A DNA stretch of 35,749 nucleotides from positions 1 through 35,749 of the forward strand of contig PKWU01000029.1 of NCBI GenBank assembly GCA_003132145.1. Direction: 5' to 3'. The position numbers were made by a program, and so were the translations under genes. This document shows positions 1-35,749 of this stretch, piece by piece. The notes beneath the pieces are model-generated. The model ran no database searches. It saw only the letters and a list, made by a program, of their open reading frames with translations, and had not been told where the DNA came from. The number at the start of each line of letters is the position of its first letter. Within the stretch, counting starts at the first letter, position 1. This DNA comes from Granulicella sp. (GTDB lineage Bacteria > Acidobacteriota > Terriglobia > Terriglobales > Acidobacteriaceae).

Positions 1-29
1 TCTTGACCATCTACAGCCACCCGCCCTGG

Positions 30-524
30 TCATTCAGTGGACATGGGGGGGGAACTGATTTTGGGGCAGGGGACAGGAAAAGGCGGCGGCGTTACACCCA
101 TCCGCTCCAGAGCACGTCGAATAGCGAATGAAGCTGACAAACCTGCTAACTGCAGGCAATCTTCCACGACAAGCAACCCCTGGAGCTTAGGAATTGCCAT
201 TTTCGCGGGGGGGCCGATGTTTGCTAAGGATGAAGCAACCCAAAGACGTCCAATAGGCAGGTCCAGCAGAGAGACAATATCAGCTATGGTTTTGTGATCA
301 ATCTCGCTGGGGGGTACCTGACGTGTCAAGTCTGAAAGGTGTTCGGCCGCCGCGTCGCGAATATTTGTAGTCGCTCCAGTTCGTACCGTCGCTATCACCG
401 CTTCGAGTTGCTCATTGATCTGCTCTCTTGAAGTCTTGTTGCCAGCTTGTGCTGTGCAAGATAGTAAACAAAACAATGAGGATGCAATCATCGCCACGCG
501 CAACGTAAATCGACATTTCAGCAT
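30..524 (-). CDS. small HEAT-repeat-like lipoprotein
   Basis: Encodes 164 residues. The N-terminus is a lipoprotein-type signal: Lys/Arg, a hydrophobic stretch (about residues 9-22) and a lipobox-like LLSC with Cys23, so the protein is probably exported and lipid-anchored. Residues about 30-145 are helical, with a motif like armadillo/HEAT units (for example SLANIGPPAKMAIPKL and a following FAIRRALERMG). The end is Pro-rich. The start is well supported: GGAGG lies 8 bases before the ATG. It begins 38 bases after the stop of the RHS tip gene on the same strand, so the two may be co-transcribed, and an immunity or accessory role for the RHS C-terminus is possible but unproven. No enzymatic motif is visible. 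Base composition is less GC-rich than the core genes nearby. Confidence 0.6.
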   Translation of the reverse strand: MLKCRFTLRVAMIASSLFCLLSCTAQAGNKTSREQINEQLEAVIATVRTGATTNIRDAAAEHLSDLTRQVPPSEIDHKTIADIVSLLDLPIGRLWVASSLANIGPPAKMAIPKLQGLLVVEDCLQLAGLSASFAIRRALERMGVTPPPFPVPCPKISSPPMSTE

Positions 525-562
525 ACTGGCTTCCTCCGTATTCGTTGCCTTTATCCGGCATT

Positions 563-1903
563 TTATGGGCCGACAAATGTTCTGTTGACGGGCGGTGATG
601 CAATCGTCGCCGGAGAACTCGAAACTGGCAAGTTTGGATTCACATAACTGATGGGCAGTTGACCCGAAAGAGATGTAAGAGGATCTGTTGCAACGAAAAC
701 AGCGGGCATTTGCTGTCCTGGATAAAATATAGCCTGTGCATTCACCGTTAAGCCGGCGTCATTTGCGAACATATCGTCTGTATTGGCAAGCGGATTAGTC
801 GGGTTCGCATCATGGTATGTTGTGTATTGAGAGCCAGGTGGTACTGTCCATGGTTCCCAATATTGGTCGATCATATATCCATCCGCATCAGTCATCGTTA
901 TATACTGAACGATTATGCCGCCAGTTGTTGAAGCTGGGTCCACCACCCATTGTACTAGCCAGACGTTTGACCCAGGACCACCCATTAACGTGACGTACGA
1001 CAACTGCGGAGCAGCGGGCGGCGGCGACCATTCTCCACCCAGACCAAGTTCAATCCAGGTTCCACCTAGAGCTTGGCATTGACCGGGCGAACCTGTGTTT
1101 GGGTCGCCATCTTCGTCATAACTTCCGTCGTCCCAGACGCATTCCTTCCCACTTGGATCGACATTGCTCAGCGGGTTGTTCATGGCATAGACGTAGCGGT
1201 TCATGCTCTGTGGGTTACTCGCGTCATAGCTGCCGTCGTAGGGGTCGGGCGCCATGAAGCGCCCCTGGACATTGCTGTACTGGCGGAACTGGGCGTGGTC
1301 GGTGTCGGACTCCGAGTCGTGATCGAGCATGGCGTAGTGGTTGGGGTCGGTGTCGGTGCCGGAGGTGCTCTGGCCGTCGCCCCAGGGCAGCGATGTATAC
1401 TTTCCTTCCACCGCGCCGCTGGAAGTAGTGCGCATACGCTCGGTCCCCAGCCAGTCCTGATGCTCGAAGTGGGTGGCGCTGGTGTCGTAGTAGGCTACCG
1501 GCGTGCCGCCCCAGTAGTAGTGGCCCTTGATCTGCACGTGCGTGGACGCGTTCCATTCCGAGACCCGCTGGCCGCCGGCGTTGAACACAAACTCCGCAGG
1601 CGTCGAGCCCACCAGCGACCGCACCCGCTGGTTGAGCGCGTTGTAAACATACGTCGCCGTCGAGCCGCCATCCACCGTCACGATGTTGCCTTCCGCGTCG
1701 TAGGTGTAGCTGTGCGTGCCGTCGTAGGTCATGTTGCCTGCCGCGTCGTAGCTGAAGCCGACGATCTGGTTAGTGGCCGTATTGATACCGTACTGCGGCG
1801 ACGGACCGATGCCCGCCGTCACATTCTGCTGAGTGCGATTGCCCCAGCGATCGTACACCCAGGAGAGGCTCGGCACCGATCCGCTGGTCTCGGTGCGCCG
1901 CAT
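563..1903 (-). CDS. truncated RHS-family protein (orphan RHS tip with variable C-terminus)
   Basis: Of 446 residues, about 10-235 are RHS/YD repeats (YDRWGNRTQQN, YTYDAEGN, YVYNALNQRVRSL) and the RHS-associated core, ending in the typical NRYVYAMNNPLSNVDPSG motif. About 195 residues follow with no recognisable domain, starting with an acidic Cys-containing segment (CVWDDG...GQC), then a Pro/Thr-rich, probably beta-rich region. Full RHS proteins exceed 1000 residues and have a signal or PAAR-type N-terminus; neither is present. No ribosome site precedes this ATG, and the in-frame sequence upstream (to a stop near 2018) is not RHS-like. It therefore looks like the 3' piece of a larger gene displaced by recombination. 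In RHS families the region after the DPxG motif is commonly a toxin or adhesive tip; its activity here is unknown. Expression as shown is doubtful. Confidence 0.6.
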   Translation of the reverse strand: MRRTETSGSVPSLSWVYDRWGNRTQQNVTAGIGPSPQYGINTATNQIVGFSYDAAGNMTYDGTHSYTYDAEGNIVTVDGGSTATYVYNALNQRVRSLVGSTPAEFVFNAGGQRVSEWNASTHVQIKGHYYWGGTPVAYYDTSATHFEHQDWLGTERMRTTSSGAVEGKYTSLPWGDGQSTSGTDTDPNHYAMLDHDSESDTDHAQFRQYSNVQGRFMAPDPYDGSYDASNPQSMNRYVYAMNNPLSNVDPSGKECVWDDGSYDEDGDPNTGSPGQCQALGGTWIELGLGGEWSPPPAAPQLSYVTLMGGPGSNVWLVQWVVDPASTTGGIIVQYITMTDADGYMIDQYWEPWTVPPGSQYTTYHDANPTNPLANTDDMFANDAGLTVNAQAIFYPGQQMPAVFVATDPLTSLSGQLPISYVNPNLPVSSSPATIASPPVNRTFVGP

Positions 1904-2197
1904 GGTGCTGCATCTGCCCGCGTCGTTCCCGTTTCTGCCCGCCTTCCGGCAAGTGGCGCTGGCCCTCGGGGCCTCGCCGGGGTAGAACGTCTTTGCGCTC
2001 CTGAACCATACTCCACTTCACCACGCCCAACCGACGCCAGGGGAAATCCCTGCCCTCCACTTGTCGCCGCGCTGATTCTGCAGGCCGATAAAGTCTGCGG
2101 ACACGTACTGCACAGCAACCTCAAGCCTCCATCCGCGTCTGCAGCAATCTCATCCCGCGCAAAGTGCCACCTGCGGAAGCTTCACGAATAATGCAGG
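1904..2197. other. spacer upstream of RHS tip, probable gene remnant
   Basis: A 294-base stretch between the RHS tip and the polyprenyl synthase gene. Minus-strand frames are open over parts of it but none gives RHS repeats or another known family. In frame with the RHS tip, the first stop is near 2018-2020. No promoter or terminator was recognised. It probably includes the breakpoint that removed the RHS N-terminus. Confidence 0.35.
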
Positions 2198-3181
2198 CTA
2201 GTGCGTGCGCGTGGTGAGGTACTGCGCCAGCGACTTGAGCGGGTCCGCGGCAACTGCGAAGGGCTCGACGGCGGCGAAGGCTTCTTTGATGAGCCGGTCG
2301 GCGTCCGTGCGCGACTGCTCGATTCCGTAGACGGCGGGCCAGGTGGCCTTGATGCTGGCCGCGTCCTTGCCGGCGGTCTTGCCAAGCTCCTCGGAAGACT
2401 GCGTCATGTCGAGGATGTCGTCGACGATCTGGAAGGCGAGGCCGATCTTTTCGCCAAAGGTGCGCAGAGCCGCGATGGTCGAGACCCACATCTCGGAATC
2501 GAGATGTGCGGCACCCGGATTTGTGGCCAGTCCGTAGAGTCCGCCGCTGACGATGCTGGTGGTGAGCAGCGCACCGGTCTTGGCGCGGTGGATGGTCTCG
2601 ACGAGTGCGACCGTTGGCGCAACACCCTCGGACTCGATGTCTACCACCTGTCCGCCGATCATTCCCGGTGGAAGTACGCCCGGTGGAATACCGGTGTCGA
2701 TACCACCCGCTCGTCCAACTCCCGTGCCGACAGCGACCGAGACCTCGCGCAGAATCCGCACCACGGCATCGGCGGGCGCGGGAAGCTGGGCGATGGTCTG
2801 GAAGGCGAGCGTCTGCAGCGCGTCGCCGGCCAGGATCGCGATGGCCTCGCCGAATGCGACGTGGCATGTGGGATGGCCTCGGCGCAGATCGTCGTTATCC
2901 AGCGCGGGCAGATCGTCGTGGATCAGCGAGTAGGTGTGCAGCATCTCCAGCGCGGCGCCAAGCGAGTCGATGCCATCCGGCAACTCTCCGGTTCCAGCGA
3001 CCATGCGCGCGGCCTCCATGCAGAGGACCGGGCGCAGCCGCTTTCCGCCGGCAAAGACGCTGTGGCGCATGGCGCGGTGGATGGAGACAGGCAGCGTCTC
3101 GGTCGAGGGCAGAAGGCGTTCGAGCGCGGCGTCGGCGATCTTGGCACCGGAGGCGAGCAGGGATTGAACGTTGGAATTCAT
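2198..3181 (-). CDS. ispA: polyprenyl (farnesyl/geranylgeranyl) diphosphate synthase
   Basis: A 327-residue trans-isoprenyl diphosphate synthase, a cytosolic enzyme that condenses isopentenyl diphosphate with allylic diphosphates. Visible motifs: GGKRLRP (45-51), the first Asp-rich motif HDDLPALDND with Asp89, Asp90 and Asp95 (DDx4D spacing of bacterial FPP synthases), and the second motif QIVDDILD (Asp254, Asp255, Asp258) for magnesium and diphosphate binding. Length is slightly above the usual 295-310. The surplus is an 18-residue Gly/Pro-rich insert (about 155-172) just before GMIGGQVVDIESEG, encoded by DNA with a direct repeat of CCCGGTGGAA. FPP versus GGPP as product cannot be decided here. 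The start agrees with the family; the ribosome site is weak. It supplies precursors for quinones and bactoprenol, as dxr further along does upstream. Confidence 0.88.
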   Translation of the reverse strand: MNSNVQSLLASGAKIADAALERLLPSTETLPVSIHRAMRHSVFAGGKRLRPVLCMEAARMVAGTGELPDGIDSLGAALEMLHTYSLIHDDLPALDNDDLRRGHPTCHVAFGEAIAILAGDALQTLAFQTIAQLPAPADAVVRILREVSVAVGTGVGRAGGIDTGIPPGVLPPGMIGGQVVDIESEGVAPTVALVETIHRAKTGALLTTSIVSGGLYGLATNPGAAHLDSEMWVSTIAALRTFGEKIGLAFQIVDDILDMTQSSEELGKTAGKDAASIKATWPAVYGIEQSRTDADRLIKEAFAAVEPFAVAADPLKSLAQYLTTRTH

Positions 3182-3523
3182 CGGCTTCGATCATAAATGA
3201 TGCGGTCGAAATGGATCAGTGGAGTTGTTGAGTTGCGGCAAAATGCCTTTTGTTCGCTATTTAATCGCTATTTGTTCGTTTTCGCCCACCCCCCCTCCCC
3301 CCAGGGGTACTTTGGGAGTAAGTGGAATGGAATCATGCGATTGAGTGGTGTGCTGGTCGCCAGAGTATTCATTTCTGACGGGTTACTGGTAAAGTATTGG
3401 AGACATTCGGGTTAGGGATGAAAATTGGGCTTCAACGGGTTGAGTTTGTAACGTGTTCATTCTATTTTGCTTCCTGGTAATGCGTCGATTCGCAACGGTT
3501 TATTGAAGGTGCGTTAAATGCGA

Positions 3524-3550
3524 AGACCCAGCGGATTGGCTGGGTCTGTT
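3524..3550 (+). terminator. putative intrinsic terminator
   Basis: The hairpin AGACCCAGC / GCTGGGTCT has a perfect 9-bp stem and a 6-base loop, followed by the T-rich GTTTGTTT. No annotated plus-strand gene lies before it, so it may end a small non-coding transcript arising between about 3200 and 3520, or terminate transcription in a general way. Confidence 0.55.
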
Positions 3551-3732
3551 TGTTTACTACTGCTTTAATTATACGACTTCGAGCATAACTACTATGCCAA
3601 CTATTTTTTGGAGGGAAGTGATTGATGCGGTATGGGTTAGGGGATTTTCAGGGTGCGCAGGGGCTTGACACGCGATTTTACGGGGAAATTCGCGGAAAAA
3701 ATCTATCGGGAGCGGGAGGGGTTGGTGGTAGA

Positions 3733-3775
3733 CCCACTCATCGCATGAGACAAGTGCGAGATGAATGGGGCACGG
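3733..3775. repeat. dispersed repeat family B (ATGAATGGGGCAC type)
   Basis: An imperfect inverted arrangement: CCCACTCATCGC on the left and GCGAGATGAATGGGGCAC on the right. A related element lies inside the acylase gene at 6805-6866 (CCCACCCATTCCGC ... GCGAAATGGATGGGGCACCC). Confidence 0.55.
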
Positions 3776-3821
3776 ACTCTTTGCGTGTTCAAAAAAACGG
3801 TGAGTGGGCCAGCCAAGGGCA

Positions 3822-3953
3822 GAAGCAGATTTCTCCGCTGCGCTGCGGAATGACAAGCAAAAGAACAGGCAACGGCAGGGGCCAAAACGTAGATTCTGGC
3901 TTCCACCCCAGCCAGCAAGCTGGCCGGGAACCCCGGCTTTGCGCCAGAATGAC
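3822..3953. repeat. two dispersed repeats, family A (GGAATGACAA / CCAGAATGACGAC type)
   Basis: The first copy runs GCAGATTTCTCCGCTG to GCTGCGGAATGACAAGC. The second begins AGATTCTGGCTTCC, passes through a short AGCCAGCAAGCTGGCCGGG palindrome, and ends GCGCCAGAATGACGACG. The linker AGAACAGGCAACGGCA between them also occurs at 10139-10155, and a variant at 4754-4770, so a composite unit is being copied around the genome. Other copies: 4789-4814, 10139-10240 and, inside carB, 22158-22195. Confidence 0.6.
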
Positions 3954-4063
3954 GACGCGTGGGGCTGCTGACGGAGTTGGGGGTGGGGCGGCGGAGGGGA
4001 TTCGTGCGATGCTATTGGGAGAGGGCGTGGCGGCAGATTTCAGCGGGTTGCGATGGGGGTGGT

Positions 4064-4810
4064 ATGGCGGAGATTGCGGCGTTTCTGGCGGGGTTCGAGC
4101 GGTTCCGGGAGCGGTATTTCAATAGCGGCGACGAGAGCGTCTTCGAGCGGCTGCGGCAGGGGCAGAGCCCGCGGGCGCTGGTGATCTCGTGCTGCGACTC
4201 GCGTGCCGATCCTGGGATGTTGCTGGGCGCGGGGCCGGGAGATATTTTTGTAGTGCGCAACGTGGCGAACCTTGTTCCTCCGTACAGCGACAGCGCGGAG
4301 CTGCCGGGCATACGCGCCGACATCGAGTTCGCGGTGAAGGGTCTGAACGTGGAACGGATCATCGTTCTGGGGCACTCCGGCTGCGGCGGGATTGGCGCGC
4401 TGATGGACGGCGAGGGCGTGACGGAGAGCAGGTTTGAGTTTATCGGCGCGTGGGTGAGCATTGCGCGGGCGGCGCGGGAGCGGGTGCTGCGGGAGATGGC
4501 GGGCGAGAGCCGCGCGGTGCAGCGGAAGGCCTGCGAGCAGGGTGCGATTGCGCTGTCGCTGGAGAACCTGCGGACGTTTCCGTGGGTGAGGGAGCGGGTG
4601 GACGCGGGGACGCTGACGCTCGATGGGTGGTACTTCGACATGGACGCGGGCGAGCTGCTGGGCTATTCGGCGGAGACGGGGGGATTTGCGGCGTTGGTGG
4701 GGAGGGCCGGAGGAAGCAACAGTGGTCAGTGGTCAGTGGTCAGTGAGAAGCAAGAACAGACAACGGCAAGAGCAACGGCCAATACGGAGATTCTGGCTTC
4801 GCCAGAATGA
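4064..4810 (+). CDS. beta-class carbonic anhydrase
   Basis: A cytosolic zinc enzyme interconverting CO2 and bicarbonate; 248 residues from the chosen start. Key features: CCDSRAD with Cys43, Asp45 and Arg47 (the CxDxR motif) and GHSGCGG with His104 and Cys107, giving the three zinc ligands and the Asp/Arg dyad; RNVANLVPPY is also typical. The open frame extends upstream to 3959, but those residues are unlike the family, and MAEIAAFLAGFERF is a normal N-terminus. The fold ends near residue 215 (LDGWYFDMDAGEL...). The last 30 or so residues are translated from spacer repeats: first GGTCAGT tandem units, then the ATTCTGGCTTCGCCAGAATGA element, whose TGA is the stop codon. The native C-terminus was therefore probably lost or extended. 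Bicarbonate from such an enzyme feeds carboxylases, including carbamoyl phosphate synthase encoded later in the window. Confidence 0.9.
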   Translation: MAEIAAFLAGFERFRERYFNSGDESVFERLRQGQSPRALVISCCDSRADPGMLLGAGPGDIFVVRNVANLVPPYSDSAELPGIRADIEFAVKGLNVERIIVLGHSGCGGIGALMDGEGVTESRFEFIGAWVSIARAARERVLREMAGESRAVQRKACEQGAIALSLENLRTFPWVRERVDAGTLTLDGWYFDMDAGELLGYSAETGGFAALVGRAGGSNSGQWSVVSEKQEQTTARATANTEILASPE

Positions 4811-4845
4811 CGACCTTAGTTGCTTCGCCAGAATGACGACTTATG
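4722..4845. repeat. GGTCAGT tandem units and family A repeats
   Basis: Three tandem AGTGGTC units begin near 4722. AGAACAGACAACGGCA follows at 4754, then AGATTCTGGCTTCGCCAGAATGACGAC at 4788-4814 and a second partial copy, TGCTTCGCCAGAATGACGAC, at 4821-4840. The left part is translated as the tail of the carbonic anhydrase. Confidence 0.6.
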
Positions 4846-4849
4846 GAGA

Positions 4850-7822
4850 TCAGCGAGGGGTGAGGATGAGGGTGTGGGCGATGGTGGGCTGGATGGCGGC
4901 GGGGGTGAAGGGGAGCGGGTAAGTGGTGCCGCGCAGCCAGGATTGAAATTGGTCCATGTAGTGTGGACTGGCGGGGTTGCCGGACTGGCCGAGGGCGAGG
5001 TTGAGGGTGGTGCGGTCGGGGTCGCTGAGGTCGGCGGTGAATCGTTCGGAGGGGCCGAAGGCTTGGCCAATCTGCTTGACCGTTGTGCTGTCGCCACTAT
5101 TGGACTGCGGGCCGGTTCCGGTGGGTACGCCGAGCAGGAGGCGGGCCAGCAGGGTTGCGTGGGAGAAGATGGGGTGGTCGATCTGGAGCGGGAAGGCGCT
5201 TCCCTGCTGCCATGTGGCGAGGTTGCGTGGGGCGTGGGCTTGGCGCAGGCCGCGGGCCACGACGGCGGCGAGGAAGTCGTCCCACGTGGCGAAGCCGGAG
5301 GGGAGCCAGCGGGCGGGCGTGTGGGTGATGAGTTGCTCCTCGACGCTGGAGCGCTCGCCCCAGGTGTAGAGCTGCCAGAGGTTGGCGGCCTGGGCTGCGT
5401 CGGCGCGCAGGTTTTTGACTTTGGGGAGGGCTGTGCCCTGCGCGAGCGGCGCGGCGGCCTCGGGGGCGAGTTTGGGGATGAGCAGCATGGGCCAGAGGGC
5501 GGCGCGGGCGGCGTTGACGATGGCAGGCGCGCTGGCGTTGGCGTCTACGCTGCCATTCCACTTGCGCAGGATGTCGGCGGCCTGGTGCAGCGTGGGGTCG
5601 TTCTTCAACGGGCCGATGGCGTGGTCGATGGAGTAGGCGAGGCGCTGGGCGAGGATGAGGTCCGGCTCGGAGGTGACGTCATTTTGCAGGGTGAGCATGT
5701 CAGCCGGGGTGAGCGGGCGGCTGGGAGCCAGCGTCTCGCCGGGCAGGGCTGCGGATGAATCTTTCCCTGGGCTGGCTGATATTCCTGGGCTGGCCGATAT
5801 TCCTGGGCTGAGTTCAGAGAGTTTTACGGGACTGGCTTCCAGAATTTTGTAGATGCGCTCGGTGCGGTAGGGGGCCATCCAGTTCAGCGTGATGGGGAAG
5901 CGGTAGCCGTCGGGGGTGACGCGGGCATTGGCTGTGGCGAGGACGCCGTCCGCGGGGTCGAAGGTCTGGGGAAGCTGGTCGAAGGGGATGTAGCCTGCCC
6001 ACTCGTGCGCGGCAGCGTCGGGCGCGGTGGCGTCGGTGGGGACGGGCGAGAGCGGACTGGGATTGGCGGCGTCTCCGCGAATGGGGATTCGGCCCAGGGC
6101 GTGGTATGCGATGTGGCCCTGGTCGTCGGCGTAAATGAGGTTCTGCGCGGGGCCTCCCCAGGCGGCGAAGGCAGCGAGCATGGAGGGCCAGTCGGAGGCC
6201 GAGTCGACGGCGAAGAAGGGCGCGGTGAGGTTGGCGGGGTCGTAGATGGTCCAAAGGAGACTGAGGGAGCGACGTTCGGTGGGAAAAACGCTGGATACGA
6301 TGGGAGTGTCGATGTCTCCGTGGCGGGTGAGGGGGACGTCGAGGATGACGTCTGTGCTGCCTCGAACCTGGATGACCTCGGTCTGGTAGCGGACGGGGAG
6401 CCATCCGCCGGAGGGGGCCTGGTACTCGGCGCCGGAGGAGGTGCCGCGGGTATGCTCGATGATGAGGTCCTGCACATCGGCGCCGAGGTTGGTGAATCCC
6501 CAGGCGACGTGGTCGTTGTGGCCAGCGATGACGAAGGGCGTGCCGGGGAGGGTCACTCCGGCGGCGTGGAAGCCGGGCTGCGGTGCGGGGTTCGTGGCTT
6601 GCAGGTCTGCCTCGTACCAGAGCTCGGGCGCGGCGAGCGAGAGGTGCATGTCATTCGAGAGCAGCGGCTTGCCCGAGGCGGTGCGGGAGCCGGAGACGGT
6701 CCAGGCGTTGGAGCCGGCGACGCAAGTGGAGCAGGGAGCATGGAAGAGGGCGAGGGTCTGATTGAGAGAGAGAAGGTCGGATGGAGAGATTGTGGAGGCT
6801 GAATCCCACCCATTCCGCAAAAAGCGCGAAATGGATGGGGCACCCGGCGAAATGGATGGGGCACCCGATTCTTCGGTTGGATGGGAGGGCCGGTGGAGGC
6901 GCGATTGCGACTCGTCGAGGGGAATGTCGTTGAACTCAGGCTGGGGCGCGGAGACGTCGGGCATGGGCTGGCCAGGGTAGTGGTCGCGCCAGGATCCGGT
7001 GGGGTAGAGGTCGGCGATCAGCTCCGGCGAGAGATGGGCGGCGAGGGCCTCGCGCGCGAGCTTCTGCGGGAAGCCGGTGGTGAGGTCCTGAAAGAGGGCG
7101 AGCTCGACCAGGATGGAGTCGCGCGGCGTCCACGGGGCGGGCTGGTAGGCGAGCAGACGGAACTCGATGGGTAGGTGGCCGCGCTGGGCGGCGATGGATG
7201 CGTTCACGCCGCGCGCGTAGAGATCGAGCCAGTGGAGCTGGTCGGCGGGCAGGACGGCGATGGCGCGGTCGGCGGCGGCGCGCAGTTGCAGGGTGCGCTG
7301 CAGGCGGTCGTGCTGCAACATGGGGCGGCCAAGAATGGCGGCAAGCTGGCCGGCGGCGTGGCGGCGCAGCAGGTCCATCTGCCACAGGCGGTCCTGTGCG
7401 GTGACGTAGCCCTGCGCGAAGACGAGGTCGTCCATGGAGGCGGCGTGGATGTGGGGCACGCCGCGCGCGTCGCGGGCAACCGTGACCGGCGCGGCAAGGC
7501 CGTAGACGGCGAGCGAGCCATCGAGCTGCGGCAGGTTCTGGCGCATTGCATTACGGATGAAGTGGCGTCCGGTGAAGAGAGCCGCGGCGGCGAGACCGGC
7601 GAGGAGCAGAAGAAAGAGGGCGAAGAGGCGCAGCCGGCGGCCCCAGCGAGAAGGAGTGGGCGGGGGTGCGAGCGCGGCGGCTGGTGCGGCGGGACGATCC
7701 GGCGCGGGGTCTGCTGCGCTGCTGCCTTCCACCTGGCGCACGAATCCCCGGTAGCGCAGTTCGGCCTTGCTGGGATTGGCGGAGGGGGTGGTCTGGCTGG
7801 AGTTTGGATCGTCGCTGCTCAT
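4850..7822 (-). CDS. penicillin acylase family protein (Ntn-hydrolase)
   Basis: A 990-residue precursor of the penicillin amidase (S45) family: exported amidases that self-cleave into alpha and beta subunits, with a new N-terminal Ser as nucleophile. The basic RRLRLFALFLLLLAGLAAAALF segment near residues 62-84 is a signal anchor. The alpha-chain signature near 110-165 includes DARGVPHIHA and FAQGYVTAQDRLWQMDLLRR. The catalytic Ser is Ser371 in AGSNAWTVSG. NDMHL and an SRFTADLSDPDRT-like C-terminal stretch also fit. Two in-frame low-complexity inserts are unusual: about residues 320-340, encoded by a family B repeat, and an SPGISA tandem near residues 670-690. It starts 4 bases after the stop of the CPBP protease gene, so the two are translationally coupled. 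Substrate is unknown; acyl-homoserine lactones, beta-lactams and N-acyl amino acids are family substrates. Confidence 0.88.
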   Translation of the reverse strand: MSSDDPNSSQTTPSANPSKAELRYRGFVRQVEGSSAADPAPDRPAAPAAALAPPPTPSRWGRRLRLFALFLLLLAGLAAAALFTGRHFIRNAMRQNLPQLDGSLAVYGLAAPVTVARDARGVPHIHAASMDDLVFAQGYVTAQDRLWQMDLLRRHAAGQLAAILGRPMLQHDRLQRTLQLRAAADRAIAVLPADQLHWLDLYARGVNASIAAQRGHLPIEFRLLAYQPAPWTPRDSILVELALFQDLTTGFPQKLAREALAAHLSPELIADLYPTGSWRDHYPGQPMPDVSAPQPEFNDIPLDESQSRLHRPSHPTEESGAPSISPGAPSISRFLRNGWDSASTISPSDLLSLNQTLALFHAPCSTCVAGSNAWTVSGSRTASGKPLLSNDMHLSLAAPELWYEADLQATNPAPQPGFHAAGVTLPGTPFVIAGHNDHVAWGFTNLGADVQDLIIEHTRGTSSGAEYQAPSGGWLPVRYQTEVIQVRGSTDVILDVPLTRHGDIDTPIVSSVFPTERRSLSLLWTIYDPANLTAPFFAVDSASDWPSMLAAFAAWGGPAQNLIYADDQGHIAYHALGRIPIRGDAANPSPLSPVPTDATAPDAAAHEWAGYIPFDQLPQTFDPADGVLATANARVTPDGYRFPITLNWMAPYRTERIYKILEASPVKLSELSPGISASPGISASPGKDSSAALPGETLAPSRPLTPADMLTLQNDVTSEPDLILAQRLAYSIDHAIGPLKNDPTLHQAADILRKWNGSVDANASAPAIVNAARAALWPMLLIPKLAPEAAAPLAQGTALPKVKNLRADAAQAANLWQLYTWGERSSVEEQLITHTPARWLPSGFATWDDFLAAVVARGLRQAHAPRNLATWQQGSAFPLQIDHPIFSHATLLARLLLGVPTGTGPQSNSGDSTTVKQIGQAFGPSERFTADLSDPDRTTLNLALGQSGNPASPHYMDQFQSWLRGTTYPLPFTPAAIQPTIAHTLILTPR
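5762..5815. repeat. 18-bp tandem repeat inside the acylase gene
   Basis: The unit CTGGGCTGGCTGATATTC (second copy with one base change) is present twice, followed by a partial third copy. It encodes a repeated PGISAS hexapeptide in the acylase and keeps the frame open because 18 is a multiple of 3. Confidence 0.6.
6805..6866. repeat. family B repeat inserted in the acylase coding region
   Basis: CCCACCCATTCCGC followed by GCGAAATGGATGGGGCACCC and a second partial GCGAAATGGATGGGGCACCC copy. It matches the layout of the intergenic copy at 3733-3775. It is translated in the acylase as a Ser/Pro/Gly-rich loop without a stop. Confidence 0.55.
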
Positions 7823-7825
7823 GGC

Positions 7826-8965
7826 TTATGGCAAGTCTAATCCTGCGGTGGTTCGCGTGTTCGCGGATGCAGGCGGGCCTTCGTGATGGACGCGGGGCAG
7901 CGTGAGGACGATGATAGCGGCGGTCAGGCCAACAATGGGCAGGATGAAGAGGCTTCCCTCCGGCCCGGTGAGTCCGCCGGAGAAGATCGGGCGGCCCACG
8001 GGATGGGTGCTGAAGAGATGGCCCCGGATTATGAGGCCGCTGTCTGCAACGCCGTAGAGGAAGGACTGCGCCCAGTCCCACGCCGCGTGGAATCCGATGG
8101 CCCACCAGAGCGAGCCGGTGCGCCAGAGGCTGAGGCAGAAGACGACGGCGATGAGCGCGGCGGCGACGAGGCCGATGGGCGACTCGCCCGCGTTGGAGCG
8201 GTGGCCGAGGCCGAAGTAGAAGGAGAGCAGCAGGGCCGCGGTCCAAAAACCGAGCGCGGACTGAGTTGTCGTTCGCAAGCCGCTCGCGCGCGGAGCAGTC
8301 TGGTTGCAGCCGGATGCGCTGCACTCTGTCGCGTGCGCGGCGAAGGAACGGAGCCAGTCGTACATTCCGTTGATGCCGCGCGCGAGGGTGAACTGTAGGT
8401 AGCCACGGAAGAAGGTCTCCTCAAAGAGGCCGACCAGAAGGAAGCCGGAGAGCCAGACCGCGCCGAAGCGAAGCGCGCTGGCGCCGAAGAGCTGGCGCGC
8501 GTCGAAGACCAGCAGGCCGCAGGCGCGCAGAGTGAAGACCAGAAGCGAGAGCATCGCGACTCCCCAGGCGAGTCCGGAGAGGAAGTTGCGCAAGCGGTGC
8601 GTGCCGCCCAGTCCGAAGACGGAGGTTGGGCGGCGCTCGATCTTCGCCATCAGCCAGGTGGCGAGAGCGACCGCGATCACCCCCATGCCTTCGTATGCCA
8701 GCATCCGGCTCGGCCTGCTGAACGAGGCTGCGCCGGAGATCCACGGAAAGATCACCTTGAAGAAGGGAAATGCGCAGTAGAAGAGAAGGAGCAGGCGAAG
8801 AACATAAAAGAGGAGGATTCCCCAGCCCGCGCGCAGACCGTCGGAGCCAAAGAAAATATAGGAGAGCGTGAAGCGGCGCTGCGGCGGGGCCGGATGGGCG
8901 GTGTCGCTGACTGCGACTTCTGGTTGCTCTGGCGGACCGGATTGATCGTGCGCAGACAGATTCAT
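7826..8965 (-). CDS. CPBP family intramembrane metalloprotease
   Basis: About 379 residues with at least six hydrophobic segments; a member of the CPBP/Rce1 (abortive infection, CAAX) membrane protease family. The family motifs are visible: FEETFFRGYLQF (Glu-Glu-x3-Arg) in the middle and IGFHAAWDWAQS (His-x3-Asp/Asn type) near the end, which together form the active site in known members. The start at 8965 was chosen because AAGGTGAG lies just before it; the frame is open to 9040, but that extension (VVARRCVKRSAW) is unlike the family. Its stop lies 4 bases before the acylase start. The promoter should be in the 120-base gap shared with the divergent DHH gene. Role unknown; such proteins process prenylated or small membrane peptides. 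Confidence 0.85.
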   Translation of the reverse strand: MNLSAHDQSGPPEQPEVAVSDTAHPAPPQRRFTLSYIFFGSDGLRAGWGILLFYVLRLLLLFYCAFPFFKVIFPWISGAASFSRPSRMLAYEGMGVIAVALATWLMAKIERRPTSVFGLGGTHRLRNFLSGLAWGVAMLSLLVFTLRACGLLVFDARQLFGASALRFGAVWLSGFLLVGLFEETFFRGYLQFTLARGINGMYDWLRSFAAHATECSASGCNQTAPRASGLRTTTQSALGFWTAALLLSFYFGLGHRSNAGESPIGLVAAALIAVVFCLSLWRTGSLWWAIGFHAAWDWAQSFLYGVADSGLIIRGHLFSTHPVGRPIFSGGLTGPEGSLFILPIVGLTAAIIVLTLPRVHHEGPPASANTRTTAGLDLP

Positions 8966-9085
8966 CTCACCTTCGAGTGTATCCAACCAGGCGGATCGCT
9001 TGACACAACGGCGCGCGACGACAATCCTAGAGCTTCGCATCGCAATGGCCTATTGTCGCGCTGGAGCGCCGGCGCGGAGGCGAAG

Positions 9086-10120
9086 ATGGAGTTTTGTACG
9101 GAGGGGTTTCGCTTGAACTGCCGCGTTTTTTATCACGATCACTGCTTCGATGGCGCATGCTCGGCGTCGCTGTTCACGCGCTTTCACCGCGAGTGCATCG
9201 GGGAGGCGGAGTTCAGCTACCACGGGCTGATGCACAGCGCGGCGGGGTCGCTCGTCGATGAGTCGGCGTTCGTCGCGGGCGAGAATGCGATTGTGGACTT
9301 CAAGTACTCCTCCTCGCCCAGGGTGACTTGGTGGTTCGACCATCACCAGAGCGCGTTTCTGACGGCGGAAGACCGGCACGATTTTCTGGCGTGGCAGGCG
9401 CAGGCCAACTCGGCCAAGGTGATGGCGGTGCGCAAGCCGAGCGATGGCGGAAAGTTTTACGATCCGGCGTACATCTCCTGCACCAGCCTGATTGCGGATG
9501 TGGCGCGCGACAAGTTCGGCTTCGACACCAAGCCGCTGGCGGAGCTGATCCATTGGGCGAACATCATCGACGGAGCGAAGTACGAGAGCGCGCAATCGGC
9601 GGTGGAGATGGACGCGCCGGCGATGAAGCTGACTATGGTGATCGAAAGCTCCGGCGAGGGCTTTGTGCCACGCGTGATTCCCCTGCTGACCGAGATGAGC
9701 TTGCAGCAGGTGCTCGACCAGCCGTTCATCCAGGCCGAGCTTGCCCCGCTGATGGAGCGGCACCTGGCGGGGATCGAGCTGCTGAGGGAGCGGACGACGC
9801 TCACGCGCGGTGTGGTTACATTCGACATTACGGACAAGTTGACCGAGGGATACAGCAAGTTCATCCCGTACTATCTGCACCCGGCGGCGGTGTACAACGT
9901 GGGGCTTAGCCGGTCGAGCTTCCGGACGAAGGTCGCGGTGGGAACCAGTCCGTGGACAAAGCTTCCGGCCGCGAAGCTGGCGAACATTGCGGAGATCTGC
10001 GAGCGATATGGCGGCGGCGGACACGCGAGAGTGGGCGCGGTGAGCTTCTCACCGGACAAGGTGGACGACGCAAGGAAGGCCGCGGTGGAGATTGCGGCGT
10101 TGCTGCGGGCGCGGGGGTAG
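9086..10120 (+). CDS. DHH-family phosphoesterase
   Basis: 344 residues. The N-terminal DHH domain has YHDHCFDGACSA (Asp18, His19, Asp22) and WWFDHHQS (Asp85-His86-His87), which bind two manganese ions. The C-terminal DHHA1-type domain ends with GGGGHARVGAVSF, the substrate-phosphate loop. Relatives hydrolyse short oligoribonucleotides, cyclic-dinucleotide products or pAp. This one departs from classic NrnA in the DFKYS segment in place of the usual second motif and in its long middle region, so a specific substrate is not claimed. Start choice is firm: GGAGG ends 5 bases before the ATG. The frame is open far upstream to 8597, but that part overlaps the divergent CPBP gene. Likely cytosolic. 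It converges with the radical SAM gene, separated by a repeat-filled spacer. Confidence 0.85.
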   Translation: MEFCTEGFRLNCRVFYHDHCFDGACSASLFTRFHRECIGEAEFSYHGLMHSAAGSLVDESAFVAGENAIVDFKYSSSPRVTWWFDHHQSAFLTAEDRHDFLAWQAQANSAKVMAVRKPSDGGKFYDPAYISCTSLIADVARDKFGFDTKPLAELIHWANIIDGAKYESAQSAVEMDAPAMKLTMVIESSGEGFVPRVIPLLTEMSLQQVLDQPFIQAELAPLMERHLAGIELLRERTTLTRGVVTFDITDKLTEGYSKFIPYYLHPAAVYNVGLSRSSFRTKVAVGTSPWTKLPAAKLANIAEICERYGGGGHARVGAVSFSPDKVDDARKAAVEIAALLRARG

Positions 10121-10138
10121 GGCGGGGTTCGTCGACCG

Positions 10139-10240
10139 GGAGAACAGGCAACGGCAGAAGCAGATTCCTCCGCTGCTCCACCCCAGCGAGCAAAGACCGC
10201 TCGCCGGGGACCCCGGATGCGCTGCGGAATGACAAACTCA
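10139..10240. repeat. family A dispersed repeat (composite)
   Basis: Starts with GAGAACAGGCAACGGCAG, continues AAGCAGATTCCTCCGCTG, passes through a GAGCAAAGACCGCTCGCCGGGG palindromic part and ends CGCTGCGGAATGACAAAC. It fills the spacer between two convergent genes, where it may also act as a bidirectional RNA hairpin. Near-identical blocks occur at 3822-3953. Confidence 0.6.
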
Positions 10241-10259
10241 AGAGGTGCTGCGCAGAGAA

Positions 10260-11450
10260 TTAGCGGACGGCGAGGACTCGGGCTTTGGCGGGGGAGATCC
10301 AACCGTAGTCGATGTGGAAGCCCTGGGTGGCCAACTCGCGGTCGACGTAGTCTCGCTCCAGCTCGTTGACGCCGAACTGCGCGCCTGCCACCGAGGTGGT
10401 GTTGATCTGGGTGTATCCGCCGGGCTGCACATCGCCGCAGGAGTAGGTAAAGACGTCGCCGTCGAGCAGGTTGCGCAGATTCATCTCGAATGTCTCGCGG
10501 GTCTGCAGCCAGCGTCCGACCTGCGGCAGGGCGAGTTTGTAGACCATGAGGGCGGTCTCGTGCGCGCGGTCGCTGACGGTGGTCTCGAGGTGCAGTTCCC
10601 TGCCCCCGATGGGCTTGAGGCGCGCGGTTCCCATGACGAAGGGGCTGCGTCCGTATGCTTCTGCAAAGTAGCGCGCGCGGGCCACCTGCATCAGCGCGTC
10701 GTAGCGGAAGTCGGCCAGGCCGAAGAGCGCTCCAGAGGCGACTTCGAGGCCGGCGGCCAGCGCGCGGTCGTGGTTGTCCATGCGGGTGTGGAAGTCCGCC
10801 TTGCGCGGACTGGCGGAGTGCCAGCGGGCGTAGGCTTGCTCGTCGAGCGTCTCGTCCCACTGGACAATGCCGCGCAAACCGGCGTCGGCCAGCGCCTCGT
10901 AGGCGTGGCTGGAGAGGTACTCGGTGCAGAGCAGGACGCCGCCGCCCTGGAGGTTCTCGACGGCGCGGACGGCGCGGGAGACGTCGCGGACGAGCAGGTC
11001 TGTGTCGTACTCCGGGTCGGTGGCGTAGACCAGCTCGACGACGCGTGCGTCGCGCGCCAGGACGGAGGCGATCTCGCGGTCCAGCTCGGCGAGCGAGAGG
11101 CGATAGCGCGCCGTGTCCAAGCGCCGCGCGGAGAAGTTGCAGTAGGGGCAGGCATCCACGCAGTAGCTGGAGACGTAGATGGGGGAGACGTAACGAAGGC
11201 TGTTTCCGCTGGGCGCGCGCCAGAGGCGGCGAGTGTGCGCGCGGAGCAGATCGAACTGAGCGTCTGAATCGGCGCTTGCGGTTGTGCCGATCTGAAGCAA
11301 CTCAGCAAGGTCGGCGAGGCTGAGTGGTGCGGAGGACTCGCTGTGCGCCAGAATCTCTTCGACACGCTTCGGCGAGGGGCAGCGGACAGAGTCCAGCGTG
11401 GCGCGGACCTCTGCGTTCCTCTCTCGGTAGACCGAACTGAACAAACTCAT
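10260..11450 (-). CDS. thiH: ThiH/HydG-like radical SAM enzyme (probable 2-iminoacetate synthase)
   Basis: 396 residues. The radical SAM cluster motif is CVDACPYC (Cys97, Cys101, Cys104), the CxxxCxxC form with Tyr before the last Cys used by tyrosine lyases and biotin synthase. Downstream, IVQWDETLDEQAYARWH and FHTRMDNHDRALAAGLEVASGALFGL-like blocks and the C-terminal BATS-type region fit ThiH and HydG. It lacks the extra C-terminal cluster-binding segment expected of HydG, and no hydrogenase genes are nearby. ThiH cleaves tyrosine to dehydroglycine for the thiazole of thiamine. No other thi genes are in the window, so the name rests on sequence alone. It is likely cytosolic and monocistronic here. 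Confidence 0.72.
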   Translation of the reverse strand: MSLFSSVYRERNAEVRATLDSVRCPSPKRVEEILAHSESSAPLSLADLAELLQIGTTASADSDAQFDLLRAHTRRLWRAPSGNSLRYVSPIYVSSYCVDACPYCNFSARRLDTARYRLSLAELDREIASVLARDARVVELVYATDPEYDTDLLVRDVSRAVRAVENLQGGGVLLCTEYLSSHAYEALADAGLRGIVQWDETLDEQAYARWHSASPRKADFHTRMDNHDRALAAGLEVASGALFGLADFRYDALMQVARARYFAEAYGRSPFVMGTARLKPIGGRELHLETTVSDRAHETALMVYKLALPQVGRWLQTRETFEMNLRNLLDGDVFTYSCGDVQPGGYTQINTTSVAGAQFGVNELERDYVDRELATQGFHIDYGWISPAKARVLAVR

Positions 11451-11543
11451 GGCTCTATTCTTTCACGGTTGGAAGCGGAAACGAGCAGGGCCCGTGGCGA
11501 CGGCCATCGCCAGTGAATGGGGCTACTACGCCAGTGAAGCAGG

Positions 11544-12923
11544 CTACAACTTGAGCCTGGAGAGAATGGGCAGATGCAGCTTGATGATGTCGTTGCAAAT
11601 GATGAAGGCGGCGAACATCAGGATGCAGACGAAGGCGGCCTGGTAGATGTACTCCTTGGCCTGCATGGGAAGGTCGCGGCGGAAGATGCCCTCGATCAGC
11701 AGCAGGAAGATCATGCCGCCATCGAGGATGGGGAACGGCAGCAGATTGACCATGCCCAAATTGATGGAGATCATCGACATGGTGCCGATCAACGGCGTCC
11801 AGCCCGGCGCCTCCGCGGCCTCATGCACCACCTGGCCGATGCCGATGGGCCCCGAGAGGCTGCGCACAGAAACGTGGCCCACGAACATGCCCTTGACCAC
11901 GTCCTTGATCAGCATGGAGTTGACTTTGGTGAACTTCCACGAGGCAGCGATGGACTTGGCGAAGGAGAGCTTCTCCACCTTGACCGGCGGAGGGACGGGG
12001 CTGAAACCGAGGCGATAGGCCTTCGATCCGCCAGCATCGATCAGCTCCGGGGTGATGGGCATCGTCAGGGGCTGGCCGTTGCGCAACACCACCAGCACGG
12101 CGGGCGCGCCCTTCTGGTCCTGCATGTAGGCAAGCAGCGTGGAGACGGAGTGGAGAGCAAGCGCGTCGATGCGCTCAATCTGGTCGCCGGGCTGGAGTCC
12201 CGCGCGCTCCGCCGGGCTGCCGGGCATCAGCGACGAGACCTTGACTGGAGTGGGCTGCTCCTTCGCAACGAAACCAAGGACGATCAGCGATTCGGGAGAG
12301 AAGTCGTCGGGGGTTGCACCCTTGGAATCGACGAAGAAGGTTGTGTTGACGCGTTGACCATTGTGCGTATAGGAGAATGGAACCGTCTGGTTGAGGTTGA
12401 GCATGCAGTGGTTCAGCACGTCGTCCCATGTGGGGTCTTCGATATTGTCAAAACGCACGATGGTGTCGCCGGTTTGGATGCCTGTCCTGGCGGCGGGAGT
12501 TCCCTGCGAGATGTAGTCGGTGGCAGCGGAACTGGAGAGGTATTCGCCAACCTCGTTGTGCACCATGTAGACGCCGGCCATCAGGACGAAGGCGAGGACG
12601 AAGTTGGAGAACGGGCCGGCGAGGGCGATCAACATGCGCTGCCAGCGGGGATGGTTGTTCAGCTCGCCGGGATCGTTCGAGACCTCTTCGCCGGGAATCT
12701 CGCCAGCCATCTTGACGTATCCGCCCAGAGGGAGCGCGTTGATCTGGTATTCCGTGCCGCCGCGACGGATGCCGACGACGCGCTTGCCGAAGCCGATGGC
12801 GAAGGTTTCCACACGCACGCCGCAGGCCTTGGCCACGACGAAGTGGCCGAACTCATGCACCAGAACCATGAGGCCGAGGACTATGAGCAGTTCAACAACA
12901 GCGGCAAGAAAAGCGAGAGACAA
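11544..12923 (-). CDS. rseP: RIP metalloprotease RseP (site-2 protease)
   Basis: A 459-residue inner-membrane zinc protease that cuts membrane-embedded substrates such as anti-sigma factors. The first membrane segment carries LVHEFGHFVVAKACGV with His23, Glu24 and His27; the C-terminal LPFPILDGG motif supplies the Asp ligand. Two PDZ-like regions lie between (about 120-190 and 205-290, the second with GSPAERAGLQPGDQIERID). The start codon is TTG, supported by GAGG 9 bases upstream and by alignment of SLAFLAAVVELLIVLGLMVLVHEFGH with the family. It is the last gene of the cdsA - insert - dxr - rseP group, 39 bases after dxr. Confidence 0.93.
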   Translation of the reverse strand: MSLAFLAAVVELLIVLGLMVLVHEFGHFVVAKACGVRVETFAIGFGKRVVGIRRGGTEYQINALPLGGYVKMAGEIPGEEVSNDPGELNNHPRWQRMLIALAGPFSNFVLAFVLMAGVYMVHNEVGEYLSSSAATDYISQGTPAARTGIQTGDTIVRFDNIEDPTWDDVLNHCMLNLNQTVPFSYTHNGQRVNTTFFVDSKGATPDDFSPESLIVLGFVAKEQPTPVKVSSLMPGSPAERAGLQPGDQIERIDALALHSVSTLLAYMQDQKGAPAVLVVLRNGQPLTMPITPELIDAGGSKAYRLGFSPVPPPVKVEKLSFAKSIAASWKFTKVNSMLIKDVVKGMFVGHVSVRSLSGPIGIGQVVHEAAEAPGWTPLIGTMSMISINLGMVNLLPFPILDGGMIFLLLIEGIFRRDLPMQAKEYIYQAAFVCILMFAAFIICNDIIKLHLPILSRLKL

Positions 12924-12962
12924 GTGCGTTTACCTCGGAAGAAGATTGTATGGCGTGGAGAG

Positions 12963-14144
12963 CTAACGCGCGGCTTTGGCGATGACCTGGCGCGCGCAGG
13001 CCCTGGCTGCCTCGTCCGCCGCAAGCACGTCTTTAATAGACGCGGGAGCGTGGGCGGGCGTTTGCTTCAGCACCTGCTCGATTGTACGCGGGATGCCCAT
13101 GAAGGGAATTCGGCCATCGAGGAACGCGGCGACGGCGATCTCGTCGGCGGCGTTGAGGGCGATGCAGGCGGAGGGGCCGGATTCCGCGGCCTCGTAGGCC
13201 AGACGCAGGCACGGGAAGCGGGCCGGGGCGGGCTGGGCGAAGTCGAGCTGGCTGAGCGCGGCCAGATCGAAGGTGAGAGCCGGAGCTGCAAGCTGGGCGT
13301 CAACGCGCTCGGGATAAGCCAGCGCGTAAAGAATGGGCAGGCGCATGTCGGTGACGGAGATCTGCGCAAGGATGGAGCCGTCGATGAACTCGACCAGTGA
13401 GTGAACGGTGGACTGGGGATGGATCGTCACCCGGATTTTGGCGGGAGGCAGGTTGAAGAGGCGGCAGGCCTCGATGATCTCGAAGCCCTTGTTCATCATG
13501 GTGGCCGAGTCGATGGTGATGCGCCGTCCCATCACCCACGTCGGATGCTTGAGGGCCTGCGCGGGCGTGATGTGCTCGAAGTCGGCGGCGGGAGTGTTGC
13601 GGAACGGCCCGCCCGATGCCGTCAGCCAGATCTGACGGACCTCGGTGGGCTGGCCGCCGCGCAGGCACTGGTGGACGGCGTTGTGCTCGGAGTCGATGGG
13701 AAGCAGCGCGACGTTGTGCTTGCGCGCGGCGGCGAGGATGAGTTCGCCCGCCGCGACGAGGCATTCCTTATTCGCCAAGCCAATTGTTTTTCCAGCGCAA
13801 ACAGCCGCGTAGGTGGCTTCCAGCCCCGCGACGCCGACGATCGCCGAAACGACGAAGTCCACCTCGTGCAGCGTTGCAACGCGGACCGTTCCCTTGGTTC
13901 CGTGGAGCACTTCGGTGTCGTTGAGGCCGGCCTCGCGCAGACGCTTGGCGAGGGCAGAGGCGAGTTCTTCGCTGGCCAGCGAGACGACGCGCGGACGCCA
14001 GCGCACGCATTGGGCGAAGGCCACGTCGATGTTGCGCCCAGCGGCCAGCGAGACCACATCGTAACGCTCGGGGAAGGATTCGCAGATGGAGAGGGTGCTC
14101 TGGCCGATGGAGCCGGTCGAGCCGAGGATGGCAATCTTCTTCAC
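12963..14144 (-). CDS. dxr: 1-deoxy-D-xylulose 5-phosphate reductoisomerase
   Basis: The committed enzyme of the MEP isoprenoid pathway (DXP plus NADPH to MEP). KKIAILGSTGSIGQSTLSI is the NADPH site. Also present are LANKECLVAAGE, LPIDSEHNAVHQC (metal and substrate site), TASGGPFR and ATMMNKGFEIIEA, all diagnostic. The family start corresponds to VKKIAI, read from a GTG at 14144, giving 393 residues. An in-frame ATG at 14180 would add 12 residues and lies 4 bases after the stop of the preceding gene. Neither has a good ribosome site, so translational coupling from the upstream gene is possible with either. It works upstream of the polyprenyl synthase encoded at 2198-3181. Confidence 0.92.
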   Translation of the reverse strand: MKKIAILGSTGSIGQSTLSICESFPERYDVVSLAAGRNIDVAFAQCVRWRPRVVSLASEELASALAKRLREAGLNDTEVLHGTKGTVRVATLHEVDFVVSAIVGVAGLEATYAAVCAGKTIGLANKECLVAAGELILAAARKHNVALLPIDSEHNAVHQCLRGGQPTEVRQIWLTASGGPFRNTPAADFEHITPAQALKHPTWVMGRRITIDSATMMNKGFEIIEACRLFNLPPAKIRVTIHPQSTVHSLVEFIDGSILAQISVTDMRLPILYALAYPERVDAQLAAPALTFDLAALSQLDFAQPAPARFPCLRLAYEAAESGPSACIALNAADEIAVAAFLDGRIPFMGIPRTIEQVLKQTPAHAPASIKDVLAADEAARACARQVIAKAAR

Positions 14145-14183
14145 AGTTCTATTTTCGCAGATCGAGAGGGTTTGTCGCATACC

Positions 14184-15500
14184 TCATCTGGGCAACTCCG
14201 AATCTATCTCGTCGAAGAAGGTGCGGATTTGATCTTGGTCGCTGGCGCTTCCGCAAAGATTGACGCTGAGTGTGAGTTCGCTTTGGAACGAACTGATGGC
14301 GAGCTGGAAGTATGGCTTGTATTTGATGGAGCCGCACAGAAAGGCATCGCATGGGCGAAGATTGCCAAAGGAGAGCTGGGACGAATCCAGTACTCCCACG
14401 TTGGTCATGCCGAGTAGCGGGTGCGTCAGTCGCGACCGCAACAGTCGATTGGCGATTCTGTCGCCGAAGATCCGGTAGATTAAGCTGAGTTTGACGAAGG
14501 CGTTCAGGCCGAGGTTGCTGGCCTTCTTCTCATCCATGGTTGCTTTGACTCTGCGGAGCGTCTCCTCGAAGCTCTCTTGCTGTCTGTACTCAAGATGAGT
14601 GATGACTGTTGAGGCGAGGTTGGTCAGTGGCATAGGCTCGTCGATTTTCCCGAGGTAACGGCGCATATCTACCATAACGGGAATCTGCAACGTGGCTCCG
14701 GGACTGAGGCCGAGGATACGAAAAAGACAGCGGTAGTAGGCCGTTAGCACGATGTCATTCAGTGTGGCGTTGCTTGCTCGTCCGTAATCTTTGAGCGATT
14801 CGGTTCGTTCCCTCCCCAGGTTGCGCGTCAGGACAAATGATTGTTTTTCACCGCCTGAACTGAGAGGGAATTGATCGCCTCCGGTGAGGTTGTTTTCATC
14901 GCTTTGCAGGAGAAGAGATTTGAGCTTGACGCCCAGGCCGAATCGTTTGAGCACACAACGGATGCTTCTGTCCCCTTTGATTGCTGATGGCTTGTATTGC
15001 GGATCTGCAATTAATCCGGAATAGATTTGGCATAAGAGGTAGAGGTATGTTTTGAAGCCTGCCGCGTCGCACACCATGTGGTTCATCTTGAGCGCGATGG
15101 CATAGGGAGTCGAGTCGAGAAGGCAGACCCTGATCTGCGGTCCAAAGCACTCATCGACACGAGAAGCTACGAACTCCTCGAACTCCATCTCTGAATGTGT
15201 AGTGACGAAAGCTCGGCTGTATTCTTTGAGATCGAGTCTGGTCCAGCGCGGTCTTGCGCCATCAACGTAGCGGGTCCCCAGGATCGGGACGGTTTCTATC
15301 GAGATGGCGACCGCTTTGCGAAGCAGCTCGGCGTCAGGGCCAAACTCAAATCTCAGGACGCAATGGATCTGGTGATCGTTGAATCCGTTGATGGCGTATA
15401 GCCGTTGCATCTGGTCGAATACTTCGGCAGTGTAATCAAATTTAGGACTATCAGGTGCTGTACATGGGAGCCCGGCATCGTTCTCGATCAGGTTTCTCAT
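14184..15500 (-). CDS. condensation-domain-like acyltransferase
   Basis: 438 residues resembling the condensation / alcohol-acyltransferase / WS-DGAT superfamily of CoA- or carrier-dependent acyltransferases. The central His motif reads NHMVCDAAGF (Asn140-His141-x3-Asp145), a variant of HHxxxDG that keeps the catalytic His and structural Asp. The region TLNDIVLTAYYRCLFRI with VDMRRYL near residues 275-310 matches the second-lobe motif of these proteins. No adenylation, carrier or membrane domain is attached. It is less GC-rich than its neighbours and uses more AT-ending codons, so it was probably acquired. It sits between cdsA and dxr, 30 bases after the first and just before the second, on the same strand, and so is likely transcribed with them. 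Substrate unknown; a lipid or polyketide-type acyl transfer is plausible. Confidence 0.7.
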   Translation of the reverse strand: MRNLIENDAGLPCTAPDSPKFDYTAEVFDQMQRLYAINGFNDHQIHCVLRFEFGPDAELLRKAVAISIETVPILGTRYVDGARPRWTRLDLKEYSRAFVTTHSEMEFEEFVASRVDECFGPQIRVCLLDSTPYAIALKMNHMVCDAAGFKTYLYLLCQIYSGLIADPQYKPSAIKGDRSIRCVLKRFGLGVKLKSLLLQSDENNLTGGDQFPLSSGGEKQSFVLTRNLGRERTESLKDYGRASNATLNDIVLTAYYRCLFRILGLSPGATLQIPVMVDMRRYLGKIDEPMPLTNLASTVITHLEYRQQESFEETLRRVKATMDEKKASNLGLNAFVKLSLIYRIFGDRIANRLLRSRLTHPLLGMTNVGVLDSSQLSFGNLRPCDAFLCGSIKYKPYFQLAISSFQSELTLSVNLCGSASDQDQIRTFFDEIDSELPR

Positions 15501-15530
15501 TGCCGCTCAATTGTAGCAACGCCGAAATAA

Positions 15531-16376
15531 CTAGAAGCGACCGAGGCTGAAGGCGTCTTTCAGCAGCAGGACGCACCAGAGGACGGGCGCGGCGACCAGC
15601 AGCGCGTCGATGCGGTCGAGGACGCCGCCGTGGCCGGGAAGTATGGTTCCCGAGTCCTTGACGCCCGCGCCGCGCTTGATGGCCGACTCCAGCAGGTCGC
15701 CCAGTTGCGCGGCCACGTTGATGATTACCGCCAGCACAGCCGACTGCCATACCGGTTCGACGATGTGCAGGATCGTGTTGCTCTCATAGGTGGAGAGCAG
15801 ATTGCCCGCGAGCACCACGGCGAGACCAGCCAGCAGGCTTCCGCCAACCGAGGCGAAGGTTCCCTCCCAGGTCTTGTTGGGGCTGAGGCGCGAAAGCTTG
15901 TGACGGCCCCAGCGGCGGCCAACGTAGAGCGCGGCGATGTCTCCCGCCCAGACCGAGACCATCAGGAAGAGGAGGAGCGGCTTGCCGTCGTCGCGGTACC
16001 AGATCATGGGGACCAGAGTCAGCGGGTAGGCGACGTAGATCAGACCGAAGAGGCCGAGCGCGGCGTCGGCCAATACGCGCTCCAGCGGCGCACGGAAGCC
16101 CGACCACGCAAGCAGAAGAAGGGCCATCAGGCTGAGTGCGGGAAGCTCCGCCTCGTTGGGAAAGCGCGGCAGGGTGAAGAGAAAGACAAGGGCCGTGCCG
16201 AAGATCATCCACCAGACGGGGATGTGCGTTCCGCTGGTATTGGCCAGGCGCAGGTACTCGTAGGCCGCCAACTCGGCAACCGCGCATGCGACCAGCGTCA
16301 GCATCCAAAGCTGCCCGAAAAAGATGAGAGCGACAACGACGAGGATCAGAATAGATGCGGTGACGATTCGTTTCAT
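15531..16376 (-). CDS. cdsA: phosphatidate cytidylyltransferase
   Basis: Makes CDP-diacylglycerol from phosphatidic acid and CTP in the membrane. From the ATG at 16376 it is 281 residues, the usual size, beginning MKRIVTASILILVVVALIFF. About eight membrane segments follow. The family signature is complete: SAIKRGAGVKDSGTILPGHG followed by GVLDRID, with KTWEGTFAS earlier. The frame is open to 16667, but the additional residues are Arg/Ser-rich and lie in a repeat-bearing spacer, so the shorter start is preferred. It heads the cdsA - acyltransferase - dxr - rseP series. In many bacteria uppS precedes cdsA; here no uppS lies in the available upstream sequence. Confidence 0.9.
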   Translation of the reverse strand: MKRIVTASILILVVVALIFFGQLWMLTLVACAVAELAAYEYLRLANTSGTHIPVWWMIFGTALVFLFTLPRFPNEAELPALSLMALLLLAWSGFRAPLERVLADAALGLFGLIYVAYPLTLVPMIWYRDDGKPLLLFLMVSVWAGDIAALYVGRRWGRHKLSRLSPNKTWEGTFASVGGSLLAGLAVVLAGNLLSTYESNTILHIVEPVWQSAVLAVIINVAAQLGDLLESAIKRGAGVKDSGTILPGHGGVLDRIDALLVAAPVLWCVLLLKDAFSLGRF

Positions 16377-16788
16377 GCGTGAAGTTAAGCCACAAGCAGG
16401 ATACATGCTGAGGCGGCAGAGAGTCGCACGCAGGCCGTTTTCCAGGCGCCCCACGGGCCGTTTTCCAGGCGCAAGGAGCGGCGCCACAACCCCGCCCGGC
16501 AGCCGAGAGATCGGCAGCCGCGAGGCCGAGGCGACCGGACGATCGGCAGATTTAGCGCTTTGCCATGCGGATTGCGTCGCTGCGGAGGCAGAAGTTTGGT
16601 ACTGTATCTGAGTGCAGCCGATGCAGTCCGGCACGCGGAAAACCAATCTACCCGCGTTCTGCGTCATACTGTACTGGGTCGGTCAGTCGGTCAGTCGGTC
16701 AGCTAACCAGGCTGGTCAGCCAATCAGGCTGGTCAGCCAACCAGGCTGTTAGCCAACCAACCTAAGGGCCAACGTAAGGAGTGACAAA
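16377..16788. promoter_or_regulatory. divergent intergenic region with tandem-repeat leader of the cold-shock gene
   Basis: Lies between cdsA (minus) and the cold-shock gene (plus). Near 16433-16477 a GGCCGTTTTCCAGGCG block is repeated. From about 16677 to 16763 the sequence is built from tandem units: GGTCAGTC repeated three times, then three copies of a roughly 17-base unit CAGGCTGGTCAGCCAAC. The unit contains the self-complementary GGCTGGTCAGCC, so the RNA could fold in several alternative hairpins. The block ends about 12 bases before the ribosome site AAGGAG at 16776-16781. Confidence 0.5.
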
Positions 16789-17208
16789 TTGGCACAATAT
16801 AAAGGCACGGTGAAGTGGTTCAACAACGCGAAGGGCTTCGGCTTTCTGGGGCGTGAAGGCGGGGCTGACGTCTTCGTCCACTACAGCTCCATCCAGAGCG
16901 ACGGCTACAAGAGCCTGAAGGAAGGCGATGAGGTCGAGTTCGACATTATCGAGGGCAGCAAGGGCCCGCAGGCAGACCATGTCATGCGCATCAACGACGG
17001 GCCGCCTGCTGCCGCTGCGCCTGCTGCCGCTGCGCCATCTGCCGCTGCGCCATCTGCCGTCGAGCAGACGCCTGAGGAACCGCCCGCCGCAGTTCCGCCT
17101 GCCAATGCGCCGCCTATTATCGCGGAGACGCCTGGGGAACCGCCCGCCGTGGCACCGCCTGCCGCAGAGCCGCCTGCCGTTGAGCCGCCGCCCGAGGACC
17201 CGTCCTAG
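16789..17208 (+). CDS. cold-shock domain protein with Ala/Pro-rich tail
   Basis: 139 residues. Residues 1-68 are a complete cold-shock (CSD, OB-fold) domain with the RNA-binding motifs KGFGFL and DVFVHY, and the usual start [12 protein letters not shown]. It binds single-stranded RNA or DNA and typically melts RNA structure in the cold. The start is TTG, 7 bases after a strong AAGGAG; no ATG fits the domain. Residues about 71-139 form a disordered tail made only of Ala, Pro, Glu and a few others, encoded by short repeats such as GCCGCTGCGCCATCT. Classic CspA proteins have about 70 residues and no such tail. A repeat-rich, foldable leader precedes the gene and may control its translation. It converges with the GT87 gene 66 bases downstream. 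Confidence 0.9.
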
Positions 17209-17274
17209 CCCGGCCTCCCTGGTTCTGCGCAGCGTGCAGCGTGCCGTCCTCGCGCACCGCGAGGCGAGCGTAGG

Positions 17275-18570
17275 CTACGGCTCTGAAGCCGTGCGCACGC
17301 GCAGCAGCAGCCCCAGCAGCAGAAGCGCGCCAAAGTACATGTAGCTTTGCAGCAGATTGGCGACGGGGACCGCGGCGAAGAAGTTGAGCGGCGAGAGGAA
17401 GTCCGCGATCAGCACCCAGGCCAGCGCCAGCGCCCACGCGCTGCCCACCCCGCGCCGGTAGACCGCAAACCACAGCCATACGAAGACGGGAAGCATCACG
17501 CCGTAGTGGTGCTCCCAGGCCATCGGCGTGGCAACCACCGAGACCACCCCAATGGCCGCCAGGTCCGCCATTCCGCCGGCCCGCTCGCGCCATGGATACA
17601 TCAGCGCCACGAGTACCAGCACGGCGGTCGTGGCCAGTGTGACGGCGTAGATCCAGGGCACGAACGGCGGATAGACGTATGGATGATAGGGCAGATTTTC
17701 GCCGTTGAAGATGGCGCGGTTCAGCAGGCCGAAGATCGACTGGTTGGCGTAGTGCGACTGCGCCTTGCGGCTCAGGCCGGCCAGAACGCCCAGGTAGTCC
17801 AGGTTGTTGCGCAGGCCGAAGACCGTAAGCGATACCGCGCCTCCCACCGCCAGCGTCAGCGCTCCAGCCGCCAGCGCGTTCCAGCGCCGGCGCAGGGCCG
17901 CCCACAGAAGCAGCAGGCCAAACTGCGGCTTCACCATCGCCAGCAGGGCCATCAAGCCGCCCGCCGGACGTTCTTTACCCTCGATCCAGAAGAGGACCAT
18001 CAGGGTGAAGAAGAGATCGAGAAAGATCTGCGCCTGGCCGAGCGAGAAGGCCAGCGTGATGGGCATGAAGAAGAACGCCGCGAAGGCCGTAGCCACCCCG
18101 GCCCGCCAGCCCAGCGTGCCGTGTTGCGGAGCGGACTGCCCGGCAATCTTCGCCGCAAGCAGCACCTGCAACGCCACCACCGCGACCACGGCAATCCACG
18201 ACGCAATCATCAGCGCGTGCAACACGGCCGTGTCGCTCATCCCCGCCTGCTTCATCCACAGCAGCGGCAGGACCGACGTCAGCGGATAGATCAGCGTGTC
18301 GTAGAGCTTCGCCTGATAGATGGCCAGGCCGGGATGCGCCAGAAAGGAGTTCACCGAGCCAAGCATCGGGGTCCACGAGTCGGTGAACTGGTGGAAGTGG
18401 AAGAAAGCCCAATAGCGCACGCGCATCTCTTCCACGCCGGTATGGAAGACGAAGTGCGCGATCAGCTTGAAGCCTGCGTTCGCCGCCAGAATGTTGAGCA
18501 GCACAAACCACAGCAGCCGGCGATCGCTCCTGCCCGGCACAGCCTCGTTCCTCCCGGCCGTCGTGGTCAC
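17275..18570 (-). CDS. GT87-type membrane glycosyltransferase (DUF2029)
   Basis: A 431-residue polytopic membrane protein with about ten hydrophobic segments. It resembles family GT87 (PF09594), GT-C-fold transferases that use polyprenyl-phosphate sugars, for example alpha-mannosyltransferases. Supporting stretches are the N-terminal RYWAFFHFHQF with DSWTPM, the central KPQFGLLLLWAALRRRW (a GT87-like Lys-Pro motif) and PMAWEHHYGVMLPVFVWL near residue 350, typical of this family. The start is a GTG preceded by an excellent GGAGGTGAG. Its acceptor is unknown; an envelope glycan or glycolipid is likely. It is read alone and converges with the cold-shock gene. Confidence 0.75.
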   Translation of the reverse strand: MTTTAGRNEAVPGRSDRRLLWFVLLNILAANAGFKLIAHFVFHTGVEEMRVRYWAFFHFHQFTDSWTPMLGSVNSFLAHPGLAIYQAKLYDTLIYPLTSVLPLLWMKQAGMSDTAVLHALMIASWIAVVAVVALQVLLAAKIAGQSAPQHGTLGWRAGVATAFAAFFFMPITLAFSLGQAQIFLDLFFTLMVLFWIEGKERPAGGLMALLAMVKPQFGLLLLWAALRRRWNALAAGALTLAVGGAVSLTVFGLRNNLDYLGVLAGLSRKAQSHYANQSIFGLLNRAIFNGENLPYHPYVYPPFVPWIYAVTLATTAVLVLVALMYPWRERAGGMADLAAIGVVSVVATPMAWEHHYGVMLPVFVWLWFAVYRRGVGSAWALALAWVLIADFLSPLNFFAAVPVANLLQSYMYFGALLLLGLLLRVRTASEP

Positions 18571-19259
18571 GCGTGTCTCACCTCCAACATTCTATTCTCG
18601 CAATCCTCTGCCGCCCGCCTTCTCTCCAACGTCGCCTGCTACAACTCCGCCACCCGCCTTCTCCATCGACAATTCCACCGGCGTGCGCATCCTGCTGAGA
18701 CGCGCCGCACCGGATCCCACCACACCGTAAAACGAAATCTGGAGGCGATCGCTCCGGAATCACAGAGACAGCGTTTGTCGTTCCGGAACTTCACCTGAGC
18801 GGACCGAATTTGGATAATTTTTAATAAGGCATTTATAATCAACAACTTTCTTTTCTGTGACGGTAAGCACAACCCTGATATATTCAGTTTTTGGAAGATG
18901 TTTATTTAAAAAAATACATTTTGAAGAATATTTGGCAACTATTTCTCACCCCCTGCGTCTTATGGGATGTACCAAGTAATTTGTCGGGCCAGCAGTTCCC
19001 ACGGTTCCGGCTTCCCCTATCCGCAAGACCACTCCTACCTTTCAGTAAGGCCCCCAGAGCACCGGGGGTCTTCACTCCTTAAGGGAACAGAGGAAGACGG
19101 CGGAAAACGGCAGGATCGTGGCAGGGGCTATCAAATGAGGAACCTGTTCTGCGCCTGCCGCGACTCTTGCGAAGAAACGGCGTCAAAAGAGTTAAACTGG
19201 ATGTATTCCCGGATCGTTCGGATGATTTGGCGGCTGGAGTCGTGAAGGGGTTTCTACTC
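18571..19259. other. long intergenic region with hairpin and AT-rich tract
   Basis: About 690 bases without a supported gene. Positions 18805-18945 are AT-rich, unlike the surroundings, and could hold the promoter of the downstream peptide gene. Positions 19047-19072 form the hairpin AAGGCCCCC / GGGGGTCTT with an 8-base loop and one G-T pair; its tail, CACTCCTT, is poor in T. The block 18940-19080 is moderately rich in short complementary segments and could be a non-coding RNA, but I recognise no known RNA family. Confidence 0.4.
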
Positions 19260-19385
19260 ATGAAGATGTTCCGCAATCTGCTGCTCGCGCTTTTTGCATT
19301 TACGGTTTTGGCCAGCTCGGTTGTTCCCGCCAATGCCGCTATCTTTCATCACCACAGGGCGCATCACCACCACCACAAGAAGTAA
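19260..19385 (+). CDS. tiny secreted histidine-rich peptide
   Basis: 41 residues from the ATG at 19260, with GAAGGGG about 10-12 bases upstream. MKMFRNLLLALFAFTVLASS followed by VVPANA is a textbook Sec signal peptide with an Ala-x-Ala cleavage site. The mature part is only about 15 residues, AIFHHHRAHHHHHKK, with eight His, one Arg and two Lys. Such a peptide could bind nickel, zinc, copper or heme outside the cytoplasm, or act as a small cationic peptide; nothing shows which. It has its own terminator 36 bases after the stop, so it is a separate transcription unit. A longer in-frame start at 19167 would hide the signal peptide and is not favoured. Confidence 0.6.
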   Translation: MKMFRNLLLALFAFTVLASSVVPANAAIFHHHRAHHHHHKK

Positions 19386-19421
19386 TTTTTCCCTCTCTCC
19401 CTGTTCTACCCGTTTGGAAGA

Positions 19422-19451
19422 AGACCCGGCTGCGTGTGCCGGGTCTTTTTT
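19422..19451 (+). terminator. intrinsic terminator of the His-rich peptide gene
   Basis: AGACCCGGC and GCCGGGTCT form a perfect 9-bp stem with a 7-base loop, directly followed by six T residues. It separates the peptide gene from carA and suggests that carA has its own promoter in 19452-19563. Confidence 0.9.
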
Positions 19452-19563
19452 GCGTCTGCGCGCGAAAATGCGTGGAAAACTGGCCGCGCGATGCGAGCAA
19501 CCCCTGCGGATGCTGATAGAATCGATTGAATCCACTCCTAATGGGATTCCGCAGGAGTAGGCA

Positions 19564-20706
19564 ATGCAGGCAATTCTGGCGCTCGAGGACGGGCGCATCT
19601 TTCGCGGCAAGGGCTTCGGCGCGCCGGTTGAGGCTGCGGGCGAGGTCGTCTTCAATACATCGCTGACCGGCTACCAGGAGATCTTCACCGATCCCTCGTA
19701 CGCGGGGCAGATCGTGGTGCTGACCAATCCCCACATTGGAAACTATGGGACGACGCCCAGCGACGCGGAGTCCGCGCGGCCTTATATTGAGGGGCTGGTG
19801 ACGCGCGAGTTCTCCGAGATGAGCTCCAACTGGCGGGCCACCGAGGTGGCCGACGACTATCTGGAGCGTAGCGGGGTTCCCGTGCTGGCCGAGGTGGACA
19901 CGCGCGCCGTGGTGCGGCATCTGCGCGAGCATGGCGCAATGCGGGGCGTGATCGCGTCGGGCGAGAAGCTCGACGCAGACGCGCTGGTGGCCAAGGCGCG
20001 GGCGATCCGCAAGATGGAAGGCACGGACCTTGCGAGTGTCGTCACCACCAAGGTTGCGTACGAGTGGGACGCGAAGGAACCAAAGAATCAGACCGGCGAT
20101 GTGTATCTGCCTGCGACCGACGGCGCGACCGATGGCGATCTGCTGCATGTCGTCGCGTACGACTTCGGCATCAAGCAGAACATCCTGCGCATGTTGACCC
20201 GCGAAGGCTGCCGCGTGACGGTGGTCCCGGCCACCACAACCGCCGAAGAGGCGCTGGCGCTCAACCCCGACGGTGTCTTCTTCTCCAACGGCCCCGGCGA
20301 TCCGGAGCCGCTGGACTACGCGATTGCGACCGTGCGCAAACTGAAGGGCAAGAAGCCGATCTTTGGAATCTGCCTCGGCCACCAGATCTTCGGCCTCGCG
20401 CTGGGCGGCAAGACCTACAAGCTGAAGTTTGGCCACCACGGCGGGAACCACCCCATCCTGAACCACCGCACGGGCAAGGTGGAGATCACCGCGCAGAACC
20501 ACAACTTCAACGTCGATCCCGAGAGCCTTCCCGCCGATGTCGAACGCACGCACACGAATTTGAACGATCAGACACTGGCCGGCCTGCGTCACAAGACCGA
20601 CCCGATGTTCAGCGTGCAGTACCACCCCGAGGCAAGCCCCGGGCCGCACGATTCGCACTATCTGTTCCGCGACTTCCGCAAGATGATGGAAGATTGGAAG
20701 AAATGA
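19564..20706 (+). CDS. carA: carbamoyl phosphate synthase small subunit
   Basis: A 380-residue glutaminase subunit that releases ammonia from glutamine and passes it to CarB for carbamoyl phosphate, the precursor of arginine and pyrimidines. The N-terminal CarA domain shows [20 protein letters not shown] and HIGNYG. The C-terminal class I amidotransferase domain has [15 protein letters not shown] with nucleophile Cys270, and [13 protein letters not shown] containing the catalytic His and Glu. Length is normal. The start is supported by CAGGAG about 7 bases upstream. carB lies 1.17 kb further on, not directly adjacent, because of inserted repeat/transposase DNA, so co-transcription through the insert would be needed to keep the operon. 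Confidence 0.96.
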
Positions 20707-20714
20707 AGTCGTTT

Positions 20715-20799
20715 TGAAGGGGCGCGGCTTTAGCCGCGCCGTAGCGAGCAGAACAAATTGGGGCTTTAGCCCCCGAGGGAATGTTGTGAAGCCAAAGCG
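20715..20799 (+). repeat. REP-type element, copy 1
   Basis: TGAAGGGGCGCGGCTTTAGC opens a GCGCGGCTTTAGCCGCGC hairpin; a second GGGGCTTTAGCCCC hairpin follows about 20 bases later, then GAGGGAATG and GTGAAGCC. Copy 2 at 21209-21289 is nearly identical. Paired GC-rich palindromes of this kind are the usual companions of RAYT transposases. Confidence 0.8.
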
Positions 20800-20824
20800 A
20801 AGTTTCCCCGATAAGGCAACAACG

Positions 20825-21196
20825 ATGAAGCACGACCATCTGCGTGACAAGATACTGGCATTTCAGCACTATGGTGGCTGCAAATGTGCCTGTTGTGGGG
20901 AGATTGATCCGGAGTTTTTATCTCTCGATCATATTGACTCTGATGGAGGAGCACATCGCCGTTCAATCAGCCCTACCGGGAAGAACTGGGGTTGGGGTGG
21001 CCACCATCTTTATTCGTTGCTAAAGCGCAAAGGCTTTCCTCCTGGCTTCCAGGTTATGTGCATGAATTGCAATTTTGGCCGAACACGCAATAACGGAATC
21101 TGCCCGCATAAGGTGCCCTCAAAGCCATTAGAAGAAAGACTGGCTGAGATCAATGCGTTGAGAGGAACAAATAGCCAAGAAAAGCTGTTTTCATAG
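20825..21196 (+). CDS. HNH endonuclease-like protein
   Basis: 123 residues from the ATG at 20825, a small HNH-type protein. Visible elements: a CKCACCG cysteine knuckle, LSLDHIDSDGGAHRR (the Asp-His core), a middle GHHLYSLLKRKGFPPGFQV and MCMNCNFGR, a second Cys pair and the final Asn/His-like position. This layout is common in phage-type and stand-alone HNH nucleases that cut DNA with one metal ion. A longer frame from a TTG at 20714 would be translated from the REP copy; a GTG inside the repeat end (near 20787) is also possible. Composition is AT-richer than carA and carB, so it came with the inserted DNA. Whether it is active, or promotes movement of the repeat unit, is not known. Confidence 0.65.
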   Translation: MKHDHLRDKILAFQHYGGCKCACCGEIDPEFLSLDHIDSDGGAHRRSISPTGKNWGWGGHHLYSLLKRKGFPPGFQVMCMNCNFGRTRNNGICPHKVPSKPLEERLAEINALRGTNSQEKLFS

Positions 21197-21208
21197 TCGG
21201 ACACGGTT

Positions 21209-21289
21209 TGAAGGGGCGCGGCTTTAGCCGCGCCGTAGCGAGTAGAACAGATTTGGGCTTTAGCCCCCGAGGGGAATGTGTGAAGCCAA
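21209..21289 (+). repeat. REP-type element, copy 2
   Basis: Nearly identical to copy 1: the same GCGCGGCTTTAGCCGCGC and GGGCTTTAGCCC hairpins and the same CCCCGAGG...GTGAAGCCAA end. This end supplies the ribosome site (GAGGGG) and the GTG start of the transposase gene. Confidence 0.8.
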
Positions 21290-21816
21290 CGCGAGAATCA
21301 ACGCGGCAGAGCGGGCAAACCTACTTCGTCAGTTCACAGACTGCGGAGCGTAAACCATTCTTTCGCCATGAGCGGTGGGCTGAGCTTTTTCTGAATGTAT
21401 TGGAGCATTATCGTGCTTCATATCTCTTGCACGCATATGTATTGATGCCCGACCACATTCATCTATTGTTGTCGCCGCTGGAGAGTCTTGAAAAGGCTAT
21501 GCAAAACATCAAGGGCGGATTCTCCTTTAGGGTGAAGAAAGAATTGGGATGGCAGGGAGAAGTTTGGCAAAAAGGATTTTCCGATCATCGCATTCGAGAC
21601 ATACAGGATTGGGAAAGACATATCGAATACATTCGAATGAATCCAGTGAAAGCTGGACTCTGTGAAAAGCCAGAGGACTACCGGCTCGGCTTTCAAGCGG
21701 GGTCGTTGGTGATGGATGCAGTCCCTCAGCGGCTAAAGCCGCTTAACTTTTGCAGTGGTACCGGCGGGGCTGAAGCCCCGCCCCTTCAAGGACCATTGGT
21801 GTCTTTGAACAAATAA
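21280..21816 (+). CDS. REP-associated tyrosine transposase (RAYT, Y1/IS200-like)
   Basis: 178 residues from the GTG at 21280. The Y1 HUH signature is LMPDHIHLLL (His59 and His61) and the catalytic Tyr is Tyr117 in EYIRMNP. QTYFVSSQT and GEVWQKGFSDHRIRD are typical of the family linked to REP sequences. These single-strand DNA enzymes cut and join at REP hairpins and are generally domesticated or act on the repeats. The start within the upstream REP copy is supported by GAGGGG 5 bases before it; the TTG at 21208 is a longer alternative. The C-terminus (about residues 151-172) is translated from an inverted REP fragment. Gene and repeats lie between carA and carB, in AT-richer DNA. Confidence 0.85.
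   Translation: MKPTRESTRQSGQTYFVSSQTAERKPFFRHERWAELFLNVLEHYRASYLLHAYVLMPDHIHLLLSPLESLEKAMQNIKGGFSFRVKKELGWQGEVWQKGFSDHRIRDIQDWERHIEYIRMNPVKAGLCEKPEDYRLGFQAGSLVMDAVPQRLKPLNFCSGTGGAEAPPLQGPLVSLNK
21731..21793 (-). repeat. REP-type element, inverted partial copy
   Basis: Contains CGGCTAAAGCCGC and GGCGGGGCTGAAGCCCCGCC followed by CCTTCAAGG, the reverse orientation of the ends of copies 1 and 2. The transposase gene is thus bracketed by REP sequences in opposite orientation. Confidence 0.7.
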
Positions 21817-21874
21817 TTGTAACTGCGATCAGACGATTTCGATTTCAATGGCGGCTGAAAGAAAAGGATAATGA

Positions 21875-24800
21875 ATGCCACGCAGGAATGACATTGCGAA
21901 GATATTGGTGATCGGCTCGGGGCCGATTGTGATTGGGCAGTCGGCGGAGTTCGACTACTCCGGGACGCAGGCCTGCAAGGCGCTCAAGGCCGAGGGCTAC
22001 GAGGTCGTGCTGGTCAACTCCAACCCTGCGTCGATTATGACCGACCCGGAGGTCGCCGACCGAACTTACATCGAGCCGCTGACGGCGACGTATCTCGAAG
22101 AGATCATTCGTGTCGAGACGGAGAGGATGGACCTGGGCGGTTACGACGCCGCCACAAAATACGGGGATTCTTCGCCTGCGGCTCAGAATGACAAGCCAGG
22201 GAGTGCGGGCATCTTCGCGCTGCTGCCGACCGTGGGTGGGCAGACGGCGCTGAACCTGGCCGTGGAGCTGGCCGACTCCGGCGTGCTGGAACGCTATGGC
22301 GTGGAGCTGATCGGGGCCAAGCTGGAGGCGATCAAGAAGGCCGAGGACCGGCTGCTCTTCAAGGACGCGATGAACCGGATCGGCCTGGAGATGCCGAAGT
22401 CGCAGTTGGTGGGCAACGTGAGCGACGGGCTGACGTTTGCCGCGAAGATCGGCTTCCCGGTGGTAATCCGGCCGAGCTTTACCCTGGGCGGATCGGGCGG
22501 CGGGATCGCATACAACCGCGAGGAGATGACGGGCATTCTGGCGCACGGGATCGACCTTTCGCCGGTGCACGAGTGCCTGATCGAAGAGAGCGTGCTGGGT
22601 TGGAAGGAGTACGAGCTGGAGGTGATCCGCGACCTCAAGGACAACGTCATTATCATCTGCTCGATCGAGAACTTCGACCCGATGGGTGTGCATACCGGCG
22701 ACTCGATCACGGTGGCCCCGGCGCAGACGCTGACCGACCGCGAGTATCAGAGGATGAGGGACGCGGCGATTGCCTGCATCCGCGAGATTGGCGTGGAGAC
22801 CGGCGGAAGCAACGTGCAGTTCGCGGTGAACCCTCACGATGGACGCATGATCATCATCGAGATGAACCCGCGAGTGAGCCGGTCGAGCGCGCTTGCCAGC
22901 AAAGCTACCGGCTTTCCGATTGCCAAGATCGCCGCGCGCCTTGCCGTTGGATACACGCTGGATGAGATTCAGAACGACATTACCAAGGCGACGCCGGCCT
23001 GTTTCGAGCCGACGATCGACTACGTGGTGGTGAAGATTCCCAAGTGGCAGTTCGAGAAGTTTCCTGGCGTGGATGAGGTGTTGGGGCCGCAGATGAAGTC
23101 GGTGGGTGAGGTGATGGCCATCGGACGGACCTTCAAGGAAGCGCTGATGAAGGCCGTGCGCTCGCTGGAGACGGGCAAGAAAGCCACGGCTGCGGACATC
23201 GAGCCGCGCCGGCTGACGCAACGCCTGGTGACGCCGCACCCAGAGCGGCTGGCCTATGTGCGCTACGCCTTCGAGCGCGGCATGACGGTGCGCGAGGTGG
23301 CGCGCTTCACCTCGATGGACCCGTGGTTCCTGAACCAGATGAAGCAGATCACAGACGAGCTCAAGGCGGTCGGTGCGGTGGGCTTCGACGCGGCGACAGC
23401 GGACGATCTGCGCGCAGTCAAGCGGATGGGCGTCTCCGACGAGCGGCTGGCGACGGAGTGGAAGCTGGACAGCGCGGACCATGTGCGCGAGCTGCGCGCA
23501 AAACTCGGCGTGAAGCCGGTCTTCAAGCTGGTGGACACATGCGCGGCGGAGTTCGAGAGCTACACGCCGTACCTCTACAGCTGCTACGACGAGGAGGACG
23601 AGGCCGCGCCGACCACGCGCCGAAAGATCATCATCCTGGGCAGCGGGCCGAACCGGATCGGCCAGGGGATCGAGTTCGACTACTGCTGCTGCCATGCGGC
23701 CTTCGCGCTGCGCGAGGACGGCTACGAGACGATCATGGTGAACTGCAATCCGGAGACCGTCTCCACCGACTACGACACCAGCGACCGGCTCTACTTCGAG
23801 CCGCTGACGCTGGAGGACGTGCTGGCGGTCTATGAGCACGAGGCCTCGGGCGGAGCCAAGATCGGCATGATTGTGCAGTTCGGCGGGCAGACTCCGCTGA
23901 ATCTGAGCCTTCCGCTCAAGCGCGCGGGCGTGCCCATCATCGGCACATCGCCGGAGTCGATCGACCTGGCCGAAGACCGCAAGCGTTTCGGCAAGCTGAT
24001 TACGGAACTGGGCATTCCGCAGCCCGATGGCGCCATGGTGACCTCGGTCGACGAGGCGCTGGCAGGCGCGAACCGCGTGGGCTATCCCGTGCTGCTGCGG
24101 CCCAGCTATGTGCTGGGCGGGCGCGCCATGGTGATTGCCTACGACGACGAGGCGGTGCTGCGCTATATGAGCACGGCGATTGAATACTCGCAGGAGCGGC
24201 CGGTGCTGATCGACCACTTTCTGGAGGACGCCATCGAGTGCGACGTGGACGCGCTGTGCGACGGGACGGACGTGGTGATCGCGGGGATCATGCAGCACAT
24301 CGAGGAGGCCGGCATCCACTCCGGCGACTCATCGTGCGTGCTGCCCGCAGTGGATCTGACGGACGACGTGCTGCGCACAATCCGCGAGCACACGCGCAAG
24401 CTGGCGCTGGCGCTAAACGTGATTGGGCTGGTGAACATTCAGTTTGCCATCCAACGCGGCAAGGTCTTCGTCATCGAGGTGAATCCACGCGCCTCGCGCA
24501 CGGTCCCCTATGTCTCGAAGGCGACCGGCGTGCCGCTGGCCAAGATCGCGTCGCGGCTGATGGTGGGCCGCACGCTGAAGGAGCTGCTGCCGGAGGATGT
24601 GGCGCGCGGTGAAGACCTGGATACCGGCGCGCACTTCTATGTGAAGTCGCCGGTCTTTCCCTGGGGCAAGTTTCCCGGCGTGGACACGGTGCTGGGGCCG
24701 GAGATGAAATCCACCGGCGAGGTGATGGGCGTGGCCGACAACTTCGGCGAGGCGTTTGCCAAGGCGCAGATCGCAGCTGGCCAGGTGCTGCCCGTGAAGG

Positions 24801-25213
24801 GGACGATCTTCCTCAGCGTGAACGACCACGACAAGGAAGGCGTCGTCGATCTGGCGCGGACCTTCGTCGAGATGGGCTTTCACCTGGTGGCGACGCATGG
24901 CACGGCGGAGGCTCTGGAGGCCGCGGGGCTGCCGCCGGAGCGCGTCTACAAGGTGAAAGAGGGCCGGCCCAATGTGGTCGACCTGATCAAGGGCGACCGG
25001 ATTCAGTTGATCGTCAACACGCCGCGCGGGCAGGAGACCTTCTTCGACGAGAAGGCAATCCGCCGGGCTGCGGTGCTGGCGCGGATTCCCACCATCACGA
25101 CGCTGGCTGCGGCGCGTGCCGCGGCCGAGGGCATTGCCGCGTTGCAACGCGGAACGCTGAGCGTCTGCGCGCTGCAGGAACTGCATGCGGCGCGCGCGAC
25201 TGCGCAGGCGTAG
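21875..25213 (+). CDS. carB: carbamoyl phosphate synthase large subunit
   Basis: A 1112-residue synthetase subunit with two ATP-grasp halves. The first opens with [21 protein letters not shown] and the second with [20 protein letters not shown] near residue 587, the duplicated biotin-carboxylase-like start motifs. Also visible are [18 protein letters not shown], the matching [19 protein letters not shown] and [21 protein letters not shown]-type blocks; a C-terminal MGS-like allosteric domain begins near residue 970. It is about 30 residues longer than usual because of an in-frame insert at residues about 82-113, just before [13 protein letters not shown], containing a family A dispersed repeat. 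The start has AAAAGGA about 7 bases upstream. It works with carA despite the 1.17-kb insert between them. Confidence 0.96.
22158..22195. repeat. family A repeat inserted in frame in carB
   Basis: Reads AATACGGGGATTCTTCGCC then TGCGGCTCAGAATGACAAG. ATTCT and AGAAT are its inverted ends. It closely matches the intergenic copy at 4781-4814 (AATACGGAGATTCTGGCTTC...CAGAATGAC). It is translated without a stop or frameshift as [18 protein letters not shown]. Confidence 0.7.
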
Positions 25214-25257
25214 CGCTGAAATCACGCGTCCCCCAACACGAATGAACTGAAGATTTC

Positions 25258-26355
25258 TTACGTTCGCTTGATGATGAACACGGTCTTGTCGTCGATCTCG
25301 TCGCTGTGTCCCTCCTGGCGCAGCTCACGGTCTCTCTTCACCGCGTAGTCCAGGATCGCGTTGCAGATGTCCTTGGCAGACTGCTGTTTGTGCTCGCCGA
25401 TGATGGCTTCAATCCGGCGTTTTTCCGGCACGCCGCTCCCATCGTAGACGCCGTCGGTATAAAGAAAGAGGATGTCTCCCCTGCCCATGAGGGTAATCAA
25501 CGCCATATCGGAGGCTTTCATGCGCCGCTTCCTCGGCTTGACGGAGATATATTTGTTGCGGTCGGGATGGTCTTCGGGGACCTCCAATCCGAGCGGCAGA
25601 AACTGCACCATGCGTCTCCTGCCAATCTCCATAAATCGCTTGTACTTTGCCGAGAAGACGAGCGGAGGCGGATGGCCGAAGTCGACGAAGCGGAATGTTC
25701 CGTTGGAGCGGATCTCGCCATAGAGCAGCGTGGCAATCTCGCGCGAGCTTGCATCCATGCTCCGGCCCAGGGCATTGCGCGCCGTTGCCGACTGGGCGAG
25801 CCTCAGGTTGAGCTGCTCAAAGAGCCTGGGCGTAATGGTCCCGACGCGGTCCAACTCCGAGAGCATGAACGCGTGCAGGGTGTCGTGAACGGTGGAAGCG
25901 ATCTTTGCCGCGATAATGCCGTGGCCCTGCGCATCGACAATAAGCACTCCGGCGGACGCGGAGAGTTCGCGCAGGTTCTCCACAATCCTCAATTGCTCCG
26001 AACTCTTTGCCTTCCTGAACTCAACTCCGTCGCGCTCCGTGTAGCCGGGCCGCGTCGCCATCCACTGGATGTGCATATCGGCGCCACTGCGCGCCTTTTC
26101 CCCTGGGGCAAGCGGTTCCAGAACCTCTTGTGCCAGCCACTGGGCCTGACTGATGCGCGCCTCGATGTTGTAGCGCTGCTGGAAATTGATGTATTCAAAG
26201 ACATCGCCGCCGACAATCTCGTCCGGGATGGTGTTCCCATACATGTCGATGCCCGGCAGATGCGGAATGACGCCCTCGACCGGCATCAGCTTCTTGCGCA
26301 GATACTCATCGATGGTCAGAGGATGGTAGGCGTGAGTCGCTTCGCTGGATGACAC
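25258..26355 (-). CDS. PPM/SpoIIE-type serine/threonine phosphatase
   Basis: A 365-residue phosphatase of the PP2C-like SpoIIE group. Metal-binding motifs in order: EIVGGDVFEYI (Asp), IVDAQGHGIIAAKIA (Asp-x-x-Gly-His-Gly), FVDFGHPPPLVFS, DILFLYTDGVYDG and the final DEIDDKTVFIIKR. There is no receiver, PAS, GAF or membrane domain in front; about 45 residues of unknown role (IDEYLRKKLMPVEGVIPHLP...) precede the catalytic domain. Such enzymes usually dephosphorylate anti-anti-sigma factors (STAS proteins); no partner-switching genes are nearby. The GTG start is chosen from ORF layout and is less certain. It converges with carB, 44 bases apart, with no obvious terminator. Confidence 0.85.
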   Translation of the reverse strand: MSSSEATHAYHPLTIDEYLRKKLMPVEGVIPHLPGIDMYGNTIPDEIVGGDVFEYINFQQRYNIEARISQAQWLAQEVLEPLAPGEKARSGADMHIQWMATRPGYTERDGVEFRKAKSSEQLRIVENLRELSASAGVLIVDAQGHGIIAAKIASTVHDTLHAFMLSELDRVGTITPRLFEQLNLRLAQSATARNALGRSMDASSREIATLLYGEIRSNGTFRFVDFGHPPPLVFSAKYKRFMEIGRRRMVQFLPLGLEVPEDHPDRNKYISVKPRKRRMKASDMALITLMGRGDILFLYTDGVYDGSGVPEKRRIEAIIGEHKQQSAKDICNAILDYAVKRDRELRQEGHSDEIDDKTVFIIKRT

Positions 26356-26459
26356 AGGTTCTCAATCTCCCGGCAGGTTCTTGCAGCTTTCTATCTACCA
26401 GCTTATATCAGCGAAAGACGGGCCACACGCCCAGGTCCACAGTCCGCCGGCTGTGCGGA

Positions 26460-26574
26460 TAGAGCGGTTTCACCGTAGGACTTTACAGGTGCGAAGAATG
26501 TTTGTGTGGTTTTTCCTCAAGAAAAACCACTTTAATAATTCTCGCGCGATAACAGTTGCGGTGAAACCGCTCTA
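26460..26574. mobile_element. 115-bp MITE-like element with 16-bp terminal inverted repeats
   Basis: Ends are perfect 16-bp inverted repeats, TAGAGCGGTTTCACCG and CGGTGAAACCGCTCTA. The inside is AT-rich and holds a perfect hairpin, GTGGTTTTTC / GAAAAACCAC, with a 5-base loop (26506-26530) followed by TTTAATAATT, so it may also terminate plus-strand transcripts. No coding capacity. Because each end finishes in T or A, a TA target as used by IS630/Tc1-type elements is possible; other copies were not found in the window. Confidence 0.6.
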
Positions 26575-26585
26575 ACGGCACTGGT

Positions 26586-27854
26586 CTATCGCCCGGTGCG
26601 GAACCGGCAGTGTACAAGCCGCGCGGCGTATTTCCTGGCGAGACGCGCGACACGCAACGGATAGTAGAGAAAGAAAAGTCTTTCCGGCAGAAGAAGCCGC
26701 TCCAGTTCCTGGTCCGTCGGGGCCTTGAGCAACGCAGCAAGATGCCGCACTTTGTCCCAGCTCCGTTCCGCCATGCGTGCGTTGAATACGGTCAATTCCC
26801 AGCTATGCGGCTCACTCGGAGGAGTGCGCATCAGCCGCAGGGTCACTTGTCTCGCCCTCGCCTGAACTGCCTGCTCCGCGCGGGCCCGTTGCAGGATGCT
26901 TTCGGGAACCGGCGCCTCAAGCAACCCGTGCGCCAGCGACAACCCCAACAGCAGCGGCCTCATGCATCCCGCCTCTTCCGCCAGTTGCAGAACGACATCC
27001 CATGCCAACGGCTTTCGCACCAGCCTGGCGACGTCCCCCAGCCACTGAAGACGCGACCACATGTGTTTCGTGCCGTGGACGCAGAGAAACAACAACAGAG
27101 CTTCCGGTGAAAGGCATGGGACTTCCCTGCCCGCAATCCTGGTCCGGCCCAACGAGCGCCACAGCATCTCCGGTGCGATGCGGAACGGAAGATGCGCAGG
27201 GCCAGTCTCCCATTGCAGGTCCACATCCGCCATGCGCACACGGTGGAAGAACAACTCGCAGTTGAGGCGCAGCAGGACACGCAGCGGCAATCGCTCCATA
27301 TTTGCGCCGAGCGCGTATCCCTCCTGCGCGAGGACCCGCAGCGCGCCCGCAACGTCCCCGCTTCGCACCAGCAGGTCCAGATCGGAAGACGGCCGCAGCG
27401 CCGGATCGGGATAGAGCGATTCGGCCATTACGGGGCCTTTCAAGGGCACGACGGCAATGCCGTGGGCTGCGAAGGCATCCAGCAACGCGAGCAGTTGGGA
27501 GGTGAGAACCAGGTTCTGCCGGGCGGAACCGTGGCAGACGTTGCGCAGCCGGCTGGCAACGTCCGGCGGCACGAGATCGGGAGATGTCTCCGTTACGACG
27601 TGGAACAGGACCGCTGCCAGACCATGAAACTCCGCAGCCTCGACCAGCGCATCCCAGTCCATGACCTGATGGACCAGTTGGCGTATGCGCGCGCCATCCA
27701 CGCCGACGCCGCGGGCACAGTAGAACAGCAATTGGCGGTCCGGGCTTCGCGCTGCGTAGTCAGCCACGGCATATGCAACGCTGTCAGCCACGGCGAAGCG
27801 GGTCCCCGCCCGGTCCAGCCCACGCGGCCTGGGCGAAGACAATCCAGCGCACAT
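26586..27854 (-). CDS. nucleotidyltransferase-fold protein (PF14907 / NTP_transf_5-like)
   Basis: 422 residues. The middle contains VVPLKGPVMAESLYPDPALR followed by PSSDLDLLVRSGD, the glycine-Ser/Asp-x-Asp hallmark of the nucleotidyltransferase family often found in RiPP and polysaccharide loci. AADVDLQWE-type Asp (here MADVDLQWE) and FLCVHGTKHMWSRLQWLGDVARL further on also fit. The first 60 residues (MDWDALVEAAEFHGLAAVLF) match the helical part seen ahead of this fold. The start is not secure: no ribosome site precedes the ATG at 27854, and GTG codons shortly downstream are alternatives. It is divergent from the peptide operon, sharing a 393-base control region. Possible role: adding a nucleotide or phosphate group to the peptide or a partner; its activity is not known. 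Confidence 0.72.
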   Translation of the reverse strand: MCAGLSSPRPRGLDRAGTRFAVADSVAYAVADYAARSPDRQLLFYCARGVGVDGARIRQLVHQVMDWDALVEAAEFHGLAAVLFHVVTETSPDLVPPDVASRLRNVCHGSARQNLVLTSQLLALLDAFAAHGIAVVPLKGPVMAESLYPDPALRPSSDLDLLVRSGDVAGALRVLAQEGYALGANMERLPLRVLLRLNCELFFHRVRMADVDLQWETGPAHLPFRIAPEMLWRSLGRTRIAGREVPCLSPEALLLFLCVHGTKHMWSRLQWLGDVARLVRKPLAWDVVLQLAEEAGCMRPLLLGLSLAHGLLEAPVPESILQRARAEQAVQARARQVTLRLMRTPPSEPHSWELTVFNARMAERSWDKVRHLAALLKAPTDQELERLLLPERLFFLYYPLRVARLARKYAARLVHCRFRTGR

Positions 27855-28247
27855 GGCAATCGATCCAGTGCCTGCCAGGACGTACGGCCAGTGGACTCAC
27901 TTATCAACCCCCATGATTTCTCATCCCCGATGAAACCTGCGACGGCTCCTTCAGCTCGTAACACTAAAGTGTCATCCATGCAGTCACTAAAGTGTCACAG
28001 ATGAAGTCAAGCGAATGTTTGGCGCGGCCTGAAGCACTGTTAGAATGGAGTATAGTTGAAGCGGAGTTTTGCAAAGAAGCGACCCGCGGTCTCTCAGGCA
28101 GTGTTTTACCTCCGTTTTTTACGGAGATGCACGGTGTTTCAGCCTTCGCCCATGAAACAGAGCGCGGGTTCTGTAATCCAGACTGGTATGTTCTTGCAGC
28201 ATTGTGTAGTTCTTGCAGCATTAGCTGGTCTTTCCCAGGGAGGCAAT
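27855..28247. promoter_or_regulatory. divergent control region of the peptide locus
   Basis: Separates the nucleotidyltransferase gene from the plus-strand operon. It contains two exact 13-base direct repeats, CACTAAAGTGTCA at 27962-27974 and 27985-27997, spaced 23 bases (about two helical turns), each with the dyad CACTAAAGTG. This is a likely operator. Closer to the operon, GTTCTTGCAGCATT occurs twice (28190-28203 and 28209-28222). The start of the next gene has GGGAGG 4-5 bases before its ATG. No clear sigma-70 promoter was identified. Confidence 0.5.
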
Positions 28248-30239
28248 ATGAGTTATTTGGCATTTGGATCTTTCTCAAGTCGGATTTCGCAACTTAATCA
28301 GGTCTCTCGCTGCTGCGGCGGCAACGGCATAACAACTCCACAATCTCAGGCAATCAGGCGCGGCAGCGTGGCCCTTGCGTTCGCGGGCGTTGCGCTTCTC
28401 GCGGTGGCCAGCCTTCCGGCGTTTGCACAGGCGGGTCCACCGGTAACGACGGGCCGTCCAACGGACTGGACGCACCACCACCTGGTCTTCTCTGGTCCCG
28501 GCCCGGCGGCGGATGAACGCGCCAAAGGGAACGATTTCCATTCGCAGGACGTGCGCAACAGCACCCGCTACGCGCTGCAGCAGATGAGGCGGGACCCATC
28601 GCGGCGCCCCAGCGTCTCGCCTGGCAGCGGGCCGCGGGTGGATTCAACCTCGACCATGCACAAGGATTGGAGCGAGAACCTGAGCACGGGCCTGGTGAAT
28701 CCCAACACCTTCCCGGCGAAGTATTCGTTCAATACCAACGCCTACAGTTGCGCCTCGGACTACGTCGTTTACCCGACGGGGGCCTCGGGATCAGGCACGA
28801 CGCAGGCGACAATCTTCGCATACCATGAGCTCTATGGGACCTCCGGCCCCTCCGGCACGGGTTGCGGGACCGGGACGAGCGGTTCGGCCGTCCCCAAGGC
28901 TTACTGGGCCTACAACACCGCCTATCCGCAGGGCTCGACCACGGCCGATGGCAGCAAAATCACGACCTCGCCTGTGCTCTCCCTGGCCGGGGACCAGGTG
29001 GCGTTTATCCAGGTCAACAGCAGCAATGTTGCCAGCCTGGTGCTGCTCAAGTGGGCCACCAGCACTTCGGTCGTTGCGCTGGACACGACTACGACCAATG
29101 TGACCGTTACGAACTATCGCGCCTGCACCGCTCCGTGCATGACCAGGATCACTCTGAACGGGTCGCCCAACGACACATGGTCCGCGCCGTTCTACGAGTA
29201 CTACGACGATGTGCTGTACGTTGGGGATAACAGCGGCAAGCTGCACAAGTTCAGCAACATCTTCCTGAGCGGGACACCGGCCGAGACAACAAGTGGTTAT
29301 CCGGTCACCCTCAGCACAACGGCTACGGACATCGCGTCGCCAATCTACGATTACACAACGGGCAAAGTCTTCGCCGGCAGCGCAAATGGCGTTCTTTATG
29401 CTGTCACCGGCAGCACGGGTGCCGTAGCCGCCTATTCAAAGACCCTGACCGGTACCCCCTTATATGGCATCTACGATGCTCCTCTGGTGGACTCCAATGC
29501 AGGCAAGGTGTACGTCTTCGTCGAAGACACGGTCGCCCAGACATCCGGCTGTAAAACCGCCGGGTACAACTGCGTCTACCAATTTGCCACTTCGTTTACC
29601 GGTAGCGGCACCGCTGTGGGGACAAGCGAACCCGTGGGAACGGGTAGCAGTGGCACTGCCGGGCACCATTATTTCTTCTCCGGCGCCTTTGACAATATCT
29701 ATTACTCGTCCAACAGCGGGACGGCCGGGAACCTCTATGTGGTCGGGAATACCGGAACCGCGGCTGCGGGATCTCTTTACCGCATTCCCATTTCGAGCAG
29801 CGGGGCGATGGGTACTCCTGCCGCGACGGTAATCGAGCGAGCTTCGAATATGTATGTATACCCGTCGCCGGTAACCGAGTTCTGCAACAACGGCACAAGT
29901 GCGTGCGCCGCCAGCGGCACGGCGACTACCGCAGGCACCGACTATATCTTCTTTTCCGCAGAAGATGTATCGCTGGGCGGCTGCCAGCAAGGCACAGGCA
30001 ATGGATGCGTGTTGTCCTATATTGTCAGTTCTGGCGCCCCAGTCTATTCAAACTATTTGTCGTATTCCCATAATTCCAATTGTTTCGGGACTGGTGGAAT
30101 CGTTATCGACAATGCGATCCCGGCTGGCACGGAGGCTGGAGCTTCACAGGTGTACTTTATGATACTCAACGGGAGTACAGCGAACCTATGTGGAGGCACG
30201 GGCAATGGCAGTCTCTCAGGCATCCAGTTGGCGCAGTAG
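28248..30239 (+). CDS. secreted beta-propeller-like protein of unknown function
   Basis: 663 residues from the ATG at 28248, chosen for its strong AGGGAGG; an in-frame TTG at 28056 is a longer, weaker option. An export signal lies at about residues 38-60 (RRGSVALAFAGVALLAVASLPAFA) behind an unusually long 37-residue leader with CC, perhaps a Tat-less late signal. The mature part begins Pro/Gly-rich and basic (QMRRDPSRRPSVSPGSG) and continues with Gly/Ser/Thr-rich beta strands and repeats such as ASPIYDYTTGKVFAGSANGVLYAVTG, reminiscent of PQQ/quinoprotein-like propeller blades. Several Cys pairs (C-x-T-A-P-C; SGCKTAGYNC; CQQGTGNGC) suggest disulfides. It is the first gene of the operon: the peptide gene starts 46 bases after its stop. 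It may be the exported effector or receptor of the system; its role is unknown. Confidence 0.65.
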   Translation: MSYLAFGSFSSRISQLNQVSRCCGGNGITTPQSQAIRRGSVALAFAGVALLAVASLPAFAQAGPPVTTGRPTDWTHHHLVFSGPGPAADERAKGNDFHSQDVRNSTRYALQQMRRDPSRRPSVSPGSGPRVDSTSTMHKDWSENLSTGLVNPNTFPAKYSFNTNAYSCASDYVVYPTGASGSGTTQATIFAYHELYGTSGPSGTGCGTGTSGSAVPKAYWAYNTAYPQGSTTADGSKITTSPVLSLAGDQVAFIQVNSSNVASLVLLKWATSTSVVALDTTTTNVTVTNYRACTAPCMTRITLNGSPNDTWSAPFYEYYDDVLYVGDNSGKLHKFSNIFLSGTPAETTSGYPVTLSTTATDIASPIYDYTTGKVFAGSANGVLYAVTGSTGAVAAYSKTLTGTPLYGIYDAPLVDSNAGKVYVFVEDTVAQTSGCKTAGYNCVYQFATSFTGSGTAVGTSEPVGTGSSGTAGHHYFFSGAFDNIYYSSNSGTAGNLYVVGNTGTAAAGSLYRIPISSSGAMGTPAATVIERASNMYVYPSPVTEFCNNGTSACAASGTATTAGTDYIFFSAEDVSLGGCQQGTGNGCVLSYIVSSGAPVYSNYLSYSHNSNCFGTGGIVIDNAIPAGTEAGASQVYFMILNGSTANLCGGTGNGSLSGIQLAQ

Positions 30240-30284
30240 GCAATGGAAGCGGGCCCTCAGCCCAGTACTAACAGGACAACAACC

Positions 30285-30449
30285 ATGAGCAAGAGTGAGC
30301 AAGCCAACTCCACGCGGGCACAAACTATCAAGGCCCCTTATCAGAAGCCGGCCTTTCGCTACGAGAGTGTATTTGAGACCAGCGCGCTGCGATGCGGCAA
30401 GGTACAATCCACCCAGTCGCAGTGCCGCAGCAACCGGAAGTCTTCGTAG
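30285..30449 (+). CDS. candidate RiPP precursor peptide
   Basis: 54 residues. The N-terminal part is polar and Lys/Ser/Thr-rich (MSKSEQANSTRAQTIKAPYQ). The middle, KPAFRYESVFETSALRCGK, resembles precursor leader/core blocks with a K-P and a VFE...SAL-C pattern that I associate with PqqD/HPrK-type loci in acidobacteria and deltaproteobacteria, though I cannot check this. Two Cys (37 and 47) lie in the C-terminal third, which ends RSNRKSS, so the last two residues are Ser. There is no signal peptide. A CAGGA about 9 bases before the ATG is a modest ribosome site; an upstream in-frame ATG at 30243 would add 14 residues. It sits between the secreted protein and the peptidase gene. Too short for confident homology; identity rests mainly on context. 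Confidence 0.6.
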   Translation: MSKSEQANSTRAQTIKAPYQKPAFRYESVFETSALRCGKVQSTQSQCRSNRKSS

Positions 30450-30504
30450 CCCGGCTGAGGGGGATGGCCACTGCCCGGCAGGTCCGCGAAGAGGTGGCTT
30501 CTTG

Positions 30505-30984
30505 ATGGGGGGACAGCATCCAACGCAACCGGACGGAGAACTTCTCGACGAAGCCAAACACGACCTGGCCGCGGAGGTGCTTCGTCAGTTTGGAGAGGTG
30601 CGGTTGAAGGTCAACGGAGCCAGTATGCTGCCCTCCGTCTGGCCCGGAGACGTCGTGACCGTTCGCCGTCGCAGCCCTGCCGAACTGCTCCCCGGACGGA
30701 TTGTCCTGTGCTATCGCGACCAGGGATTTGTAGCCCACAGGATGGTCGGCAGACAAGGCGATTGCCTCATCACTCGCGGCGACTCGCATCTGCGGGAGGA
30801 CCCCCCGTTCGGCGACGAGGAGGCCCTGGGAGAGGTGGTTTCCATCCTCCGCAATGGCCGCCCGGTCGATCTCACTCCCGTCTGGTGGCATCGCATCTTC
30901 TCCTGGACCCTGCGCCATTCGGAGCTGTGTACCCGCATGGTGCTCCGCCTGCGCAGGTCCATCAACCTATCGTGGGCCGGCTGA
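30505..30984 (+). CDS. S24/S26-type serine peptidase
   Basis: 159 residues. VNGASMLPSVWPGDVVTVRR holds the G-x-S-M-x-P motif with nucleophile Ser40, and VAHRMVGRQGDCLITRGDSH supplies His78 in the position used by archaeal/SipW-type signal peptidases (Ser-His rather than Ser-Lys), followed by RGDS. No N-terminal membrane anchor is visible; a weakly hydrophobic C-terminus (PVWWHRIFSWTLRH) might contact the membrane. The start is supported by AAGAGG 10 bases upstream; a frame open to 30295 overlaps the precursor gene and is not favoured. Its stop overlaps the next start (TGATG). In this setting it probably cuts the leader from the peptide, but LexA-type regulatory peptidases share the fold. Confidence 0.78.
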   Translation: MGGQHPTQPDGELLDEAKHDLAAEVLRQFGEVRLKVNGASMLPSVWPGDVVTVRRRSPAELLPGRIVLCYRDQGFVAHRMVGRQGDCLITRGDSHLREDPPFGDEEALGEVVSILRNGRPVDLTPVWWHRIFSWTLRHSELCTRMVLRLRRSINLSWAG

Positions 30985-31799
30985 TGGGACCCGCCATCGC
31001 ACAGGACGTGCTGGTCGAGATCGGGGCGATGCCGGTCCTGGTACGCACCATTAGTCCGGAGTTTCATCAGATCCTCCATGAGCGATACGGCGGCTTCGTG
31101 AACTCCTCCGCGCAGCCGGTCTTCGAGTTCGAAGTGGAAATCGTTCCGCCCGGCAGTATTCCAACTGCAATCGGCGACGACGAAGACCTGAGCGTGCGTT
31201 TTGAAGTAGGCCGCTGGGTGCTGGAGCGCGGCGACTTCCACGCGGAGCTGGACCCCTCTCTGCGCCACGGGCGCATCTGGCAGTCCGCCACTCCGTATGC
31301 CATTGACGCGGCCTTCCGCATCGTTCACTCGCTGCTTCTCGCCAGGCAGGGCGGGCTGCTGGTTCATGCCGCCAGCGTGGTGCGCAACGGCCGCGCGTTC
31401 CTGTTTGCCGGAGTCTCCGGCGCGGGCAAGACCACCATCTCGCGGCTCGCGCCACAGGATGCCACCCTGCTGACCGACGAGATCTCCTATATCCGCCGCG
31501 AAGCTGACGGCTATGTCGCCTACGGCACTCCCTTTGCCGGTGAGCTTGCAAAGCCCGGTGAGAATGTGCGCGCGCCACTAGCCGCCCTGTATCTCCTCGC
31601 CCAAGGCCCGGAGAACCGAATCGACCCTGTCGCCGACGCGGACGCTCTGCGCGCGGTGCTGCAGTGCGTGCTCTTCTTCGCGCATGATTCCGAATTGGTT
31701 GGCCACGTCTTCGACTCCGCTTGCCACCTGGTGCAGCATGTTCCGGTGCGCCGCCTCACCTTCGTTCCCAATTCTCGCGTGTGGGAGTTAATCGTATGA
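30984..31799 (+). CDS. HPr-kinase-related protein (HprK-like)
   Basis: 271 residues. The C-terminal half is an HprK/P-fold nucleotide-binding domain: LLVHAASVVRNGRAFLFAG (with a conserved His128), Walker A GVSGAGKTT (143-151) and TLLTDEIS with Asp165-Glu166, then GTPFAGELAKPGE. The N-terminal half, from MGPAIAQDVLVEIGAMPVLVRT, is unlike the HPr-binding domain. No PTS proteins are nearby, so it is not a carbon-catabolite HprK. Homologs in lasso peptide loci phosphorylate the C-terminal Ser of the precursor (established for paeninodin-type kinases). Here the candidate peptide ends in Ser-Ser, which makes that role worth considering. The start overlaps the previous stop by one base (TGATG); its own stop overlaps the next start (ATGA). 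Confidence 0.75.
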   Translation: MGPAIAQDVLVEIGAMPVLVRTISPEFHQILHERYGGFVNSSAQPVFEFEVEIVPPGSIPTAIGDDEDLSVRFEVGRWVLERGDFHAELDPSLRHGRIWQSATPYAIDAAFRIVHSLLLARQGGLLVHAASVVRNGRAFLFAGVSGAGKTTISRLAPQDATLLTDEISYIRREADGYVAYGTPFAGELAKPGENVRAPLAALYLLAQGPENRIDPVADADALRAVLQCVLFFAHDSELVGHVFDSACHLVQHVPVRRLTFVPNSRVWELIV

Positions 31800-32092
31800 G
31801 TCCCGTGTATATCGCTCGAACCAGTGAAGTCGCCGCGCGCCTGCTCGGCAGCGAGATGATGATCATGTCCGCCCGCGATTCGACGCTCTTCAGCCTGAAT
31901 GAGACGGCGACGGCGATCTGGCAGGCGGCCAACGGCGTCACTCCGCTCTCCGAGATCGTGGAGCGGAGTCTCTGCGCTCAGTTTGATGTTGACCCGGCCG
32001 CCGCCTTGCGCGATGCCGAAGAGCTGGTGGAAGGATTGGCGAAGCATGGAATCCTGAAGCTCTCGGACCAGCCGATTGTGGAGACGAAATGA
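31796..32092 (+). CDS. PqqD-family peptide chaperone
   Basis: 98 residues with the PqqD fold: SPVYIARTSEVAARLLGSE, a short DSTLFSLNETATAIWQAANG (the strand-turn-helix hallmark with L-N-E/T-A) and ALRDAEELVEGLAKHGILKL. PqqD-type domains (RRE) bind the leader peptide and deliver it to the radical SAM enzyme. It overlaps the HprK-like gene (ATGA) and the following radical SAM gene (ATGA), so all three are translationally coupled. A freestanding PqqD next to a SPASM enzyme is the classic arrangement of PQQ and related peptide systems; no pqqA, B, C or E set is present here. Confidence 0.85.
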   Translation: MSPVYIARTSEVAARLLGSEMMIMSARDSTLFSLNETATAIWQAANGVTPLSEIVERSLCAQFDVDPAAALRDAEELVEGLAKHGILKLSDQPIVETK

Positions 32093-33234
32093 TCGGACTG
32101 GTCCAGGAGATGAGCGACAAGGCCCAGCGGCTGGGCATTCCGCTCGCCGTTCAGCTCGACCTGACTTATCGCTGCAATGAGCGCTGCGTGCATTGCTACC
32201 TGGACCACGACGACCACGGCGAGATGAACACCGCCGAGATCAAGGAGCTGCTGGATCAGATGGCCGCGGCTGGGGTCTTCTTTCTGACGCTCAGCGGCGG
32301 CGAGATCATGATGCGGCGCGACTTCTTCGAGATCGTCGAGCACGCGCGCCGGCTCTCCTTCTGCGTAAAGCTCAAGACCAACGCGGTGATGGTCCGGCGG
32401 AGCGAGGCAGACCGGCTCCAGGCGCTTGCGCTGGACTCGGTGCAGATCAGCGTCTACTCGCACCGCGCCGAGGTGCATGACGCCATTACCAAGCTGCCGG
32501 GGTCGCTGAAGCGAACCATCGCGGCGGTGCGTCTTCTGGTCGAGCGCGGCGTCAAGGTGATCTTCGCCAACGTGCTGATGCGCGAGAATTTTCAGGATTA
32601 TCCGGGCGTCCAGGCGCTGGCCGCCGAAGTTGGCGCAGAGTTTACCATCGACCCGACCATTACTCCCATGATGGATGGGGACCGCTCCATTCTGAACCTG
32701 AATATTGAACGCGCCCAGCTACAGCAGGTCTTCCGCGATGCCTCCATTCTGGGCACCAGCCCGGAGGAGTTCTGCGCCCCGCCCGGCGGGCCTCCCGCAG
32801 CCGAGGACGCCCAGAAGATGTTGCCATGCAGCGCCGGCCACACCTTCTGCTACGTCTCGCCGTACGGCGATGTCTATCCCTGCGTGCAGTTTCCTCTGCC
32901 GACCGGCAACGTTCGCGCCAGCCGGTTCCTTGACATCTGGAAGCACTCGCCGCAGATGACTGAAGTGCGCTCGATCACCATAAGCGATCTGCCGGTCTGT
33001 TCCACCTGTTCGCATGGCGGCGGCTCCTGTACGCGATGCCCGGGCCTCGCCTACATGGAGGGCAACATGCGCGGCCCGTCGAGTCAGGACTGCGAAAAAT
33101 CCTTCGTTCGCACGGGTGTGGAGACCGCGGGCATGTTGATTCGCCGCGAGGCGCGTTCGATCGCCGGACTGGTGCAGATTCGCAGCGCCGCCAGCCCGGA
33201 CTCAAGGGCCGAATCTCTTCAGAATTGTCTATAA
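32089..33234 (+). CDS. radical SAM/SPASM peptide-modifying enzyme
   Basis: 381 residues. The radical SAM motif is CNERCVHC (Cys29, Cys33, Cys36). LTLSGGEIMMRRDFFEIVEHAR is the Gly-rich SAM-binding region. A C-terminal SPASM domain carries the Cys array CSAGHTFCYVSPYGDVYPC, then PVCSTCSHGGGSCTRCPG and DCEKS, for two further iron-sulfur clusters. SPASM enzymes install thioether, C-C or C-O crosslinks, or cleave precursors. It is coupled to the PqqD gene (ATGA) and closes the operon. Which residue it attacks in the 54-residue peptide is unknown: Cys37 and Cys47 would suit thioether bonds, Tyr and Phe would suit ring crosslinks. The stop is 13 bases before the tRNA fragment at 33248. Confidence 0.88.
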   Translation: MIGLVQEMSDKAQRLGIPLAVQLDLTYRCNERCVHCYLDHDDHGEMNTAEIKELLDQMAAAGVFFLTLSGGEIMMRRDFFEIVEHARRLSFCVKLKTNAVMVRRSEADRLQALALDSVQISVYSHRAEVHDAITKLPGSLKRTIAAVRLLVERGVKVIFANVLMRENFQDYPGVQALAAEVGAEFTIDPTITPMMDGDRSILNLNIERAQLQQVFRDASILGTSPEEFCAPPGGPPAAEDAQKMLPCSAGHTFCYVSPYGDVYPCVQFPLPTGNVRASRFLDIWKHSPQMTEVRSITISDLPVCSTCSHGGGSCTRCPGLAYMEGNMRGPSSQDCEKSFVRTGVETAGMLIRREARSIAGLVQIRSAASPDSRAESLQNCL

Positions 33235-33451
33235 GTTATTTATTTTATGGCTCCCGAGGTAGAACTCGAACCTACAATCCTTCGGTGAACAATTGCATGG
33301 ATGCCTTTTTCCTGGGGAGCACAAGCAAAAGTGCATAGAATTGCCGCTGATAAGATCAGGCAGTATAACTTTCGATTCCACATCGAGACATCGATAGGAG
33401 AACGCTCCCCTGGAAGCCTCTTGCATCTTCACTCCCGGCGCTGAAGTCAAA
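33235..33451. other. spacer with tRNA fragment
   Basis: Contains the degraded tRNA-Asn 3' piece at 33248-33290; the remaining 160 bases show no gene, promoter or terminator I can support. Confidence 0.5.
33248..33290 (-). other. tRNA-Asn 3' fragment (candidate att site, degraded)
   Basis: On the minus strand the sequence runs from the anticodon region GTTCACCGAAGG, through a T-arm GTAGGTTCGAGTTCTAC, to GGGAGCCA, i.e. a tRNA-Asn from the anticodon GTT to CCA. No 5' half is present. It differs at 4 of 43 positions from the copy at 35414-35456. Confidence 0.65.
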
Positions 33452-35194
33452 ATGCCTCCTTCCGCGCGACGCAACGCTCTTCTATGCGCTCTGTTCGTCG
33501 GCATCTGCATCCTGGTGGCCTACCCGGTTTCAAGCGATGGTTATCTTGACGATTTCTCATACGCCAGGACAGCGCTGGAATTCGCTCGCACGGGTCACAT
33601 TGTCTATAACGGTTGGACGGCCCCCACCGAAGGTTGGATGATTGTCTGGGGCGCCCTGTTCATCAAACTATTCGGCTTTTCCTTTAATATCCTGCGCTTG
33701 TCGATGTTGCCCATCGGGGTGGGGGCCGTCTATCTCTTCCATCAAATTCTGACACGCTTCGACGTGTGCCAGCGCAATGCATCCATCGGTGCTCTCACCC
33801 TGGGACTCTCACCAATGTTTTTCCCCTTGGCCACATCCTTCATGACCGATGCGCCCTGTCTGTTCGTGCTCTTGCTCTGCATCTACATGTGCCAGCGGGC
33901 CGTCGCATCGGGCACACCCCGGGAAACCTTGCTTTGGCTCCTCTCCGCAGCACTGCTGAATTTAATCGGGGGATCAGTACGTCAGGTCGCATGGTTGGGC
34001 GCACTTGTTATGGTTCCGTCCACTGGTTGGCTGTTGCGCAAACGGCGTGGCGTGTTGCCGGCTTCCCTTGCGGCGGCTTTCGTTAGCTTGATCGGCATAG
34101 CGGCGCTAATGCATTGGTTCTTGAGTAAACCGTATATGGCCGCAGACGCTGCCACGCAATTCGGCCTTGTCCATTCCTACTCGGCGAGAACCTTGGTTGA
34201 GGAGTTGGCTAAGCTGTTTTTGTGTCTTCTGCTCTTCGTCCTTCCGCTTCTCGCGGCTTGGTGGCCCGCAATGGGTCGACTAACCCGTTGGTCGTTTCTC
34301 CGCGGGTCTGTCGTGTTTGGCCTGATGCTCTTCTGCCTCAAAGATGCCGCTCATCGGGGGCGGCTATTCGTCTGGCTTGCCCCCTGGCTCTACTGTGTCG
34401 TTAGTAGAAATCCTCTCGCTTTCGGCCCGGTACCGGTCGATCAGCTGTTCGGCAGTTCGGTCGCCGTTCCCAAATGGCTGGGGGTAGCCCTAGCCGTGGT
34501 GACAGTTGGGTCTGCCTTCATCCTGGCCGAGCAACTCATCGCCAAGAAGGCACTTTGCAAACCTGAAGCAAACGGACTTTCCGGCGCGGAGAGATCAGCC
34601 CTCTGGATTCTTGGCCCATTCTCATTCGCTTACTTATTGCTTCTGTTTCCCCGAGCGGAGATGTTTGGCCTTTTTGACAGATACGCCCTCTGTCTCATGC
34701 CTCCGGCTATCGTACTCCTACTCCTCATATATCAGCGGTCGATTGGCCCCGCCGTTCCCGTCGTATGCATTATCGTGCTCGCCATCTTTACGGTCGATGC
34801 AGTGGGAGATACACACGACTACTATGCGGACCAGCGTGCTGGCGACCTGGCCATACAGGAGCTTGTTGCCGATGGCATACCGAGAACCTCTATCTCACAA
34901 TCCATCAACACCGACATGTGGCTTCAGGTCAACATTGCTGGTCATGTGCAAAATGAAGAAGCATCGGCAGATAATCAGCCATCGAGCCCCGCATTGCCGA
35001 AACATGTTCCTGCGGTTCCGTGTCCCACCAGAGTGGCGCAATGGGCACCCGTCGTAAAGCCAGATCATTATGTAGTCATTTCGCCAAGTCTCTGCCTCCA
35101 GCCTTCCAATTACCCGCCGCTGAATTATCGAGCATGGTTACCCCCCTTTCATCGCAGCGAGTATATCGAGCTGCCGAAGTATATCCGCCAATAG
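33452..35194 (+). CDS. GT-C-fold membrane glycosyltransferase (ArnT/GT39-like)
   Basis: A 580-residue polytopic membrane protein with about eleven hydrophobic segments. The first loop begins SSDGYLDDFSYARTALEFAR, an Asp-Asp motif right after the first membrane helix, which in GT39/GT83-like (PMT_2) transferases binds metal and the polyprenyl-phosphate sugar. FMTDAPCLFVLLLC in the second loop also fits. The C-terminal 130 residues form a soluble domain rich in Pro and polar residues. The start lacks a good ribosome site. Composition is less GC-rich than the surrounding operons and the gene lies alone between two tRNA-Asn fragments, so it was probably brought in by an integrative element. It would glycosylate an envelope component, not necessarily the peptide made upstream. 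Confidence 0.7.
   Translation: MPPSARRNALLCALFVGICILVAYPVSSDGYLDDFSYARTALEFARTGHIVYNGWTAPTEGWMIVWGALFIKLFGFSFNILRLSMLPIGVGAVYLFHQILTRFDVCQRNASIGALTLGLSPMFFPLATSFMTDAPCLFVLLLCIYMCQRAVASGTPRETLLWLLSAALLNLIGGSVRQVAWLGALVMVPSTGWLLRKRRGVLPASLAAAFVSLIGIAALMHWFLSKPYMAADAATQFGLVHSYSARTLVEELAKLFLCLLLFVLPLLAAWWPAMGRLTRWSFLRGSVVFGLMLFCLKDAAHRGRLFVWLAPWLYCVVSRNPLAFGPVPVDQLFGSSVAVPKWLGVALAVVTVGSAFILAEQLIAKKALCKPEANGLSGAERSALWILGPFSFAYLLLLFPRAEMFGLFDRYALCLMPPAIVLLLLIYQRSIGPAVPVVCIIVLAIFTVDAVGDTHDYYADQRAGDLAIQELVADGIPRTSISQSINTDMWLQVNIAGHVQNEEASADNQPSSPALPKHVPAVPCPTRVAQWAPVVKPDHYVVISPSLCLQPSNYPPLNYRAWLPPFHRSEYIELPKYIRQ

Positions 35195-35749
<555 letters not shown>

Follow-up and report, generated by a model that had tools for sequence, protein, structure and literature searches.

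A conserved peptide with an invariant C-terminal serine, encoded beside an HPr-kinase-like kinase, a radical SAM enzyme and a secreted beta-propeller in Granulicella

An open reading frame of 54 codons that ends in Ser-Ser and is followed by an operon with an HPr-kinase-like gene raises the question of whether it is a gene at all and, if so, whether its product is a RiPP precursor that is phosphorylated on its last residue outside a lasso peptide system. The original prediction for this locus had proposed such a phosphorylated radical SAM peptide. We analysed it in a window of 35,749 nucleotides (the whole stretch of Granulicella sp. DNA under study), in which the following features were placed:

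26586-27854, minus strand: NTP_transf_5 nucleotidyltransferase-like protein, possible accessory (PF14907, E 1.4e-58)
28248-30239, plus strand: secreted beta-propeller protein, proposed partner (co-occurrence; predicted propeller fold)
30273-30276, plus strand: AGGA, candidate ribosome-binding site of the peptide gene
30285-30449, plus strand: gene of the 54-aa precursor peptide (conserved open reading frame)
30339-30356, plus strand: Y19-QKPA-F24, a YxxPx[F/L] leader motif
30378-30389, plus strand: T32-S-A-L35, proposed leader cleavage T-x-A / L (conserved pattern)
30393-30401, plus strand: C37-G38-K39, conserved block
30423-30425, plus strand: C47
30444-30446, plus strand: C-terminal Ser54, proposed phosphorylation site
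30505-30984, plus strand: S24/S26-type serine protease, signal-peptidase-like, candidate leader peptidase (sub-cut-off family matches)
30984-31799, plus strand: HPr-kinase/PEPCK-fold kinase, candidate peptide Ser kinase
31796-32092, plus strand: PqqD-type RiPP recognition element (PF05402, E 3.9e-15)
32089-33234, plus strand: radical SAM/SPASM maturase (PF04055, E 3.8e-21; PF13186, E 6.4e-11)

The peptide gene and its operon

The peptide gene runs from an ATG at 30285 to a TAG stop ending at 30449, begins 45 bp after the end of the propeller gene and encodes MSKSEQANSTRAQTIKAPYQKPAFRYESVFETSALRCGKVQSTQSQCRSNRKSS (54 aa). Judged from its 8-nt spacer to the ATG, the AGGA at 30273-30276 could be the ribosome-binding site; an alternative upstream ATG at 30243 (68 aa) is disfavoured, since the AGGA fits the later ATG and the homolog sequences were taken from comparable starts.

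Homologs were collected from 111 loci, namely L001 (peptide search), L002-L031 (kinase search) and L032-L111 (radical SAM search; 80 of the 117 encoding a relative); L001 and L002 are the window itself, and as the collections overlap, some places are counted twice. A tblastn match to the peptide is present in 98 of the 111 loci. Among the 13 loci without such a match, L028, L049, L059 and L073 begin inside the operon, and neither tblastn nor a pattern search found a peptide in L009, L027, L056, L057, L065, L087, L088, L092 and L096 (L027 and L096 being apparently one place). Of 948 usable pairs, which share sequences and are thus not independent, 859 have a dN/dS ratio under 0.5, and the median is 0.35; between the window peptide and its homolog in L004, we counted 24.8 synonymous changes over 36.0 sites and 22.2 nonsynonymous changes over 126.0 sites. 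Given these matches and the low dN/dS, the open reading frame is genuine and under purifying selection, and a chance or non-coding frame is ruled out. The original prediction had supposed that the frame is coding and kept at this position in related loci, and both points are borne out; the residues it had read in the product (K21-P22, V29-F30-E31, C37, C47 and S53-S54) are likewise all in place.

In Acidobacteria and some Proteobacteria, homologous peptides lie upstream of an operon for a protease, a kinase, PqqD and a radical SAM enzyme. The gene is kept in many soil bacteria, and the presence of the cluster in a named strain, Granulicella mallensis X5P3 (locus L055), makes tests feasible. 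In the window, four tightly spaced genes follow the peptide, with the last three junctions overlapping by 1, 4 and 4 bases. Gene order was counted in the 67 of the 80 radical SAM loci that offered enough upstream sequence: the order peptide-S26-HprK-PqqD-radical SAM is exact in 52, the peptide is present in 60 (58 placed by the architecture script, plus L043 and L067), and in 7 the operon is found with no recognisable peptide. The operon is conserved over many genera, and 36 of the 67 loci hold a homolog of the nucleotidyltransferase-like gene. Two operons that lack the kinase have another PqqD-like protein, distinct from the first, ahead of the peptide (L076:2092-2547 and L099:4426-4791). Downstream of the operon, the window encodes at 33452-35194 a protein that matches PMT_2 weakly and below cut-off (PF13231, E 2.9e-4). 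This protein is probably unrelated, because it has a tblastn match in just one of the 111 loci (L068).

The PqqD, radical SAM and SPASM domains pass the Pfam cut-offs; the protease and the kinase match known families below cut-off only. The PqqD protein is the sole PF05402 match found in the genome search, and the CX3CX2C cysteines of the radical SAM protein (C29, C33 and C36) are kept in 103 of 104 homologs. The best NCBIfam match of this enzyme is the mycofactocin maturase, below cut-off, and NCBIfam models gave no match to the precursor peptide. An anti-phage system was considered and rejected: PADLOC matched the radical SAM protein to viperin models only (best E 2.2e-16), which we took as general radical-SAM similarity. 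The protease scores below cut-off against TIGR02228 (E 3.4e-6, 27 bits; cut-off 51.85) and PF00717 (E 8.9e-4, 19.4 bits; cut-off 23.3). Its residues S40, H78, D93 and D99 are kept in 74 of 74 homologs and include the Ser-His-Asp set of S26B, a pattern which we take to be that of Sec11-type (S26B, Sec11/archaeal) signal peptidases. A phmmer search with the protease returned one match, which we judged meaningless.

Four of the 98 peptide rows were dropped (L003 and L079 are frameshifted, L033 is cut by the contig start and L074 holds an unknown residue), and the remaining 94 gave 81 distinct complete sequences, window included, with a median pairwise identity of 45%. Y19, P22, F30, C37, K39, C47 and the last-residue Ser are invariant in all 81; E27, A34 and L35 are each kept in 80, and G38 in 76. 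Hence, the two Cys residues and the terminal Ser that the original prediction had singled out are conserved in every homolog compared. The residue that follows YxxPx is F in 73 peptides, V in 4, L in 2 and Y in 2, and the block resembles the leader motif of lasso precursors, whose role is described for YxxPxL in PMC10368454; the binding of the leader by B1 (PqqD-like) proteins is described in PMC5067487.

Around the proposed cleavage site, all 81 peptides hold T, V or I at -3, A or S at -1 and L or V at +1. Signal-peptidase-like cleavage follows a rule of small residues at -3 and -1. The conserved pattern suggests that the leader is probably cut after A34, giving a core of about 20 residues (L35-S54), and a cut at this point, upstream of C37, would place the C-G-K block inside the core. 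This block had been proposed to lie just before the core; its strong conservation stands, but its position is likelier to be within. The two invariant Cys residues are compatible with a thioether formed from a core Cys, in the manner of sactipeptides and ranthipeptides.

The terminal serine and the kinase

The terminal Ser is invariant although the tail after the last Cys varies from 6 to 9 residues. Parsimony on a radical SAM FastTree, which took in 80 of the 81 loci, counted 34 changes at the penultimate residue, 13 in tail length and 0 at the last residue; thus, the Ser remains terminal however the tail varies in length. Three of the dropped rows (L003, L033 and L074) still end in Ser. A 30-row peptide profile, used for a distant search across the phylum, yielded 11 distant peptides in other families (e.g., MKKPYEKPAIVHTEKIEARAVSCSKSNDACGTGPLTS), all of which end in Ser and 10 of which carry A/T/S-R-A before the first Cys; since all 11 profile matches ended at or before position 51 of 58, short of the Ser, these peptides were not found through it. 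Among 33 further loci listed from a search of 298 genomes of the order, many of them identical to earlier ones, 32 have a peptide that ends in Ser, and the exception (L127, genome G012, contig C29) is a degenerate copy whose frame reads on and lacks both the second Cys and the terminal Ser.

Several loci from distant families of the phylum differ in layout. In L131:5652-11171, the gene set is reordered (nucleotidyltransferase, HprK, PqqD, radical SAM, peptide, S26), and a gene at 6203-7618 looks by eye like a B12-type radical SAM protein. L132-L139 encode a distant peptide subfamily (MKKxYEKPxIxHTExxEARAVxCxK...S) with several peptide copies directly after genes of secreted proteins that, by eye, are unlike the propeller; in 6 of these 8 loci, the radical SAM or kinase profiles had no match within the examined stretch.

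The adjacent HprK-like gene, which the original prediction had paired with the peptide, is genuine. In the kinase motif H128-G143-G146-G148-K149-T150-D165-E166, the residues H128, G143, G148, K149, D165 and E166 are kept in 96 of 96 homologs and T150 in 95; G146 falls below the 95% line. The motif reported for BsfK is H148-G163-G166-G168-K169-S170-D186-D187 (PMC10368454); compared with it, the spacing from the Lys to the acidic residues is one shorter here, S170 is replaced by Thr and D187 by Glu. The predicted model (pLDDT 90) has the HprK/PEPCK fold, matching PEPCK with Z 15.3 (rmsd 4.1, 237 aligned) and L. casei HprK/P (1kkl) with a Foldseek E of 8.5e-5. A phmmer search of PDB sequences with the kinase returned mostly designed Armadillo proteins, which we judged an artefact because most lacked an individually significant stretch and because the fold comparison differs.

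Peptide and kinase occur together. In each of the 298 genomes of the order, at most 8 kinase, about 16-21 peptide and 4 propeller candidates were scored, and in each genome of the phylum sample about 16-21 peptide and 6 kinase candidates, so the gene counts below are minimum values and a gene scored as absent may in some genomes have been missed. At a kinase threshold of E<1e-50, both genes occur in 52 genomes, the peptide only in one, the kinase only in three and neither in 242, i.e., the strong kinase is found in 52 of 53 genomes with the peptide and 3 of 245 others (Fisher 2.8e-53, uncorrected for relatedness). The one peptide genome without a kinase match, G249, is 87% complete, and the three strong kinase-only genomes comprise one in which the locus is cut by a contig end (G248, L028), one with no peptide (G233, L027) and one with a partial match (G165). 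At the looser threshold of E<=1e-8, 64 genomes match, 52 of them with the peptide; 9 of the other 12 matches are weak. In five loci (L063, L076, L089, L099 and L111), the peptide has its terminal Ser and its operon includes no kinase gene; all 15 peptide-bearing genomes examined, including these five, hold the kinase. In a sample of 396 genomes of the phylum, 109 have a kinase at E<=1e-15, and they include all 14 that bear the peptide (Fisher 7.6e-9, uncorrected for relatedness).

According to a review, the residue that PadeK phosphorylates in its lasso precursor is the C-terminal Ser, described as extremely conserved in kinase-bearing lasso clusters, and PsmK acts likewise, with PsmN, annotated as a nucleotidyltransferase, required for a hexose on the phosphoserine (PMC9266682). 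By analogy, the kinase of the window would act on Ser54. Another possibility within the same RiPP pathway is that the kinase targets an internal Ser or Thr, or another protein, and that the terminal Ser serves recognition, processing or binding. A precedent is BsfK, which is reported to phosphorylate a lasso core at Ser3, the precursor itself ending in Asp (PMC10368454), and the five peptide operons that keep the terminal Ser without a kinase gene of their own also speak for it. However, among the other hydroxyl residues, T32 is kept in 72 of 81 peptides and a Thr at position 43 in 60, none but the Tyr of YxxP being invariant, and the Ser follows the C-terminus as the tail length shifts. We therefore regard an internal or foreign target as unlikely, and a kinase that acts on the terminal Ser as the preferred reading.

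A secreted beta-propeller linked to the peptide

The gene that ends just upstream of the peptide encodes a secreted protein whose model (pLDDT 70, pTM 0.78) is a beta-propeller. The original prediction makes no reference to this gene or to those of the protease and the nucleotidyltransferase-like protein. Its best VIA matches are Cake8 (Z 28.7), YxaL (Z 26.6) and BamB (Z 25.6), which we take to be eight-bladed, and it also matches tetrathionate hydrolase; YxaL, BamB and tetrathionate hydrolase lie at Z 24-27. C168 and C206 are among its invariant residues. Many members of this family end in AVQASQSALQ- or AVKLTQSGLQ-like sequences; the window protein ends in GIQLAQ.

A profile of 24 of these secreted proteins, searched against the 298 genomes at E<=1e-30, found the propeller in 55, namely in 50 of the 53 that carry the peptide and in 5 of the 245 that do not (Fisher 3.6e-47, uncorrected for relatedness). 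By genus, hand-counted, it occurs in 16 of 19 genera with the peptide and 3 of 51 without (Fisher 3.2e-10). For the proximity counts, two fragments of a single G279 peptide and the second propeller fragments of G042 and G249 were merged, leaving 76 peptide matches and 94 propeller genes, which were set against 57 strong kinase matches. For 26 of the 76 peptides, no strong kinase match lies as close as 3 kb; 15 of this group are at most 4.5 kb from a propeller gene, and in 14 cases the distance is no more than 801 bp. Contig ends included, no propeller gene lies within 4.5 kb of 11 of the 26 kinase-distant and 20 of the 50 kinase-near peptides, and 48 of the 94 propeller genes have no peptide within the same distance. 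In a close relative (G279, contig C60, L188:788-5583), a tandem array of propeller, peptide, propeller and frameshifted peptide stands ahead of S26, HprK, PqqD and radical SAM.

The peptide is thus usually inherited with a secreted propeller, which suggests a modified peptide working with a partner protein. In a tentative extension of this idea, which we put forward with little confidence, the phosphorylated, radical-modified peptide would be a dedicated partner of the propeller (a ligand, a prosthetic group or a folding tag), and a single maturation operon would serve several co-duplicating peptide-propeller pairs per genome. Alternatively, the peptide might give rise to a cofactor or prosthetic group of the propeller, as PQQ does. 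The co-occurrence of the two genes, the resemblance of the propeller model to YxaL, BamB and tetrathionate hydrolase, and the sub-cut-off mycofactocin match of the radical SAM protein are in line with such a cofactor, but the core has no conserved Tyr or Trp, its conserved residues being L, C, G, K, C and S, and a shared propeller fold is no proof of function; we consider a peptide-derived cofactor quite improbable. The linked secreted propeller offers a handle on the purpose of a phosphorylated RiPP; the functions of such tailoring steps are called unresolved in the review PMC9266682.

A proposed pathway and its relation to known systems

The reading with the best support is a radical SAM peptide that is phosphorylated and encoded in an operon of non-lasso type, because the open reading frame is conserved and under purifying selection, the terminal Ser and both Cys residues are invariant, the kinase co-occurs with the peptide and a search of the genome for a lasso B2 protease gave no match. 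The comparative part of the original prediction is thereby upheld; its phosphorylation and radical chemistry are what we infer. We consider it likely that the peptide is a non-lasso RiPP precursor whose C-terminal Ser is the kinase target, whose core is modified by the radical SAM enzyme, whose leader is removed by the S26-type protease and whose product is linked to the propeller. The reactions, their order, the cleavage site, export and the role of the product would, in our proposal, be as follows. The PqqD protein would bind the leader through YxxPxF and present the peptide, and the kinase would phosphorylate Ser54 in the manner of the PadeK-type kinases of lasso systems. The radical SAM/SPASM enzyme may alter the core around C-G-K...C, near C37 and C47, where a Cys crosslink is a guess. 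The protease would then remove the leader, probably after T-S-A34, and free the core L35-S54; the nucleotidyltransferase-like protein may decorate the phosphoserine, and the product would act with the neighbouring secreted beta-propeller outside the cytoplasm.

That the peptide is a small unmodified regulatory or structural protein which merely shares the operon is very improbable, given its invariant RRE-type leader motif and Cys pair and a PqqD and radical SAM operon that is conserved over many genera. A lasso peptide built by unusual machinery can hardly be credited: YxxPx[F/L], the PqqD/B1 protein, the HprK-like kinase, the nucleotidyltransferase-like gene and the C-terminal Ser are all found in kinase-bearing lasso clusters, but the B2 cysteine protease family (PF13471) has no match in the genome of the window (96% complete; the control matched in 2 of 14 genomes), the three matches to the Asn-synthetase-like cyclase family (PF00733) lie on contigs C34, C77 and C11 and the window on C2, and the columns after the first Cys of the 81 peptides hold no conserved Asp or Glu ring acceptor (core positions 7-9). 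Hence, the description of the operon as non-lasso is sustained. Residue 36 would be position 1 in lasso numbering; 61 of the 81 peptides have S or A there, so the first ring residue alone would be no exclusion of a lasso.

The reviewed literature describes C-terminal Ser phosphorylation of RiPP precursors by HprK-like kinases for lasso peptides (PMC9266682), and in the open-licence PMC literature we found no paper whose title or abstract describes the present operon. With the paeninodin-type lasso systems (PadeA/PadeK, ThcoK, SyanK, PsmK/PsmN), it has in common a PqqD-like B1 protein, an HprK-like kinase and the conserved C-terminal Ser; moreover, the pseudomycoidin cluster has a gene annotated as a nucleotidyltransferase and the window an NTP_transf_5 gene. 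Unlike these systems, its cluster lacks both a B2 protease and a lasso cyclase; instead, it has a radical SAM enzyme and an S26-type protease, as well as two invariant Cys residues in the peptide and a linked secreted propeller. BsfA/BsfK of Bradymonas sediminis is similar in its near-identical kinase motif and in the boost that BsfK receives from an RRE, a model for the PqqD protein here, but differs in its core target Ser3, its terminal Asp and its lasso enzymes. Because this type of kinase, the leader motif and the C-terminal Ser here accompany a radical SAM enzyme rather than lasso enzymes, the kinase-RRE-leader module appears to be portable between RiPP classes.

Among the radical SAM/SPASM peptide systems (SkfB, PqqE, MftC, GeoRSP and SynChlorMet), the SPASM-type enzyme is shared, several have a PqqD partner and SynChlorMet also has an HprK-like protein (ScmC); they differ in that the NCBIfam matches here are far below cut-off and in the linked S26-type protease and propeller. 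Membership in SynChlorMet was rejected on the scores for ScmC (42.8 bits versus 125), ScmD (17.1 versus 100), ScmE (96.1 versus 400) and ScmF (61.7 versus 400). The PQQ system consists of a peptide, PqqD, a PqqE-like enzyme and a secreted PQQ-dependent propeller dehydrogenase, and the marks of the cores are Glu-Tyr in PqqA and a C-terminal Val-Tyr in MftA. No such PQQ or mycofactocin mark was found in the 81 sequences, which have no conserved Tyr after residue 19 and end in Ser. The present system is thus like PQQ biosynthesis in its peptide, PqqD, PqqE-like enzyme and propeller and differs from it in the kinase and in the lack of a conserved core Tyr; taken together, it looks like a radical SAM peptide served by a lasso-type kinase module and paired with a secreted protein.
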